Assembly (NCBI RefSeq): GCF_000515275.1
Contig: NZ_KI911560.1
Location: 2,480,001 to 2,544,000 of the forward strand
Reading direction: 5' to 3'
Source of the DNA: Methylophilus sp. 5
GTDB lineage: Bacteria > Pseudomonadota > Gammaproteobacteria > Burkholderiales > Methylophilaceae
DNA length: 64,000 nucleotides
Shown here: positions 1 through 64,000 of the stretch, piece after piece
Layout: each line of letters opens with the position of its first letter
Numbering within the stretch: position 1 is the stretch's first letter
Position numbers and translations under genes: made by a program
The notes under the pieces: generated by a model
Database searches by the model: none
Seen by the model: the letters and a program-made list of their open reading frames with translations, nothing else
Told to the model about the DNA's origin: nothing

Positions 1-139
1 GTTGACGCATTTCTCTTCCCTTAATTATTTTGACTCACTCAATTGACAATGAGTTTTTTTAATAATTGTAAATCAACCAAGTAAAAACACAATTTATTCG
101 TTTCTACAGAGGGTATTTAAGTGTCATGTAACAGGTGCT

Positions 140-1180
140 TTATTGAAAGTGGTTATCGTGAGCCACGGAGTCTCTGCGCGCAAACAGGCGTGACTTGATT
201 TCTTTGCGGTATCGTCCGACGCTGTATTTGAAGTCACGTGTTGACTCCCGGTTGACGTAGGTGCCCAAAACACAAATGCCAGCCAGGCTGGCGAGTAACC
301 AGTCTATAGAAAAAGGGACTGTTTCATGGTGTGAGGAGCGATGTTTTTGTATGGCTTGCAACACTGCGCGAGGATCGTCGCCATCGAGGTAGTCTGCGCC
401 GATTTCTTCTGCCAGCTTTTGCAAATAGGGCACGGCGCGCCTGGAGATGAACCTGTCGTAGTCAGAAATGGCGACGCTGTCATCGCGGCCACTGCTTTTA
501 CTGGCCGTGACTTGTGCAATATTGGGCTGAACCGCAAAACTTTCATTCGACCAGTAACCTATCATTTGATTGGCTTCAGTCAGCTTGGGAATGCCAGTGC
601 CTTTGTCTGAGCCTATACCGACCAGAAACCAGCCGTCTCCACCCTGGAAGTCACGCAGGTTACGCGTGTTGAATGCATGCAGTAATGGCGCTTCATCACC
701 ATCAGTAAAATAGACTGCTTTGGTCGCTTCAGGCATTTGGCGTAGTAACTTTGCCGTGATCATCACACTTTCGCGGAGTTGGCTGTTACCGGTCCAGGCC
801 ATGCGCCAATCCAGGTGGTCTATGGTTTCATGAATGGCCGAGAAATGCGTGCACACTTGCAAGGGGTTATACAATGCGGCGACGGCATCACCGGCAAAAA
901 TGCCGATGCTTAAACGCGTGTGGCAGGGTAGTTGGGAAACAATGTCGTGCATCATGCGTTTGGTATAGGTCAGGCGGCTTACGGCGTGGTGATCCAGTGA
1001 CATATCTACGGCGTTCATGCTTTGTGTAATGTCTGCGATGAGAAAATACGTGTGTACATTGCGTTTGACAGGAATGCTGGGGTGCATGATTGCACCCAGC
1101 AGGCAGAGCAGCGCCAATGCCAATAGATTGGTTTCGCGATATTTTAGCCAGTATTTGAGCCATCGTTTTTTCATGGTCAT
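140..1180 (-). CDS. MxaL-like VWA-domain protein (second, tandem copy)
   Basis: 346 residues. An N-terminal membrane segment (about 15-35) is followed by a von Willebrand A domain facing the periplasm, with a MIDAS-like D-I-T-Q-S motif near residue 50 and a T-D-G-D motif near residue 160; a second hydrophobic segment lies near 295-310. It is clearly paralogous to the next gene upstream (1235-2266): the same architecture, long shared stretches and the same C-terminal tail A-H-D-N-H-F-Q. MxaL-family proteins belong to the accessory set needed for assembly or calcium loading of PQQ methanol dehydrogenase. It is the last gene of the minus-strand mxa cluster. Whether this copy is a true MxaL or a diverged paralogue cannot be settled from the sequence. 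Confidence 0.8.
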   Translation of the reverse strand: MTMKKRWLKYWLKYRETNLLALALLCLLGAIMHPSIPVKRNVHTYFLIADITQSMNAVDMSLDHHAVSRLTYTKRMMHDIVSQLPCHTRLSIGIFAGDAVAALYNPLQVCTHFSAIHETIDHLDWRMAWTGNSQLRESVMITAKLLRQMPEATKAVYFTDGDEAPLLHAFNTRNLRDFQGGDGWFLVGIGSDKGTGIPKLTEANQMIGYWSNESFAVQPNIAQVTASKSSGRDDSVAISDYDRFISRRAVPYLQKLAEEIGADYLDGDDPRAVLQAIQKHRSSHHETVPFSIDWLLASLAGICVLGTYVNRESTRDFKYSVGRYRKEIKSRLFARRDSVAHDNHFQ

Positions 1181-1234
1181 CTATCATGTATTGCCTGCAT
1201 CACTGGCCTAGGATGTCAGAAGAAGGCGTATTTA

Positions 1235-2266
1235 TTATTGAAAATGGTTGTCGTGCGCAACTGCCTCGCTGCTTGTAAATAATCTGGAGCGAATCTGGTG
1301 ATGGTAAAGGTTCAGGTTTTGCCTGATTTGGCGCCAGGGGTGACGGCTAGCATAAGTGCCTAATACACACAGGCCTGACAGCGTGGCAAACAGCCAGCTG
1401 AGTGGCAGTGGCGCGATGTCGCGGCGCGCAGGTTTTTGTGCTTTCATGGCTTTGAGTACGGTGTAAGTACTGTCGCCTTTAATATAGTTGGCACCGATTT
1501 CTTTAGTCAGGCTCTCTAAGTATTCTGTTGAGAGTTTTGAGATAAACCGGTCATTGTCGCCATAGGCGATGTTGTCATCACGCACGCCCAAGGTGCTTTC
1601 CGAGATCTGGGCAATGCCTGGTTGCATGGCAAAACTCTCGTTAGACCAGTAACCGATCACCTGGTTATCCGGGCTGAGTTTGGGAATGCCGACGCCTTCT
1701 TCTGAGCCTATGCCGACAAACAGCCACTCATCGCCGCCCTGAAACTCTTCAAGATTTTTGGTATTAAACGCATGCAGCTTGGGCGCTTCTTCACCATCGG
1801 TAAAATAGATCACTTGTGCCGGTTCTGGCATGGCGCGCACCACTTTGGCGGTCACAAACAAGCTCTCCCGCACGCGGCTATTGCCTGACCAGGCCATGCG
1901 CCAGTCTAAGTGGGCGATGGTGTCTTGAATCGCGGCAAAATTAGTGCAAACCTCAATGGGGGCATACATGGCCGCAACTGAGTTACCGGCAAACATGCCG
2001 ACGCTCACTTTGGTGCCGCAGGGCAGTGAGGCGACGACTTCATGCATCATGTTTTGCATATAAGCCATGCGGGTGACTTTTTTGCCATGCAAGGTCATGT
2101 CTTCGGCGTTCATGCTTTGCGAAATATCTGCGATTAAGAAATAAGCATAAATATTATGCTTAAACGGGATGCTTGGTCGCAAAATAGCGCCCAGCAAAAA
2201 AAGCAGGGCCAGTCCGAGCAGGGCGGTGTCACGGTGCTTGATAAAGTGTCTTAGCCAGATCTTCAT
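1235..2266 (-). CDS. mxaL: MxaL, VWA-domain methanol dehydrogenase accessory protein
   Basis: 343 residues with an N-terminal membrane anchor (about 12-30), a VWA domain with MIDAS motif D-I-S-Q-S (about 47-51) and T-D-G-E near 160, and a C-terminal membrane segment near 290-310. The family is known from methylotroph mxa operons, where MxaA, C, K and L are implicated in inserting calcium into methanol dehydrogenase. It lies directly after mxaK in the usual R-S-A-C-K-L order. A tandem paralogue follows at 140-1180. I assign mxaL to this copy because it is adjacent to mxaK; the assignment between the two copies is an inference. Confidence 0.85.
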   Translation of the reverse strand: MKIWLRHFIKHRDTALLGLALLFLLGAILRPSIPFKHNIYAYFLIADISQSMNAEDMTLHGKKVTRMAYMQNMMHEVVASLPCGTKVSVGMFAGNSVAAMYAPIEVCTNFAAIQDTIAHLDWRMAWSGNSRVRESLFVTAKVVRAMPEPAQVIYFTDGEEAPKLHAFNTKNLEEFQGGDEWLFVGIGSEEGVGIPKLSPDNQVIGYWSNESFAMQPGIAQISESTLGVRDDNIAYGDNDRFISKLSTEYLESLTKEIGANYIKGDSTYTVLKAMKAQKPARRDIAPLPLSWLFATLSGLCVLGTYASRHPWRQIRQNLNLYHHQIRSRLFTSSEAVAHDNHFQ

Positions 2267-2319
2267 GGAGTGCCAGTCTAATGTTCAGTCGAATATTTTT
2301 ACGCGCAACGCTGCGCTTG

Positions 2320-2859
2320 TTATGGCAAACCGTTAGGGATATTGCCCATGATCAAGCCCGGGTTGTCAGACTCACCTACACCTGGTGTTGGTTTTTCAGG
2401 CAACAGGCCCAATACCCGGTCAAAGTTACGGCGTGTGCCCCAGTGGCTGTTATCTGCTTTGAGCGCCGTTTTATAAGAGGTGGCCGCTTGTGACAGCAGG
2501 TACTCAAGTTCATCACGTGTGCTGTTGTCGTTGCCGCCGGTTAATTGAATGGCGCGCAAAAAAAACATATTGCCGACATTATGCAAAATTGCTGCGCGCT
2601 GACTGGCGTTGGCCTGATCAATCAGCTTGGTAAACAGCAGTGTGGACTCTTTATAACGCTCATTTTTGCCCAGCCAGTAAGCCACCGCATATTTTGCCTC
2701 AAAGCTTTGCTGGTCAGTTTGTGGTGTTTTGGCTGAAGCAACCGCTTGGTTAAATGCGTCTACTTGCTGAATACGTTGCCAGCTATACGCCATGGTGGCC
2801 ACTGACGCCACCGCTACGACCACCAGGCCGGTGACCAGTTTATTTACGCTGAGCGCCAT
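2320..2859 (-). CDS. mxaK: MxaK, methanol dehydrogenase accessory protein
   Basis: 179 residues with one N-terminal membrane segment (about 8-26) and a helical periplasmic part resembling TPR repeats (A-Y-W-L-G-K-N-E-R-Y-K-E-S and later A-A-T-S-Y-K-T-A-L-K-A-D). Its size and position between mxaC and mxaL match MxaK of methylotrophs. Its start overlaps the end of mxaC by 16 bases, indicating translational coupling. The likely role is in maturation or metal loading of the PQQ methanol dehydrogenase, known genetically for the family; the biochemical role is not established. Confidence 0.85.
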   Translation of the reverse strand: MALSVNKLVTGLVVVAVASVATMAYSWQRIQQVDAFNQAVASAKTPQTDQQSFEAKYAVAYWLGKNERYKESTLLFTKLIDQANASQRAAILHNVGNMFFLRAIQLTGGNDNSTRDELEYLLSQAATSYKTALKADNSHWGTRRNFDRVLGLLPEKPTPGVGESDNPGLIMGNIPNGLP

Positions 2860-3830
2860 GTGTGTATCTCCAGGTATTTAACAGCCAGCAAGAAGGCAAT
2901 CATGATAAATGCAATCCAGTAACACACATTAGTGTAGTCATGGCCGGGGATCTTTTCCAGGTATTGAATTGGTTTTTTTTCGCGGCTGTTAATGTCAGCA
3001 ATCGCGACTTCGAGCGATTTGGGGTCAGCTGCCTCGTAGGCGTTAAAAGGGCTGCGCAAGGTCTGAAAAAACTGATACAACAGCACTTCACTTGGCATAG
3101 GCCCGGTGTAGCTGCTTTCGGCATATTTAGGATCGAAAATAGTCACGCCGCCAGGTTGGCGCAGCACAATCCAATACAGGCCGATGTTGTAGCGTTGTAG
3201 CCAGTCACGCAACTTTTGTTGCACCATGTCACTAACGCGGCCTGCACCATCCGAAATCAGGATGATGACGCGTGAGCCTGAGTCAGGCACGTCTTTAAAC
3301 AACTCAACCGCACTGGTCAGGCCGCCACCAATGTTCGTTTGAAACAAAGAGTTGCCAGCAGTCGCCTGAATGGCGGACAACATGGCTTCTTTGTTTTCAG
3401 TCAATGGCAGTACATACATGGCAGAGTTACTAAAAGTAATCAGCCCCATCATGTCATTGTGACGGTGTTGCACAAATTGGGTCATTATGCGGGCAGCCGC
3501 GATTGACTTGGTTTCGCCTACATGGCCATCTTTATCGCCTGCAAACGGGTCGTCCATACTGGCGCTGCGGTCTAATACCAGTCCGATTTGTGCGCCGACG
3601 CCGGTCCGTTCAATTTGTTGCTCCAGGCTGTGTGGGCCTGCCAGGCCCAATATGATAAACACGATGCTGAGCACGGCAAGCACTTTGAGCAAAAAGCCGA
3701 TGGTGCTAGACAGGGGGTCAGGCGGCAACAAGCCTATCCATGAATAGTGCTTGCTGTGGGCGCGCTCTAGCAATAGCGGCAGCAATGCCAGCGGGAGCGC
3801 CCATAACAGCCAAGGGTGTGTGAACGCCAT
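2844..3830 (-). CDS. mxaC: MxaC, VWA-domain methanol dehydrogenase accessory protein
   Basis: 328 residues: a BatA/MxaC-like arrangement with two N-terminal membrane segments (about 5-20 and 45-65), a VWA domain with MIDAS D-R-S-A-S (about 89-93), and a C-terminal membrane segment near 300-318. Its start codon overlaps the last base of mxaA and its end overlaps mxaK, so it sits inside a tightly coupled operon. MoxR-type ATPases, DUF58 proteins and VWA proteins commonly act together as maturation machines; here the client is inferred to be methanol dehydrogenase. Confidence 0.87.
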   Translation of the reverse strand: MAFTHPWLLWALPLALLPLLLERAHSKHYSWIGLLPPDPLSSTIGFLLKVLAVLSIVFIILGLAGPHSLEQQIERTGVGAQIGLVLDRSASMDDPFAGDKDGHVGETKSIAAARIMTQFVQHRHNDMMGLITFSNSAMYVLPLTENKEAMLSAIQATAGNSLFQTNIGGGLTSAVELFKDVPDSGSRVIILISDGAGRVSDMVQQKLRDWLQRYNIGLYWIVLRQPGGVTIFDPKYAESSYTGPMPSEVLLYQFFQTLRSPFNAYEAADPKSLEVAIADINSREKKPIQYLEKIPGHDYTNVCYWIAFIMIAFLLAVKYLEIHTWRSA

Positions 3831-4810
3831 TATGCGTGTACCTCAGGGCGTAATCCACGCTCGCAGTCACGCATGTGGCGGCAAAACTTTTTAAGCCACT
3901 GTTTGCTTGGCATGCCTAAATCCAGCGGTGTTTGGGCGTCAAAAAATACTTGGCGCGATAACGCAAAAAAGCGTTCTATCTCTGGTTTTGCTACGGCAAA
4001 GGCAGGTTTTTCCAGCACAAATTTTTCAACGCCGTTACCAAATACGCTGTGGCCAGCCACTTGGTGTAACGCTTCATGCACGGTTGAAATAGCCTGCTGC
4101 AAACCTTGTTCATCCTCAGGCAGTTTGCTTACTTTACGGTAAGCCTTGGCAAAGGCACCGCCCATATGCGGCAACCAGGTGCGCGCACCCAAAACGTATA
4201 ACAAGGCCAGTAAACTGGCGGCCAATACACCTGCGGCTATTTTAAGCGCCAGTTGTTCTTTGTTTGCCTGCAGCTTGAGAGGCGCAACAAACGGGCTCAT
4301 TTCGTTTTTGAGGTTGACCTCGCCATATACTGAGAGCGGTGAGGTTCTAAAGTTAAACGAAGGCATGCGGAATTGCTTCACCGCTTTGCTGCCCTGCTGG
4401 CGCAGTTTGACGATTTCGCCTCTTAAAATCGCCGGTTTGGCTACGCGGCCAACCTTAAATACTTGATACTCAAGGTGAATGGTATACACCGACTGCTCGC
4501 CATGGCGCTGTTCTTCAACATCAATCGCCGTTAACTCTATGCCCGACACCTGGCCACGGTATCTATGCTCGTAACCGACAATCGGCAATGACTCTTTAAT
4601 CAGCTCATAAGGTTGTTTTACGGTAAGAATCATGGTGCGTTGCAGTTTGTCACCCACCACAAAACCGGCATCGCGGGTGGGGTTGATTTCTTTCACACTG
4701 ACAAACTTGCTGTCTGCCGACGGTAAAACGACATCGGCTGAACTGCTGAATGCAGTGCATAGCAAGGTCGCTGCGACAAGTAATGACAATAAATGGTGGC
4801 GCGCTTTCAT
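3830..4810 (-). CDS. mxaA: MxaA, methanol dehydrogenase assembly protein
   Basis: 326 residues with a clear signal peptide (hydrophobic stretch about 6-20, cleavage near S-S-S-A-D). A periplasmic beta-rich domain follows, then one membrane segment near 200-215 and a cytoplasmic tail of about 100 residues. MxaA is part of the mxa accessory set needed for active calcium-containing methanol dehydrogenase. It is flanked by mxaS (12 bases upstream) and mxaC (1-base overlap). The assignment rests on architecture and position in the R-S-A-C-K-L order. Confidence 0.85.
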   Translation of the reverse strand: MKARHHLLSLLVAATLLCTAFSSSADVVLPSADSKFVSVKEINPTRDAGFVVGDKLQRTMILTVKQPYELIKESLPIVGYEHRYRGQVSGIELTAIDVEEQRHGEQSVYTIHLEYQVFKVGRVAKPAILRGEIVKLRQQGSKAVKQFRMPSFNFRTSPLSVYGEVNLKNEMSPFVAPLKLQANKEQLALKIAAGVLAASLLALLYVLGARTWLPHMGGAFAKAYRKVSKLPEDEQGLQQAISTVHEALHQVAGHSVFGNGVEKFVLEKPAFAVAKPEIERFFALSRQVFFDAQTPLDLGMPSKQWLKKFCRHMRDCERGLRPEVHA

Positions 4811-4822
4811 CGGTCGCTTTCC

Positions 4823-5680
4823 TCAGGCAGGCACATGTTGATGGAAGTAGTCGGTGAGTAAATCTGCATCGAACGTGTCTTCCACAAAAAATGGCTGCAT
4901 ATCAAATCTCATAAAAATATCTTCAATCGCCTGACGTCTGGCATTAAATGCCTCCAGAATCCGTTCGCGATAAGACGCGCGCAAAAACAGGGTGCGGCGT
5001 TCGCCGGTTTCCGGGTCATTAATGCTGGTAATGCCAAACTCAGGCAATTGTTTGTATTCAGTACTGTTCCAGAGAATCACCGGCACAATGTGATGGCGCA
5101 GCATCAGTAGCAGTGCTTCTTCCAGTTGTTCCAGCGGCATGTGAAAGTCGGACACCAGAAAAATCAGTGCGCGCTCGCGCGGCAGTAGCCGAACACTTTC
5201 AAGCAGCGCACCGGCCCCCACTTCATTTGGCAGGTGGTTCTCCAGGCGGTCTGCCAGGTCAAACATGGTGTGTGGACGCAAAGACAGCGTGCTCAGCCAT
5301 GTGTCATGCACATCATCATCAAAGCCTATAAAGCCAACCGGGTCTGTGTTGCGGCTGGCAGACTGGGCGACCGAACGGGTGATGTGTGCTGCCGTGACCA
5401 GTTTGGTATGCGGTGTGCCATATTGCATAGAGCCAGACATATCACACATGACAAACACTGGCGTGGCGCTTTTCTGGTTAAAAATGCGCACATAGACTTG
5501 CTCCATCGGGTCACGAATGGTCTGGCGTATATCAATCCGGCGCGGGTCAGGGTACGACAGAAGCGTGGTGTGGCCACGAAACTCCATGCCCATGCCGCGC
5601 TGATTGCTCTTATGACGGCCCGGACGGCGCGAACGGGAACGCCAGCCAATGTGGTAGCTGAATTCCTTAATGATTTCCAT
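4823..5680 (-). CDS. mxaS: MxaS, DUF58-family protein
   Basis: A DUF58/VWA-like cytoplasmic protein. Its N-terminal R-R-P-G-R-H-K-S-N-Q-R-G-M-G-M-E-F-R-G segment and the V-M-C-D-M-S-G-S-M MIDAS-like motif are typical of the family that works with MoxR ATPases. The reading frame is open to 5719, but I prefer the ATG at 5680 (M-E-I-I-K-E-F): it starts 19 bases after the mxaR stop and gives 285 residues, whereas 5719 would overlap mxaR by 20 bases. Neither start has a strong ribosome site. The role in methanol dehydrogenase maturation is inferred from the operon. Confidence 0.85.
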   Translation of the reverse strand: MEIIKEFSYHIGWRSRSRRPGRHKSNQRGMGMEFRGHTTLLSYPDPRRIDIRQTIRDPMEQVYVRIFNQKSATPVFVMCDMSGSMQYGTPHTKLVTAAHITRSVAQSASRNTDPVGFIGFDDDVHDTWLSTLSLRPHTMFDLADRLENHLPNEVGAGALLESVRLLPRERALIFLVSDFHMPLEQLEEALLLMLRHHIVPVILWNSTEYKQLPEFGITSINDPETGERRTLFLRASYRERILEAFNARRQAIEDIFMRFDMQPFFVEDTFDADLLTDYFHQHVPA

Positions 5681-5699
5681 AATTTTCAGCAGTAACGTC

Positions 5700-6716
5700 T
5701 TAAGGCGCTGCCACGGCATTAATAATGCCAGTCAGCAATTCGCGTGCGATTTCAGTACGACGCATTTCGTAAACCGGGCTAAATACCAGGCGGTGCGCAA
5801 TCGTTTCGTGGAACACCGCATGAATATCTTCTGGCACGACAGCCTGACGCTGATTTAGCCAGGCGTTGACGCGGGCAGCACGCAACAGCATGCCCATGCC
5901 ACGCGGGCTGGCGCCACTGAGGACCAGGCGCTTCATATCGACGTTTGATACTTTAATGCCATAGGCAACCGGGTCTTTGGTGGCTAACCATAAATCCAGC
6001 GCATATTTGCGCAGGGCAGGGCTGGCCTGAATATTTTCCTGAATCACCTTGGCAAAGCTATTTAACTGGTCAAACTTGAGAATGTCAGCCGGTACATTTG
6101 AAATTAGCTGGTCGACATCATGAAAGCGCGTGTCAAAAATCAACGACTCCATAATGTCATGTGCAGCTGGTACCACAATCGGAATTTCCATCATAAAACG
6201 GTCACGTGCAGCAGATGGAATATCAAAGGTTTCTTCGCGCTCAACCTGGTTGCGGTCGGCAAATACCAGCATGTGCGGAAAGTAATGTTCTTTATTAAAG
6301 GCCGTCAGCGTGCGTTCGGCCATCACGCGCAACATCAGCGAGTGCACTTGCGGGCGGGCGCGGTTGATTTCGTTAAAAAAGAAAATAGATAAGTCTTGCC
6401 CCGACATCAGCAATGGGCCCGGGCTCACGTGTGGTTTGCCGTCTTCGCCCAGATAGGTGTGATACACCAGGTCGTTTGGCATCAGGTCAATGGTGCCTTC
6501 AATCCGTTGGTAACCACCACCAATGCCGCGGGTAAAGGCGCGCAGCAAAGTGGTTTTGCCCACCCCCACATCCCCTTCAAGCAGCACGTGACCGCGGGCG
6601 AACACGGCGGTGGTGATCAGGCGGACTGGATTTTCCTGACCGACGACAACTTTGTTAACTTCCGACTCTAATGTGAGCGCATATGTGCGCCAATCGTTGA
6701 GTTGTTGATCTTGCAT
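5700..6716 (-). CDS. mxaR: MxaR, MoxR-family AAA ATPase
   Basis: 338 residues. Walker A G-D-V-G-V-G-K-T-T near residues 49-57, Walker B-like F-F-F-N-E-I-N-R-A-R-P near 110-120, and A-A-R-D-R-F-M near 170 identify a MoxR AAA+ ATPase. It is the first gene of the minus-strand mxaRSACKL cluster; the 266-base gap to the divergent fabA must hold its promoter. In many methylotrophs this gene follows mxaFJGI; here nothing of mxaFJGI is adjacent. MoxR proteins act as chaperone ATPases with VWA partners, of which several follow. Confidence 0.9.
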   Translation of the reverse strand: MQDQQLNDWRTYALTLESEVNKVVVGQENPVRLITTAVFARGHVLLEGDVGVGKTTLLRAFTRGIGGGYQRIEGTIDLMPNDLVYHTYLGEDGKPHVSPGPLLMSGQDLSIFFFNEINRARPQVHSLMLRVMAERTLTAFNKEHYFPHMLVFADRNQVEREETFDIPSAARDRFMMEIPIVVPAAHDIMESLIFDTRFHDVDQLISNVPADILKFDQLNSFAKVIQENIQASPALRKYALDLWLATKDPVAYGIKVSNVDMKRLVLSGASPRGMGMLLRAARVNAWLNQRQAVVPEDIHAVFHETIAHRLVFSPVYEMRRTEIARELLTGIINAVAAP

Positions 6717-6812
6717 GCCTGATTTCCTGATGAGGTTGAATGTTGGATTGCGCTGAATTGTAACTAATTTGTAATTAAAAACGTCTTGATCATGTGAAAT
6801 TATCCTTTAAAG

Positions 6813-6836
6813 CTTGATAGGCTGGTCATTATCAAG
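6813..6836. promoter_or_regulatory. Inverted repeat in the mxaR/fabA divergent region
   Basis: Half-sites CTTGATA (6813-6819) and TATCAAG (6830-6836) form a perfect 7-base inverted repeat with a 10-base spacer. It lies about 100 bases upstream of mxaR and 150 bases upstream of fabA. A related half-site, CTTGAT, occurs at about 6785. It could be an operator for a dimeric regulator of mxaR; no protein is assigned. Confidence 0.3.
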
Positions 6837-6982
6837 TTGTAAAATTCAGTAACAATTTAGTCAATACTACCTACATTTTTCTAAAAAGTATACAGGTCGG
6901 TATAGTTGTTGGATGACAAAAAGCTTTCACTAAACGCAATTTCCGGCGAAAATATTGTTTTATACTAAAATTCTAAAAATAC

Positions 6983-7498
6983 ATGACTAGAAAAAGTAGT
7001 TTCAGCAAAGAGGATTTATTGGCGTGCGGCCGGGGAGAGATGTTCGGTGAAGGTAACGCGCAATTGCCATTACCGCCTATGCTGATGTTTGACCGTATCG
7101 TTAAAATTTCTGACGAGGGTGGCAAATACGGCCAAGGCGAAATTATTGCAGAACTCGATATTCGTCCTGATTTGTGGTTTTTTGAATGCCACTTTACCGG
7201 TGACCCGGTGATGCCTGGCTGTTTGGGTTTAGATGCCATGTGGCAGTTGGTTGGGTTCTTCCTGGGTTGGAAAGGTGGCCCTGGTCGTGGTCGTGCGCTG
7301 GGTTCTGGTGAGGTTAAATTTACTGGCCAAGTCTTGCCAACAGCCAAGGTGGTGCGCTATCACATTGATTTAAAACGTGTGATTATGCGTAAACTGGTGA
7401 TGGGTATTGCAGATGCGCGCATGGAAGTAGATGGTCGCGAGATTTATGCTGCCAGTGATTTGCGTGTCGGGTTGTTTACCAGCACGGACAATTTCTAG
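6983..7498 (+). CDS. fabA: FabA, 3-hydroxydecanoyl-ACP dehydratase/isomerase
   Basis: 171 residues, the usual FabA length. The hot-dog fold active site is visible: [23 protein letters not shown], with catalytic His in C-H-F and Asp in G-L-D (about residues 70 and 84). FabA dehydrates 3-hydroxyacyl-ACP and isomerises the C10 intermediate, opening the anaerobic route to unsaturated fatty acids. It pairs with fabB 36 bases downstream. A TATACT box at 6961-6966 could be a -10 element, which would leave a very short leader; no good ribosome site precedes the ATG. Confidence 0.95.
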
Positions 7499-7534
7499 TA
7501 GTTTTTACAGTTTTTGAAGTGAATGGGAGGCGCA

Positions 7535-8761
7535 ATGCGTCGCGTAGTGATTACAGGATTTGGTATCGTATCAAGTCTTGGTAATAACAAACAGGAAGTG
7601 CTGGACAGCCTGCAAGTAGGTCGTTCCGGTATTACTTATCAACCTGAATATGCCGAGCGTGGTTTGCGTTCGCATGTTGCAGGGTCGATCAAAAATCTGG
7701 ATGTTGAAGCCATGATTGATCGCAAGCTGTTGCGTTTTATGGCCAAAGGTCATGCTTACGCCTGGCTTGCGATGCAGGAAGCGATTGCTGATGCAAATTT
7801 ACCGGAAGAGTTGGTCTCCAATGTCCGTACCGGCCTGATTGTCGGGGCGGGTGGCACGTCCACTGAAAGCATGCTGGAGGGCACTAACACACTGGCAGAA
7901 AAGGGCATTCGCCGGGTTGGGCCTTATATGGTGACTAAAACCATGAGCAGCGGCATTGCTGCCTGTCTGGCCACCGGTGCTAAAATCAAGGGTGTTAATT
8001 ACGGCATCAGTTCTGCCTGTTCTACCAGTGCGCACTGCATAGGCGCAGGGGTTGAGCAGATTCAGTTAGGCAAGCAAGACATTGTATTTGCTGGCGGCGG
8101 TGAAGAAGAACACTGGACCATGAGTTATCTGTTTGATGCCATGGGTGCATTGTCGAGCAAGTATAACGAAACGCCTGAAAAAGCATCGCGCACCTATGAT
8201 GCAGACCGCGACGGTTTTGTGATTTCTGGCGGCGGCGGCATTGTGGTGCTCGAAGAGTACGAGCATGCTAAAGCACGTGGCGCGCAAATCTATGCCGAGG
8301 TAATTGGCTATGGCGCGACCTCAGACGGCTATGACATGGTCGCCCCTAGCGGTGAAGGCGCCGTGCGTTGCATGCAGCAGGCTTTGCAGGGCATTAACCC
8401 TGAAGAGATCGACTACATCAACACACATGGCACCAGTACGCCGGTCGGTGATACCAAAGAGCTGGAAGCGATTCGTGCAGTGTTTGGTGAGCAAAGCAAA
8501 ACAGCGATTGCCTCAACCAAGTCACTCTCTGGCCATGCACTGGGTGCGGCGGGGGTGAATGAGGCGATTTATACCTTGCTGATGATGCAGCACGGCTTTA
8601 TTGCGGCTTCTGCTAACATCGAAACGCTGGATCCAGCGGCAGAAGGCTTGAATATTGTGCGTAGCCCGATCGCTACTGCTAAGATTCAAACCGCGTTGTC
8701 TAACAGCTTTGGGTTTGGCGGTACCAATGCCACGCTGACGTTGTCGACTAAATATCTGTAA
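7535..8761 (+). CDS. fabB: FabB, beta-ketoacyl-ACP synthase I
   Basis: 408 residues from the ATG at 7535, chosen because GGGAGG (7525-7530) lies just upstream and [12 protein letters not shown] matches the usual FabB N terminus; an in-frame ATG at 7523 would add four residues. Thiolase-fold catalytic residues are visible: Cys in S-A-C-S-T-S-A-H-C, His in [11 protein letters not shown] and His in S-G-H-A-L-G-A-A-G. It condenses malonyl-ACP with acyl-ACP, including the cis-3-decenoyl intermediate made by FabA. It forms a two-gene operon with fabA, closed by a strong terminator. Confidence 0.95.
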
Positions 8762-8780
8762 CCGTGAGCGGGTAATAAAA

Positions 8781-8816
8781 AAGCAGTGTGTTGATGAAAC
8801 ACACTGCTTTTTTTAT
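8781..8816 (+). terminator. Rho-independent terminator after fabB
   Basis: A perfect 12-base stem, AAGCAGTGTGTT (8781-8792) with AACACACTGCTT (8798-8809), 5-base loop, followed by a T run. It ends the fabAB transcript. Confidence 0.9.
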
Positions 8817-9016
8817 ACATGTAGGTCTATCATCTGCATGCATAGGCAGTGACGGCCCACACTGATAAAATCAGCATGCCCATGACTAATGGGATGCGCA
8901 TCTGCCCAGGCTAGTACACCGGGATTTTTTTCTTTTGTGCACACTCTTAAATCTGATGTGGTTTGCCTCAATCTCTATTTTTGTCCAACGTTGCAAGTGT
9001 TCAATAAGGCGTATAA

Positions 9017-9562
9017 ATGCGTGTTTTAAAAAACTTCTGTGGGGTGGTATTGCTGGCGTTGTCGCTGACACATTGTGCGACGATGGGTGAGCGGACGGTG
9101 AAAATGAACACCGCCCAGTTACAGCAAAAGCTCAACAATAAACTGGCTAAGCCACTCACGGTGCTCAAGGTGTTTCATATTCAGCTTTCCAATGCATTGG
9201 TCTCTATGGATCCAGCCTCGGGCAGGATTCATACCCTGATGGACGCCAGTGTGCAAAGCGATTTATTGTCAAACGCCGCTACAGGTAAATTGGGCTTGTC
9301 TGGCCTGGTCAAATTTGATCCGGCGCGCAATGCCGTCGTGCTGGACCAGCCTGCAGTGGATTCTTTTCAACTGGATGGCGCCCATAGCGAGTGGAATGGC
9401 TTGGTGCAACAGTTAGCCAAAGATTTGGGCGGAAAATGGTTGAATCAACTGGTGTTGTATGAAGTGAAGCCTGAGGATTTAAGCTATGCTGGCCGGCATT
9501 ACCAGCCCGGCGATTTGCAAGTGACGGCTGATGGTTTGCAGGTAACGCTCAAGCCACAATAA
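9017..9562 (+). CDS. DUF1439-like (YceB-type) lipoprotein
   Basis: 181 residues with a short signal peptide and a lipobox L-T-H-C ending near residue 20, so probably a lipid-anchored periplasmic protein. The body (K-M-N-T-A-Q-L-Q-Q-K-L then alternating beta strands, with V-L-D-Q-P-A-V-D) resembles the DUF1439/YceB family, whose role is unknown. It stands alone between the fabB terminator and a convergent gene. The family call is from memory of the pattern and is moderate. Confidence 0.7.
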   Translation: MRVLKNFCGVVLLALSLTHCATMGERTVKMNTAQLQQKLNNKLAKPLTVLKVFHIQLSNALVSMDPASGRIHTLMDASVQSDLLSNAATGKLGLSGLVKFDPARNAVVLDQPAVDSFQLDGAHSEWNGLVQQLAKDLGGKWLNQLVLYEVKPEDLSYAGRHYQPGDLQVTADGLQVTLKPQ

Positions 9563-9570
9563 GCGGTGCT

Positions 9571-9966
9571 TTAGGCGGCGCTGGTCGTGAGATGTTTTTC
9601 CAGTAACAGTGCCGCAACGACTTTGCGCCCCTCAGCGGCTAGAATGTTGAACGTGCGGCAGGCTGCAGCCGTCGTCATGCACTCTACCGCGATGTGCGCA
9701 GAGGCAAACGCCTGGGTGTGCCTGGGGTGAATAAAGCGTTGTTTGTCACCGGTGCCGAGCAAGACCACTTCTGGCGTGAAGTCAAAAATCGCAGACAGCT
9801 TTTGCGCATCTAGTGTCTCCCATGGTCCCTCAAACCAGTCTGTACTTAATGCTTGCTCACTCACAATCACCGGCTGTTCATAACGCTGACGATTAATGAT
9901 CACGGCGTCGCTGTCTACGCCATTAATTTGGTATTGCTGCTCGCTGGTATGTAAGTGTAGTTTCAT
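9571..9966 (-). CDS. Mth938-like (DUF498/Xcc1710 family) protein
   Basis: 131 residues. The N-terminal Y-Q-I-N-G-V-D-S-D-A-V-I-I-N and central P-E-V-V-L-L-G-T-G-D-K-Q-R-F-I-H-P are hallmarks of the small Mth938-domain family (relatives of the mitochondrial complex I assembly factor NDUFAF3). No catalytic residues are known. It is convergent with the DUF1439-like gene, leaving only 8 bases between stops. It is usually a soluble cytoplasmic protein of unknown role. Confidence 0.75.
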   Translation of the reverse strand: MKLHLHTSEQQYQINGVDSDAVIINRQRYEQPVIVSEQALSTDWFEGPWETLDAQKLSAIFDFTPEVVLLGTGDKQRFIHPRHTQAFASAHIAVECMTTAAACRTFNILAAEGRKVVAALLLEKHLTTSAA

Positions 9967-10009
9967 AAGTGAGAATCTTGGTGTGCCCTGTTACATGGCG
10001 CATGGCAAA

Positions 10010-10080
10010 AAGCTTAAGCTTGCGCATGAAAGTAGTCGGTCTGAATCTACTGATTCAGTGTCTGCCAGCGGCCTAAGCTT
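10010..10080 (+). other. Nested inverted repeats upstream of the aminotransferase gene
   Basis: Outer arms AAGCTTA (10010-10016) and TAAGCTT (10074-10080) enclose a perfect 7-base hairpin, CTGAATC (10041-10047) with GATTCAG (10052-10058). It lies 85 bases upstream of the alaA-like start. It could be a leader RNA structure or a DNA operator; nothing known was recognised. Confidence 0.3.
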
Positions 10081-10164
10081 CATTGATGTAGCAAGGGTTT
10101 GCAGGTAGAATGAAAGTTTTACTTTAAGAGCTTAACACACGCCAGATGTGTTTGTTAACCAGCG

Positions 10165-11391
10165 ATGAAGCCAGTCAATAAATCCAGCAAACTCAGTAAT
10201 GTCTGTTACGACATCCGCGGCCCGGTATTACAACGTGCGCGCCAGATGGAAGAAGACGGACAGCGTATTATCAAGCTGAACATCGGTAACCCGATGCCAT
10301 TTGGTTTTAATGCGCCAGAAGAAATCGTACAAGACGTGATCCACAATATGGATCAAGCCTCTGGCTACACGGACTCTAAAGGGCTATTTGCGGCGCGTAA
10401 AGCCATCATGCATTACACCCAGCAAAAAAATATTGCAGGTGTGACTATAGACGACATTATTATCGGTAATGGCGTGTCTGAGCTGATAGTAATGGCCATG
10501 CAGGGCCTACTCAATAATGGTGACCAGATTCTGGTGCCTATGCCTGATTATCCGTTGTGGACGGCCGCAGTCAACCTGGCGGGCGGTACAGCGCGTCACT
10601 ATGTCTGTGATGAGCAATCTGGCTGGTTGCCAGACCTTGAAGATATTGAAAACAAGATCACTGCCAACACTAAAGGCATTGTCATTATCAACCCCAATAA
10701 TCCAACCGGTGCGTTGTATCCCAAAGAAACACTGGAAGGCATTATTGAGATTGCCCGTCATCATGGCCTGGTGGTGTTTGCTGACGAGATTTATGACAAA
10801 GTGCTGTATGACGGCAACACACACACGTCAATCGCCTCACTGGCCGATGATGTGCTGTTTGTGACCTTTAACGGTTTATCTAAAAACTACCGTGCTTGCG
10901 GCTATCGTTCTGGCTGGATGATTATCTCCGGCGATAAAAAAGATGCCAAAGATTATATTGAAGGCCTCAATATGCTGGCATCGATGCGTTTGTGTGCCAA
11001 CGTACCTGGCCAGTTAGCGATTCAAACAGCGCTGGGGGGTTACCAGAGTATCAATGATTTGGTGGCACCCAGCGGACGCTTGTGCAAGCAACGTGACGTG
11101 GCTTATGACATGTTAACCGCCATGCCGGGGGTGACTTGCGTCAAACCAGCGGCGGCCATGTATCTGTTTCCTAAACTGGATCCAGACATGTATCCGATTG
11201 CAGACGACCAGCAGTTTATTCTGGAGTTGTTGCTGGAAGAGAAGGTACTACTGGTGCAAGGCACCGGTTTTAACTGGAAAGCGCCTGATCATTTCAGGGT
11301 GGTTTTTCTGCCGAATATAGACGACCTGACCGAGGCCATGACACGCATAGGCCGCTATCTGGACAGCTATCGCAAGAAGCATGCAAAATAA
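10165..11391 (+). CDS. alaA: AlaA-like pyridoxal-phosphate aminotransferase
   Basis: 408 residues, class I/II aminotransferase fold. Visible motifs: N-P-N-N-P-T-G-A, D-E-I-Y-D-K-V-L-Y-D and the PLP lysine in F-N-G-L-S-K-N-Y-R-A-C-G-Y-R-S-G-W. The sequence resembles glutamate-pyruvate aminotransferase AlaA (YfbQ). It lies 56 bases upstream of hom and thrC, a common betaproteobacterial order, and probably shares their transcript. It would make alanine from pyruvate and glutamate; exact substrate choice cannot be read from sequence. Confidence 0.88.
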   Translation: MKPVNKSSKLSNVCYDIRGPVLQRARQMEEDGQRIIKLNIGNPMPFGFNAPEEIVQDVIHNMDQASGYTDSKGLFAARKAIMHYTQQKNIAGVTIDDIIIGNGVSELIVMAMQGLLNNGDQILVPMPDYPLWTAAVNLAGGTARHYVCDEQSGWLPDLEDIENKITANTKGIVIINPNNPTGALYPKETLEGIIEIARHHGLVVFADEIYDKVLYDGNTHTSIASLADDVLFVTFNGLSKNYRACGYRSGWMIISGDKKDAKDYIEGLNMLASMRLCANVPGQLAIQTALGGYQSINDLVAPSGRLCKQRDVAYDMLTAMPGVTCVKPAAAMYLFPKLDPDMYPIADDQQFILELLLEEKVLLVQGTGFNWKAPDHFRVVFLPNIDDLTEAMTRIGRYLDSYRKKHAK

Positions 11392-11447
11392 AGAAACATT
11401 CAAAATAAGGTGAGCGTGCGCGCAAACCATCAATGGTGACTATAAGT

Positions 11448-12761
11448 ATGAAAGAATTAAAAGTAGGCTTGTTGGGCATAGGCACAGTGGGGGGCGGTAC
11501 CTATACCGTGATCACGCGTAATCAGGCAGAGATCGCGCGCCGTCTTGGTGGCAATATCCGTATTGTGCAAGTGGCTGACCGTAATTTGGAGTTGGCAAAG
11601 CAAGTGACGAACGGCCAGGTTGCCGTGACTGACGATGCGTTTTCTGTGGTGAATAATCCTGACATTGATGTGGTCGTTGAGTTGATTGGCGGCTACACCG
11701 TTGCCAAAGAGCTGGTGTTAACCGCCATTGCAAACGGCAAGCATGTGGTCACGGCCAACAAAGCCTTGCTGGCCGTGCATGGCGACGAGATTTTTAAAGC
11801 CGCGGCTGATAAAGGGGTGATTGTCGCCTTTGAAGCGGCGGTCGCCGGTGGGATTCCTATCATCAAGGCACTGCGCGAAGGCCTGAGTGCTAACAAAATA
11901 GAGTGGGTGGCTGGCATTATTAACGGCACCACTAACTTTATCCTGACCGAAATGCGTGACAAGGGTCTGGCATTTGCCGACGTGCTGAAAGAAGCCCAGC
12001 GCTTGGGCTATGCCGAGGCCGACCCCACCTTTGACGTAGAAGGCATTGATGCCGCGCACAAGCTGACCATCATGGCCAGCATTGCGTTTGGCATGCCTAT
12101 GCAGTTTGAGCAGGCTTATACCGAAGGCATTACCAAGCTCACGATTAAAGATATTCAATATGCACAAGAGCTGGGCTATCGGGTGAAGTTGCTGGGCATT
12201 AGCAAAAAAGCTGAGGCTGGTGTTGAGTTGCGGGTGCATCCAACCCTGATTCCTGAAAAACGCCTGATTGCCAATGTGGATGGCGCCATGAATGCCGTGG
12301 TGGTAAAAGGGGATGCCGTGGGCCCAACCTTGTATTACGGTGCCGGTGCTGGCGCTGAGCCAACCGCCAGTGCGGTCGTGGCTGACCTGATAGACATTGC
12401 GCGCCTGCAAGGCACCAAAGCTGAGCAGCGTGTGGCTTACCTGGGTTATCAGTTAGACCAGCAGCAAGTGTTGCCGATTTTGCCAATGAGTGAAGTGCAC
12501 TCTGCCTATTACCTGCGCTTGCGTGCCTCTGACAAGCCGGGCGTGATGGCTGACATCACCAAAATTCTGGCTGACCTGCAAATCTCGATTGATGCCATGC
12601 TGCAAAAAGAACCTGCAGAAGGCGAGTCAGAAGCAGATATTGTGATTTTGACGCACACCACGCAAGAGAAAATCATGGATGCGGCGATTGCTCATATTGA
12701 GGCGCTGCCTGCCATTGCTGCCGGCGTCACCAAAATCCGCATGGAAACACTGTCACGCTAA
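11448..12761 (+). CDS. hom: Homoserine dehydrogenase
   Basis: 437 residues from the ATG at 11448, preferred over 11433 because GGTGA (11435-11439) is well spaced and the protein then begins M-K-E-L-K-V-G-L-L-G. It has an NAD(P)-binding G-I-G-T-V-G-G-G, a central catalytic domain (A-A-V-A-G-G-I-P-I-I-K and G-I-I-N-G-T-T-N-F-I) and a C-terminal ACT domain (about 350-437) typical of threonine feedback control. It reduces aspartate semialdehyde to homoserine. thrC follows after 31 bases. Confidence 0.95.
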   Translation: MKELKVGLLGIGTVGGGTYTVITRNQAEIARRLGGNIRIVQVADRNLELAKQVTNGQVAVTDDAFSVVNNPDIDVVVELIGGYTVAKELVLTAIANGKHVVTANKALLAVHGDEIFKAAADKGVIVAFEAAVAGGIPIIKALREGLSANKIEWVAGIINGTTNFILTEMRDKGLAFADVLKEAQRLGYAEADPTFDVEGIDAAHKLTIMASIAFGMPMQFEQAYTEGITKLTIKDIQYAQELGYRVKLLGISKKAEAGVELRVHPTLIPEKRLIANVDGAMNAVVVKGDAVGPTLYYGAGAGAEPTASAVVADLIDIARLQGTKAEQRVAYLGYQLDQQQVLPILPMSEVHSAYYLRLRASDKPGVMADITKILADLQISIDAMLQKEPAEGESEADIVILTHTTQEKIMDAAIAHIEALPAIAAGVTKIRMETLSR

Positions 12762-12792
12762 CTTACCGTTTGAATGCAATAGGTTAAATGCA

Positions 12793-14226
12793 ATGAAATA
12801 TATTAGTACCCGCGGGCAATCGCCTGCTTTAACGTTTAGTGAAATTTTGCTGGGTGGCCTGGCGCCAGATGGCGGTTTGTACTTGCCTGAGCAGTATCCG
12901 CAGTTTAGCGATGCTGACTTGAACGCCATGCGCGGCATGAATTACCGCGACCTGGCGTTTGCAATTTTGTCGCGCCTGGTGGATAACAGCGATATTCCGC
13001 ACGTAGACCTGAAAGCGATCATCGATAAAACTTACCGTGCCGAAGTCTATCAATACGCACGTGCGGGCCAAAACGCAGCAGACATTACGCCTACGCTCAA
13101 GCTTGAAGATAACCTCTACCTGTTAAGTTTATCCAACGGCCCGACGCTGGCGTTTAAAGATATGGCCATGCAGTTACTGGGTAACCTGTTTGAGTATGTG
13201 CTAAGCAAAACCGGCCAAACCACCAATATTCTGGGCGCCACCTCTGGCGACACCGGCTCGGCTGCCGAATACGCCATGCGTGGCAAGCAGGGCGTGCGTG
13301 TATTCATGCTATCGCCTTACCAGAAAATGAGCCGCTTTCAGACCGCGCAAATGTTCAGCCTGCAAGACGACAATATTTTTAATATCGCCGTCAAAGGTGT
13401 GTTTGACGATGCGCAGGACATGGTTAAAGCGGTGTCTAATGACCATGCGTTTAAGGCGGAATATAAAATCGGTGCGGTAAACTCCATTAACTGGGGCCGG
13501 ATTGCTGCCCAAATTGTGTATTACTTTAAAGGCTACCTGGCCGTGACCAGCAGCAACAGCCAGAAGGTCAGCTTTACCGTACCTAGCGGCAACTTTGGCA
13601 ATATCTGCGCCGGGCATATTGCGCGCATGATGGGCTTGCCGATAGACCAGCTGGTCGTCGCCACCAACGAAAATGACGTGCTGGATGAGTTTTTTAACAC
13701 CGGTGTTTACGCACCACGTAGCTCAGCCAATACTTACCACACCTCCAGCCCGTCTATGGACATTAGCAAAGCCTCTAATTTTGAGCGCTTTATTTATGAC
13801 CTGGTGGGCCAGGATGGCAGCAAAGTGCGTGAGTTATGGTCTGCGGTCGATGCCGGTGGCAAGTTTGATTTGAACGCGCAGGGTTATTTTGCCAAGGTAG
13901 CTGGGTTTGGCTTTGTGTCTGGCCACAGTAACCATGCGCACCGCATGCAAACCATACGCGCCACCAAAGCCAGCTATGGCGTGACAATTGACACCCACAC
14001 CGCCGATGGCTTAAAGGTCGCGCTGGAGCAGCGTAAGGCCGATGTGCCGATGCTGGTGCTCGAAACTGCCTTGCCAGCCAAGTTTGAAGAGGCGATTGTT
14101 GAAGCCCTGGGCGAGGTGCCTGAGCGCCCAGCGAGCCTGGCTGGCCTGGAAGACCTGCCACAAACATCCAGCGTGATGGATGTCAGTGTGGATGCGATTA
14201 AAGCGTTTATCCGCGCAAATACCTAA
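12793..14226 (+). CDS. thrC: Threonine synthase
   Basis: 477 residues from ATG 12793 (M-K-Y-I-S-T-R-G, the normal ThrC start). The PLP lysine lies in [10 protein letters not shown], and the phosphate-binding [11 protein letters not shown] follows. It converts O-phosphohomoserine to threonine. It follows hom in the same operon; thrB is not in this window. The frame is open further upstream, but that would overlap hom. Confidence 0.95.
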
Positions 14227-14242
14227 AACCGGGAGCCCATTT

Positions 14243-15037
14243 ATGCAGCAGTATCATGATTTATTGAACCACGTACTTGCACATGGGCATGTTAAAACTG
14301 ATCGCACCGGCACCGGTACGACGTCGGTGTTCGGTTACCAGATGCGCTTTAATCTGGCCGAGGGCTTTCCGCTACTGACCACCAAAAAAGTCCATTTAAA
14401 ATCCATTATTCATGAGCTGCTGTGGTTTTTACAGGGCAGTACCAATATTGCCTATCTTAAAGAGCATGGCGTGCGTATCTGGGACGAATGGGCAGATGAG
14501 CAGGGCAATCTGGGGCCAGTCTATGGCTACCAGTGGCGCAACTGGCCCAAACCGGACGGCACGCATATTGATCAGATCACGCAAGTGGTTAACCAGATCA
14601 AAAACACGCCCGACTCCCGCCGTATGATTGTCTCTGCCTGGAATGTGGCAGACGTCGAGCGCATGAAGTTACCGCCGTGCCACGCTTTTTTTCAGTTTTA
14701 TGTGGCGGATGGCAAACTGAGCTGCCAGCTTTATCAGCGCAGCGCAGATATTTTCCTCGGTGTGCCATTCAATATCGCGTCTTACGCCTTGTTGACCATG
14801 ATGGTGGCGCAGGTCTGTGAGTTGCAACTGGGTGATTTTGTGCATACCTTGGGTGACGCACACATTTACAGCAACCATATGGAGCAGGTCAAAGAGCAGT
14901 TGTCGCGTACGCCGCGCGCGCTGCCCGAAATGCGCATTAACCCAGCGGTGAAGGATCTTTTTGCCTTTAAGTTTGAAGACTTTACCTTAGATCATTACGA
15001 TCCATATCCTGCGATTAAGGCACCAGTCGCGGTGTAG
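14243..15037 (+). CDS. thyA: Thymidylate synthase
   Basis: 264 residues from ATG 14243, preceded by GGGAG (14231-14235); this is exactly the usual ThyA length. The catalytic cysteine lies in [10 protein letters not shown], with D-R-T-G-T-G-T near the N terminus and S-W-N-V and C-Q-L-Y-Q-R-S in between. It methylates dUMP to dTMP using methylene-tetrahydrofolate. It lies 16 bases after thrC and may be cotranscribed. A hairpin with arms AAATGGCT (15060-15067) and AGCCATTT (15074-15081) may end the transcript. Confidence 0.96.
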
Positions 15038-15214
15038 TCCAGCCGCTTTCAGGGTGACTAAATGGCTGCATTTAGCCATTTTGTTAACAAGGTGTAATAT
15101 TTTCAAAAGCTTACTGCGTTTTTGTTATCCTTTTCGCGTTATGAATTCACGAAGTATGCGTCCCTAGCGCGTGTTTCGCGTTTTTCATTCATGACTTTAA
15201 ACAAGGAGATCATT

Positions 15215-15742
15215 ATGCAAATGAAAGCGTCATTACTGGCAGCCGCATTGTGCGGTTTGTTATCCGGTCAAGCATTCGCTGACCACGAAACCATTAAACC
15301 AAAAGCTTATGATAGCCTGGGCAAATGCGTAAAAGCAGCTTTGTCCAAGCACGACGGCAAAATTGTTAAAGTTGAAGCCAAGTCAGAGCGCAAGCACCTG
15401 GTATATGAGTTTGATATTGAGTCTAAAGACGGCACCGCTTGGGACATCGAGTGCGATGCCAAAACAGGCAAAGTAACTGAAATTGAGCAAGAAGTAACTG
15501 CTGACAACGAAAAATTTAAAGCATTAGCCAAAGTGACTGAAGAAGAAGCCAAAGCGACTGCCCTGGCTGCACACCCAGGTAAAGTGGTTGAAGTTGAGTA
15601 TGAGTTAGAGTCAGATGGTAAAGCGTCTTACGAGTTTGACATTCTGGAAGCAGATAACGAAGAAGTTAAAGTTGAAGTAGATGCAACGACCGGCAAAATT
15701 GTAGAAACCAGCTACGAAGTGTATCAAATCGGTCAAGAGTAA
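15215..15742 (+). CDS. Secreted protein with two PepSY-like domains
   Basis: 175 residues from ATG 15215, with AAGGAG at 15203-15208. A signal peptide ends near G-Q-A-F-A-D. Two PepSY-like units follow: about 30-95 ([11 protein letters not shown]) and about 105-175 ([12 protein letters not shown]). The mature protein is highly charged, rich in Glu and Lys. PepSY domains are known as protease-inhibitory or sensory modules, and metal binding is possible given the acidity. It is monocistronic and closed by a strong terminator. Confidence 0.8.
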
Positions 15743-15769
15743 TTTCTGCCGCATGAGCTTGTTGTAAAT

Positions 15770-15800
15770 AAAAGGCACCGCATTTGCGGTGCCTTTTTTG
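15770..15800 (+). terminator. Terminator after the PepSY gene
   Basis: Stem AAAAGGCACCGC (15770-15781) with GCGGTGCCTTTT (15786-15797), loop ATTT, then T residues. Confidence 0.9.
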
Positions 15801-15980
15801 CATGAGATCAATATGCAAGTAGGGAGTGTCTACCCCGATACCGGCTGATATGCAGTCTGCTGGTATCGGTCCTAGTGATAGCTCACTCCCAAGCTACAAT
15901 GAGCATTTAGCATGCCATGGCATTGGCAAGATTTAACTAAATGATTGAAAAGCCTATTTTTGATGTAAATAGGATTTTTT
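15800..15980 (+). ncRNA. Candidate structured small RNA between PepSY gene and regulator
   Basis: This gene-free stretch holds a nested stem: outer arms GGGAGTG (15822-15828) and CACTCCC (15884-15890), inner arms CCGATACC (15835-15842) and GGTATCGG (15862-15869), all perfect. About 60 bases later a terminator-like hairpin follows, CCTATTT (15953-15959) with AAATAGG (15967-15973), then a T run. It comes after the PepSY terminator, so it would need its own promoter. No known RNA family was recognised. The last hairpin may also serve the convergent regulator gene. Confidence 0.4.
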
Positions 15981-16058
15981 CCTGTATTTTATGGTTGTTA
16001 GCAGCCAATTTGGTTGTGATTTGGTGGTTGTTGCCCAGCGCTACGTGTGGCCATGTGC

Positions 16059-17168
16059 TTAGGTTTGTTGCAAAAAACGATGGATGGTGGTCAGTAGTTT
16101 TTTATATTCGCCACGCTTAATCAGCTCACTTTGTGCCAGCATGTTAAGTAATGACGATTGCTGCTGTTGCACGTTGAGCTCGTTAATAAATTCGGCTGAA
16201 AAGCCCAGGTTGCTGGCGAGGTAGCACAGGTTAAACATGTCACAACATTCGCCGTACAAGCTACCCAGCAATATACTTTTGGCATATTTGCTCGATAGCG
16301 GCTGGCTTTGTTGTACAAATGGCAGATGCGCACGCTGATCATCAATCAGCAGTAAACGGTAATCTGCCAGTTTTTGTGCCACCAGCGTTTGTGCAGCGTC
16401 TATTGTGTGTGCCTCAAACAGCATTGAAGTATCGCACCACAACGCAGAGACCGGATAGTTGATGCAGTATTTTTCCACCTGCTCAATAAACCCGTGCGCC
16501 TGACCATCGCTGATGGCAGGCAGGCGTATCACTTGTATGCCATGCCTTTGCAGGCTTTTTTCCAGTGCCGGGCTTGCTGTATGGCCTAGCAGCAGGCATC
16601 CGTCAGCTTGGCTCAGATGATGCATCAGTGCGGTTTGCAACACTGGCCAGGTGCCGCAGGTAATGTGGTCAGGCGACACCAGGTAGCGTCTTTCGTGCGC
16701 CAGCAGGTTGGCCAGCATATGCTTGAGATTAAACAGGCCAGTCACGTCATAGTCGTGCGGCCGTAATTTGTGCATGTGCAATGCCACGCGGCGAATGTGG
16801 TGCGCTGTGGTTTTTTGAATTAACTGATAAATACTGCTGGCGGCGTTGTCCAGCTCTGGCCGTGCGTGCATCACGGTGCGGGGGCGTGGTGGGCCAGGGG
16901 TTTCAGTACGTGGTGCTTGAGAAACAAAGGTGCCACGCTTGGGCTGGGTATAAATCAGCCCCTGTGCAGAGAGCTCTTCATACACCCGCGACACTGTTTT
17001 TCGATTGATGCCCAAACGTTGCGCAATATCGCGTGAGCTAGGCAGGGCGCTGCCACCTAGCCAGGCGCCGCCTTCTATCATGGCGCGAAAGTGTTCTATC
17101 AATTGCTGGTGGATGGAATGCGGGGAAGCTTTGTCCAATACCAGTGAGTAATGCCAGGGTCTCAGCAC
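16059..17168 (-). CDS. GntR/MocR-type regulator with degenerate aminotransferase domain
   Basis: 369 residues. The N terminus is a GntR winged helix (about 15-82: L-P-S-S-R-D-I-A-Q-R-L-G-I-N-R-K-T-V-S-R-V-Y). The rest aligns by pattern with the fold-type I aminotransferase domain of MocR regulators but is about 100 residues shorter than usual. The Asp region is kept as L-L-I-D-D-Q-R (273-279), but the usual T-F-S-K-T segment with the PLP lysine appears as G-S-L-Y-G-E (302-307), so the lysine is missing. It is divergent from xoxF across 363 bases, so it could regulate xoxF or itself; this is inference. Confidence 0.78.
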   Translation of the reverse strand: MLRPWHYSLVLDKASPHSIHQQLIEHFRAMIEGGAWLGGSALPSSRDIAQRLGINRKTVSRVYEELSAQGLIYTQPKRGTFVSQAPRTETPGPPRPRTVMHARPELDNAASSIYQLIQKTTAHHIRRVALHMHKLRPHDYDVTGLFNLKHMLANLLAHERRYLVSPDHITCGTWPVLQTALMHHLSQADGCLLLGHTASPALEKSLQRHGIQVIRLPAISDGQAHGFIEQVEKYCINYPVSALWCDTSMLFEAHTIDAAQTLVAQKLADYRLLLIDDQRAHLPFVQQSQPLSSKYAKSILLGSLYGECCDMFNLCYLASNLGFSAEFINELNVQQQQSSLLNMLAQSELIKRGEYKKLLTTIHRFLQQT

Positions 17169-17531
17169 AGTCAGTGTCTACCTTTATAATCAAGTAAAAT
17201 GGCGCCGCCACCATCGTTGGATGGCACCATTACCTGAAGGGCACACTAGGACATGGCCTTCGTTTGCAAAATGATACAAAAAAAAAGCAATTCTATAAAG
17301 TTTTAAGAAAAATTCCTTATCTGGCCCATGAATAAAACCCAAAACTGGCTGGCTGTTTCGGGGGGCTATTTATATTACAGTTACAAGCGCTTAATCAAGT
17401 GACATCTATCCTTAACAGGATAATTAACAGCTCTGGAAATCCTAGTGCCAGCGGCAATTTTAAGCACAGCGCAATTTTAAATTGCAATTTGTGATGGATC
17501 CTTATGGGATTTTTCTTCCGGAGATATAACT
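17169..17531 (+). promoter_or_regulatory. xoxF upstream region with palindrome and ribosome site
   Basis: A 363-base region between the regulator and xoxF. Direct repeats GCAATTTTAA lie at 17454-17463 and 17471-17480; the second is the left half of a perfect palindrome, GCAATTT T AAATTGC (17471-17485). CGGAGA at 17519-17524 is a good ribosome site for the ATG at 17532. The palindrome could be an operator or an mRNA hairpin about 47-61 bases before the start codon. No confident -35/-10 pair was found. Confidence 0.5.
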
Positions 17532-19403
17532 ATGATGAAAATTAAAACTGCTTTTGGTATTGCAGCCAGTGTTGCGCTTGCCTTGCCGGCAATGGCGTTT
17601 GCTGCTGCAGACCAAGAAGCTGCAATGAAAGACTCAAACAACTGGGCACATCCACGTGGTCAGCACAATAACCAAGGTTATAGCGCACTGGCACAAATCA
17701 ACAAAGGCAATATCAAAAACCTGAAAATGGCCTGGACATTCGCAACCGGTGTAAACCGTGGTCACGAAGGTTCTCCAATTGTGGTTGGCAACATGATGTA
17801 CATCGTGACTGCTTTCCCAAACAACATTTACGCTCTGGATTTGAACGATAACCAGAAAATTGTATGGTCTTACTTTCCTAAACAAGACCCTAGCGTTCAA
17901 GCAGTGCTGTGCTGTGACAACGTGACTCGTGGCTTGGGCTTCGGTGACGGCAAGATCTACCTGCAACAAAACGATGGTTTGTTAGTTGCGCTGGATGCCA
18001 AAGACGGTAAAAAACTGTGGGAAGTTAAAAACACGGATCCAAAAGTGGGTGCGACTAACACTAACGCGCCACACGTGATCAAAGACAAAGTATTGACCGG
18101 TTGCTCAGGTGCTGAGTTCGGCGTACGTTGCTTTATCGCTGCATACAACCTGAAAGATGGTTCTTTGGCATGGAAAGCCTACTCAACTGGCCCAGATGCT
18201 GAAACATTGCACGACGCAAATACTAACAAAGACAACCCTTTGTATAACGCACTGTCTGTTTATCAAGACGTGAACGGTGGTAACAAAGAGGGTGGTTCTT
18301 TCAAGCGCCTGTCTGCTGATCAAATCAAAGGTGGCGAAAAAGAGCTGGGTACACGTACCTGGTTGAAACCACAAGCGATCAAAGATGGCTGGCAGCATGG
18401 TGGCGGTTCCGTATGGGGCTGGTGGCCATATGATGCACGTACAAACCTGGTTTACTACGGTGCGGGTAACCCATCTGTATGGAACCCGGATGTACGTCCA
18501 GGCGACAACAAATGGTCCATGACAGTGACAGCACGTGATTTGGACACTGGTGTGGCTAAATGGGCGATGCAAATGACTCCACACGATGAGTGGGACTACG
18601 ATGGTGTGAACGAAGTGATTCTGTTCGACAAGGCTGGTAAAACATATGCATGGCACCATGACCGTAACGGTTTTGCTTACACCTGGAATGCGAATACAGG
18701 TAGTTTGATTGCTGCTGAAAAAGTACACCCATTTGTTAACTGGGCAACTGATGTTGACCTGAAAACAGGCGTACCTAGCAAACTGGCGGCTGCTTCTACT
18801 CACCAAGACTACAACGCTAAAGGCATTTGCCCAGCGGCTTTGGGTACTAAAGACCAACAGCCTGCGGCTTACTCACCAAAAACGGGTTTGATGTACTCTC
18901 CACTGAACCACGTATGTATGACATACGAGCCAGTTGAGTCCAAATACGTGGCTGGTCAGCCATGGGTTGGTGCGACATTGACCATGTTTGCTGGTCCAGA
19001 CGGTGTGATGGGTGGTTTTGCTGCTTATGACCCAATGACCAACAAAAAAGTCTGGTACAACAAAGAGAAGTTCTCTGCCTGGAGTGGTGCGTTGACGACT
19101 GCTTCTAACATTGTGTTCTACGGTACTTTGGATCGTTGGTTCAAAGCAGTTGATGCACAATCAGGTAAAGAGCTGTGGAAGTTTCAGGTTGGTTCTGGTG
19201 CGATTGGTAACGCGTTCACCTATGGTAACAAAGGTAAACAATACGTGGGTATCTTGTCTGGTATCGGCGGTTGGGCTGGTGTTGCGATGAACTTGGGTAT
19301 GACGACTGACACCGACGCATTGGGTGCTGCTGGTGGTTACAAAGAGTTGACCAAGTACAACGCTGCTCCTGGCGGCGGTGCACTGAACGTGTTTGCACTG
19401 TAA
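17532..19403 (+). CDS. xoxF: XoxF, lanthanide-type PQQ methanol dehydrogenase
   Basis: 623 residues with a signal peptide ending near A-M-A-F-A. Eight-blade propeller features are visible: the vicinal disulfide pair C127-C128, the W-G-W-W-P PQQ-side motif, and the active site P-H-D-E-W-D-Y-D-G-V-N. Asp355 is the catalytic Asp and Asp357 is the extra Asp found in XoxF and absent (Ala) in calcium-type MxaF, so lanthanide dependence is well supported. It is longer than the roughly 600-residue XoxF of Methylobacterium, apparently through extra residues around 230-285. It is monocistronic; no xoxJ or xoxG lies next to it, typical of the XoxF4 clade of Methylophilaceae (clade by inference). Confidence 0.95.
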   Translation: MMKIKTAFGIAASVALALPAMAFAAADQEAAMKDSNNWAHPRGQHNNQGYSALAQINKGNIKNLKMAWTFATGVNRGHEGSPIVVGNMMYIVTAFPNNIYALDLNDNQKIVWSYFPKQDPSVQAVLCCDNVTRGLGFGDGKIYLQQNDGLLVALDAKDGKKLWEVKNTDPKVGATNTNAPHVIKDKVLTGCSGAEFGVRCFIAAYNLKDGSLAWKAYSTGPDAETLHDANTNKDNPLYNALSVYQDVNGGNKEGGSFKRLSADQIKGGEKELGTRTWLKPQAIKDGWQHGGGSVWGWWPYDARTNLVYYGAGNPSVWNPDVRPGDNKWSMTVTARDLDTGVAKWAMQMTPHDEWDYDGVNEVILFDKAGKTYAWHHDRNGFAYTWNANTGSLIAAEKVHPFVNWATDVDLKTGVPSKLAAASTHQDYNAKGICPAALGTKDQQPAAYSPKTGLMYSPLNHVCMTYEPVESKYVAGQPWVGATLTMFAGPDGVMGGFAAYDPMTNKKVWYNKEKFSAWSGALTTASNIVFYGTLDRWFKAVDAQSGKELWKFQVGSGAIGNAFTYGNKGKQYVGILSGIGGWAGVAMNLGMTTDTDALGAAGGYKELTKYNAAPGGGALNVFAL

Positions 19404-19450
19404 TTTAAGCTTGCGCTTAAGTTGCACGTAGAAATACGTGAGTATGACAA

Positions 19451-19479
19451 AACACCCTGCCTAGGCAGGGTGTTTTTTT
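19451..19479 (+). terminator. Terminator after xoxF
   Basis: A palindrome with arms AACACCCTGCC (19451-19461) and GGCAGGGTGTT (19464-19474), followed by T residues. A very strong rho-independent terminator, as expected for a highly expressed gene. Confidence 0.93.
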
Positions 19480-19527
19480 GTTTGTGCGATGCAGAAAGGG
19501 CTGGCTTAGTAAAAACCAGCGAGGCGT

Positions 19528-20403
19528 TTAGCCGTAGATTTGCACGGTATTTTCAGCGCGAATTTGTTGAAATATTTGCAGGCGCTCAGGCGCAATTTTG
19601 CCTGTAGCCAGTGCTTGCAAAATCACACATTCCGGCTCATGGGTATGGGTGCAGTTGTTGAACTTGCAGTGGCCTATGAGTGGCCTGAATTCAACAAAGG
19701 CATATTCAAGGTCAGCTTCGTCGATATGATACAGCCCAAACTCTTGTAAGCCGGGCGAGTCGATAATGGCGCTACTTTTATCCAGATGATACAAGTGTGT
19801 TGCCGTGGTGGTATGTTTACCGCTATCCAGTGTGGCACTGATTTCTTGCGTTTTACTGCGTGCCTCAGGGAGCAGACTATTGATAATGGTTGACTTGCCC
19901 ATGCCAGATTGGCCGACCAGCACGCTGGTATGGCCTGCCAGTAGCGGTTTAAGGCTATCTACAGAGTCTTTGGCATTGAGCTGCACGGTGAGATAACCCA
20001 GCGCGGCATATTGCTGCAGTTTTTGCAGCGCTTGCGGGTTAGGCAAATCACATTTATTGAGGATGATGACTGCACGAATGCCAGCTGCTTCGGCCGCAAC
20101 CAGGCAGCGATTAAGCAGATCTTCGTAAAAACTAGGCTGGGTTGCCAGCACAATTAGTATTTGCGTGACATTAGCCGCCAGAATTTTGCTTTTGAAGGCA
20201 TTGCTGCGGTAGAGCAGGGTGTTACGCTCAGCCGTTTTTTCGATCACGCCTTCTTTTTCTGAAGTGATGGTGACAGTGACTTGGTCACCGGCGGCGTTAT
20301 CGACTTTTTTACCGCGGGTCACGCAACTGAGGATGCGCCCATCGGGCAATTCAACGTTATAGCGCTTGCCATAGGCAGCGACAATGAGTCCTTGAGGCGT
20401 CAT
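19528..20403 (-). CDS. rsgA: RsgA, small-subunit ribosome assembly GTPase
   Basis: 291 residues: N-terminal OB fold, then a circularly permuted GTPase domain with N-K-C-D-L (116-120) before G-Q-S-G-M-G-K-S (164-171) and D-S-P-G (215-218). A C-terminal zinc site includes Cys246, Cys251 and Cys259. It helps the late maturation of the 30S subunit. It is last in an M48 protease, cytochrome c, rsgA minus-strand operon; its ATG is separated from the cytochrome stop by one base. Confidence 0.95.
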   Translation of the reverse strand: MTPQGLIVAAYGKRYNVELPDGRILSCVTRGKKVDNAAGDQVTVTITSEKEGVIEKTAERNTLLYRSNAFKSKILAANVTQILIVLATQPSFYEDLLNRCLVAAEAAGIRAVIILNKCDLPNPQALQKLQQYAALGYLTVQLNAKDSVDSLKPLLAGHTSVLVGQSGMGKSTIINSLLPEARSKTQEISATLDSGKHTTTATHLYHLDKSSAIIDSPGLQEFGLYHIDEADLEYAFVEFRPLIGHCKFNNCTHTHEPECVILQALATGKIAPERLQIFQQIRAENTVQIYG

Positions 20404-20404
20404 G

Positions 20405-20704
20405 CTAGAAATGATAGTAGGTGTGATTTAAATACTGTACCACTTGCTGCTCTTCATCATCAAACCATTTCAGATTGAGCATGGTATTGCAGTTAGTGAC
20501 TTGGGCTTTTAAGCCATTGAGTGAACGCACCTTGCGGTAATCGCGGGTGTAAATGCCACTGCCATTGCCGCCATAGCTGCTGGCGTGGCAATGGATGCAA
20601 TGCGTATTAACTAGTTTTTGCCCTGCTTGCAGCGAGGCGTCATTTGCACTTGCGGTGATGCTTGCAAGTGCCAGAACCAGGCTGATCAGCAGGGAAGATT
20701 TCAT
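20405..20704 (-). CDS. Small monoheme c-type cytochrome
   Basis: 99 residues. A signal peptide (cleavage near A-S-A-N-D) is followed by one CXXCH heme site, C-I-H-C-H (about residues 36-40). A Met in N-T-M-L-N-L could be the sixth ligand. It is a periplasmic electron carrier of small class I size. Its start overlaps the M48 protease stop by 4 bases and it abuts rsgA, so the three genes are coupled. Electron partners are unknown. Confidence 0.85.
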   Translation of the reverse strand: MKSSLLISLVLALASITASANDASLQAGQKLVNTHCIHCHASSYGGNGSGIYTRDYRKVRSLNGLKAQVTNCNTMLNLKWFDDEEQQVVQYLNHTYYHF

Positions 20705-21948
20705 GCGTAGGTTTGCAGTTTGGCGATGCGCAGGCTGGCAGGCGGGTGCGAGTCGTAAAATGCTGAGTGCAGCGGGTCAGGCGTCAGCGTCGAGGCATTG
20801 TCGCGATAGAGTTTGACCAAGGCATCAATTAAAAACTGTGGTCTGGATTGTTGTGCCGCGTAGTGATCTGCTTCAAACTCGTTGGTGCGTGAGTAAGCGG
20901 CGAGCAGTGGGCGCAAAATAAACATGAACACCGGTGAAACCAGCACAAACAGCAGCAAGGCCATATGGTTGCTCACTTCTGCAATGCCTAATCCAGTAAA
21001 AAACCACTCTTGTTTGATTAAGTAACCCAATAACGCCAGGCCAAGCAGGCTTAAGCCAAACATCATGACAATGCGTTTGATTACGTGTTGATGTTTGAAA
21101 TGTCCCAATTCATGTGCCAGCACCGCTTCAATTTCGTCTGCACTTAATTTTTCTAGCAGGGTGTCAAAAAACACCACGCGTTTATTTTTGCCAAAGCCGG
21201 TGAAATAAGCGTTGCCATGGCCGGAACGTGTCGAGCCATCCATGACAAACAAGCCTTGACTGGCAAAGCCACATTTTTGCAACAAGGCTTCAATGCGCGC
21301 TTTTAGCATTTGGTCTTGCATCGGCGTAAATTTGTTAAAGAGTGGTGCAATCCAGATTGGGTAAACCGCTAGCATAAACAGGTTAAATGCACTCCAGATG
21401 AGCCACAGGTAGAGCCACCACCAGTCGCCAGCGCTTTGCATCAGCCACAGTGCGATGAACAGGATTGGACCACCGAGCAGCAAGCCAACAAACGTATGTT
21501 TCACCAGGTCACCAAAAAACATGCCACGTGACATTTTATTAAAGCCGAATTTTTCGTCGACATTAAAGGTCTGGATGTAATCAAATGGCAGGGTGGCTAC
21601 GCCTGAAATTAACATGGCGGAGCAAATGACCAGTGCGCCACGAATAATGTCGTGCGCTGGCAGCCATTGTTGCCAGGCTTGGTCTAGCACTTGCAAGACG
21701 CCGCCCAATGTCAGCGCCAGTAGAATAACGGCTTCCATCACGGTCTCGCTCAAGCGCAGTTTGACCTTGGCGGTGGTGTAGTCAGCCGCACGCTGATGCG
21801 CATCGAGGCTGATGGTTTGATCAAATGCTGCAGGCACGTGCTGGCGGTGTTGCTGAATATGACGGATATGGCGTAAACCCAGCCAGACACGAATCGCGAG
21901 GCTAATGACAATCACAGCGACAAAAATTTGAGTAAAGAGTGCAGACAT
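20701..21948 (-). CDS. M48-family membrane metalloprotease (Ste24/CAAX protease type)
   Basis: 415 residues with several membrane segments (about 5-25, 70-90, 100-120, 150-200, 300-345). The zinc motif H-E-L-G-H is at 279-283, and the third ligand is in N-E-F-E-A-D-H near 350. The N-terminal CAAX-prenyl-protease-like domain is present. It is probably an inner-membrane protease for quality control. It is the first gene of a coupled operon with the cytochrome and rsgA, and is divergent from orn. Confidence 0.9.
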   Translation of the reverse strand: MSALFTQIFVAVIVISLAIRVWLGLRHIRHIQQHRQHVPAAFDQTISLDAHQRAADYTTAKVKLRLSETVMEAVILLALTLGGVLQVLDQAWQQWLPAHDIIRGALVICSAMLISGVATLPFDYIQTFNVDEKFGFNKMSRGMFFGDLVKHTFVGLLLGGPILFIALWLMQSAGDWWWLYLWLIWSAFNLFMLAVYPIWIAPLFNKFTPMQDQMLKARIEALLQKCGFASQGLFVMDGSTRSGHGNAYFTGFGKNKRVVFFDTLLEKLSADEIEAVLAHELGHFKHQHVIKRIVMMFGLSLLGLALLGYLIKQEWFFTGLGIAEVSNHMALLLFVLVSPVFMFILRPLLAAYSRTNEFEADHYAAQQSRPQFLIDALVKLYRDNASTLTPDPLHSAFYDSHPPASLRIAKLQTYA

Positions 21949-22067
21949 AGCAATGGGTGGCTTGTAAGTGGTGACAGTTAGCTATTTTGATGGATTTAAC
22001 TCCACCTTGTTCACTGAACTGAATATAATGTTTCATTTTAATGGAAATCATGACGAGAGGCACACAA

Positions 22068-22634
22068 TTGGCAAGTAATCAGGACAATTTAATCTGGCTG
22101 GATATGGAAATGAGTGGTTTGCTGCCTGACACAGACCGTATTCTCGAGCTGGCTGCCGTCGTCACCGATGCGCAATTGAATGTGATTGCAGAGTCACCGG
22201 TATTGGTGGTGCATCAATCGGATGCGGTATTGGATGGCATGGACGCCTGGAATAAAGGCACGCATGGCCGCAGCGGCTTGATCGACAAAGTAAAGGCTTC
22301 CACGCTGGACGAAGACGCTGCAACCGATGCTATGCTGGCGTTTTTAAAAGAGCATGTGCCAGCGGGTAAATCGCCGATGTGTGGTAATTCTATCTGTCAG
22401 GACAGACGTTTTATGGCGCGCTATATGCCACGCCTGGAAGCGTTTTTTCATTACCGCAATCTGGACGTGAGTGTGTTTAAAGAGTTGTCACGCCGCTGGC
22501 GACCGGATATTTATGCGGGCTTTAAAAAGGCCAGCCGTCATGAAGCATTGGCGGATATTTATGAGTCGATTGATGAACTCAAGTATTATCGCGAACACTT
22601 TTTGAATATGACGCCACCTGCTAAAGCAGAATAA
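22068..22634 (+). CDS. orn: Oligoribonuclease
   Basis: A DEDDh exonuclease that degrades 2-5-nucleotide RNAs, with L-D-M-E-M-S-G-L at the N terminus, [10 protein letters not shown] in the middle and S-R-H-E-A-L-A-D-I near the end. The frame is open from ATG 22041, and a second ATG is at 22050. I prefer the TTG at 22068, because GAGAGG (22055-22060) is well spaced and [10 protein letters not shown] then aligns with the start of known Orn proteins. That gives 188 residues, close to the usual length. Confidence 0.93.
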
Positions 22635-22653
22635 GCGTTCAAAAAATCAACGC

Positions 22654-22680
22654 AAAAAAAAGACGCCTATTTGGCGTCTT
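22654..22680 (-). terminator. Terminator downstream of glgA
   Basis: Arms AAGACGCC (22660-22667) and GGCGTCTT (22673-22680). The T run lies on the minus-strand side, so it best serves glgA transcripts, about 100 bases past that stop. Confidence 0.75.
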
Positions 22681-22782
22681 GAGGGAGGAGAAGTTAGCTT
22701 TGGAGAAGCTTGATTAGTAATAAGCACCTTCTGTGCCAACTTCGCTTCACTTTTTTCGTCAAATTCTGTAAGTAATTGTTTT

Positions 22783-24234
22783 TTAAATATCTATCAAGTT
22801 TTGGTAGAGCTGAAAATAATGTTCTGCGCTGGTTTCCCAGCTGACATCCTGTTGCATGGCCTGTTTTTGCAGTTGTTGCCACTGACCAGAATTGGCATAA
22901 ATGAGCATGGCTTGCTTTAATGTGACCAAAAGTGTCGATGGATTATTTTCTGGCATTACCAATCCTGTCATGGTCTCAGCCAGTGTTCCGTCCGCCGCGA
23001 CAACCCCGCCTTGTACCGAGTCTGCCAGGCCGCCAGTGTTGGCCACCAGTGGAATCGTGCCGTAACGCAAACCATACATCTGGTTCAAGCCACAGGGCTC
23101 AAAGCGCGAAGGCATCACAAAAATATCGGTGCCGGCCATGATGCGATGTGACAGTGGTTCGTTATAGCCGATAGTGACAGCGACCTGCCCAGGATACTGC
23201 CGCATCAGTGCCAGATACTGTTGCTCTAGTGCGGGCTCGCCGCTGCCGAGCACGGCCAGCTGGCAGCCGCTCGCCAACACCTCATGTGCGATGTCGACCA
23301 GCATATCCAGACCTTTTTGATGCGTAAGCCTGCTCACGACACCCAGCAAGGGGCTGGTGGCTTGTTGCTGCAAGTGAAGTTCTGCTTGTAGCGCCTGTTT
23401 AACCAGTGGTTTATTGGCCAAGCTGTGGGCGCTGTAATGCACTGGCAAATAAGGATCGGTGGCCGGGTCCCACACTTGTGTATCTATACCATTTAATATG
23501 CCGGTTAAATCATGGGCTCTATGCTGTAACAAGCCCTGAAAGCCAAAGCCAAACTGCTCAGTCTGGATTTCCTTGGCGTAAGTAGGGCTCACTGTTGACA
23601 GCGCATCAGCATAATAAAGCCCGGCTTTCATAAACGACAGATGGCCATAAAATTCATAGCCTGCTGGCTGAAAGTCCTGCTCGCTTAGCATTAGCTGATG
23701 GCGCCAGTCCGCATGAAAGTTACCTTGAAACGCCAGGTTATGAATACTGAAGACCGACTTTGCCGGGCTAGACAATTGCCGCAGATAGTAGGGCGTGAGT
23801 CCACTTTGCCAGTCATTGCAGTGCACCAGTTCAGGTTGCCAATGCTGCAAGCTATTTGGCACTGACAACATGGCCGCGACTTTTGACAGTAAACCAAAGC
23901 GCAGCGGGTTATCTTGCCATTCACCATGCAAGGGGTGATGGTAAGGGCCACCATCACGGTCATAGAGCGCCGGGCAATCAATCAGCAGGAGCGGAATTAC
24001 AGTGCCAGGCAGAGTGGTCTGGTAAAGGTCGCAGCGTAAGTCGTGAAAAGCCTGTAGCGAGCCTAGTAAACGCGGCGAGTCACACTGTGCCAGTATGCCG
24101 CGATAGGCTGGCAGCAGCACCTGAATATCCAGCCCGGCGTTGCAAAGTGCTGCGGGTAATGCACCACTAACGTCTGCTAAGCCTCCTGTTTTGATGAGTG
24201 GGAAAATTTCTGAGGTAACAAATAGTAAACGCAA
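22783..24234 (-). CDS. glgA: Glycogen synthase
   Basis: 483 residues, GT5 family. K-T-G-G-L-A-D-V (16-23) binds ADP-glucose, and the C-terminal S-R-F-E-P-C-G-L-N-Q-M-Y-G-L-R-Y-G is the nucleotide-sugar motif. The start is a TTG at 24234 (M-R-L-L-F-V-T-S-E), supported by homologue length. It adds glucose from ADP-glucose to glycogen. No other glycogen genes lie in the window. Confidence 0.93.
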   Translation of the reverse strand: MRLLFVTSEIFPLIKTGGLADVSGALPAALCNAGLDIQVLLPAYRGILAQCDSPRLLGSLQAFHDLRCDLYQTTLPGTVIPLLLIDCPALYDRDGGPYHHPLHGEWQDNPLRFGLLSKVAAMLSVPNSLQHWQPELVHCNDWQSGLTPYYLRQLSSPAKSVFSIHNLAFQGNFHADWRHQLMLSEQDFQPAGYEFYGHLSFMKAGLYYADALSTVSPTYAKEIQTEQFGFGFQGLLQHRAHDLTGILNGIDTQVWDPATDPYLPVHYSAHSLANKPLVKQALQAELHLQQQATSPLLGVVSRLTHQKGLDMLVDIAHEVLASGCQLAVLGSGEPALEQQYLALMRQYPGQVAVTIGYNEPLSHRIMAGTDIFVMPSRFEPCGLNQMYGLRYGTIPLVANTGGLADSVQGGVVAADGTLAETMTGLVMPENNPSTLLVTLKQAMLIYANSGQWQQLQKQAMQQDVSWETSAEHYFQLYQNLIDI

Positions 24235-24323
24235 GGGAATCTCTTTAAATCAACAGGCGGTGGGAACTGAATGTTTTGAAACTTATGATACATTGCCTGC
24301 TACTGTTTTAGAAGGAGATTGGA

Positions 24324-24701
24324 ATGAAATCTTGGCTCATGGTTGGTTTGGGTTCAGCATTAGGTGCCTGGGCGCGCTGGGGGCTCTCAATCTGGTTAAA
24401 TTCCATAGGCATGATTCCATTAGGCACGTTAATGGCTAATGCCATCGGCGGCTTTCTGATGGGGGTTGCGTTGGCGTTGTTCCAGACGATGCCGCAACTG
24501 TCGCATGAGTGGCGACTATTTATTGCCATGGGCTTTTTGGGCGGTCTGACTACTTTTTCTACATTTTCGGCACAAGCGTTTGTGTTACTGCAAAAGCAAG
24601 CCTATGTCTGGGCCGGCTTGCATGTGTTTACGCATGTGGTGGTGTCTGTCTTGCTGACAATAGTTGGCTATTGGTGTGTGATGCGCTGGCAGGCGGCATA
24701 A
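24324..24701 (+). CDS. crcB: CrcB (Fluc) fluoride channel
   Basis: 125 residues with four membrane segments. It contains the family signature G-T-L-M-A-N-A-I-G-G-F-L-M-G and G-F-L-G-G-L-T-T-F-S-T-F-S, with the G-x-T-T-F-S-T motif at the ion site. It exports fluoride as a dual-topology dimer. AGAAGGAG just upstream (24310-24317) is a good ribosome site. No fluoride riboswitch was recognised in the 89 bases between glgA and crcB. Confidence 0.93.
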   Translation: MKSWLMVGLGSALGAWARWGLSIWLNSIGMIPLGTLMANAIGGFLMGVALALFQTMPQLSHEWRLFIAMGFLGGLTTFSTFSAQAFVLLQKQAYVWAGLHVFTHVVVSVLLTIVGYWCVMRWQAA

Positions 24702-24716
24702 CTAATTGATGCGTGT

Positions 24717-24749
24717 AAAAAAAGAGGGCCATCAGGCCCTCTTTTTTAT
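24717..24749. terminator. Bidirectional terminator between crcB and rne
   Basis: Arms AAAGAGGGCC (24721-24730) and GGCCCTCTTT (24735-24744), with A residues on one side and T residues on the other, so it can act for both convergent genes. Confidence 0.9.
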
Positions 24750-24772
24750 TGCTGCTAAGTGGTGAGCGCTGA

Positions 24773-27463
24773 TTATTTCTGCGTTTCAACCATCACCAGG
24801 CTTGGTTCTGCAGCGGCTACTTCGTCTTTTTTCCACTTGGCAGCATTGCGTGGTTTTTTCGCTTTGGCTGCTGTTTCTGCAGGCGCAGCCACTGGTTCTG
24901 GCTTGGTTTCTACCAATTGAATGCCTGCATCGGCAGCGCCTTCAGCGGCCTTTGCGGTGGATTTACGTTTGCGTGCAGGTTTTTTCTGCGTGGCTTCACT
25001 TGCGACTGCTTCAGTATTAGCTACTGGGGCGGCTGCGGTTTCAACCAGTTCCATGGCTGGTGCATCACTGCCTTCAGCCGCGCGTTTGCCACGTGCTTTA
25101 CCGCCACGTGAACGACTGCGTGGCGCTTTTTCAGCCACTGGTTCATCGTTGCTGCTGCTGGTCGTGGTGCTTGCATTCACTGTGTCAGTATTCAGCTTGG
25201 CCACTTCTGATGCAGGCTGTGGGGCAGCTGAGACAGGATCGGCTACCACTTTTGGCGCCGCTTCAGCTTTAATTGCTGGTGCAGCGGCCGCTTCAGTGAT
25301 CACAACAGGTGCTGGATTGACTGGTGTAGCCGCGTCAATCGTTGCACTCACGTTAGCTTCAGATTCGCTATTAACCTGGTTTGGCGCATCTTCACGTTGA
25401 CGGCGATCACGGCGGCCATGGCGATTGCGGCGGTTACCGCGCTCACCACGCTCTTGCTTGTTGTCGCCGGTTTGTGAGGTCAGTGCCGGTTGATTGGCAT
25501 CTACTTTTGCTTCTTGCGGCTGTTGACGTTCTTGTCTTTCTTTTTGCGCAGGTTTTTCTTGTGGCTGACGTTCCTGGCGCGGCTTGTGAGACGCGTTGTC
25601 TTGTTGCTCTTTAGGTTGGCGTTCTTGACGTTCGTTCGCTGGACGATCACCACGCTCCTGTTGACGCTGACGGTCACGGCGATTGCGGTTCTTATTGCGG
25701 TCACGGCCAGAGTCTTTCGCTTCGCGCGCTGGTTTTTCAATCGTTGGTGCGACTTCTTTTTCTTCTAAGCCCAACCACGATTTAATCACACCAAAGAAAG
25801 ACTTTTTAGACTCAGCCACTGGTGCAGCGGCTGGTTTTTCTTCTACGATAGGGGCGGCCGTCGCTGCTGTAATGCCTTTAACAACGGCTTCAGCTTTGGC
25901 AGGCGCAGCCGCTTGTTGCAAGCTGTGCTGGTAATCAGATTCGCTAGGCAGGTCTACCATTTTGTAGCTCGCCTGCATGGTGTCTTCGTTCACATCATCA
26001 AGGCGAATGCGCAGGATGTTGTAATTAGGCGTTTCCAAATGCACGTTTGGAATCAGTACGACCTCTACGCCGGTGCGCTGCTCAATCTTATGAATATCAG
26101 CACGCTTTTCATTCAGCAAGAAGGTCGCGGCCTCCACTGGCAACTGCACCTGAATAATGGCACTGTTGTCTTTCATCGCTTCTTCTTGCGTAATGCGCAG
26201 AATATGCAAAGCTGTCGATTCAATGCCACGGATATGACCAGTGCCGTTACAGCGAGGGCAGGTCATATGGTTGGTTTCACCCAGACTTGGGCGCAAGCGC
26301 TGGCGAGACATTTCGAGCAGGCCAAAGCGGGAGATTTTGCCCATTTGTACACGTGCACGGTCGTGGTGCAAAGCGTCACGCAACGCGTTCTCTACTTCAC
26401 GCTGGTTGCGCTGGTTTTCCATGTCGATAAAGTCAATCACCACCAGGCCGCCGAGGTCGCGCAGGCGCATCTGGCGGGCGACTTCTTCAGCGGCTTCCAG
26501 GTTGGTATTAAATGCGGTTTGTTCAATATCCGCGCCTTTAATTGAGCGGCCGGAGTTGACGTCGATAGACACCAGGGCTTCGGTATGGTCAATCACGATG
26601 GCGCCGCCCGAAGGCAAGCGTACTTCACGTGCAAAGGCGGATTCGATCTGATGCTCGATCTGGAAGCGGGAGAACAGTGGGATTTCGTCTTGATACAGTT
26701 TGACGCGGGTCACATTGCCCGGCATCACGTGATTCATAAACTGCAACGCTTGTTCGTGCACATCTGCAGTGTCGATCAGAATCTCGCCAATGTCGGCACT
26801 AAAGTAGTCACGAATCGCGCGAATCACCAGGCTGCTTTCCTGATAAATCAGGTAAGCACCAGGCTGGAAATTAGAGGCATCTTCAACCGCTTGCCACAGC
26901 TGTGCCAGGTAGTTCAGGTCCCATTGCAGCTCTTCTGCATTACGGCCAATACCGGCAGTACGCGCAATAATGCTCATGCCGTTTGGTACGTCCAGTTGAG
27001 CCATGGTGTCACGCAGTTCGTTACGCTCTTCACCTTCAACGCGGCGTGAAACACCACCGCCTCGCGGGTTGTTTGGCATCAGCACCAGGTAACGGCCAGC
27101 CAGTGAGATAAAGGTGGTGAGTGCAGCGCCTTTGCTGCCGCGCTCATCTTTGTCTACCTGAACAATGACTTCCTGACCTTCTTTAATTACGTCCTGAATG
27201 CGGGCGCGACCTTGGTCTGGTTTGTCCTGAAAGTAGCTGCGGGCGATTTCCTTGAAAGGCAAAAAGCCGTGTCTGTCAGTACCGTAGTCGACAAACGCAG
27301 CTTCAAGAGAGGGTTCAATGCGTGTAATCACGCCTTTATAGATATTACTTTTACGCTGTTCTTTACCAGCGTGTTCAATATCGAGGTCGATGAGTTTTTG
27401 TCCATCAACAATCGCAACGCGCAATTCTTCTGATTGCGTTGCGTTAAACAACATTCTTTTCAT
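24773..27463 (-). CDS. rne: Ribonuclease E
   Basis: 896 residues. The N-terminal catalytic half (about 1-500) has the S1 domain ([21 protein letters not shown]), D-F-I-D-M in the DNase I-like subdomain, and the zinc link C-P-R-C-N-G-T-G near 405. The C-terminal half is low complexity, with Arg/Gln/Glu-rich then Ala/Pro/Lys-rich stretches, the usual scaffold for degradosome partners and RNA. It initiates mRNA decay and processes rRNA and tRNA. It is divergent from rluC across a long leader, as in many proteobacteria. Confidence 0.95.
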
Positions 27464-28087
27464 GTAAGGCTCCTAATCGAAGCCACAGAATAGACATGAG
27501 CGCAGGGCGGGCCGTGGTTGTAAATTAACCACCAGAACTTAACGAAGGGGGTATGTGCAATGGCTTTTGCGATGCTAACGGCTGGATGTCAGCGTTGCAT
27601 GGCAGGCATCAATGTGCACATGGTTGAGTGTCAAAGCGCAGTTGATCACTGCCTGCTGGATACTCGATTTCTGCAAGGGCGCAGTGGCTGCGTGGCAGGT
27701 AGGTTGTCACCTGTCTTATCCATCGCGATTGACTGCAAAAATAAAACCCTAAACAGAGGGTAATTTCGTTAAAATTCGGGTTTGGCAAACGCCGAGCTCA
27801 TTTCTTTGTTTATTCTGCGTGAGCTTCGCGTTAAATCATTTCTAATTAATTATCGCTACTTGATGGCGAGCGGTATTCACCAAAATTTTTTTGATTCCGA
27901 ATGCATTTTCTGGCCCAACATAAGTAGGACTGGTTCAGAAAATAAGGCCTTGTGTATCAGCGCTGAATATAGCCGATCATCACGAAATTTAGTATCACGA
28001 TGTTGTCGCTATCGCCTGAAAGACCTTGATTCAGAATCTCGACAGTATATCTATAAGTCCTGATAAAGCAAAGCACGACCTGCAACT
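27464..28087. promoter_or_regulatory. Long intergenic region between rne and rluC
   Basis: 624 bases without a convincing gene. In Escherichia coli the same divergent pair is separated by a long rne 5' leader used for autoregulation by RNase E; by position this stretch probably has a similar role. Frames open at 27560-27763 and 27782-28063 look like chance. A weak hairpin (ACCCT/AGGGT, about 27748-27762) is present. No defined promoter was recognised. Confidence 0.4.
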
Positions 28088-29206
28088 ATGACCTCACCCT
28101 TTAGTCCCTTGTCATCTTCGCCTGCGCCAACGGCCTCTACACATGTGCCAGAGGCGCGGCCAGCCAGTGATCGCGTCACTTATTTACAGGTGGATGAAGC
28201 CTCGGAAACGCAGCGCGTAGATAACTTTCTGGCAAAAGTGCTCAAAGGTGTGCCCAAGAGTCATATTTATCGCATTTTGCGCAGTGGTGAGGTGCGCGTG
28301 AACAAAAAACGCGTCGATGCCGAATACCGTTTGCAATTGGGGGATGAAGTCAGGGTGCCGCCTATCCGCACGGCTGAAGCGGCAGCAAAACCTGTAGCCC
28401 CTGCCATTAAAGCCAGGTTGGCCGACCATGTAATTTATGAAGATGATGCCATGCTCGCCCTGAATAAACCGGCCGGTATGGCGGTGCATGGTGGCAGTGG
28501 CATTAGTTTGGGCGTGATTGAGCAATTGCGCCTTGAGCGACCACAGGCCAAGTTTTTAGAGCTGGTGCATAGGCTGGACCGTGAAACTTCTGGTGTGTTG
28601 ATGATTGCAAAAAAACGCTCGGCCTTGACGGCATTACACGAAGCCATGCGCCATCATCAGATGGATAAACGTTATTTGATATTGGTGCAGGGGCAGTGGC
28701 AAGACGCTAAAAAGAAGGTCACGCTTGATTTGCAAAAGTACGTCACTGAAAGTGGCGAGCGCAGGGTGCAGGTGGTTGATGCGCCTTTGCTGAATAATGA
28801 ACCCGGTGGCAGAAAATCACTCAAAGCGAGTGGCGTGGAAGCTAAGCGCCATGCGGCTAAAGGCCGGTTTGAAGTTGAGACGCAAACCTCTGAAACCTGG
28901 TTTTATTTGCAAGAGATGCTGGGGCCATGCAGCTTTTTGCAAGCCAAGTTAATCACTGGCCGCACCCATCAATTGCGTGTGCAGTTATCTTATTTGGGGT
29001 TTCCTATTTTGGGCGATGACAAATATGGTGACTTTGCCTTAAACAAGCAGTTGAGCAAGCAAGGCTTAAAGAGAATGTTTTTGCATTCGAGTGAAACACG
29101 CATTGCGCACCCGTTAACTGGCGAACCGCTGCATCTGGTGGCGCCGTTGCCTGCAGAACTAGCGCACTATTTGCAACAACAGCGTCAACTTAACTCAGTT
29201 AAATAG
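28088..29206 (+). CDS. rluC: RluC, 23S rRNA pseudouridine synthase
   Basis: 372 residues: an N-terminal unstructured part (1-30), an S4 RNA-binding domain (about 42-100), and the RluA-family catalytic domain with H-R-L-D-R-E-T-S-G (161-169; catalytic Asp164). The family acts on 23S rRNA positions 955, 2504 and 2580. It starts a cluster with the HAD, Rieske and sppA genes. It is somewhat longer than E. coli RluC because of the N-terminal extension, so a later start is possible. Confidence 0.93.
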   Translation: MTSPFSPLSSSPAPTASTHVPEARPASDRVTYLQVDEASETQRVDNFLAKVLKGVPKSHIYRILRSGEVRVNKKRVDAEYRLQLGDEVRVPPIRTAEAAAKPVAPAIKARLADHVIYEDDAMLALNKPAGMAVHGGSGISLGVIEQLRLERPQAKFLELVHRLDRETSGVLMIAKKRSALTALHEAMRHHQMDKRYLILVQGQWQDAKKKVTLDLQKYVTESGERRVQVVDAPLLNNEPGGRKSLKASGVEAKRHAAKGRFEVETQTSETWFYLQEMLGPCSFLQAKLITGRTHQLRVQLSYLGFPILGDDKYGDFALNKQLSKQGLKRMFLHSSETRIAHPLTGEPLHLVAPLPAELAHYLQQQRQLNSVK

Positions 29207-29239
29207 TCGCTTAAGCACACTTTTAGGAAAGTTAAGTCA

Positions 29240-29887
29240 GTGAAACAGTTTGATTTGGTGGTATGGGATTGGGACGGCACGATTGCCGACTCGACCGGCA
29301 TGATTACGCAGGCTTTGATTAAAGCGGCGGATGAGGTTGGATTGCCTGCGCTCAGTGAAGCGCGCGCGCGTAGCATCATCGGCTTGGGCTTGCGTGAGTC
29401 GATTCAGGCGCTGTATGGCGATATTCCGGAGTTGCAGGCGCAAGCACTGGCAACCCATTACCAGCGCCATTACTACGCAGGTGAAAACAAGATTTTGCTG
29501 TTTGCTGGCATTGCAGACACCATTGCTACGCTGGATCGAAAAGGCTGTAAGCAAGCGGTGGCGACGGGCAAAGGGCGGCGTGGCTTAAATGCCGCGTTGC
29601 AACTTTCAGGCTTGTCCAACTACTTTAATGCAACCAAAACGGTCGATGAGTGCTTTTCAAAGCCGCATCCGCAAATGCTCGATGAGCTGATGGACGAGTT
29701 GGTGGTCATGCCTGAGCGCACGCTGATGATAGGCGACTCGCAATATGATATGCAAATGGGCAAAAATGCCGGCGTCATCACAGCTGCTGTCGCTTATGGC
29801 TCGCAAACAGCCAGCCATTTACAGCAGTATTCACCAGATTACCTGTTTCATGATGTGGCAACATTAAGCGCCTGGTTGCTGGAGTAA
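29240..29887 (+). CDS. HAD hydrolase, phosphoglycolate phosphatase-like
   Basis: 215 residues. HAD motif I is D-W-D-G-T (about 11-15; nucleophile Asp preceded by V-W-D-W), motif II T-G-K near 110, and motif III G-D-S-Q-Y-D near 165. The helical cap of about 70 residues fits the Gph/PGP subfamily. The substrate is not determined. It sits between rluC and the Rieske gene, with a 2-base gap to the latter. Confidence 0.85.
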   Translation: MKQFDLVVWDWDGTIADSTGMITQALIKAADEVGLPALSEARARSIIGLGLRESIQALYGDIPELQAQALATHYQRHYYAGENKILLFAGIADTIATLDRKGCKQAVATGKGRRGLNAALQLSGLSNYFNATKTVDECFSKPHPQMLDELMDELVVMPERTLMIGDSQYDMQMGKNAGVITAAVAYGSQTASHLQQYSPDYLFHDVATLSAWLLE

Positions 29888-29889
29888 GC

Positions 29890-30240
29890 ATGAGCGACAC
29901 CGCATTGACGTTTCATAGCGACGATTTACAAGAGAAGGGCGATGGTCTGCGTTTTGCCATGCCGGTGCTAGGGCCGCATGCGACTGGTTTTTTGGTTCGC
30001 TTTGAAGGCAAGCCCTATGCTTATGTCAATCGTTGTGCCCATGTGCCGGTAGAGCTGGATTGGGAACATGGCAAGTTTTTTAATATGACGCAAGAGTGGA
30101 TTATTTGCGCCACACATGGTGCGATGTATGCGCCAAATACCGGGCACTGTGTCGTAGGGCCATGCCAGGGCAAGCGCTTGTCTTCTATTCCGGTGACAGA
30201 AGAAGCGGGTGTGATTAAAGTGCATCTGGATCAATTCTAG
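29890..30240 (+). CDS. Rieske [2Fe-2S] ferredoxin-like protein
   Basis: 116 residues, a single Rieske domain. Cluster ligands are C-A-H (about 46-48) and C-A-T-H (about 73-76), with a spacing typical of soluble Rieske ferredoxins. No signal peptide or membrane segment is seen, so it is cytoplasmic. It starts 2 bases after the HAD gene, in the recurrent rluC-gph-Rieske-sppA order of betaproteobacteria. The redox partner is unknown. Confidence 0.85.
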   Translation: MSDTALTFHSDDLQEKGDGLRFAMPVLGPHATGFLVRFEGKPYAYVNRCAHVPVELDWEHGKFFNMTQEWIICATHGAMYAPNTGHCVVGPCQGKRLSSIPVTEEAGVIKVHLDQF

Positions 30241-30326
30241 CGGCTTGCCTCTGGATTAAAAATAGAACGCTAGCAAACCGATAAACATTGTTAGAATAGC
30301 TAAAATTTATTGACGAAAGTTGAGTT

Positions 30327-31307
30327 ATGCAAGAAGAAAATCAGCAGTCACCTGACTCGAAACCTGTGACAAATTCGCCTGACTGGGCCGTGCGTACGGT
30401 GGAAAAAATCGCTCTGGCTGGATTGCAGGAGCAGAAAACAGCCAGACGTTGGTCTGTCTTGTTTAAGTCGCTGACTTTCATTTATCTGTTCTTCCTGCTG
30501 ATGACGTTTTTGGGCTGGGTTGGCCAAAACAAAAACGCATCGACCGCGCACACAGCGCTCATTGACCTCTCTGGTGTGATCGAAGCCGGTGGCCAGGTCA
30601 ATGCAGATGCGGTGATTAGCAGCCTGAATGACGCTTATGACAATAAGGGCACCAAAGGTATTATTTTGCGCATCAACAGCCCAGGCGGCAGCCCGGTGCA
30701 GGCAGGCATCATCAACGACGAAATTCACCGTCAACGTAAATTACACCCGGAGATTCCGGTTTATGCCGTGGTGGAAGATATTTGTGCGTCTGGTGGCTAC
30801 TATATTGCTGTGGCTGCTGACAAAATTTTTGTCGATAAAGCCAGTATCGTTGGCTCCATCGGTGTGTTGATGGATGGCTACGGGTTTACCGAGGTCATGA
30901 AAAAGGTTGGTGTTGAGCGCCGCCTGATGACAGCGGGCTCCAATAAAGGCATGCTGGATCCGTTTTCACCAGTCAATCCAAAGCAGCAGGCATTTGCACA
31001 AAGCATGCTCGACCAGATTCACCAGCAATTTATTACCGTGGTGCGTGAAGGCCGTGGCAGCCGTTTAAAAGAAAATGAAGAAACCTTTAGTGGCTTGTTC
31101 TGGAACGGCGAAGAAAGTATCAAATTAGGCCTGGCAGATGCGCAGGGTAGTGCAGAATATGTTGCACGTGAAGTGATCAAACAGTCTGAGATTGTTGATT
31201 TTACTTATCAGGAAACCGTGGTGGATCGTTTTGCCAAGAAACTGGGCGCCAGCATGGCGCAGGAGCTGGGCGTGAGCGCTAAAAATCTGTTGCCGACCTT
31301 GCGATAA
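30327..31307 (+). CDS. sppA: Signal peptide peptidase SppA-type S49 protease
   Basis: 326 residues with one N-terminal membrane segment (about 46-65) and an S49 domain. The nucleophile Ser lies in A-S-G-G-Y-Y-I-A (about 156) and the general base Lys is probably in the V-D-K-A-S-I-V-G-S-I-G-V region downstream. It is the short single-domain form that assembles into an octameric bowl. It digests leftover signal peptides at the inner membrane. Confidence 0.9.
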   Translation: MQEENQQSPDSKPVTNSPDWAVRTVEKIALAGLQEQKTARRWSVLFKSLTFIYLFFLLMTFLGWVGQNKNASTAHTALIDLSGVIEAGGQVNADAVISSLNDAYDNKGTKGIILRINSPGGSPVQAGIINDEIHRQRKLHPEIPVYAVVEDICASGGYYIAVAADKIFVDKASIVGSIGVLMDGYGFTEVMKKVGVERRLMTAGSNKGMLDPFSPVNPKQQAFAQSMLDQIHQQFITVVREGRGSRLKENEETFSGLFWNGEESIKLGLADAQGSAEYVAREVIKQSEIVDFTYQETVVDRFAKKLGASMAQELGVSAKNLLPTLR

Positions 31308-31324
31308 CCTTAAGCTAAGCATGT

Positions 31325-31352
31325 AAAAGGGGCCGCCAGGCCCCTTTTTTAT
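31325..31352 (+). terminator. Terminator after sppA
   Basis: Arms AAAAGGGGCC (31325-31334) and GGCCCCTTTT (31339-31348), loop GCCA, then T residues. Confidence 0.9.
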
Positions 31353-31390
31353 TGGCTACATTTTTATAACGCTATTTTTAAGTTGAACAT

Positions 31391-31861
31391 ATGCACGAAG
31401 ATACATCTATTCAGATTAGGCCACTCGAGCCACAAGATTATGAGTGCTGGTGTCAGCTATATGCGGCATATGCAGCCTTTTATGGTGTGACGCAGACGCA
31501 GGCCATGCGCGATCAAGTCTGGCAATGGATACAGCAATCGCCGCCGGTCATCTCTGCCTTGGTGGCGGTGAGCGCAAATAACCACCTATTGGGTTTTTTG
31601 CATTATCGACTATTTGTGCGGCCATTAGCTGCCGCCCTGGGGGCGTATGTAGATGATGTATTTGTGCTACCAGAAGCAAGAGGGCAAGGCGTTGCGCAGC
31701 AATTGATTGCTACTGTGGCGCAAATCGGGCAAGAAAATCACTGGACAGTGATCCGCTGGATGACGGCTAAAGATAACCTGCCTGCAAGAGCCTGTTATGA
31801 CAAGGTCGCTGAGCATACGCATTGGCAAACATATGAGATTAAGTTACCAAAAACGCGATAA
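31391..31861 (+). CDS. GNAT-family N-acetyltransferase
   Basis: 156 residues with the acetyl-CoA-binding motif V-L-P-E-A-R-G-Q-G-V-A-Q-Q-L-I near 97-111 and a C-terminal A-R-A-C-Y-D-K-V motif. The substrate is not identifiable. It is a stand-alone gene between the sppA terminator and the convergent der. Confidence 0.85.
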   Translation: MHEDTSIQIRPLEPQDYECWCQLYAAYAAFYGVTQTQAMRDQVWQWIQQSPPVISALVAVSANNHLLGFLHYRLFVRPLAAALGAYVDDVFVLPEARGQGVAQQLIATVAQIGQENHWTVIRWMTAKDNLPARACYDKVAEHTHWQTYEIKLPKTR

Positions 31862-31940
31862 TGTTATCTAGAGCATGAATGAGTAAAACGACTGCTCATC
31901 ACACTAGGCTTACTCTTCAGAAGGTTATTTTTTAGCAGGG

Positions 31941-33374
31941 CTATTTTTTGGTTTTATTTTGCTCGTTGCGCTGTTTCAGCTTGGCGCGCATCTCGTTTTT
32001 ACGGCGACGCATCGTTACCAGGCCTTCGCCTTTTTTGCGCTCGTCTTCTTTGTCAAACGGGTTTTCGCCCTGGTTATACTGTACGCGCAAAGGCGTACCT
32101 ACCAATTGGAAGGCTTTACGGAAAATGCCTTCCAAGTAGCGTGTATAGCTTGCTTTGATTCCGTCGACGTGATTACCATGGATGACCACAATCGGCGGGT
32201 TAGAGCCGCCCTGATGCGCATAGCGCAATTTAGGGCGAATGCCGCGCGTAATCGGTGGTTGATGTTGCGTGGTGGCTTCACCCAGTACGCGCGTCAGTTG
32301 CGGTGTCGCCAGATCGCTCATGGCCGCTTTAAACGCCACGTCTACAGAAGCTAACAGCTCATTCAGGCCTTTTTTACGCAGGGCCGAAATATAGTGAAAC
32401 TTGGCAAAGTCTAGGAACTGTAATTTACGGTCAATTTCGCGTTTAATCCACTCGCGTTCGTCATCCTGCAGACCGTCCCATTTATTAATGGCAACCACCA
32501 GTGCGCGCCCGGCATCAACAATATAAGCCGCCACATGCGCATCTTGTTCAGTAATGCCGTCTTTGGCATCCACCACCAAAATAGCCACGTTGGCGTCTTC
32601 AATCGCCTGCATGGTTTTAATCACAGAAAATTTTTCTACGGCCTCGAATACCTTGCCGCGTTTGCGCACGCCAGCGGTATCAATAATGGTGTATTGCTTG
32701 CCATTTTTTTCGAGGGCGATTTCAATCGAGTCGCGGGTGGTGCCCGGTTCATCAAATGCAATCACGCGGTCTTCACCCAGCAGGGCATTGACCAGCGTTG
32801 ACTTGCCGACATTGGGGCGACCCACAATCGCAATTCTGGGCGTGTCATGATTGCTTGGACCAGCCGCTTCGGGCTCTTTTTCAACGATGGTTTCCAGCGC
32901 CAGTTCGATCAGGTCGCGTACGCCCTCACCATGGGCAGATGAAATGGACAATGGTTCGCCCATGCCCAACTCATGAAAGTCTGCGCTGACGATGGCCTTG
33001 CGCATACCTTCGGTTTTGTTGACGGCCAGCAAAATAGGGCGCTGCGCCTTGCGCAAGGTTTGCGCAATAGTGAATTCTTGTGGTGTCAAACCAGCACGTG
33101 CATCGACCAAAAAGATAATCACATCGGCTTCGTCAATCGCCAGCAGCGTTTGCTTGGCCATTTCTTTCAGAATGCCAGTATCTGCCGTGGGTTCAAAGCC
33201 GCCAGTATCAATCACCAGGTAAGGTTGGCTGGCACCCATGCCGCGACCGTAATGGCGGTCTCTGGTTAAGCCTGGCAGATCGGCAACCAGCGCATCGCGT
33301 GATCTGGTCAGGCGGTTAAAGAGGGTGGATTTGCCGACATTGGGTCGGCCAACAAGTACGATGGTAGGTAGCAT
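31941..33374 (-). CDS. der: Der (EngA), double-domain ribosome assembly GTPase
   Basis: 477 residues with two tandem GTPase domains: G-R-P-N-V-G-K-S at 8-15 and again near 190, each with its own D-x-P-G or D-T-A-G and N-K-x-[DE] motifs, then a KH-like C-terminal domain and a basic tail. It is needed for 50S assembly. Its ATG overlaps the bamB stop by one base (TAATG), so the two are translationally coupled. Confidence 0.96.
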
Positions 33375-34588
33375 TATTTGTATGTGACTGCGTAAAGGTG
33401 GCCATCACGCGATTGCGCAATGAACTGATTGGCATTGCTGCCTGCAATCAGTGACATGATGGGTTTTGAACCCAACTGTAGTCGGCCAACAAAGCTGCCA
33501 TCATCCTGGCTAAGTAAATGGATATAACCTTCGAGGTCGCCAACAGCGACCATATTGCTTAAAGGCAGCGGGACAGTCAGGTGGCGGTAACCCAGGTTAG
33601 CCTGGCGCCAGAAGGTTTTACCATTGGTGCTGTCTAGTGAGTAGACTGAACCGACGGTATGGCTTAAATAGATTTTATTATTGTCTGCAGTCAGGCCAAC
33701 ATAGCTGGAAATATCACGGTTCCACACCACTTGTCCGCGCTGGCGGTCAACGGCAGCCACTTTGCCCTGGTAGGCAACCACATACACCAATGGGCCATCG
33801 ACAAATGGCAGGCTGGTGATGTCGGCAATACGTTCGATTTCGGTCACGCCTTTGGGTTGGGCGACCGTTGCCTCCCACACCATTTTGCCATTGTCGGCAC
33901 GAATGGCCACCAGTTTTCCACCAGGGAAACCGGCATATATTGCACCACTATCGACCACAATACCGGCTTGTGTTTTGAGCGAGAGTGACGGCGTGGCACG
34001 TTCGTACGACCACTTGCGACGACCGTCAGCCGCGTCAATGCCGTAAATGTGATGGTCGCTGGTGCGCACAATCACCGTGCCATCGTAATAGCGTGGTTGC
34101 CCTTGTACTTCACTACTGAGCACCGCGCTCCACAGTTTTTTGCCGTTAAGGTTTAAGGCGAATAAATGCCCTTTACTGGTGCCGACTAACACCAGGCCGC
34201 CGCCAAGGCCTGCGCCACTGCTAATGGGCTCGCCAATCTCGGTTTCCCACAGTGTTTTGCCGGTCTCGGCAGATAATTGCTTGACACTGCCTTCGGCATT
34301 CACAGCATAAATCAGGTTGTCTGCCAGCACCGGCGTATAAGTAAAGCGGCCTGCTGTGCCAACATCGGTTGACCAAACAATGCGTGTTTCATACGAGGAC
34401 TTGATTTCTTCGAGCTCTACCGGTGGATTGGCTGGCTCTGCGCCAAAAATGCTTTCACTGAGGTTGGTTTTAACGTCATTGAACGCTGTGCATGCAGAAA
34501 GCCCGCTACCGAGTAAAAACAAGGCGGCGAGCGTGACATGTTTCAGTGATTGCGGCTGGTTGCGCAGGGCAGGCAAGAAAGACCTCAT
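33374..34588 (-). CDS. bamB: BamB, outer-membrane assembly lipoprotein
   Basis: 404 residues. The signal peptide has lipobox L-S-A-C near residue 33; then come repeated beta-propeller blades with W-x-x-x-x-G motifs (L-W-E-T-E-I-G, K-L-W-S-A-V). It scaffolds BamA substrates. It lies between the yfgM-like gene and der, the conserved order. Confidence 0.94.
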
Positions 34589-34594
34589 TGGCGG

Positions 34595-35233
34595 TTATCC
34601 TAAAGCGTCCAGCTTTTGCTGGGTCAGGTAAAACAACTTGCCTTCAGGGTCCAGGCCTTGCAGCGCTTTGTTATAAGCTTCTTTGGCTTCTTTTTCTTGC
34701 TTGTTTGCAATGTAAATGTCACCAAGCAAGGCATTTTTAATGCCATCAAAGCCTTTGTCATCAATCGCCGTCAAGGTTTTTTTAGCGTCATCAAGCGCAT
34801 TGCGTTCAATTTGCAAACCGGCGATTTCAACCGCTGCCATTTGTTTGATAGCAGGCTCTTTGGCGTCAGTTAACGCCCAACGCAGTTGTTTTTCTGCGGC
34901 GTCAGACTGTTGCGCTTCATGCAGTGCGCGGCCCGCAAACAAAGCGGCGCGGCCGGCATAGGGCGTCATGCTGTAATCGGCTGCAATGGCTTGTGCATCT
35001 TTGCCGATTTGTTCGGCTTTTTTGCTGTCGATATCCAGCAATGATGTGCTCACCAGTGTTTGGTAGGCGGTTGATGCCGCTGTCGCTTTGCTGTTCATCC
35101 AGGATTGATAACCTTGCCAGCCACCATAAGCTACGGCGGTGGCGATTACCAGGCGAATAACCAGTTTTCCATTTTTGTTCCACCAGGCTCTAAACTCGTC
35201 CAGTTGTTCCTGTTCTTCCAAATCGTATGCCAT
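34595..35233 (-). CDS. YfgM-family TPR-like membrane protein
   Basis: 212 residues. A cytoplasmic start (E-E-Q-E-Q-L-D-E-F-R-A-W-W) leads into one membrane segment (about 24-42) and a periplasmic helical TPR-like domain. YfgM is an ancillary SecYEG-associated protein in E. coli. It precedes bamB by 6 bases. In other betaproteobacteria hisS is directly upstream; here three extra genes intervene. Confidence 0.88.
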   Translation of the reverse strand: MAYDLEEQEQLDEFRAWWNKNGKLVIRLVIATAVAYGGWQGYQSWMNSKATAASTAYQTLVSTSLLDIDSKKAEQIGKDAQAIAADYSMTPYAGRAALFAGRALHEAQQSDAAEKQLRWALTDAKEPAIKQMAAVEIAGLQIERNALDDAKKTLTAIDDKGFDGIKNALLGDIYIANKQEKEAKEAYNKALQGLDPEGKLFYLTQQKLDALG

Positions 35234-35272
35234 TGAATTGTTCCTGCGTGTTCTGATTGAATGAGGGTGAGA

Positions 35273-36082
35273 TTAAGCGGTTATAGCCCGCAACCCATGG
35301 CCGGGAATCGCGCTAAGTAACTGTTGTGTATATTTTTGCTGGGGAGCATTATAAATGGTTTCTACGCTTCCTTGCTCAATTACTTTGCCTTTTTGCATCA
35401 CCAGCACGGCGTCCGCAATGTGCCTGACCACGCGTAAATCATGGGTAATAAACAAATAACTGAGCCCCATTTCTTGCTGTAGCTGTTTGAGCAGCAGCAA
35501 AATTTGCGCTTGCACTGACACATCGAGGGCCGACACCGGCTCGTCACAAATCAGTAGTTTGGGTTGCAGAATCAGCGCGCGTGCGATGCCGATACGCTGG
35601 CGCTGGCCACCAGAAAACTGATGTGGGTATTTGCACGCATCGTCGGCGTGTAGGCCGACTTTTTCCAGCATCTGCACCACCATTGCCTGTTGCTGTTGTG
35701 CAGTGCCAATGCGGTGAATGACCAGACCTTCTGCAATAATTTCGCCCACCCGCATTCTTGGGTTGAGCGAGGCAAACGGATCTTGAAACACCATTTGAAT
35801 ATGGCGCCGTGCGATCCGTAATGCAGATTTATCCAAGGCGAGAAAGTCCTGGCCGTCAAACATCACTTCGCCGCTATCTAACGGCAGCAAGCGCAATAGG
35901 CCGCGTGCCAGTGTTGATTTACCGCTACCGGATTCGCCAACCACGGCCAGGGTGGTGCCTTGTTTGAGTTGCAGGCTGACATCATCCAACGCGTGGATGG
36001 TGTTTGTGTTGAGCCCCAGTGTACCGGTGCGCTGGCGATAGGTTTTGTTTAGATGGCGTGCTTGTAGCAACATATCAGTCAT
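35273..36082 (-). CDS. Peptide/nickel-type ABC transporter ATPase (DppF/OppF-like)
   Basis: 269 residues. Walker [10 protein letters not shown] near 49-57, signature F-S-G-G-Q-R-Q-R, Walker B L-L-I-C-D-E-P. The short C-terminal tail with Y-T-Q-Q-L-L is typical of the oligopeptide ABC subfamily. It pairs with the ATPase gene just upstream (36093). No permease or binding protein lies next to the pair, so the transporter must be completed from elsewhere. Confidence 0.88.
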   Translation of the reverse strand: MTDMLLQARHLNKTYRQRTGTLGLNTNTIHALDDVSLQLKQGTTLAVVGESGSGKSTLARGLLRLLPLDSGEVMFDGQDFLALDKSALRIARRHIQMVFQDPFASLNPRMRVGEIIAEGLVIHRIGTAQQQQAMVVQMLEKVGLHADDACKYPHQFSGGQRQRIGIARALILQPKLLICDEPVSALDVSVQAQILLLLKQLQQEMGLSYLFITHDLRVVRHIADAVLVMQKGKVIEQGSVETIYNAPQQKYTQQLLSAIPGHGLRAITA

Positions 36083-36092
36083 GGTGACTCCA

Positions 36093-36917
36093 TCAGGCTG
36101 GCGCTAGCCAGTCATAGGTCATGGGTTGCAACACTTTTTTGCCTTCGGCGTCTGGCACACAGGCGAGCAGGGCGCGTGTATAGGGGTGTTGCGGCGATTG
36201 CAGTACTTGTGCCACGTTACCCGACTCGACAATTTCACCTCTGAACATGACGATGACTTCATCTGCAATATCTGCCACTACGCCAAAATCGTGCGTGATA
36301 AATAGCATAGCCATTTGCAGGCGATTTTTTAAATCATCCAGCAGGTGCAATACTTGCGCTTGTACCGTCACATCGAGCGCGGTGGTGGGTTCGTCGGCAA
36401 TCAGCAGCGCAGGCTCACAGGCTATGCTCATGGCAATCATCACCCGCTGGCGCTGGCCGCCAGACAACTCATCCGGGTAACTGCCAGCGCGTGCAGGGTC
36501 TATACCTACTTGTTCTAATAATGCGGCTACTTTTTGTTTGAGGGCTAGCCCTTTAAGGCCTAAATGGGTTTGCAATGGCTCGCCGATTTGAAAACCAATG
36601 GTTAACACCGGGTTGAGTGAGGTCATGGGCTCCTGAAAAATCATGCCCATCTGCCGCCCACGCAGGTGTTGCATGGCGGTTTCATGATGCTGGCTGATCT
36701 CTTGCCCTTGAAAGAATACCTGACCTTGCACGCGCAATTGTGGCGACAGCAGCTTCATAATACTCAGCGCAGTCAGGCTTTTGCCGCTGCCGGATTCACC
36801 GACGATGCAAGTGGTTTTGCCGCGCGCCAGTGTGAGCGATACCTGTTTAACCAGCTTGCGCTCAGGCGCATGCGCAGGGCTAATGCTGAGTTGCTCTATG
36901 CGCAGAATCTCTGTCAT
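36093..36917 (-). CDS. Peptide/nickel-type ABC transporter ATPase (DppD/OppD-like)
   Basis: 274 residues. Walker [10 protein letters not shown], signature L-S-G-G-Q-R-Q-R, Walker B L-L-I-A-D-E-P, and C-terminal [12 protein letters not shown] of the oligopeptide ATPase family. Its start overlaps the end of the SIMPL gene by 4 bases. Possible substrates (peptides, microcin-like compounds, nickel) cannot be distinguished. Confidence 0.88.
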
Positions 36918-37669
36918 TCGATGTTGTAGACCACAGTGACCACTACACGCGCAATTTTATCAACGGTGGATTTGTCATAAATGCCACCATAGCTGTTGTC
37001 GCTATCTTCCCCGCCGGTGGCTGGCAAAATGTAAAACGCACCTTGGCTGGCCGATTTCATCACGCCAACCTTCACGCCATCTTGTTTCACAAACTCTGTC
37101 GCCCGGGTGCGTGCATTTTTAGTCGCGTCTGCAATCAGTGACATTTTAACGTTTTCGAGATTGCTGACCAGGAACTCTGGTGGTTGTGAGGTGACCGGGT
37201 GGTTATCTGCACGCAAGCTCAAAATAGCCTGATTGGCTGCTGCAATTTTTTTGAGATCTGTGCTGCTGATGTGCACGCTTTGATAGCCCTCAAAACCGCG
37301 TTGTACCTGGCGTGGGCTGTCGTGTATATATTCTTCTTCATAATGTGGCCCCAGTGTTTGCACATTGACCGTGCGCATGCTTGAGTCCAGGCCTTGCAGG
37401 TCAAGAAAATTGGCTAAAACAGCGCGCTCACGGTCAATCGCTTGCAAGGTTTCTGCCTGGGTGGGGGCAACCACACCAATGTTAATCGTCCATTGGGCTC
37501 GATCCGCTTTGATGGGTTTTTCTGCCAGGCCTTTGACAGTAATGGATTGCTGGCTGGAGACGGCATGTTTTGCCTGCACGCCCAAAATAAAGGCCGCTGA
37601 CGCCATGCCCACTGCCAAGAGCAGGCCTAATGCCGTCATGGCATTAAAAAAGTGTTTTTGCTCTGACAT
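36914..37669 (-). CDS. SIMPL-domain (DUF541) protein
   Basis: 251 residues with an N-terminal membrane segment (about 9-30) and a periplasmic SIMPL domain (S-I-T-V-K-G-L-A-E-K-P-I-K-A-D-R-A near 42-58). The family is linked to oxidative stress protection (YggE type), though its function is unsettled. It is coupled to the two ABC ATPases downstream and follows hisS. Confidence 0.85.
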   Translation of the reverse strand: MSEQKHFFNAMTALGLLLAVGMASAAFILGVQAKHAVSSQQSITVKGLAEKPIKADRAQWTINIGVVAPTQAETLQAIDRERAVLANFLDLQGLDSSMRTVNVQTLGPHYEEEYIHDSPRQVQRGFEGYQSVHISSTDLKKIAAANQAILSLRADNHPVTSQPPEFLVSNLENVKMSLIADATKNARTRATEFVKQDGVKVGVMKSASQGAFYILPATGGEDSDNSYGGIYDKSTVDKIARVVVTVVYNIE

Positions 37670-37693
37670 CTGGCCTCCTGTGGCTTCAAATGA

Positions 37694-38953
37694 TTAACTG
37701 GCTTGAACGATGCTCAACACCTGATCAAGTTTCACACGTGCTTGCTCACCTTGCCCCAGCATGGGTTTCAGGCTGAGCTCATTGGCGTTGGCTTCGTCGT
37801 CGCCCAAAATGGCGGCAAACTTGGCGCCACTACGGTCAGCTTTTTTCATTTGTGATTTAAAGCTGCCACCGCCCGCGTGCAGCACCACACTCAAGCCCAT
37901 GCTACGCAGGCTTTCAGCTACGGTAAAGGCTTTCTGTTCTGCCAGCTCGCCAACATTCACCAGGTAAATGTCAGCCTGGTTGGCCGCGGTAACACCGTAT
38001 TCCTGCATCAGCAAGAATACACGCTCGAGGCCAATGCCAAAGCCGCAGGCAGGGGTGGCGTTACCACCGATGCGCTCTACCAGGGTATCGTAGCGGCCAC
38101 CGCCGGCAATGGTGCCCTGGGCGCCCAGTTTGGTGGTGACCCATTCAAACACGGTACGGTTGTAATAGTCGAGTCCGCGCACCAACCTGTTATTAATGGT
38201 ATAAGCAATGCCAGCTTGGTCGAGCAGGGCGCAGAGTTGTGCGAAATGCTGTTTCGAGGCCTCGCCCAGGCAATCCATTAACTTAGGCGCCGCTTCGCAC
38301 ATGGCTTGCATGCGGGGGTTTTTGCTATCCAAAATACGTAAAGGGTTGCTGTGCAGGCGCCGCTTGGCATCTTCATCCAACAACTCCGTGTGTTGCTCAA
38401 AATAAGCAATCAGGGTTTGGCGATAGTGTGCACGTTCGTCGGCATCGCCAATACTGTTTAACTGTAATTCAACGTCTGCAATGCCAAGCGCTTGCCATAA
38501 TCGCGCCAATAATACAATTTGCTCGGCATCTACGTCAGGGCCTTCAAAGCCAAAGGCTTCAACCCCAATTTGATGAAACTGGCGCTGGCGGCCTTTTTGT
38601 ACGTTTTCATGGCGAAACATCGGGCCCATATACCACAAGCGTTGCGGCCCATTGTAGGTCAGGTTATGTTCGACCACGGCACGCACGCACCCGGCTGTGC
38701 CTTCCGGGCGCAGGGTCAGTTTGTCGCCATTGAGTTTGTCTTCCCAGGCATACATTTCTTTTTCGACAATGTCGGTATGTTCGCCAACGCTGCGTACAAA
38801 CAGCTCTGTCGGTTCGACCAGTGGCATACGGATATTGTTATAACCATATTGGCCCAAAATACGGCGGGCAGTATCTTCCAGCTTGAACCAGAGAGGGGTG
38901 GCTTCCGGCAGAATGTCGTAGAAGCCTTTAATTGATTGAAATTTTTGCGTCAT
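37694..38953 (-). CDS. hisS: Histidyl-tRNA synthetase
   Basis: 419 residues. Class II synthetase: motif 2 F-R-H-E-N-V-Q-K-G-R-Q-R-Q-F-H-Q near 112, histidine motifs R-G-L-D-Y-Y-N-R-T-V-F-E and A-G-G-R-Y-D, motif 3 G-F-G-I-G-L-E-R, and a C-terminal anticodon-binding domain. It follows ispG by 6 bases in the conserved cluster. Confidence 0.96.
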   Translation of the reverse strand: MTQKFQSIKGFYDILPEATPLWFKLEDTARRILGQYGYNNIRMPLVEPTELFVRSVGEHTDIVEKEMYAWEDKLNGDKLTLRPEGTAGCVRAVVEHNLTYNGPQRLWYMGPMFRHENVQKGRQRQFHQIGVEAFGFEGPDVDAEQIVLLARLWQALGIADVELQLNSIGDADERAHYRQTLIAYFEQHTELLDEDAKRRLHSNPLRILDSKNPRMQAMCEAAPKLMDCLGEASKQHFAQLCALLDQAGIAYTINNRLVRGLDYYNRTVFEWVTTKLGAQGTIAGGGRYDTLVERIGGNATPACGFGIGLERVFLLMQEYGVTAANQADIYLVNVGELAEQKAFTVAESLRSMGLSVVLHAGGGSFKSQMKKADRSGAKFAAILGDDEANANELSLKPMLGQGEQARVKLDQVLSIVQAS

Positions 38954-38959
38954 GGGATA

Positions 38960-40240
38960 CTAAATAGCGACTATGGGAATCACGCCGGATTTGGCCGCGC
39001 GCAGCTTGCCACCTTCGGCGTAATGCATGCGGACATACTCGTCCACAATGCGTTGGAATTCTTCGGCAATATGGTCACCTTTGAGGGTGACGGTTTTTTC
39101 ACCATCGACAAATACCGGTGCGACAGGGGTTTCGCCCGTGCCAGGCAGGCTGATGCCGATATTGGCCAGTTTAGACTCACCGGGGCCATTTACCACGCAG
39201 CCCATCACGGCCACATTGAGTGTTTCTACCCCTGGATATTCGGCACGCCAAACCGGCATCTGATTACGTAGCCAGGTTTGAATTTGCAATGCCAGCTCTT
39301 GAAAGTAGGTGCTGGTGGTGCGGCCGCAACCGGGGCAGGCTGTGACCAAAGGCGTAAACGAACGTATGCCCATGGTTTGCAGAATTTCCTGCGCAACCAC
39401 CACCTCTTTGGTGCGGGATTCGCCAGGCTCAGGCGTGAGTGAGACGCGTATGGTGTCGCCTATACCTTGCTGTAATAAAATTGCCAGCGCGGCGGTTGAG
39501 GCGACAATGCCTTTGGAGCCCATGCCTGCTTCAGTCAGACCTAAATGCAAAGGGTAATCGCAACGCTGGCCTAGCGCCTGGTAAACCAGCACCAGGTCTT
39601 GCACATTGCTCACTTTGCACGAAATAATAATTTGATTAGGGTTTAGGCCCAAATCGACCGCTTGCTGGGCGCTTTCGAGGGCGGACTGAATCAGTGCTTC
39701 ACGCATCAAGGCATCGGCAGAGAGCGGGTCAGCAGCCTTGCCATTATCGTCCATCATTTGCGCCATTTTGGCCTGGTCCAGGCTGCCCCAGTTCACACCT
39801 ATGCGCACGGCTTTTTTATAGTGGATGGCGGCTTCAATCATGGCGGCAAACTGTTCGTCGCGCTTGCTGCCTTTGCCAACGTTACCGGGGTTGATGCGGT
39901 ATTTGGCCAGGGCCTCTGCGCAGTCAGGATAAGCTTGTAACAGTTTATGGCCGTTAAAGTGAAAGTCGCCCACCAGCGGGACATTGCAGCCCAATGCGTC
40001 CAGGCCTTTACGTATTGTCGCAACTTGTGCCGCAGCTTCGGCGCTGTTCACGGTGATGCGCACCACTTCTGAGCCGGCTTGCCAGAGTTCGTAGACCTGG
40101 GCAATGGTGCCCGCGGCATCGGCCGTATCGGTGTTGGTCATGCTTTGTACCACCACCGGTGAGACGAGTGAGCCGTGCAGGCCACCGCCCACTGCGACGT
40201 GTCCGACCATGACCTGGAGACTGTTTCTACGCGCTATCAT
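38960..40240 (-). CDS. ispG: IspG (GcpE), HMBPP synthase
   Basis: 426 residues. The TIM-barrel start [13 protein letters not shown] and the iron-sulfur cysteines in C-P-G-C-G-R-T and G-C-V-V-N-G-P-G-E identify the [4Fe-4S] enzyme that converts MEcPP to HMBPP in the non-mevalonate isoprenoid pathway. It is longer than E. coli IspG, with an insertion around 255-320 region sequence. It starts 2 bases after the rodZ-like gene. Confidence 0.95.
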
Positions 40241-40242
40241 GG

Positions 40243-41445
40243 TTATTTTAGTTGAATACGTGCCACGCGGCCACGGGTGGCCTGGGTTAAGTCATAAGGC
40301 TGGTTATCAATGGTTAATTGTGTGCCACTGGCATGCCCAACAGTAATATTGACTGGTTTTTCAGTGGTAACCTGGCGCTCAGAGCCCGCAGGCATCACTT
40401 CGCTAAACAGTTTTTTGCCCTGCATGTCTTCAATACGCACCCATGAGTCTTCGTTGACTTTAAACACCAAGCTGGCTTTTTGCGGTTCAGTCGCTTTAAG
40501 TGTTGTGCTTTCTGCGGCTTGGGTGGTGGCCGGGGTAGGCGTGCTGACAATCGTGTTGTCTGCAGGTAAAGGCATGGCCGTGGTTGCCGTTGGCTCATTG
40601 CTTGCCGCCACTGGTGCAGTATTGCCTGCGGATGTCATGGTACTGGCATCCACATTTTCAGTCACTGGAGCAACTGGTGCCGGTGCTGGCGGTGCAGCTT
40701 CAGGCACCGGGATGGCAATTTCCTGCCCGGTGGTGTCCGCAATCTCTTCCACTTCTAATGCTAAGGCAGCGTCTTTTAACGCTTGTGGCTTAATGTGGTT
40801 AATATAAAAGTAGGCTGCGATCGCGGCCAGAATCAAAAAGATCAAAAACGTCAGTAATCGTTGCGGGCGGAATACGCGTACCGGCTTGTCTATCACTGAG
40901 CGGCTGGCGTTCGAACGCACGCTGAGTGGCAGCGGTGCTTTATTCGGCACGATGCGTTGGTAGGCCTCAAGAATCGGGGCGACGTCAATGTTGAGTAAAC
41001 GGGCATAATTACGGATAAATCCGCGCACAATACTTGGCTGTGGCAGCTTGTCAAAGTCATCTTGTTCAATGGCCTGAATTTGCTTGATGCCCAGTCGTAG
41101 CTGGCTGCAGACCGCATGAATGCTCAGGCCTTGCGCTTCACGCGCAGCCTTCAACACGTTACCGCAACCTGAGCCATATGCCAGCGTCGCGCTGGCTGGC
41201 TGTGGGGCGCTTTCTAATGCCATGGCAGCACCATACTCCTCAGGCGCATCCGTGTATTCGGCAGCGTCTGCGGTCTGAGTGAACTCATCGCTGGCTTGCG
41301 CCTGCTGGCTTTCCATGGCCACCTGATAAGCCTGGCCGGACACCTGGTCAGCCTCGGTCTTGCGTTTGCGGCCACGTTTAGGTTTGTCTTCTGCCTCTGC
41401 CGGTACAGGGTTGACGTTGGTTTTGTCGTCTGACGTCACGCGCAT
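40243..41445 (-). CDS. rodZ: RodZ-like cytoskeletal membrane protein
   Basis: 400 residues. A charged N-terminal extension (K-R-G-R-K-R-K) of about 100 residues precedes the HTH_25 domain (about 105-165: [16 protein letters not shown]). A membrane segment (about 203-220), a Pro/Ala/Thr-rich linker and a C-terminal DUF4115 beta domain (about 320-400) follow. RodZ links MreB to cell-shape machinery. The pilF-like gene is adjacent upstream with no gap. Confidence 0.88.
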
Positions 41446-42246
41446 TTACTCCATTTTCAGCAATTGTTTGGTTTCGTTGGCATTTGGGAACAATTTATGC
41501 AATTGAACACTGTAGTAACTGGCATCATCGGGCATTTGTAATGCCCGGCAAACGCGTACTGCCAAAAATAAGGACTCTGGTGTGGGGGCAACGTTCACAC
41601 TATTTTGTATGGTATTCAATGCCAGTGCTGCCTCGCCGCGAGAAAATTGCAGGTTTGCCAATTGATACGCGCTGGCATGCGCCAACGGGTCAACTTGCAA
41701 GGCGTGGAAAAAATAGTTTTCAGCCTGGGTTTTTTGTTGCGCGCGCAGGGCGCACACACCTGCATTGTAAAGAGCCACTTGCGGTGTTTTATACAGCGGG
41801 TTTTTTACCGCCAGCATAAATTCTTTTTGTGACGCATCATATTTACCCTGGTCACACAAAAAACGGCCATAGTTATTATGTGACTCTGAGTTGGCTGGTT
41901 GCAATTGAATGGCGCGTTTAAACGCGTCTTCAGCACGGGCTTGATCACCGAGCGAGGCATACACCAGGCCTAGCCCGTTATAAGCAAGGGCATAATTAGG
42001 GCTGCGCTCAATGGCTGTACTAAATTCTTCTAATGCCACCTCATAGCGCTTGAGGCGAAAATATTCAGCGCCTAATTCGGTATGCACGCGCGCAGACTCA
42101 ACATCGCCGGTTTCCCTGCCGATGGGTTGCTGGTCATAAGGCAAATTATTGCTGCTTGAAGACGGATTTTGCGCACAACCTGACAGCCACAGCGCTGAGG
42201 CCAGGGTAAGCATGACCGCGGATGGCGTGAATAAGGTTGTTTTCAT
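41446..42246 (-). CDS. pilF: PilF/PilW-like type IV pilus lipoprotein
   Basis: 266 residues. A signal peptide with lipobox L-S-G-C (about 22-25) is followed by TPR repeats (A-L-A-Y-N-G-L-G-L-V-Y-A-S-L-G-D-Q-A-R-A and neighbours). PilF/PilW is the pilotin for the PilQ secretin. It lies between rlmN and rodZ, the conserved order. Confidence 0.9.
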   Translation of the reverse strand: MKTTLFTPSAVMLTLASALWLSGCAQNPSSSSNNLPYDQQPIGRETGDVESARVHTELGAEYFRLKRYEVALEEFSTAIERSPNYALAYNGLGLVYASLGDQARAEDAFKRAIQLQPANSESHNNYGRFLCDQGKYDASQKEFMLAVKNPLYKTPQVALYNAGVCALRAQQKTQAENYFFHALQVDPLAHASAYQLANLQFSRGEAALALNTIQNSVNVAPTPESLFLAVRVCRALQMPDDASYYSVQLHKLFPNANETKQLLKME

Positions 42247-42249
42247 GGC

Positions 42250-43368
42250 TTACTGTTCCGGGTGAATCGCGATGGTTTTTTCTGACCGTTTGGTTTTGTC
42301 CAACACTTTGCCCGCGAGTTGACCGCAGGCTGCATCAATATCATCACCGCGTGTTTTACGCACGGTGACCACAAACCCAGCCTGCATTAACATATCACGA
42401 AATGCACGCACCTGCATTGGTTTGGAGGTGCCGTAACCGCTGTTAGGGAACGGGTTAAAAGGAATCAGGTTAAATTTGCACGGCACATTGCGCACAATGT
42501 TAATCAGTTGCTTGGCATGCTCCAGCGTGTCATTCACGCCGTCCAGCATCACATATTCAAACGTCACAAAGTCACGTGGCGCTTTGACCAGATAGCGCTC
42601 ACAGGCAGCCATCAGGTCTTTAATCGGATATTTTTTATTGATAGGCACGATTTCGTCGCGCAGGGCATCGTTAGGGGCATGCAGCGAAACGGCCAGTGCC
42701 ACCGGGCAGTCTTCTTTTAAGCGGTCCATCGCTGGCACCATACCGCTGGTTGACAGTGTCACGCGGCGGCGGCTCAAGCCATAAGCGCTGTCGTCGAGCA
42801 TGATTTGCATGGCGGTGACGACGTTGTCATAGTTGGCGAGCGGTTCACCCATGCCCATCATCACCACATTGGAGATAATGCGCTCACCGGGCGGCAGTAA
42901 GTCATAGCCAGGCGCCTGTCGCAAGGCGTGGTTGGCAATCCATAACTGGCCGATGATTTCAGATACATTTAAGTTGCGGTTAAAGCCCTGACGACCGGTG
43001 CTGCAAAAAGTGCATTCAAGCGCACAGCCTACCTGGCTTGAGATACACAGCGTGCCACGGTCATCTTCAGGGATAAAAACGGTTTCTACACTGTTGTTAG
43101 TGCCGTCTTTTAAGTTGTTGGTGCCGACCAGCCATTTGCGCGTGCCATCATCAGACACTTGCTCAAGCTGAATGTCAGGCAATTTGAATTCGGTTTCCTG
43201 GCGCAGTTTTTCGCGCAGGGTTTTGGCAATGTCGGTCATCTGATCGAGTTCAAGTACCCCGAAATGATGCATCCAGCGCATCAATTGCTTGGCGCGAAAA
43301 GGCTTCTCGCCGAGACTTGCAAAGTACTCGGCGAGTTGCGGTTGGTTAAAATTAAGTAAGTTAACCAA
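42250..43368 (-). CDS. rlmN: RlmN, 23S rRNA/tRNA A2 methyltransferase
   Basis: 372 residues. A radical SAM enzyme with E-C-T-F-C-S-T-G (CxxxCxxC near 114-121) and the methyl-carrying Cys in D-A-A-C-G-Q-L near 352. It makes 2-methyladenosine at 23S position 2503 and tRNA position 37. It begins 55 bases after ndk. Confidence 0.95.
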
Positions 43369-43423
43369 GTGTATTTCCTAGTTCGATATCAATAAAACGT
43401 CAGTGTTGACGAAAGTAAATTGA

Positions 43424-43828
43424 TTAACCGAAGAAATATTTGATTTCAATGGCTGCGTTTTCCAGCGAATCGGAACCGTGTACAGCGTTAGCATCAATGC
43501 TCTCAGCGAAGTCAGCACGGATAGTGCCTGGTGCTGCATCTTTTGGGTTAGTCGCACCCATCAGGTCGCGGTGTGTCAATACAGCGTTTTCGCCTTCCAG
43601 TGCTTGAATCATCACTGGGCCTGAAATCATGAACTTGACCAGGTCGTTGAAGAAAGGACGCTCTTTGTGTACTGCGTAGAAGCCTTCAGCTTCAGCTTGT
43701 GACAGTTGTGCCATTTTAGCCGCAACAATTTTCAAGCCAGCGTTTTCAAAACGGGTGTAGATTTGACCAATCACGTTTTTTGCAACAGCGTCTGGTTTGA
43801 TAATGCTAAGTGTGCGCTCTAAAGCCAT
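43424..43828 (-). CDS. ndk: Nucleoside diphosphate kinase
   Basis: 134 residues. [10 protein letters not shown] at the start and the phosphohistidine in N-A-V-H-G-S-D-S near 115-122. Most bacterial Ndk proteins have about 140 residues; this one ends at E-I-K-Y-F-F-G, slightly early, with no sign of a frameshift. It is the first gene of the ndk-rlmN-pilF-rodZ-ispG-hisS run and is divergent from fhcB across 249 bases. Confidence 0.95.
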
Positions 43829-44077
43829 GAGAACTCCAATAAATTAATTAACAAGAAAAACAAACGACTATTCTACTATTTTTAACGTGATTGATAAACC
43901 GCATTGATGCACCTAAGTGATGACTTTCGTCAGTTTATTGCTTTAAATAGCAGGCATTCATTGCTTTATTTTTTTTATCTATCCAACATAGATGTTTTAT
44001 GATGTGATGATTGCAAACGACGACGTGCGTATTCGTTTTCAATAAATGGACGATCAAAACGAGAGACCTCATAAGCC

Positions 44078-45286
44078 ATGACAAATCAACAAGACAGTAT
44101 GCATGCTTGCCCGGCCTGTGGCTTGCTATGCGACGATATTTCGGGGGATGCCATTGCCAGGCAGCAGTTTTCGTGTGGCAAGGCGGCAAAATTTTATGCG
44201 CGGGTAACCACAGGCGTATCGCCGCAGGTGGCTGGTCAACCCGCATCATTGGCCGAGGCAGTTAAGGCCGCGGCGGCAGCGCTCAAGCAGGCAAGCGCGC
44301 CATTGGTCGCCGGTAGCAGCACCGATGTGCATGGGGCGCGTGCGCTGGTTAGCCTGGCCCAACAGACGGGGGCCGCCATGACACATATCAATGCCAGCAG
44401 CACTTTGCGCAATATGAAAGTATTGCAGCACCGTGGCTGGCAAACCACCACGCTGACCGAGGTACGCAACCGTGCCGATGTGATTTTGATGATAGGCACC
44501 GACGTGGTCAGCCATAACACCCGCTTTTTTGATCGCGTGGTGTGGGTAGATGAAGCCATGTTTACTGAGCCTGCGGCCCGCAAGATTATTTACCTGGGCG
44601 GCGACAAATTGAGTACCAAGCCTGGTGTGTCGCCCGATGGCCGCGCGCCAGAGGTGATTGCCTGTGCGTCTGAACATTTGCCCGAAGTGGTGGCTATGTT
44701 GCGCGCGTTGGTGATGGATAAGCCAGTGACGGCGACAACGGTGGCCGGTGTGGCGGTGAGCACCTTAAAGTCTCTTGCTGAGACATTGAAAGCGGCCAAA
44801 TATGCCACGTTGGTGTGGGTATCTAAAGATTTGCATTACGACCATGCTGAACTCACCATTGAAAATATCACCGAAACGGTGGTTGCACTCAATCAGAAGA
44901 GCCGCGCCATGGGCTTGTCTATGGGTGGCAGCGATGGTGATACCAGCGTGAACTATGCGCATACCTGGCTCAACGGCGTCATTATTGATGCGCCTGAGTG
45001 GGAGAGCCATGACGCGGTGGTGTGGGTCAATAGTTATAGCCCGCAAGCCATGCCGCCTGCAGGCACTGCGCCTGTGATTGTGCTGGGCGCGCCTGACAGT
45101 ACTTTTGCCGCGGCCCCGGCAGTGTTTATTCCAGTGGCAACCCCGGGCCTTGATTGCAACGGCCAGCAGTTCCGTGTTGACGGTTCTGTAACCTTGCCAT
45201 TGACGGCAGCTAAACCGACTGACTTGCCAACACTGACGCAAGTGGTGGCCATGATAGAAGCGCAATTAAAAGGAGATTTGGCATGA
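44078..45286 (+). CDS. fhcB: FhcB, formyltransferase/hydrolase complex subunit B
   Basis: 402 residues, related to formylmethanofuran dehydrogenase subunit B. The N-terminal cysteine motif A-C-P-A-C-G-L-L-C-D-D (about 10-20) and the later molybdopterin-oxidoreductase-like fold are visible. In the Fhc complex of methylotrophs this subunit is thought to be structural rather than redox-active. The complex turns formyl-H4MPT into formate in the cytoplasm. fhcA overlaps its stop by 4 bases. Confidence 0.92.
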   Translation: MTNQQDSMHACPACGLLCDDISGDAIARQQFSCGKAAKFYARVTTGVSPQVAGQPASLAEAVKAAAAALKQASAPLVAGSSTDVHGARALVSLAQQTGAAMTHINASSTLRNMKVLQHRGWQTTTLTEVRNRADVILMIGTDVVSHNTRFFDRVVWVDEAMFTEPAARKIIYLGGDKLSTKPGVSPDGRAPEVIACASEHLPEVVAMLRALVMDKPVTATTVAGVAVSTLKSLAETLKAAKYATLVWVSKDLHYDHAELTIENITETVVALNQKSRAMGLSMGGSDGDTSVNYAHTWLNGVIIDAPEWESHDAVVWVNSYSPQAMPPAGTAPVIVLGAPDSTFAAAPAVFIPVATPGLDCNGQQFRVDGSVTLPLTAAKPTDLPTLTQVVAMIEAQLKGDLA

Positions 45287-46947
45287 TTACGCTGCTCAAG
45301 AATGCCAAAGTGATTGACCCTGCCCATAACAAAGATGGTGTGGTACAAGATATTTATATCCGCGATGGCCGTATTATCGCCAAACCGGCCGACAGTGAAA
45401 AAATCGGCCAGGTGCACGACCTTAACGGCAAGATCGTGATGGCTGGTGCCATTGATATGCACAGCCATATTGGTGGCGGCAAAGTGAATATTGCACGCAT
45501 GCTGCTGCCGGAATATCAGGCCATGCGTCGCCTGGATGAGCCCGAAGCCCATATCTGTGGCGCCAACTGTAGCCACCACGCCACACCGAATACCACCGAT
45601 ACCGGCATGCGCTATATTGAGATGGGCTATACCGCTGCGTTTGAGCCTGCGATTTTAGCCGTCAATGCGCGTCAGGCGCATATGGAGATGGGCGATACGC
45701 CCATGATCGACAAAGGCGGTTATGCCATGCTGGGCAATGACGATTATTTTTTACGTTTGCTGAGCCAGAATGCCGACCAGAAAACCATTAATGATTACGT
45801 AGCCTGGACGCTGCACGCGACACAAACCATAGGCATTAAAGTGGTCAACCCGGGTGGTATTTCTGCCTTTAAGTTTAATGAGCGCCGCCAAGATTTAGAT
45901 CAGCAGCATAGCCATTACCACATCACGCCGCGCCGTATTTTGCAGGCCTTGAGCCGCGCGGTGAACGAGATTGGCATTGCCAAGCCTTTGCACGTGCACT
46001 GTAATAACCTGGGCGTGGCCGGTAACTTTCAGACCACCTTAGATACCATGGGTGCTAGCGATGGATTGCCCATGCATTTGACGCATATCCAGTTTCACAG
46101 CTACGGCACAGAGGGCGATAAAAAGTTTTCTTCTGCGGCGGCCAATATTGCTGAGGCGATTAATAGCAATAAACATATCACGGCCGATGTGGGGCAGATT
46201 TTGTTCGGGCAAACCGTGACTGCGTCTGGCGACAATATGATGCAGCACTTGAACGCCAAAGTCGCTAACCCGAAAAAATCAGTGATTATGGATATTGAAT
46301 GCGACGCTGGTTGCGGTGTGGTGCCGTTTAAGTATCGTGACCAGAACTATGTGAACGCCTTGCAATGGGCGATTGGGCTGGAGGTGTTTTTGAGTGTGGA
46401 TGACCCGTGGCGCGTGTTTTTAACCACCGACCACCCGAACGGCGCACCGTTTACCAGCTATCCGCACCTGATTCGTTTGCTGATGGATAAAACTTTCCGT
46501 AACGATGCATTTGACAAGCTGAATCTCAATGCGCAAGCCATGAGCAACCTGAAGTCGCTGGACCGTGAATATAGCCTGTATGAAATTGCCACTATGACGC
46601 GCTCAGCACCGGCCAAGCTGATTGGCTTGCAAGACCGAGGCCATTTAGGCGTGGGCGCGGCGGCGGATATCACGGTTTATACCGATCAGCCCGATAAAGA
46701 AGCCATGTTTGCCAAACCTGACCTGGTGTTTAAAGACGGTGAGCTGGTGGTAAAAGACGGCAAAGTGATTAAAGTGGTGTGGGGCGCAACGCATACCGCC
46801 AAACCGACCTTTGACCTCGGTGTAGAAAAAGACATCAAACATTATTTTGATCGCTACCACACCATGCAAATGCAAAACTTTAAAATTTCTAATGACCAGA
46901 TTGCGGAAGATGGCCGCAACCATGTCATTAACCATGTGCAGGGGTAA
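45283..46947 (+). CDS. fhcA: FhcA, formyltransferase/hydrolase complex subunit A
   Basis: 554 residues, an amidohydrolase-fold protein related to formylmethanofuran dehydrogenase subunit A. The metal site H-x-H is in A-I-D-M-H-S-H-I-G-G-G (near 55-65), and further His residues are in P-L-H-V-H-C-N-N and H-L-T-H-I-Q-F-H. It is the formyl-methanofuran hydrolase releasing formate. It is coupled to fhcB by overlap and to fhcD by a 3-base gap. Confidence 0.93.
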   Translation: MITLLKNAKVIDPAHNKDGVVQDIYIRDGRIIAKPADSEKIGQVHDLNGKIVMAGAIDMHSHIGGGKVNIARMLLPEYQAMRRLDEPEAHICGANCSHHATPNTTDTGMRYIEMGYTAAFEPAILAVNARQAHMEMGDTPMIDKGGYAMLGNDDYFLRLLSQNADQKTINDYVAWTLHATQTIGIKVVNPGGISAFKFNERRQDLDQQHSHYHITPRRILQALSRAVNEIGIAKPLHVHCNNLGVAGNFQTTLDTMGASDGLPMHLTHIQFHSYGTEGDKKFSSAAANIAEAINSNKHITADVGQILFGQTVTASGDNMMQHLNAKVANPKKSVIMDIECDAGCGVVPFKYRDQNYVNALQWAIGLEVFLSVDDPWRVFLTTDHPNGAPFTSYPHLIRLLMDKTFRNDAFDKLNLNAQAMSNLKSLDREYSLYEIATMTRSAPAKLIGLQDRGHLGVGAAADITVYTDQPDKEAMFAKPDLVFKDGELVVKDGKVIKVVWGATHTAKPTFDLGVEKDIKHYFDRYHTMQMQNFKISNDQIAEDGRNHVINHVQG

Positions 46948-46950
46948 CGT

Positions 46951-47877
46951 ATGGTGATTAATGGGGTTGAAATTGATGATACCTTTGCCGAAGCATTTAA
47001 TATGCGCGGCACGCGTATTCTGATTACCGCGCAAAACCTGCGCTGGGCCTATAACGCCGCCAACGCCATGACTGGCTTTGCCACCAGCGTGATTGGCTGT
47101 GGCGTAGAGGCTGGCATAGAGCGCGCACTGAGCGAGGATGAAACGCCAGATGGCCGTCCTGGCCTCAGTGTGCTGATGTTTGCCATGGGCAGTAAAGTGC
47201 TGATGCAGCAACTGGAAACCCGCATGGGGCAATGTATTCTCACGTGCCCAACGGCGGCGGCATTTGCAGGTATTGAGTCTGAAGACATGATTAGCCTGGG
47301 CAAGCATTTACGCTTTTTTGGCGATGGTTACCAGGTCTCCAAACAAATCCCGGATGCGAACGGCAAGCTCAAGCGCTATTGGCGTATCCCCGTGATGGAT
47401 GGCGAATTTTTAACCGAGGAAACCACAGGTATGGTGCGCGCCATTGGCGGCGGTAACTTTCTGGTATTGGGCGCGAGCCAGGCGCAAGTACTCACCGCCT
47501 GCGAAGCGGCGATTGACGCCATGCGCAAATTGCCTAATGTGATTATGCCTTTCCCGGGCGGCGTAGTGCGCTCTGGCTCCAAGGTCGGTAGCAAGTACCC
47601 AAAAATGTTTGCCAGTACCAATGATGCTTTTTGCCCGACACTCAAAGGTGTGGTCAAGAGCGAGCTCGACCCACGCGTAGAAAGTGTGATGGAAATCGTG
47701 GTCAATGGCCTGACATTTGAAGATATTGCTGTTTCAATGAAGGCAGGCATAGAAGCAGCGTGTGGGTTAGGTAAAGATAATGGCATCTTGCGAGTGTCTG
47801 CCGGTAATTACGGCGGCAAGCTGGGGCAACACCACTTTAAGCTGCGTCCAATTTTAAGCGGGGAGGTAAGCGCATGA
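46951..47877 (+). CDS. fhcD: FhcD, formylmethanofuran:H4MPT formyltransferase
   Basis: 308 residues, the Ftr family. Features include G-T-R-I-L-I-T-A at the N terminus and M-P-F-P-G-G-V-V-R-S-G-S-K-V-G-S-K-Y in the second half. It moves the formyl group from H4MPT to the methanofuran analogue before hydrolysis by FhcA. Its stop overlaps the fhcC start by 4 bases. Confidence 0.93.
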   Translation: MVINGVEIDDTFAEAFNMRGTRILITAQNLRWAYNAANAMTGFATSVIGCGVEAGIERALSEDETPDGRPGLSVLMFAMGSKVLMQQLETRMGQCILTCPTAAAFAGIESEDMISLGKHLRFFGDGYQVSKQIPDANGKLKRYWRIPVMDGEFLTEETTGMVRAIGGGNFLVLGASQAQVLTACEAAIDAMRKLPNVIMPFPGGVVRSGSKVGSKYPKMFASTNDAFCPTLKGVVKSELDPRVESVMEIVVNGLTFEDIAVSMKAGIEAACGLGKDNGILRVSAGNYGGKLGQHHFKLRPILSGEVSA

Positions 47878-48545
47878 GCCATATCACTTTAACGGCTAAA
47901 GCAGTTTCACGCAGCATTGATTGCCGCGCTTTATTACCCCTTGCCTTGCAAGGCAAAACAGTGGCCGAGATTGCAGCAATCAAACTGGCCGCCAACCTCA
48001 GCGTGGCCGATGTGTTTGAGGTTAGTGTTGATGAGGCTGTAGCCGCATTACAGCTGACGTTTAAAAACACCACTTGTGCACACCAATATATTGGTTTTGG
48101 CATGACCAGCGGGCAAATTAACGTAGCGGGTGACGCCGGTGATTTTTTAGGGGCGCAACTGCAAAACGGTGTGCTCATTTGCACAGGCAACGCGGGTGCA
48201 CGCGCGGGCGACCGTATGCGCCGCGGCATGTTGTTGATAGAAGGCAATGCGGGGGACTATTGCGCCTCGGACATGATGGCAGGCACGCTAGGCGTGCTTG
48301 GCACGACAGGGGCTTATTTAGGCTATGGCATGAAGCGTGGCACGCTGTTGTTACAGCACACGCCAGCTGCGCAAGCCACTTGGGTAGACTGCGGTTTTCA
48401 CAAGTTGCCTTTCCTTAATATCTTGTATAAATCGTTTAAACGGCTGGATAGCCGCTTTGCGCAGATTAATAGCCAGCGAGTACAGCGCTGGGCGGGCGAC
48501 ATGGGTGGCTTGGGCAAAGCTGAAATACTTGTGATTCAACCTTAA
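47874..48545 (+). CDS. fhcC: FhcC, formyltransferase/hydrolase complex subunit C
   Basis: 223 residues, a beta-helix protein related to formylmethanofuran dehydrogenase subunit C and glutamate synthase alpha C-terminal repeats. Repeating G-x-x-G units are visible (G-D-A-G-D-F-L-G, G-N-A-G-A-R-A-G, G-N-A-G-D-Y, G-T-T-G-A-Y-L-G). It is the last gene of the operon and is followed by a terminator. Confidence 0.92.
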   Translation: MSHITLTAKAVSRSIDCRALLPLALQGKTVAEIAAIKLAANLSVADVFEVSVDEAVAALQLTFKNTTCAHQYIGFGMTSGQINVAGDAGDFLGAQLQNGVLICTGNAGARAGDRMRRGMLLIEGNAGDYCASDMMAGTLGVLGTTGAYLGYGMKRGTLLLQHTPAAQATWVDCGFHKLPFLNILYKSFKRLDSRFAQINSQRVQRWAGDMGGLGKAEILVIQP

Positions 48546-48581
48546 GTCTTGTTTGTGAGCTCTATTTAGCTATTTTTAATC

Positions 48582-48610
48582 AACGGGCCTGGTGCCCGTT
48601 TTTCTTTTTG
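48582..48610 (+). terminator. Terminator after fhcC
   Basis: Arms AACGGGC (48582-48588) and GCCCGTT (48594-48600), loop CTGGT, then a T-rich stretch. Confidence 0.8.
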
Positions 48611-48664
48611 CATCAGAGAGTTGCAGTGGTAAAATCGCGTTTTTGAAATAAAGTCTGTGTTGAA

Positions 48665-49579
48665 ATGAGTCAATACCTCACCGCCGCCCTCTACAAATTT
48701 GTCACGTTAAATGACTACAAAGACTTGCAACAACCGATTTTAGAGGCCTGCCAACAGCGGCATATTAAAGGCACTTTGCTACTGGCGAATGAAGGCATTA
48801 ACGGCACCATTGCCGGTGCAGCGGATGATATTGCGTCTATTCTGACGTATTTGCGCCAGGACCCGCGTTTGGTCGACCTGGAACATAAAGAATCGTGGGC
48901 AGATAGCCATCCGTTTTACCGCATGAAAGTTAAACTCAAAAAAGAAATCGTCACCATGGGGGTGCAAGGTGTAGATCCGAATGACGTCGTGGGCACCTAT
49001 GTCAAGCCAGAGGACTGGAATGCCATTATTTCAGACCCCGACGTGATTGTGTTGGATACCCGTAATGACTATGAGGTACACATTGGCACCTTTAAAGGCG
49101 CCATAGACCCAAAAACCACGACGTTCCGTGAGTTTCCCAAATACGTTGCCGACAACCTGGATAAAACCAAACATAAAAAAGTGGCCATGTTCTGCACCGG
49201 CGGTATCCGTTGTGAAAAAGCGTCTTCTTTCATGAAGCAACAAGGCTTCGAAGAGGTGTATCACTTGCAAGGCGGTATCCTCAAATACCTTGAGACTATT
49301 CCTAAAGAGGAAAGCTTGTGGGAGGGTGATTGCTTTGTGTTTGACCAGCGGGTGGCTGTGAAACATGGGCTGGAGGTGGGCGACCATGATCAATGCTATG
49401 CCTGCCGCATGCCACTGACGCAAGCAGAAATGCAAAGCGAGCAATACGAGGCTGGGATTTCTTGCCCGTATTGCTTTGACAAACTCTCTGCCGAGAAAAA
49501 AGAAGCGCTCCGTGAGCGGCAAAAGCAGGTCAAACTGGCTAAGTTACGCGGTAAACAGCATATCGGCGAACAGAACTAA
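48665..49579 (+). CDS. trhO: TrhO, tRNA U34 hydroxylase (rhodanese family)
   Basis: 304 residues. N-terminal acylphosphatase-like domain, then a rhodanese domain with the active-site Cys in [10 protein letters not shown] (near 180) and a C-terminal cysteine-rich part (C-Y-A-C-R, C-P-Y-C). The YceA/TrhO family hydroxylates uridine 34 of tRNA. It is a stand-alone gene convergent with the integrase. Confidence 0.92.
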
Positions 49580-49604
49580 ATTTCAACCCGTCTGTTGTCA
49601 TTTC

Positions 49605-49636
49605 AAAAGCCAATCTCATCAGGTTGGCTTTTTTAT
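49605..49636. terminator. Terminator between trhO and intI
   Basis: Arms AAAAGCCAA (49605-49613) and TTGGCTTTT (49624-49632) with T residues following. A on the other side lets it act for both convergent genes. Confidence 0.8.
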
Positions 49637-49685
49637 TCTGGTTGAGCTTTAAGTGAATTAAAATCGCTTGCTAGCAAAGTCTGGT

Positions 49686-50669
49686 TCACATCACATCCAG
49701 TGGGCTACTCACGCCACGCCCGCCCTTATTGAGCACATGCGTATAAATCATAGTGGTTGATACATCACTGTGCCCCAATAACTCCTGCACCGTGCGAATA
49801 TCATAACCGCCTTCCAGCAGATGTGTCGCAAAGCTGTGCCGCAGCGTGTGTGGTGTGGCCAGTTTAGCGATATTGCCCGCCTTGGCAGCCTTTTTTACCG
49901 CGCGTTGCACCGTTTTTTCATCAGCATGGTGGCGGCGAATCTGGTTGTTTGTCGGGTCTATAGAGCGCTTGATGGAAGGAAACACATATTGCCAAGACCA
50001 CTCGCGCCCAGCCCCAGGGTATTTTTTATCAAGCGCCATCGGCATAAACACCTCACCAAAACCTGCCGCCAAGTCCTCATCATGCAACTGTTTTACTTTA
50101 AGCAAATGTTGTTTTAAAGGCTCAATCAAGGCCGCAGGCAGCATAGTAACCCGGTCTTTAAAGCCCTTGCCTTCGCGCACTAAAATCTCCCTTTTAACAA
50201 AGTCTATATCTTTCACCCGCAAACGCAGACACTCCATCACGCGCAAGCCACTACCATATAGCAAACTACCAATCAGCCACATCGTGCCATCCAGCCGGTT
50301 GAGCAGGGCTTGTACCTCAGGCTTGTTAAGCACCACCGGCATGCGCTTAGGCACTTTGGCTTGTGTCACATTGTCCAGCCATGGCAGCTCAATCTCCAGC
50401 ACCTCTTTATATAAAAACAGCAGGGCGCTTTTCGCCTGATTTTGCGTGCTGGCAGACACATTGCGTGCCACCGCCAAATGCGTTAAAAAGTCCTCCACCT
50501 CAGCCACACCCATATCACGCGGATGTCGCTTGCCATGGTGCAAAATATAGCGTTTAATCCAATTTACATATGTATCCTCGGTGCGCTTGCTGTAATGCTT
50601 CACTCGCAACCGCTCTACAATAGAAGGAAACAACTTTGGCGCTGGTTTTACCTCAGGTGTGTTTTCCAT
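49686..50669 (-). CDS. intI: IntI-type integron integrase
   Basis: 327 residues, a tyrosine recombinase. Catalytic residues: Arg143 (G-L-R), His274 and Arg277 (H-T-L-R), His300 (L-G-H) and Tyr309 (T-M-I-Y-T-H). The additional patch that separates IntI from XerC/D is present between motifs I and II (about 195-255, with W-S-W-Q-Y-V-F-P-S). TAGGAG sits upstream of the ATG. It is transcribed away from the cassette array, the usual layout. All key residues are intact and the length is normal, so it is probably functional. Confidence 0.95.
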
Positions 50670-50807
50670 AGCGTAACTCCTAAACTCAGGTGTAATATAA
50701 AGATACTCCTCATTGATTTTATTATGATAAATAAATCTATAAATTTTATAGCCCCCAGACTAAATAAAATATTATTGTCGTTTTTGGGGTCTAATTAACG
50801 TTAGGTT
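50670..50807. other. attI-like recombination region of the integron
   Basis: AT-rich stretch between intI and the first cassette. It ends in AACGTTAGGT (50798-50807), whose G|TTAGG core matches the crossover point of the attC R' boxes, so the first cassette starts at 50801. The cassette promoter would be expected here; none was confidently recognised. No LexA-type palindrome was seen. Confidence 0.7.
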
Positions 50808-50812
50808 TAATA

Positions 50813-51163
50813 ATGAGCAACTTAAAGAAATTGCTTTCTATCTTATTAATTTGGCCATTAACTTGCTTTGCAGATGGAAAGACAGCTTGGAAATTTGACC
50901 AAGCCAGAAACGTTGCAACAGTTACAACAAAAAAAGTAATGCTAGAAAAATACCCCATATTAATGGCTATACATTATGCACATGATGACTCTTGGGCATT
51001 TACCTGTGGCACAACAAACAAATCTGAAGACCTGATGCTAGTCAGCATGGGACAAATCGTAGATCTAGACCCAACGCTGCGCAATATTGCAGATTTACCG
51101 CCTGGTTGGAGTGCTACAAGAAAAACGATAAATTCAAATTGGGTTCGTATTAAAGATGAGTAA
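50813..51163 (+). CDS. Cassette 1: secreted protein, DUF2185/Imm33-like C-terminal part
   Basis: 116 residues. A signal peptide ends near L-T-C-F-A-D. The mature part has H-D-D-S-W-A-F near 60 and M-G-Q-I-V-D-L-D-P-T-L then L-P-P-G-W-S-A, recalling the DUF2185/Imm33 pattern seen in other cassette proteins, though normally without a signal peptide. The stop is at 51161-51163, just before attC1. The function is unknown; the family call is tentative. Confidence 0.7.
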   Translation: MSNLKKLLSILLIWPLTCFADGKTAWKFDQARNVATVTTKKVMLEKYPILMAIHYAHDDSWAFTCGTTNKSEDLMLVSMGQIVDLDPTLRNIADLPPGWSATRKTINSNWVRIKDE

Positions 51164-51274
51164 ACCTAACCCATCAGTCAAGCGGGACTGGCGAAAGCGC
51201 GCTTTGAATAAGCAATTATTAATAACGAGGGTTGAGCCACCACTGTCGCCAGCCCCTTACTTCAAACGTTAGGA
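51164..51274 (+). repeat. attC1 (long form, 111 bases)
   Basis: R'' ACCTAAC (51164-51170) and R' GTTAGGA (51268-51274). Inner arms GGG-A-CTGGCGA and TCGCCAG-CCC pair with one extrahelical A. A long central segment (about 45 bases) distinguishes it from the 58-61-base sites; attC10 shares this segment. Confidence 0.93.
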
Positions 51275-51280
51275 GGCTAT

Positions 51281-51727
51281 GTGAGCACCAAGAACATTGA
51301 CCCACTGCATTGGTTCGGCTCTGCCTTTACAGCCTCTACGGTTCTTTGTCTTTTCAGCATGGTTGCCACATTTTTTATAAAAACAGATAGCACCGCATTG
51401 GGTATCTTCCTCTGGCAAGTTATTCTTGGCTTCTCATATACCCCTGCAATTCTTGTTTGTTCAATACCTCTCACTTGGCTTACCTGGCGACTCATCAAAA
51501 ACTACCAGCTAAGCAGAGTCTTTTCAGCTCTGGCGGTTGGGGTAAGTACAGCATTGCTTGTAGCCGCTTCTAACCTTCCATATTTTGTAAGTGTGCATTT
51601 GTTGCCAGTACCTTATGATCTACTAGTTGTTACAGCGGGTGTGGCTTTAAACATTGCGGCCTTTTTATGGCTATCGTCGCCACCTAACCCATCATTCAAG
51701 CGGGACTGGCTAAAGCCAGCCCCTTAA
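51281..51727 (+). CDS. Cassette 2: four-segment membrane protein reading into attC
   Basis: 148 residues starting at GTG 51281, with GGAGG just upstream (51272-51276). Four hydrophobic segments (about 12-32, 42-62, 76-96, 108-128) suggest an inner-membrane protein. The last residues (P-P-N-P-S-F-K-R-D-W-L-K-P-A-P) are encoded by attC2 itself, a typical cassette feature where the gene uses the site as its 3' end. No family was recognised. Confidence 0.7.
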   Translation: MSTKNIDPLHWFGSAFTASTVLCLFSMVATFFIKTDSTALGIFLWQVILGFSYTPAILVCSIPLTWLTWRLIKNYQLSRVFSALAVGVSTALLVAASNLPYFVSVHLLPVPYDLLVVTAGVALNIAAFLWLSSPPNPSFKRDWLKPAP

Positions 51728-51741
51728 TTCAAACGTTAGGC
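51682..51741 (+). repeat. attC2 (60 bases)
   Basis: R'' ACCTAAC (51682-51688), R' GTTAGGC (51735-51741). Inner hairpin GGG-A-CTGGC / TAAA / GCCAG-CCC with extrahelical A. Identical to attC3 except for the first base. Confidence 0.95.
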
Positions 51742-52040
51742 CTAGCTAAAACCACAGTGTAGCTGCCAAGCCCGTAGTTATTGCCTCGCAGAGCATCGGT
51801 TTTTAGTTTTATTTGGCGTTGCAGGTCGGTGTGGTTTGTTGCGCCGCAGGTCAGTTTAGTTTGGGTGGTTAGTGGTTTCAGGTTTCGTTGGGCTAAGCAC
51901 GTTAAAGTCAGTTAAATTGGTGTTGCCGCTGTAGGTTTTAGCTTTGGTGGTTTTAAGGTAAAGTTTCAGTCAATTCACGGTTTGGGGTCAGTGCTCATAG
52001 CAACATGGTTTCATATTCACGGTGGGTTGTTGTCTCAGCA
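51742..52040 (+). other. Cassette 3: ORF-less cassette
   Basis: About 300 bases between attC2 and attC3 with no credible reading frame on either strand. The plus strand is markedly G/T-rich. A segment at 51996-52022 (CATAGCAACAT followed by TATTCACGG) recurs with the same spacing before attC4. It could carry a promoter or an RNA; nothing known was recognised. Confidence 0.75.
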
Positions 52041-52100
52041 GCCTAACCCATCATTCAAGCGGGACTGGCTAAAGCCAGCCCCTTAATTCAAACGTTAGGC
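52041..52100 (+). repeat. attC3 (60 bases)
   Basis: R'' GCCTAAC (52041-52047), R' GTTAGGC (52094-52100), inner hairpin as in attC2. Confidence 0.95.
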
Positions 52101-52115
52101 TTGTCAAAACCAATC

Positions 52116-52343
52116 ATGACTGAAAATTTAATGCGTAAAAAACAAGAAACCTTAGGTCGCTGGGGTCTGACCATTACAGCACTCATGCTTGTTATTAGTT
52201 CTGCCGTTCTGTTTTTTAGCAACGCATCCTCGTGGTTGGTTGGTGGTCTTTTTATTTGCGGGCTTGGGCTACTTTGGCTTGCTTTGGCAGCAAGCGCTAA
52301 AGTTGCGGTCAAACTTGGTAATTTTTTCCCTCTGGGGTTTTAG
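52116..52343 (+). CDS. Cassette 4: small two-segment membrane protein
   Basis: 75 residues from ATG 52116; a later ATG at 52131 (M-R-K-K-Q-E-T) is an alternative. Two hydrophobic segments (about 15-35 and 38-60) follow a positively charged start. The frame is open upstream through a TTG at 52101, next to attC3. No family recognised. Confidence 0.65.
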   Translation: MTENLMRKKQETLGRWGLTITALMLVISSAVLFFSNASSWLVGGLFICGLGLLWLALAASAKVAVKLGNFFPLGF

Positions 52344-52390
52344 TTCATGGCAACATTTGTCCTTATTCACGGGCTGTGCTTTTCTCACCA

Positions 52391-52448
52391 GCCTAACCCA
52401 TCATTCAAGCGGGACGCCTAACGGCGCCCCTTAATTCAAACGTTAGGG
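52391..52448 (+). repeat. attC4 (58 bases)
   Basis: R'' GCCTAAC (52391-52397), R' GTTAGGG (52442-52448). Inner hairpin GGG-A-CGCC / TAAC / GGCG-CCC. Same body as attC8. Confidence 0.95.
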
Positions 52449-52672
52449 TTTAGCTGTTTTAATTAAGTGAAATATGTAGCGTTTGCGGTATTAAGCAGCG
52501 GTTTAATGTGGTGGTATTTTAAGGTGTTTAGGCTTGGCTGGCGTTTAGGTGGTGGTGGTTTGCAGCCTCGCTGGTTTAAGTAAGGTTTAGGTGGGCGCAG
52601 TGTTTATGTCTGTGCTTTTTTTAATATTCAGTTTGGTGGGGGTTGATATGTTGCAGGTCTTTGCTAGCTTTG
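52449..52672 (+). other. Cassette 5: ORF-less cassette, copy A of a duplicated type
   Basis: No reading frame above background. G/T-rich on the plus strand. It is about 90% identical by eye to cassette 7 (53541-53763), including the GTTTAGCTGTTTTA start and the TTTTTGCTAGC-like end. It probably carries a noncoding function (promoter or RNA) or is a duplicated passenger. Confidence 0.8.
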
Positions 52673-52732
52673 CCCTAACCCGTCATTCAACTGGGACACG
52701 CTAAAGCGTGCCCGTTAATTCAAACGTTAGGC
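52673..52732 (+). repeat. attC5 (60 bases)
   Basis: R'' CCCTAAC (52673-52679) complements the GTTAGGG that precedes this cassette; R' GTTAGGC (52726-52732). Inner hairpin GGG-A-CACGC / TAAA / GCGTG-CCC. Confidence 0.94.
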
Positions 52733-52747
52733 GTCGGAAGGAACGGT

Positions 52748-53467
52748 ATGCAACTTCCAAATTGGGCAAAGATCCTGTGGTGGTCGATCCTCGTCGGAGT
52801 CCTCACCTACTTCCTGCGCGAACGCCTGCCCGATCTACTCACTGGCAAGGCGGCAGCCGCCGACATCGCTGCGTTCGGCGTATGGATGGCACTGCTGTTG
52901 GCTCCGTTGTTCAACGAAGTCACGCTTCTCGGAGTGACTCTCAAGAATCAAATTGAGGAGCTGAAAGACCACATAGCTACACAGATCGCCGATGTCCGCG
53001 CAGATGTTCGAAACGCGGTAGATGTAAGAGCCACGGTGAGCCCAACCTTCAATCTTCCTGGCCCGCCCTCAGATGCGCAGCTACCCGCAATCGAAGCTCA
53101 AGTTAAGGCAGCAGTTGCCGCTGCACTTGCAGAGCATGGGTCGTCTACACCAGTATCCACAGATTTCGTTGTCTCAGACGACGTAGCGTACTTGTTCGCC
53201 ACCCGATATCACATCGAGTCAGAGTTGCGGCGCTTGGCATCTGACAGAGAGATCGGCGCGACCATAAGACGAGTACCGCCAACACATCTTCTGTCCCGCT
53301 CTTTGGTCGAAAGTGGCTTGCTAAGTCCGCGCCTGGGAAATGCAATTCGAGAGGTGTACTCAGTTTGCTCGCCAGCAATTCACGGTGAACCTGTAACCGC
53401 CGCGCAGGTATCGTTCGTCCGCGACGTTGGCCCGGAGTTGATCGCCGCACTGAGGTCGATCGAGTGA
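52748..53467 (+). CDS. Cassette 6: membrane-anchored protein with coiled coil and DUF4145-like end
   Basis: 239 residues from ATG 52748, with GGAAGGAAC upstream. Two hydrophobic segments (about 8-22 and 38-58), a probable coiled coil (N-Q-I-E-E-L-K-D-H-I-A-T-Q-I-A-D-V near 66-90), and a helical C-terminal domain (about 145-239) with L-R-R-L-A-S and C-S-P-A-I-H-G-E that recalls DUF4145/HEPN-like proteins. It is clearly more GC-rich than neighbouring cassettes and has a different attC, pointing to recent capture. Function unknown. Confidence 0.72.
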   Translation: MQLPNWAKILWWSILVGVLTYFLRERLPDLLTGKAAAADIAAFGVWMALLLAPLFNEVTLLGVTLKNQIEELKDHIATQIADVRADVRNAVDVRATVSPTFNLPGPPSDAQLPAIEAQVKAAVAAALAEHGSSTPVSTDFVVSDDVAYLFATRYHIESELRRLASDREIGATIRRVPPTHLLSRSLVESGLLSPRLGNAIREVYSVCSPAIHGEPVTAAQVSFVRDVGPELIAALRSIE

Positions 53468-53468
53468 C

Positions 53469-53540
53469 GCCTAACCCTTCCATCGAGGGGATGCCCAAAA
53501 GGCTGCGCCTTTTGTGCACCCCTCATGTCAAACGTTAGGG
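53469..53540 (+). repeat. attC6 (72 bases, different lineage)
   Basis: R'' GCCTAAC (53469-53475), R' GTTAGGG (53534-53540). Inner hairpin GGGG-A-TGC...CAAAAGGC / TGC / GCCTTTTG...GCA-CCCC, again with one extrahelical A, but otherwise unlike the other sites. Confidence 0.92.
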
Positions 53541-53763
53541 TTTAGCTGTTTTACTTAAGTTAAATGTGCAGCGTTTGCGCTATTAAGCAGCGGTTTAATG
53601 TGGTGCGGTTTTAAGGTGTTTAGGGTTGGCTGGCGTTTAGGTTGTGCTGGTTTGCAGCAGCGCTGGTTTAAGTAAGGTTTAGGTGGGCGCAGCGTTAATG
53701 TCTGTGCTTTTTTTAATATTGCGTTTGGTGGGGGTTACATGTTGCAGGTTTTTGCTAGCTTTG
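53541..53763 (+). other. Cassette 7: ORF-less cassette, copy B of a duplicated type
   Basis: Near-duplicate of cassette 5, with scattered substitutions over about 225 bases and no clear indels larger than a few bases. No reading frame is preserved between the copies. Confidence 0.8.
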
Positions 53764-53824
53764 CCCTAACCCGTCATTCAACTGGGACGCGACTACGTCG
53801 CGCCCGTTAATTCGAACGTTAGGC
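53764..53824 (+). repeat. attC7 (61 bases)
   Basis: R'' CCCTAAC (53764-53770), R' GTTAGGC (53818-53824). Inner hairpin GGG-A-CGCGAC / TAC / GTCGCG-CCC: the same backbone as attC5 but with a fully different, still perfectly paired, stem. Confidence 0.94.
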
Positions 53825-53845
53825 TATTGATAAATACACACGGAA

Positions 53846-54178
53846 ATGAAAAATATGCAATTAAATGAAATAGCTGAACTCGCAATGAAAATTCGAGAAA
53901 AATACCATCTGTTGGAGAAAAAGCATCATGGGAGTGAGTGGACTATTGAAGAAGATGCACTGGCTTTCTTAACTGATGCTAGCTTGGTGGGTCGTCTCAC
54001 TATGTCCCAGCAGGGACGTTGGCCATCTGGAGACGAAGACTTATCGCAACTCAAACACAAGCTTGGAGAAAGTGTCTGGTGGTTAATCGTGCTATCACAG
54101 CGAATGAACATTGACATTTGCGAGGTAGTGGAAACGTTTCTAAAGAATACAGAAGATAAGTTGAGCAGTATTAAATAG
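53846..54178 (+). CDS. Cassette 8: MazG-like nucleotide pyrophosphohydrolase homologue
   Basis: 110 residues, all helical. The pattern W-T-I-E-E-D-A-L-A-F-L-T-D-A-S near 32-46 and K-L-G-E-S-V-W-W-L-I-V-L-S-Q-R-M-N-I-D-I near 71-90 matches the two metal-binding helices of MazG-type NTP pyrophosphohydrolases, but the usual E-E-x-x-E and E-x-x-D sets are incomplete (Gly-Glu-Ser in place of Gly-Asp-Val). It could be a diverged or inactive homologue. Its stop lies about 40 bases before attC8. Confidence 0.68.
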   Translation: MKNMQLNEIAELAMKIREKYHLLEKKHHGSEWTIEEDALAFLTDASLVGRLTMSQQGRWPSGDEDLSQLKHKLGESVWWLIVLSQRMNIDICEVVETFLKNTEDKLSSIK

Positions 54179-54215
54179 TTTTATGTTCATCAAAAACCAT
54201 GCAAATCAAAATTAT

Positions 54216-54273
54216 GCCTAACCCATCATTCAAGCGGGACGCCTAACGGCGCCCCTTAATTCAAACGTTAGGC
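54216..54273 (+). repeat. attC8 (58 bases)
   Basis: R'' GCCTAAC (54216-54222), R' GTTAGGC (54267-54273). Inner hairpin GGG-A-CGCC / TAAC / GGCG-CCC, as attC4. Confidence 0.95.
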
Positions 54274-54290
54274 ATTTATTAAGGAATCTC

Positions 54291-54620
54291 ATGACACGTA
54301 GCGAAAGAGCAATGCAAGTTTGGCAAATTCTTATTGGTGCAGCTCACAATCGACAAACTCTCACGTATGGTCAAGTCGCAGAACATCTTGAATTTGAAGG
54401 TGCTGGCGTTTTAGCACCAATTTTAGGCTGCATCATGAGTTATTGTGAAGCCAAAAATTTACCGCCACTTACCTGCTTAGTCGTAAATAAAACCACTGGT
54501 TTACCTGGTGCAGGTCTCACGACAGTTGAAGATTTACCCACTGAAAGGGAAGCTGTTTATAACCAAAACTGGTTCGCTATGTATCCTGTGCAAATACCAG
54601 ATTTAGAGTCACATGCCTAA
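54291..54620 (+). CDS. Cassette 9: alkyltransferase-like winged-helix hypothetical protein
   Basis: 109 residues. T-Y-G-Q-V-A-E-H-L near 25-33 followed by I-L-G-C-I-M and L-P-P-L-T-C-L-V-V-N-K-T-T-G-L-P-G resembles the DNA-binding half of alkylguanine transferase-like proteins, without the P-C-H-R active site. It looks like a recurrent cassette family; function unknown. The stop codon at 54618-54620 lies inside the attC9 R'' box. Confidence 0.7.
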   Translation: MTRSERAMQVWQILIGAAHNRQTLTYGQVAEHLEFEGAGVLAPILGCIMSYCEAKNLPPLTCLVVNKTTGLPGAGLTTVEDLPTEREAVYNQNWFAMYPVQIPDLESHA

Positions 54621-54672
54621 CCCATCCATCAAGCGGGACGCCTAGCGGCGCCCCTTATGTCAAACGTTAGAG
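54615..54672 (+). repeat. attC9 (58 bases)
   Basis: R'' GCCTAAC (54615-54621), R' GTTAGAG (54666-54672). Inner hairpin GGG-A-CGCC / TAGC / GGCG-CCC. Confidence 0.94.
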
Positions 54673-54675
54673 GTA

Positions 54676-54939
54676 TTGTTGCTTTTTCTTATTTTCACCA
54701 GATCAGGGTACGATGATTTGATAGCTCAAATCAAACCAAACCCAACATCTATTTGGCTAAATTATGGCGTTTTGACTCCGCTGGAAATCAATGAGCTTCG
54801 AAAATCCAGCTACAATGTTACTGAGTTTTTAAAGCCCATAAACACCAATGACAATGCTGCTTTGGAGGCCGCAATTGAAACAGTGCAAGAGCATCATATC
54901 GGGCAAAATGTTTGGGTTGAGCATATTTCCAACCTCTAA
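54676..54939 (+). CDS. Cassette 10: small hypothetical protein
   Basis: 87 residues. No ATG is available near the 5' end; TTG codons at 54676 and 54679 follow AGAGG (54669-54673) immediately after attC9. The sequence (F-T-R-S-G-Y-D-D-L-I, G-V-L-T-P-L-E-I-N-E-L-R) is soluble and looks like a genuine cassette protein, but the family is not recognised. The stop lies in the R'' box of attC10 (54937-54939). Confidence 0.6.
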   Translation: MLLFLIFTRSGYDDLIAQIKPNPTSIWLNYGVLTPLEINELRKSSYNVTEFLKPINTNDNAALEAAIETVQEHHIGQNVWVEHISNL

Positions 54940-54944
54940 CCCAT
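54934..54944 (+). repeat. attC10, left fragment (interrupted)
   Basis: R'' CTCTAAC (54934-54940), complementary to the GTTAGAG that opens this cassette, followed by CCAT. The site is then broken by the IS110-family element and resumes at about 56526. Confidence 0.85.
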
Positions 54945-54949
54945 CTCTA

Positions 54950-54963
54950 GGGACTTCCGCCAC
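54950..54963 (+). repeat. Left subterminal inverted repeat of the IS
   Basis: GGGACTTCCGCCAC, paired with 56508-56521 (one mismatch). Confidence 0.85.
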
Positions 54964-54984
54964 GTGTCAAGCAAAACCCTCCTG

Positions 54985-55012
54985 AACACCCGAGTTTTCG
55001 GGTGTTTTTATT
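54985..55012 (+). terminator. Terminator inside the IS left end
   Basis: Arms AACACCCGA (54985-54993) and TCGGGTGTT (54998-55006), loop GTTT, then TTTATTT. It would stop transcripts entering from the cassette array. Confidence 0.85.
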
Positions 55013-55327
55013 TGTTTCATATTCATAGCATCACAGCAGCCATACCTGCCAGTTTTTGATAGCCCATAAAGGGTTAAACTGCATCTCTCTAGTCGGCCTT
55101 ATTGCGGATCATTGGCTACTTCGCGGGCCAGGATAATAGCCGCGCACAGAGACCTCATTCATTCATTCATCGGCCTAACAAGAACGCACTGATCAGGCTT
55201 GTTCTTTTGAAAGTCGGCCATTGGGTTAGTCAGGTTCTCTCTGTGCTCGGTCTAACCTCTTTGCTATCTGCTTTGGCAGGGTTGGTTCATTGATTTAAGC
55301 TGAATTTACAACTCGTTTAAAGCGGCT
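55013..55327 (-). ncRNA. Noncoding IS end; possible bridge RNA region
   Basis: No gene is visible. IS1111-group elements are known to have their noncoding, bridge-RNA-bearing end 3' of the transposase gene, which is where this stretch lies. GGTTAG (55224-55229) and CTAACC (55252-55257) are complementary and could form a stem; TGGGTTAG (55222-55229) is complementary to the CTAACCCA of attC sites, as a target guide would be. A TTCA repeat (four units) lies at about 55157-55171. The RNA itself is inferred. Confidence 0.4.
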
Positions 55328-56428
55328 TCATGCCAGATTTAAATCACGTATGTTGATTTGCCTCTGGCAATTGGCAGCGGGCGCCTGCCAGCGCTGCCAG
55401 ACGTTAGCATCGTATCCAGTGTCTTTTGCCAGTATGGCCCACATCATGCGCGCATGTTTGTTGGCAATGGCGACCAGTGTTTTGTGATAGCCTACGCGCT
55501 GATACACGCTGACTATCCACTGCTGCAAACGGCTGGCTTTGTCTTGCGTTTGTCGCAAGGCAACCTGCAAGGTGCTTTTAGCACCTTGTACCAGCAGGCT
55601 ACGCACATAAGTGTCGCCGCGCCGGCTGGTTCTGCCCAGCCTGGTTTTACCGCCCGAGCTCATCTGTCTGGGCGTGAGTCCCAGCCACGCGGCAAACTGT
55701 CTGCCATTTTTAAACTGACTTGCATTGACAACGGTTGCCAGAGTAGCGCTGGCTGTCAGCGTGCCTATGCCTGTCATCACGGTCAGTCGCAGTGCTGCCG
55801 GTTGTGAGGTGAGATGCTGGCGTATATGCTGGTCACACAGCGCTATGTGTTCATGCACAGATTTCAGATACCGCAGCGATTGCTCTATCGCCAAGCGTAG
55901 CCCTTCGGGGATAGCACAATCGGCGGTCAGCCCTGGTAAAGCGCGTATCAGCTTATCGGCACTGCGAGGCGGCCAAATGCCAAACTCGCCGAGCAATCCA
56001 CGCATACGGTTTAAATGTGCGGTGCGCTCTTCCTTATAGCCTTCACGCAGCCGATGCCAGACCAGTACAGATTGCTGCTCAACGCTTTTAATCGCCACAA
56101 AGCGCATGGTCGGTTGTCTGGCTGCAATGGCAATCGGTTCGGCATCATTGCGGTCATTTTTAGCGGCCATACTTTTACGAAACGGCTGTACAAACTCAGG
56201 CGCCATCAAGCGAGCGGTATGCCCAAGCGCAGCAAACCATCGCCCCCAATGATGCGATGAACCACAGGCTTCCATGGCGATGTTACAAGGCTGCAACTGC
56301 TGCGCCCAAGCCACAAAAGCATCACGTTTAAGCGCTTTGTGATACACCACCGCCCCAGTTACATCCATGGCACACACAGCAAAGACATCTTTTGCCAAAT
56401 CAATCCCTATCGTTGTAACATTGCTCAT
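55328..56428 (-). CDS. IS110-family (IS1111 group) transposase
   Basis: 366 residues. N-terminal RuvC-like DEDD domain: Asp10 (G-I-D-L-A-K), Glu53 (A-M-E-A-C-G), Asp92 and Asp95 (K-N-D-R-N-D-A-E). C-terminal Transposase_20 domain with T-G-I-G-T-L-T-A-S near 220, W-L-G-L-T-P-R-Q-M-S-S-G-G-K with the candidate catalytic serine. It is full length with no frameshift, so the element may be active. IS110 transposases work with a bridge RNA. Confidence 0.94.
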   Translation of the reverse strand: MSNVTTIGIDLAKDVFAVCAMDVTGAVVYHKALKRDAFVAWAQQLQPCNIAMEACGSSHHWGRWFAALGHTARLMAPEFVQPFRKSMAAKNDRNDAEPIAIAARQPTMRFVAIKSVEQQSVLVWHRLREGYKEERTAHLNRMRGLLGEFGIWPPRSADKLIRALPGLTADCAIPEGLRLAIEQSLRYLKSVHEHIALCDQHIRQHLTSQPAALRLTVMTGIGTLTASATLATVVNASQFKNGRQFAAWLGLTPRQMSSGGKTRLGRTSRRGDTYVRSLLVQGAKSTLQVALRQTQDKASRLQQWIVSVYQRVGYHKTLVAIANKHARMMWAILAKDTGYDANVWQRWQAPAANCQRQINIRDLNLA

Positions 56429-56507
56429 GACTTCTCCTCTCGTTTTGATTGAATAATGCTGATCACATTAACTTACCTTCAATCGCGGTTATGGGTTACC
56501 AATTCGA

Positions 56508-56521
56508 GTGGGGGAAGTCCC
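56508..56521 (-). repeat. Right subterminal inverted repeat of the IS
   Basis: GTGGGGGAAGTCCC, paired with 54950-54963. Confidence 0.85.
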
Positions 56522-56525
56522 TTTT

Positions 56526-56628
56526 ATTCAGTCAAGCGGGACTGGCGAAAGCGCACTTCGATGATACAATTTTCAATAACGAGGGTTGAGCCAAATTTAT
56601 CGCCAGCCCCTTATGTCTAACGTTAGGT
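56526..56628 (+). repeat. attC10, right fragment (long form)
   Basis: Continues the interrupted site: CAGTCAAGCGGGACTGGCGA, a central segment similar to that of attC1 (ATAACGAGGGTTGAGCCA), TCGCCAGCCCC and R' GTTAGGT (56622-56628). With the left fragment it would restore a site of about 115 bases. It is the last attC of the array. Confidence 0.9.
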
Positions 56629-56749
56629 GTCATGAAACATCATCCACTGTCACTGCTTGTGCTTTCTTCTACACACCACGGTGGACGCCTGAAAGCATAG
56701 GCTTTACTATTGGTGGCTCTTGTATTTGTGCCAATGAGCAAGGTGTTGC
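56629..56749 (+). other. Array end: possible decayed cassette remnant
   Basis: After attC10 an ATG at 56632 opens only 22 codons (M-K-H-H-P-L-S-L-L-V-L). The same frame continues after the TAG with hydrophobic residues (A-L-L-L-V-A-L-V-F-V). No attC follows. It may be a broken terminal cassette or chance; nothing else is seen. Confidence 0.3.
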
Positions 56750-57082
56750 GTGGCTATTCAGTTTTTACCTATTTTAAAGGCGGTGGCGCCTTATATTGCA
56801 CAGGTGGCGACGGCGGCAATCCCTGCGTTTACTGCCAAGCCTGAGGCCGCCAAGGTGGATCCTGTATTGACCAGCCAGATCGAGGAGTTGCAGGCAGCGA
56901 CGATTCAGAATGCTGAGTCTATCCATTTGCTGGCAGAAAAAATGCAGCTGGCGATTCAGGCGTTGGATGAGGCAGGGCAGGCGGCAAAAAAACAGGTGGA
57001 GGCTTATAAGACGATGCTGTTTGTTTCGTTTGGCTTGTCGATGACGTCGGCGCTGCTTTGTATCTACTTGTTATTGCGCTAG
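56750..57082 (+). CDS. Small protein with coiled coil and C-terminal membrane segment
   Basis: 110 residues from GTG 56750, with AAGG at 56740-56743. A helical middle (I-E-E-L-Q-A-A-T-I-Q-N-A-E-S-I-H-L-L-A-E-K near 43-65) suggests a coiled coil; residues about 90-108 form a membrane segment. No attC follows, so it is chromosomal, not a cassette. No family recognised. Confidence 0.65.
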   Translation: MAIQFLPILKAVAPYIAQVATAAIPAFTAKPEAAKVDPVLTSQIEELQAATIQNAESIHLLAEKMQLAIQALDEAGQAAKKQVEAYKTMLFVSFGLSMTSALLCIYLLLR

Positions 57083-57111
57083 TTACAAATGATTAAATGG
57101 AGTTTTAAACC

Positions 57112-57480
57112 ATGTCTAATCTGACCGTGGCCGAAATCAAGGCCTTTGTGCCTGCGAAAAACTTCGCGCTTTCCAAGCAGTTTTATCAAGACATGGGCTT
57201 TACCATGGCGTCAGAAGGTGGCGGTGTGGCTTATTTTCACTATGCACACGCGAGTTTTCTGTTGCAGGATTTTTGTGTTGAGAACCTGGCTGAGAATTTT
57301 ATGATGCATCTGCTGGTGCAGGATGTGGATGCCTGGTGGGACAAAATTCAGGAAAGCGGCATTATTCAGACCTATGGCGTCAAAGTATGGCCGATTCAGT
57401 TGCAAAGCTGGGGCATGCGTGATTTTTGCATTGCTGACCCCTCAGGTGTGTTGTGGCGGATTGGGCAAAATGTGGATTGA
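57112..57480 (+). CDS. VOC-family (glyoxalase/bleomycin-resistance-like) protein
   Basis: 122 residues, one beta-alpha-beta-beta-beta unit pair: V-P-A-K-N-F-A-L-S-K-Q-F-Y-Q-D-M-G-F near 13-30 and F-C-I-A-D-P-S-G-V-L-W-R-I near 105-117. Substrate unknown. A hairpin terminator (AGGTCGGC with GCCGGCCT, about 57510-57535) follows. Confidence 0.85.
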   Translation: MSNLTVAEIKAFVPAKNFALSKQFYQDMGFTMASEGGGVAYFHYAHASFLLQDFCVENLAENFMMHLLVQDVDAWWDKIQESGIIQTYGVKVWPIQLQSWGMRDFCIADPSGVLWRIGQNVD

Positions 57481-57510
57481 TCGTTAACTGTATGATAGTT
57501 AAGTGTATTG

Positions 57511-57540
57511 TTCAAGGTCGGCAGTTGCCGGCCTTTTTTA
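57511..57540 (+). terminator. Terminator after the VOC gene
   Basis: Arms AGGTCGGC and GCCGGCCT (one G-T pair), loop AGTT, then T residues. Confidence 0.75.
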
Positions 57541-57722
57541 TATTGGGCGTGTGATGGATGCCATATTGCATTGAGTTTGGCCTGTTTAATATTTTTTAAC
57601 AAATTGCATTTTAAGTAGCGATAGTTTGCTATATTGAGCGCTCAACGTGCTGTTACCGAGCACAGTGATGTGTTGGGGCGCGTTGAGTAAACCATCGGCT
57701 ATTAAAAAAGGGAGAGGGCACA

Positions 57723-58412
57723 ATGAAAAAATATGTGGCAGAATTTTTTGGGACTTTTTGGTTGGTATTAGGCGGCTGCGGCAGTGCCGTGCTGGCGGCA
57801 GCTTTTCCAGACCTGGGCATTGGTTTGTTGGGTGTTTCGCTGGCGTTTGGCTTGACTGTTCTTACCATGGCGTTTGCTATCGGGCATATTTCGGGCTGTC
57901 ACCTTAACCCGGCGGTCTCTATCGGCTTGTGGGCGGGTGGCCGTTTTCAGGCTAAAGAGTTACTGCCGTATATTGTGTCGCAAGTGTTGGGGGCGATTGT
58001 GGCAGGCGGTGTTTTGTATGTCATTGCCAGTGGCAAAGCGGGTTTTGATGTTGCGGCAGGTTTTGCTTCTAATGGTTATGATGAGCATTCACCTGGGGGC
58101 TACAGCTTGCTGGCAGCGTTTGTGAGTGAGGTGGTGATGACCATGATGTTTTTGGTGGTGATTATGGGTGCCACTGACAAACGCGCACCACAAGGATTTG
58201 CGCCGATTGCCATTGGTTTATGCCTCACCTTAATACATTTGATCTCCATTCCAGTCACTAATACTTCTGTGAATCCTGCACGCAGTACCGGTGTGGCAGT
58301 GTTTGTGGATGGCTGGGCGATTTCACAGCTGTGGTTGTTTTGGCTGGCACCAATTGTGGGGGCGGTGTTAGGCGCGGTGATCTACCGTTTTATCGGTAGC
58401 GAAAAAGCGTAA
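57723..58412 (+). CDS. aqpZ: Aquaporin Z
   Basis: 229 residues with six membrane segments and two NPA motifs: H-L-N-P-A-V-S (near 60-66) and S-V-N-P-A-R-S (near 183-189). The selectivity-filter Arg follows the second NPA. GGGAGAGG upstream is the ribosome site. It is a water channel of the inner membrane, monocistronic with its own terminator. Confidence 0.95.
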
Positions 58413-58448
58413 TCAGCAAAACGCAAGCCATCAAGTTTGCAAAAAATA

Positions 58449-58476
58449 AAAGACTGGCTACGGCCAGTCTTTTTTA
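58449..58476 (+). terminator. Terminator after aqpZ
   Basis: Arms AAGACTGGC and GCCAGTCTT around the loop TACG, then T residues. Confidence 0.9.
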
Positions 58477-58584
58477 TGGTTAACGCTAGCCAAAGGCCAC
58501 ATTGCATGCGGCATATTTAAAAGTGGCGCACCTGCTTGCTATACTTGGGGCTTACATAACGTGGGCGATTCGGGAGTTGTGCTT

Positions 58585-59013
58585 ATGGAGAGTCAATGGT
58601 TGTTTTGGGCGTTGCTGTCTGCCTGTTTTGCGGCACTCACAGCAATCTTTGCCAAAGTGGGTATTCAGGGCGTGGATTCTGATTTTGCGACCTTGATCCG
58701 TACAGTACTGATTACGCTGGTGCTGGCTCCGTTTGTCTGGCTGGCGGGCAAGTGGAGTAATCCCTTCGCGCTGCCGCATCGCTCGCTATTTTTTCTGGGT
58801 TTGTCTGCGCTGGCCACTGGCGGCTCATGGCTGTGCTATTTTCGCGCCCTGCAGTTAGGCGAAGCCTCTAAAGTGGCGCCGGTAGATAAACTCAGCCTGG
58901 TGCTGGTCGCCGTGTTTGCCTGCCTGTTTTTGGGCGAGCGTTTAAATGCGCGTGAGTGGCTAGGGTTGGCGCTGGTGGCCATTGGTGTACTGGTGCTGGC
59001 AATCAAGCGCTAG
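58585..59013 (+). CDS. EamA-domain half-size transporter
   Basis: 142 residues from ATG 58585, with GGGAG at 58572-58576; the frame is open from 58561. Five membrane segments and the EamA signature (L-W-A-L-L-S-A-C-F-A-A-L-T-A-I-F-A-K, later V-A-P-V-D-K-L-S-L-V-L-V, L-F-L-G-E-R-L) mark a single EamA unit, likely to function as a dimer. Substrate unknown. A hairpin (GCCCC/GGGGC, 59096-59109) with T residues follows. Confidence 0.85.
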   Translation: MESQWLFWALLSACFAALTAIFAKVGIQGVDSDFATLIRTVLITLVLAPFVWLAGKWSNPFALPHRSLFFLGLSALATGGSWLCYFRALQLGEASKVAPVDKLSLVLVAVFACLFLGERLNAREWLGLALVAIGVLVLAIKR

Positions 59014-59093
59014 CGTCATTGGTATAGCTCAAACTGGCTATTGCAAAGCGGCTAGATTCATTTATAAACAGGATTGGCTTTTCTCAATTCAAT

Positions 59094-59114
59094 GGGCCCC
59101 GTCAGGGGCTTTTT
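59094..59114 (+). terminator. Terminator after the EamA gene
   Basis: Arms GCCCC (59096-59100) and GGGGC (59105-59109), loop GTCA, then TTTTT. Confidence 0.7.
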
Positions 59115-59184
59115 GATGATATTCATCCGCCTGTGTGAATCTAGGCAATAAGCGAACATTTTTTGCAAACCAGAAAGAAAAAGG

Positions 59185-59826
59185 ATGACGAACCAGCGGT
59201 TATCTAAAGTATTAGTATTATTTGCCAGTTTGCCACTTGTGTTGGCAAGTTGTTGCAGTGGGGTGGTGCCTAGCACCATTACCCAGGCGCCTGTGATTAA
59301 ACCTACATCGGCCTCACAAGCTGCCTTGCATGTAATTGGCGTGTATCAAGGGCAGTTGCCTGACACTGCCGATAAGCGCCCATGGTGGGCGCAATGTCAG
59401 GCGATCAATGAGGTAGCTAGCAAGCATGAGCCGCTGGCACCACAAGCGTGCCGGTCATTTTTTAACCCTGGCCGCGATCAGCGTACGATTACTGTGAATG
59501 TGACTGATGACACGACGCCGATTATTTTAGGGTTGATGGCTTATGAGTCTGTGAGCTGGCAGATTAAAGCCGCGCCCGGGGTGCGTATCGAAAAAGTGAT
59601 TCTGGCTGGTTATCATCAACAGCGCATTCAAGGAGTCGGCGATGCGCAGATTGACGTGTATAGTTACGACAACAGCCCGTGTGAGCGCTGCGTGCAAAAA
59701 GGGCGTTACTTTTATGCCTATGAGCGTGTGCCGGTTGAAATGGAAATCGCTGCCGGGGTGAGGGCAACTTCATTTCAGGGCAATTATACGGGTGGCGCTT
59801 ACCAGATATTCAAGGGTATGCAATAA
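59185..59826 (+). CDS. Hypothetical lipoprotein
   Basis: 213 residues. Signal peptide with lipobox L-A-S-C near 19-22, then a beta-rich body with V-I-G-V-Y-Q-G near 50 and P-I-I-L-G-L-M-A-Y-E-S-V near 112. Two cysteine pairs (C-E-R-C near 165) could bind metal or form disulfides. No family was recognised. A stand-alone gene. Confidence 0.7.
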   Translation: MTNQRLSKVLVLFASLPLVLASCCSGVVPSTITQAPVIKPTSASQAALHVIGVYQGQLPDTADKRPWWAQCQAINEVASKHEPLAPQACRSFFNPGRDQRTITVNVTDDTTPIILGLMAYESVSWQIKAAPGVRIEKVILAGYHQQRIQGVGDAQIDVYSYDNSPCERCVQKGRYFYAYERVPVEMEIAAGVRATSFQGNYTGGAYQIFKGMQ

Positions 59827-59892
59827 GCCCGTCTAGCCACGTCATGTGGGCGTTGGTGTGGTCATCTGTTTTTAATCGTTTGTTTTAAATGT

Positions 59893-60138
59893 GTGTGGTT
59901 GAGGTGTGTGTTGTTACGTGGTTTGATTTATGGTTTAAGCATTTTGCACCTGGGGCCTGGTTTTGCGTTTGCAGTGGTTGCGTTTGGTTGTGATGACACA
60001 TTTTCTTTGTTGCAAGTGGTCTGCCAGCAAGATGCCTTTGCAGCATTTATCAAGTTGACGCTGGCCGCCTGGGGCGTCATGATTTTTGCAGTTTTGTTAA
60101 AATTATTAATTACAAAATACATTAATAAAATTAAATAA
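59893..60138 (+). CDS. Small two-segment membrane protein
   Basis: Up to 81 residues from GTG 59893; a GTG at 59908 is a possible later start. Two hydrophobic segments (about 5-30 and 52-72) and a lysine-rich C terminus (K-Y-I-N-K-I-K). Two cysteines (F-G-C-D-D, V-V-C-Q-Q) lie between the segments. Function unknown; coding status moderate. Confidence 0.5.
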   Translation: MWLRCVLLRGLIYGLSILHLGPGFAFAVVAFGCDDTFSLLQVVCQQDAFAAFIKLTLAAWGVMIFAVLLKLLITKYINKIK

Positions 60139-60239
60139 TTTATTGATTTTTATAATAAATAAATCATCATAAAATAGCTGGTATAAACTTTTATGGGTTG
60201 GGGGACTCGAAAAGAAACTAGCTAACGGAGAGTCTTGTT

Positions 60240-61526
60240 TTGCCTTATTTGAATCAGCGATATTCAATCGCGACCTGTGCCCGCGTGGCATGTAGTGTGA
60301 TCTTGGCCTATTGTTTAAACGCTGTGTTGCCTAGCATGGCGCTGGCAGGCGAAGATGTGGTGCCTAGGTTATTGCTGTCTGGCAGCGACGCCGCAGAGGC
60401 AGATAAAGAAGCCAATAAAGAGCCGGAACCACCCCGAATCAGCTCGGTGTTTGGCACGCAAACCCTCAAAGAATACAAATTACCGTTTGAAGATCAGTAT
60501 CCGTCCGGCCCTTTTGAGCGGTTGGATAAAAAACTGTTTTTGTTTATTAGCAAATGTGGCGAGGTGTTTTTTGTCCGCCAGAACGAAAGTATGGAGCTGG
60601 TGAAACCCGGTAAGCCATTGGCTAAATTTATCCCTGGTGGTGAAACCTCAGCCGACGAAAGCAGTAGCAAACAGCTGGTGTATTGCCGCGAGTTGTCGGG
60701 GGTAAAGGACTCTTTGCTGATTGGCAAAACGTTATATGTGGCTTATACCGCCTGGGATGAGGCGAGTAATGGTGTGCGGCTGGCGGTGAGCGAGTTTGCC
60801 GTTGATATTGAAAATAGCGAAGTCAGCTTTGACCGCGAGATTTATATCAGCCGTCCGGCAATTAAAGAGCCGATTTTAGGCCATCAGGTGGGTGGCAAGC
60901 TCGCGCTGGGTGAAAATGACCACACCTTGTACCTCAGCCTGGGCGATTTTTCCAAACCTGACCGCGTGCAGGACAAAACGACCTCGCTGGGTAAAGTGGT
61001 GCGCATTGATTTACAGCGCCTAAATGCCGAGGTGTATGCCTCTGGCTTTCGCTCGCCCTCTGGCGGCCTGTATTTTGACCGCGAGAGCAATGAGCTCTGG
61101 TTAACTGACCATGGCCCGCGCGGTGGCGATGAAATTAACCTGATCAAGCGTGGCAAAAACTATGGCTGGCCGATTGTGAGTTATGGCACGATTTACGAGC
61201 GGGATGGCATGAGCGGCTATTACGGCAACAAGTTTAATAGCCACGAAGGCTACGAAAAGCCGATGATGACCTTTGTGCCTTCGATCGGTATCGGCCCGCT
61301 GGTCAAATATCCGTCTACCGGCCGTAATGACTTCTGGGATAACGACTTATTTGTTGCAGGCATGGGCAATACAACCTTATATCGCGTGCGTAAAGAAGGC
61401 ACCTCATTGGTCTATGCCGAGCCGGTGTTAAGCGGCTACCGCATACGTGCGATCCAGATTGACCAGAACGGCACGTTTTATCTTAAAACCGACCATAATC
61501 AGCTGCTGATTTCAGAGCAGGAGTAA
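60240..61526 (+). CDS. PQQ-type sugar dehydrogenase (GSDH family)
   Basis: 428 residues from TTG 60240, with GGAG at 60227-60230. A signal peptide ends near M-A-L-A-G-E. The six-blade propeller family is recognised from P-S-G-G-L-Y-F-D, L-W-L-T-D-H-G-P-R-G-G-D-E-I-N and G-K-N-Y-G-W-P-I-V-S-Y-G, which hold the PQQ/calcium-binding residues. Probably a periplasmic aldose dehydrogenase or a related enzyme; substrate undetermined. Confidence 0.88.
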   Translation: MPYLNQRYSIATCARVACSVILAYCLNAVLPSMALAGEDVVPRLLLSGSDAAEADKEANKEPEPPRISSVFGTQTLKEYKLPFEDQYPSGPFERLDKKLFLFISKCGEVFFVRQNESMELVKPGKPLAKFIPGGETSADESSSKQLVYCRELSGVKDSLLIGKTLYVAYTAWDEASNGVRLAVSEFAVDIENSEVSFDREIYISRPAIKEPILGHQVGGKLALGENDHTLYLSLGDFSKPDRVQDKTTSLGKVVRIDLQRLNAEVYASGFRSPSGGLYFDRESNELWLTDHGPRGGDEINLIKRGKNYGWPIVSYGTIYERDGMSGYYGNKFNSHEGYEKPMMTFVPSIGIGPLVKYPSTGRNDFWDNDLFVAGMGNTTLYRVRKEGTSLVYAEPVLSGYRIRAIQIDQNGTFYLKTDHNQLLISEQE

Positions 61527-61636
61527 TCCTGCATCAACCTGTTTGTGCGGGCGTTACTTGCCCGTGCATGCAATCTGGCATACATTGTGAGGCAGGCAAG
61601 TTTCCATGTGTTTGTGAGTATTCAAGGAGTGCTGAT

Positions 61637-61942
61637 ATGGCAAAGTTTATCACCGGGCAAGAAGTCAGAACCAATACGTCCAGCATTGAAGTGAGCATTG
61701 ATGCAGCGAACCCGCTGCCACCGGGCAGGCATCGTTTTCAACTGATTGTGGAAGATGATGCTGGCAATCAGTCTGACCCTGCAATGGTGGATGTGATTGT
61801 GGTGGATCAATCCAAACCGACCGCCGTCATTGATGCGCCAACCTCAGTGGCTACCGGGGCTTCTTTTACCTTGTCTGGCGCGCGTTCATTTGACTTGCCA
61901 CCCGGCAAAATAAAAAACTATCGTTGGGTACAACTTTCTTAA
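61637..61942 (+). CDS. Small Ig-like/PKD-like domain protein
   Basis: 101 residues from ATG 61637, with AAGGAG at 61624-61629. One beta-sandwich pattern: L-P-P-G-R-H-R-F-Q-L-I-V-E-D-D-A-G-N near 30-48, then A-S-F-T-L-S-G-A-R-S-F-D near 75-86 and N-Y-R-W-V at the end, as in PKD domains. No signal peptide is visible. It may bind or support other proteins; role unknown. Confidence 0.7.
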   Translation: MAKFITGQEVRTNTSSIEVSIDAANPLPPGRHRFQLIVEDDAGNQSDPAMVDVIVVDQSKPTAVIDAPTSVATGASFTLSGARSFDLPPGKIKNYRWVQLS

Positions 61943-61948
61943 GGCTTT

Positions 61949-62335
61949 ATGCGTATTAACCAGTCTATTACTTTGACCGCCCTAGTGGGGGCGGTCATTG
62001 CGCTTTATTTTGAGGCGTATGCCGCCAATGGGTTGCAGTTTCTCAGTTATCGCACTGGCTTGTTAATGACCGCGTGGACGCTGATGCCTTATCTGATTTT
62101 GTTTGCGGGGCGCTACTTTTTTGAAGGCAGTGACATCCAGAAACAATGGCTGCACTTTGGTATTTTTGAGGTGCTGGTGGTTGCCTGGATCTATTGGCAG
62201 ACGTTAGTGATGTACCCGGACGCGCAAGGCGGTTTGATTTTTCTGTTTTTGCCATTGCTACAGGCCAGCCTTAACCTGGTTGTTGGCGGCGTGTTGTACT
62301 GGGCGCAGCGTCGATTAAAGCATCGTAAGCAGTGA
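61949..62335 (+). CDS. Four-segment membrane protein of unknown function
   Basis: 128 residues with four hydrophobic segments (about 8-25, 38-55, 68-88, 95-118) and a basic tail (R-R-L-K-H-R-K-Q). It starts 6 bases after the Ig-like gene. No family recognised. Confidence 0.7.
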   Translation: MRINQSITLTALVGAVIALYFEAYAANGLQFLSYRTGLLMTAWTLMPYLILFAGRYFFEGSDIQKQWLHFGIFEVLVVAWIYWQTLVMYPDAQGGLIFLFLPLLQASLNLVVGGVLYWAQRRLKHRKQ

Positions 62336-62427
62336 ACATCATATCTGCCGCAGCCAAGTTCTCGCATCCACGTTGCGTTGATTAGTCGCATTAACCGTGC
62401 GCTCGCCTTTTTATAAAAGGGATTCTT

Positions 62428-62754
62428 TTGCTTAAAACACTTTTTTTATTTGCGCTGACGGCCGTGGCTGAAATTGTTGGCTGTTATCTGCCTTATTTAT
62501 GGTTAAAAGCAGGCAAGAGTGCCTGGCTGTTGTTGCCCGCTGCGGCCAGTCTGGCATTGTTCGCCTGGTTGCTAACCTTGCACCCAACCGCCGCTGGCCG
62601 CATTTATGCCGCCTATGGTGGCGTGTATATCGGCGTTGCCATTGTTTGGTTATGGTTGGTGGATGGCATTAAGCCCTCAGGCTGGGATTTGTTAGGGGCT
62701 GGGGTAGCGATACTCGGCATGGCGATTATTATGTTTGCACCGAGGTCTGCATGA
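62428..62754 (+). CDS. YnfA/UPF0060-family membrane protein
   Basis: 108 residues from TTG 62428, with AAAAGGGA upstream. Four membrane segments and the family pattern [15 protein letters not shown] and [12 protein letters not shown] are evident. The family is SMR-like; its substrate is unsettled. Its stop overlaps the next start by 4 bases. Confidence 0.9.
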
Positions 62755-63065
62755 GGTTGGCCATGATGCTTTTTGGCTGTGCTGCTGCGGCGATGGTAAT
62801 GGGCTGCGCGACAAAGCCACCGCTGGCAACACCTGATGCGGTAGTGTTTGATTGCCAGAATGGCGAAGTAATGCGTGTGCGTTTTGTGGCGGCGCCTGCC
62901 AGTGCGGTACTGATGCGTGGGCAAAACAAAATCAGCTTGCCACAACAGCCTAGCGGCTCAGGGTTTATCTATAGCAACGGGCCGAATACCATCCGTGGCA
63001 AAGGTGATGCGTTAATGGTGGAAATTGGCCGTATGGCTGCAATACAGTGTCAGGCTAGGCCTTAG
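62751..63065 (+). CDS. MliC-like lysozyme-inhibitor lipoprotein
   Basis: 104 residues. Lipobox V-M-G-C near 17-20. The C-terminal domain has F-D-C-Q-N-G near 34 and the family signature [10 protein letters not shown] with a closing Cys, as in membrane-bound inhibitors of C-type lysozyme. It overlaps the ynfA-like gene. Confidence 0.8.
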
Positions 63066-63066
63066 C

Positions 63067-63483
63067 ATGTTAAAACGATTGCTGTGCTATAGCTGGGCGG
63101 CACCCACCAGTTTGCTGGGACTTTTATTAGCGAGTCTGTTATTGGCAAGTGGTGCGCGTGCGCGCCGGGTCGACGGCGTACTCGAAGTGTCTGGTGGTTG
63201 GTTGGCCAACGCACTGACGCAGTTGAGTGGTTTTGCCGCGTTGACGCTGGGGCATGTGGTGCTTGGTCATTCTGCAGATTGCCTGCACCGTTTGCGCAGC
63301 CATGAACACGTGCATGTTCGTCAGGCTGAACGTTGGGGTATATTCTTTGCCCCGGCTTATTTGCTGGCTGGGCTATGGCAATGGTTACGCGGACGGCATG
63401 CTTATTACGATAATCCATTTGAACTGGAGGCGTTTGCGGTTGAGTCGGGTGATTGTGATCACGCATTCACGTTAAACGGCTAG
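63067..63483 (+). CDS. Membrane protein with HEHxHxRQ motif
   Basis: 138 residues from ATG 63067. The frame is open from 63025, but that would overlap the lipoprotein gene. Hydrophobic segments at about 10-28 and 48-65 precede H-E-H-V-H-V-R-Q-A-E-R-W-G (near 78-90) and D-N-P-F-E-L-E-A-F-A near 118-127. The His/Glu set suggests a metal site like those of zincins, but no enzyme activity is known to me. Confidence 0.75.
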   Translation: MLKRLLCYSWAAPTSLLGLLLASLLLASGARARRVDGVLEVSGGWLANALTQLSGFAALTLGHVVLGHSADCLHRLRSHEHVHVRQAERWGIFFAPAYLLAGLWQWLRGRHAYYDNPFELEAFAVESGDCDHAFTLNG

Positions 63484-63493
63484 CGTTCAAATT

Positions 63494-63522
63494 AAAAAAC
63501 GCCAGTATGACTGGCGTTTTTT
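63494..63522. terminator. Bidirectional terminator between 63483 and bamD
   Basis: Arms AAAAAACGCCAGT (63494-63506) and ACTGGCGTTTTTT (63510-63522); works for both convergent genes. Confidence 0.9.
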
Positions 63523-63539
63523 GTGTTTAAAGCAACGAG

Positions 63540-64000
63540 TTAGTACAGACTTTCCCAGAATTTCCACCAGATTTTTTCGTCTTCATTAATCTTGCCGCTA
63601 ATCATCGGGTTTTCAGGATAATTCGTTTTTAAGATACGCAGCGTGTCGCCTTTAAGGTCAGCCATGTCCATGGCGTCATAGGCGCTGACCATAGTCACCA
63701 GCGCGTCTTCTACCGAACTCGAGTTTGGGTAGGTTTCAAGCACATATCTGGAACGGTTTAGTGCGGCGACATAGGCTTTACGCTGCATGTAATAACGTGA
63801 GACGTGCATCTCGTGCATGGCCAGTGTATTCACCAGGTAAATCATGCGCTGAGTAGCATCTTTTTTATAACGGCTGGTAGGAAAACGCTCAACCAGCTCT
63901 TTAAAGGCATTAAATGACACGCGCAAGGTTTTCGGGTCGCGGTCATTGATTTCCTGTTTGGTGTATTTCTCCATAATGCCGCGCTCGTTAAACGTGGCCA
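63540..64000 (-). CDS. bamD: BamD, outer-membrane assembly lipoprotein (partial)
   Basis: The visible part holds the C-terminal TPR units of BamD: Y-T-K-Q-E-I-N-D-R-D-P-K-T-L, F-P-T-S-R-Y-K-K-D-A-T-Q-R-M and Y-P-N-S-S-S-V-E-D-A. The frame stays open to the window edge (A-T-F-N-E-R-G-I-M-E-K-Y), so the start and lipobox lie beyond 64000. An ATG at 63974 is internal. BamD is the essential partner of BamA. Confidence 0.9.
   Translation of the reverse strand, partial: ATFNERGIMEKYTKQEINDRDPKTLRVSFNAFKELVERFPTSRYKKDATQRMIYLVNTLAMHEMHVSRYYMQRKAYVAALNRSRYVLETYPNSSSVEDALVTMVSAYDAMDMADLKGDTLRILKTNYPENPMISGKINEDEKIWWKFWESLY

What the first reader, a model, noticed from the sequence alone, without database searches (positions are those of the whole stretch)
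49686..56628. Sedentary chromosomal integron in a methylotroph
An IntI integrase with all catalytic residues and the IntI-specific patch faces away from an array of ten attC sites (nine intact, one split) with R''/R' boxes RYYYAAC/GTTRRRY at both ends. Cassettes all read in the same direction. Most attC sites are variants of one host-specific type, as expected for a resident integron. None of the cassettes encodes a known resistance gene.
Basis: partly seen in the sequence, partly recalled or inferred. Interest (0 to 1): 0.85.

Follow-up and report, generated by a model that had tools for sequence, protein, structure and literature searches.

The report
Chromosomal integron with integrase-less satellite arrays
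This methylotroph carries a genuine gene-capturing integron, and the same genome holds a second cassette array with its own capture site but no integrase gene, so one enzyme probably serves several stations around the chromosome.

Summary
In detail: window 49686-56628 is a resident chromosomal integron with intI (TIGR02249, 472 bits), a 150-nt attI, nine intact attC and a tenth split by an insertion sequence. Outside the window the picture changes. The genome has one intI but a second array about 61 kb away beside mutL, headed by a full-length attI copy (84.8 bits with a model of intI-linked attI only) and sharing one cassette (99.6%) with the window. In 22 genomes of the genus, 17 integrase-less attI occur in 12, many at orthologous positions. 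Of 25 orthologous satellite pairs (two genera), flank homology stops within 12 nt of the attI end in 19, stops 160-300 nt earlier in 5, and 1 has no usable left flank; none runs over 9 nt past attI. At one site no intI is seen in six species, yet two of them with 97-99% identical flanks share no cassettes. Best reading: one IntI acts in trans on several conserved attI platforms. Many integrase-less arrays, however, lack a detectable attI. The IS in attC10 is of the known attC-targeting IS1111 kind. The integron is ordinary; the multi-platform organisation is a new variant, untested at the bench.

The parts
49686..50669 (-). intI, integron integrase, 327 aa
   Evidence: TIGR02249 472 bits; 2a3v
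50655..50804 (+). attI, two AGGTGT repeats at the left (the first overlaps the start of intI), R box GTTAG at the right end
   Evidence: block of about 150 nt conserved beside 13 intI genes of the genus, this one included
50805..51163 (+). cassette 1, 116-aa ORF 50813-51163
   Evidence: 80% over 286 nt to a cassette in G008
51164..51274 (+). attC1 (long, 111 nt)
51275..51681 (+). cassette 2, 148-aa ORF from 51281 (the ORF itself runs on into attC2)
   Evidence: 96% to a cassette in G009's intI array and in a satellite array of G005
51682..51741 (+). attC2
51742..52040 (+). cassette 3, no ORF of 50 aa or more
52041..52100 (+). attC3
52101..52390 (+). cassette 4, 80-aa ORF
52391..52448 (+). attC4
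52449..52672 (+). cassette 5, no ORF of 40 aa or more
   Evidence: 91% to cassette 7
52673..52732 (+). attC5
52733..53468 (+). cassette 6, 239-aa ORF
53469..53540 (+). attC6, of a different type from the others
   Evidence: 62 bits, lowest of the nine
53541..53763 (+). cassette 7, no ORF of 40 aa or more
53764..53824 (+). attC7
53825..54215 (+). cassette 8, 110-aa ORF
   Evidence: 96% to a cassette in G008's intI array
54216..54273 (+). attC8
54274..54614 (+). cassette 9, 109-aa ORF (its end lies in attC9)
54615..54672 (+). attC9
54673..54933 (+). cassette 10, 87-aa ORF (TTG start)
   Evidence: 99.6% to a cassette in the satellite array of the same genome
54934..54945 (+). left piece of split attC10
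   Evidence: sequence
54946..56529 (-). IS1111-type insertion sequence, with subterminal repeats 54949-54958 and 56513-56522
55328..56428 (-). DEDD transposase, 366 aa
   Evidence: NF033542 320 bits
55218..55234 (-). predicted right-target guide of the IS RNA (contains CTAACCCA)
55153..55173 (-). predicted left-target guide of the IS RNA
56530..56628 (+). right piece of split attC10 (long type), end of the array
48665..49579 (+). trhO, left flank
   Evidence: within 3 kb of intI in 13 of 20 fetched loci
57112..57480 (+). conserved right-flank gene (unnamed)
   Evidence: match in 14 of the 20 fetched intI loci

Best explanation
The window holds the integrase-bearing hub of a chromosomal integron with more than one cassette platform. 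IntI captures cassettes at the attI beside it and, in trans, at a second attI-headed array beside mutL in the same genome (about 61 kb away). Relatives have comparable integrase-less attI platforms, at positions shared between species. The platforms most likely descend from integrons whose intI decayed while attI stayed usable. Shown: the intI, the attI and attC sites, the second attI, its recurrence, orthology of sites, and cassette replacement bounded by attI. Inferred: that the present IntI does the work at the satellites, and that their attI is kept by selection.
For: One intI over the family cut-off in the genome. Second array with 7 attC matches in L187 and a full-length attI (84.8 bits; not among the 13 sequences of the model). 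Shared cassette 99.6%. 17 orphan attI in 12 of 22 genomes (one search set against the intI places); 11 of 17 have an attC at E<=0.001 on the expected side and strand. Orthologous sites with conserved flanks. In 25 orthologous satellite pairs, homology ends within 12 nt of the attI end in both members in 19; no pair runs more than 9 nt past it. Site C: no intI in six species and no remnant beside attI, yet the arrays of G002 and G003 (flanks 97.4/98.7% identical) share no stretch over 120 nt. 12 of 21 shared cassette pairs link an intI array with an integrase-less array, 7 of these with an attI-headed one; 0 are at the same orthologous satellite. Same pattern in a second genus.
Against: No recombination was measured. 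Of the 20 arrays fetched, only 6 have a clear attI by the model, one more is borderline (L189, 12 bits), and one (L205) lies at a second intI; so many integrase-less arrays of the genus lack a recognised attI. 4 of 17 orphan attI have no attC match nearby and 2 only weak ones. In 5 of 25 pairs, the mutL pair G000/G017 among them, homology ends 160-300 nt before the attI end, and 1 pair has no usable left flank. attI is seen at mutL in only 2 of 22 genomes (only 1.5 kb or less past mutL was in view). Some satellite attI are degraded (22 bits at G002 site B). Promoter scans were not above chance in either leader. Homologous exchange of whole arrays between strains could mimic part of the pattern.
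Confidence: 0.78

Rival explanations
1. A single ordinary sedentary integron; the second array is a CALIN made by off-target insertion of cassettes at a non-attI site, and its attI-like leader is a coincidence.
For: Such off-target formation is one of three CALIN origins proposed by Cury et al., as reported in PMC8618304 (passages). Many arrays of the genus have no recognised attI.
Against: The mutL leader matches all 150 positions of a model built without it (84.8 bits, E 1e-23), is 80% identical to the window's attI, and an attI recurs at G017's mutL (67.8 bits). Site B keeps an intI 5' remnant beside attI in G005 (E 1e-6).
Confidence: 0.08
2. The satellites are dead relics. Their arrays differ because cassettes moved before the local intI was lost, or because whole arrays were swapped by homologous recombination.
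For: intI remnants at site B and at L301 and L304; decayed attI at some sites; one genome of g22 has only a broken intI.
Against: At site C no intI is seen in any of six species, yet G002 and G003 (flanks 97-99% identical) share no array content over 120 nt. Breakpoints fall at the attI end in 19 of 25 pairs, which random exchange does not predict. The same cassette at 99.6% in both arrays of this genome implies recent movement.
Confidence: 0.17
3. A mobile (class 1-like) integron recently acquired.
For: A transposase lies in the array.
Against: intI in 20 of 22 genomes of the genus, near trhO in 13 of 20 fetched loci. The IS is of an attC-targeting kind, not a carrier. No resistance family in any cassette. 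Plasmid records were not searched with intI here.
Confidence: 0.01

Closest known systems
Sedentary chromosomal integrons (e.g. Vibrio, Xanthomonas)
   Same: intI, attI, tandem cassettes of unknown function, host-type attC, genus-wide presence
   Different: Short array; the genome has a second attI-headed array
CALIN (clusters of attC lacking integrase)
   Same: attC array without intI; conserved positions across species as reported for Xanthomonas (PMC12444791, passages)
   Different: An attI heads the satellite here. IntegronFinder 2 says attI sites outside class 1 are not detected by it (PMC9024848, passages), so such arrays would be filed as plain CALIN
delta-attI-type cassettes of mobile integrons (PMC12901181, passages)
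   Same: Additional attI sequence away from intI; L306 has an attI copy inside an array
   Different: Those are mostly truncated attI at the end of single cassettes; here full attI leaders stand at chromosomal loci
IS1111-attC insertion sequences (ISKpn4, ISPst6, ISPa25; PMC11187229, passages and section 9)
   Same: DEDD transposase, subterminal repeats, noncoding region downstream of tnp, insertion in one end of an attC, two short predicted guides in the same order
   Different: Best transposase match among plasmid records 61%; sits in an environmental chromosomal integron. Not compared with the named elements' own sequences

Membership tests
Integron | IntI with integron-specific domain | tested here: met
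   TIGR02249 over cut-off; alignment to 2a3v
Integron | attI beside intI | tested here: met
   conserved block of about 150 nt; array homology ends there in 5 of 5 relatives
Integron | attC sites folding as single strands, bottom strand favoured | tested here: met
   lower energy on the bottom than on the top strand in 9 of 9, mostly by 1-2 kcal/mol; of five refolded with shuffles, bottom z -1.8 to -7.5, top z -2.1 to -5.2, the top z being as low or lower in 3 of 5
Integron | cassette excision and insertion by IntI | not testable with these tools
   only comparative evidence of turnover
Sedentary chromosomal integron | fixed locus through a lineage with variable cassettes | tested here: met
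   trhO within 3 kb of intI in 13 of 20 fetched loci; different arrays in 5 of 5 relatives
Sedentary chromosomal integron | host-type attC dominating the array | tested here: met
   attC6 stands apart from the other eight intact sites; the split tenth resembles attC1
CALIN (second array, outside the window) | attC cluster without nearby intI | tested here: met
CALIN (second array, outside the window) | degraded or off-target remnant without its own attI | tested here: not met
   full-length attI at L187 4249-4398. Absence of attI is not part of the formal definition
IS1111-attC group | DEDD transposase and subterminal inverted repeats | tested here: met
IS1111-attC group | insertion at one end of an attC | tested here: met
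   shown for the window and, by reading, L133; right flank GGGTTAG also in L132, L134, L135, L138, L139, where an attC was not tested by model
IS1111-attC group | seekRNA guides matching both target strands | tested here: inconclusive
   predicted guides agree with their own targets better than with shuffled ones, P 1.5e-4 (9 elements) and 0.003 (10 elements); 10 of the 26 elements were used, picked for ACTTCC-type ends; boundaries chosen by eye, related elements, no RNA data

The most novel reading that the evidence does not exclude
Methylophilaceae keep polycentric integrons: one integrase maintains several orthologous attI platforms that outlive their own integrase genes by whole speciation series, so that some integrase-less arrays catalogued as degraded CALIN are working stations of a distributed system.
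Probability: 0.55. Interest if true: 0.8.

Novelty: new variant of a known kind. Interest (0 to 1): 0.62.

Why it matters
How integrase-less arrays arise and whether they are alive is an open question in the integron field. Here an attI profile separates attI-headed arrays from others, sister species give natural before-and-after pairs, and the prediction that one IntI acts at several chromosomal attI can be tested directly in a methylotroph. attI is not sought by the standard tool outside class 1, so such arrays may be overlooked elsewhere.

Tried and rejected
Rfam and tRNA scans of the window gave nothing. No relative of the IS transposase was confirmed in viral contigs. Pfam, NCBIfam and PADLOC gave no function for any cassette; the weak Imm33-like and MazG hits are below cut-off and not used. 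Sigma-70 scans of both attI leaders found no more than shuffles do, so no Pc promoter is claimed. RNAfold of the IS noncoding region was only mildly unusual (z -2.2). The literature search for 'second attI', 'orphan attI' and the like was useless because it matched 'attitude'. I considered that the attI modules have a sharp left edge and move as units; the alignment of nine modules of one other genus shows gradual decay towards a degenerate intI 5' end in the satellites that keep it. I considered that all integrase-less arrays have an attI: not so (6 of 20 clear). Genus intI are not one clade in the tree (6 changes), so strict vertical descent of intI in the genus is not claimed. A first count of breakpoints used eight chosen pairs (8 of 8 within 12 nt); the full count over all 25 pairs of the named sites is 19 and is the one reported.
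Full report
WHAT IS IN THE WINDOW. intI lies at 49686-50669 on the minus strand; its product scores 472 bits with TIGR02249 (cut-off 265) and aligns with the solved IntI4 (2a3v) over residues 15-325, with R143, H274, R277, H300, Y309 and the patch region in place (the roles of these residues are recalled). To its right are nine intact attC sites and a tenth split by an insertion sequence. A covariance model made from the nine (R1) finds those nine, by construction, and the right piece of the tenth, and nothing else in 64 kb at E<=10. The bottom strand folds with lower energy than the top strand in 9 of 9, mostly by a small margin; against shuffles the two strands of five sites do about equally well.

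HOST. Upstream of trhO are fhcD and a formylmethanofuran dehydrogenase subunit C gene, typical of methylotrophs (recalled).

CASSETTES. Seven carry a forward ORF. Cassettes 3, 5 and 7 have none of 50 aa or more; 5 and 7 have none of 40 or more and are 91% identical. No product has a named family at cut-off. Cassette 2 recurs at 96% in G009's intI array and in a satellite array of G005; cassette 8 at 96% and cassette 1 at 80% in G008's intI array. Against five relatives (G007, G014, G009, G015, G021) homology on the left ends at 50804-50808, i.e. at the attI end; only cassette 2 (in G009) and a stretch over cassette 3 (73%, in G007) match inside the array.

attI. Beside 13 intI genes of the genus, the window's included, a block of about 150 nt is conserved, with two AGGTGT repeats (33 nt apart in the window), the first over the intI start, and GTTAG at the end in most. 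Eight further intI loci were left out of the model because their leader was too different, cut off or lacked the end. A sequence-only model of the 13 (R2) was used to look for others.

THE SECOND ARRAY. The genome has one intI over the cut-off. Model R1 finds 16 attC in it at E<=0.01; seven of them lie near 2592.8-2596.1 kb (L187) and the nine others are the intact sites of the window. This second array follows mutL and starts with an attI matching all 150 model positions (84.8 bits), 80% identical to the window's, with no intI remnant. One of its cassettes is 99.6% identical to cassette 10 of the window. The two attI are about 61 kb apart.

THE GENUS. In 22 genomes R2 gives 32 attI at E<=0.01; set against the intI places, 15 lie at intI and 17 do not, the latter in 12 genomes. 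11 of the 17 have an attC at E<=0.001 on the expected side and strand, 2 a weak one, 4 none. Ten of the 12 genomes have one intI at E<=1e-60; G001 and G002 have two, G002's second being a poor match with a stop. Of the 20 arrays fetched, six have a clear attI, one is borderline, and one (L205) lies at that second intI of G002; the rest have none that the model sees. G006, G010, G012, G013, G018 and G019 have no R2 hit at all although four of them have an intI, so the model is blind to some lineages.

ORTHOLOGY AND TURNOVER. All-against-all comparison puts satellites at shared sites: A beside mutL (G000, G017, G006, the last without a seen attI), B (G009, G005, G002), C (G003, G002, G007, G009, G005, G016), D (G008, G011), E (G003, G002; attI scores very weak, 12 and 9 bits), F (G011, G020, one flank only). 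mutL itself was checked in 22 genomes, with at most 1.5 kb beyond it in view: attI in 2, attC at E<=0.001 in 2 and weakly in 1. For all 25 pairs within sites A-F and three sites of another genus, among loci with an attI end, the end of left-flank homology was measured against the attI end: 19 end within 12 nt in both members; 5 end 160-300 nt earlier (the A pair, two B pairs with the decayed G002 attI, two C pairs); the F pair has no left match. None runs more than 9 nt past attI. In 23 of the 24 pairs with a left match no inner match over 120 nt remains before homology resumes 0.7-5.3 kb on; one pair (L250/L251) has one. Pairs that share a member are not independent. The clearest case is site C in G002 and G003: flanks 97.4 and 98.7% identical, two versus three attC matches, no shared cassette. 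Since no intI is seen at site C in any of six species, replacement there took place without a local intI, unless whole arrays were swapped by homologous exchange.

CASSETTE TRAFFIC. From 192 attC in 37 loci, none of mixed strand, 173 cassettes were cut; 21 pairs agree at 75% or more over 80% of the shorter: 12 between an intI array and an integrase-less array (7 of them with an attI-headed one: L187, L188, L190, L193, L247), 7 between intI arrays (one within the window), 2 between arrays counted as integrase-less (one of them involving L205), and none at the same orthologous satellite. Some integrase-less contigs of draft genomes (such as L201) could be detached parts of an intI array.

ANOTHER GENUS. 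R2 hits 58 of 187 family genomes (hits near E 0.01 are probably chance). G178 and G179 have five and four attI but one intI each, G178's broken. Three satellite loci of each pair one to one, with breakpoints at attI, and two of the loci (L301, L304) keep the first 45-63 codons of a decayed intI. This supports origin by intI loss with attI retained. L306 has a second attI copy inside its array.

THE INSERTION SEQUENCE. The element 54946-56529 has an IS110-type transposase (NF033542, 320 bits), repeats AGGGACTTCC/GGAAGTCCCT near its ends, and a 0.38-kb noncoding stretch downstream of tnp, as in IS1111 elements (PMC11187229, passages). A TC dinucleotide is shared at both junctions. L133 shows the same junction in an attC-like site of another genus. 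In the noncoding region a well conserved block contains CTAACCC, the complement of the attC flank, followed by a second block ending in GA. L143 appears to sit at the other end of an attC and both of its blocks are changed to suit. Own-target agreement exceeds shuffled pairing (P 1.5e-4 left, 0.003 right); 10 of the 26 elements were used, those with similar ends, boundaries were chosen by eye and the elements are related. The order of guides is that reported for ISKpn4 (section 9). This makes the IS a likely new member of a known group.

A CHIMERIC attC. Cassette 10's copy beside mutL ends in a short attC; in the window the piece right of the IS is of the long type. Recombination between two IS copies, with loss of what lay between, would explain this, but is not shown.

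LITERATURE. Searches for integrons with Methylophilus (4 of 4 titles seen) and Methylophilaceae (10 of 18 titles seen) listed no description of this integron; PMC10872708 (passages) says none of the small insertions in its streamlined Methylophilaceae genomes were bona fide integrons, and PMC11089894 (passages) places Methylophilaceae attC in a marine attC sub-clade. PMC12444791 (passages) reports CALIN at conserved loci in Xanthomonas and says CALIN can be mobilised in trans; attI at their heads is not mentioned in the passages seen (12 of 14 places). PMC8618304 (passages) lists three proposed origins of CALIN, loss of intI among them. The listings of searches showed no title on attI-headed arrays without integrase; most subscription papers are not held, so this is not proof of novelty.

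VERDICT. The integron is an ordinary sedentary one. The multi-platform organisation is well supported by comparison, unproven by experiment, and a new variant of a known kind.

Noticed in passing
window 54946-56529: IS1111-type element in attC10 with predicted target guides; a relative (L143) apparently inserted at the other attC end carries correspondingly changed guides.
   Followed up: yes
window 54934-54945 and 56530-56628: The two pieces of attC10 appear to come from two attC types (compare the uninterrupted copy at L187 6419-6478), as if IS-IS recombination had removed cassettes.
   Followed up: partly
window 52449-52672 and 53541-53763: Two 91% identical cassettes without an ORF of 40 aa or more; cassette 3 resembles first-position cassettes of G007 and G008 with at most short ORFs. 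Function unknown.
   Followed up: partly
L306 4081-4418 (G178): A second attI copy (94.7% to L300 3165-3501) inside a cassette array, resembling an attI-ended cassette.
   Followed up: partly
G078:C1:1080288-1080954 and 1227414-1228372: Two intI, each next to an attI hit and each matched in two pieces, with in-frame stops reported in three of the four pieces.
   Followed up: no
window 53469-53540: attC6 differs from the host type, suggesting that cassette 6 came from another lineage.
   Followed up: no
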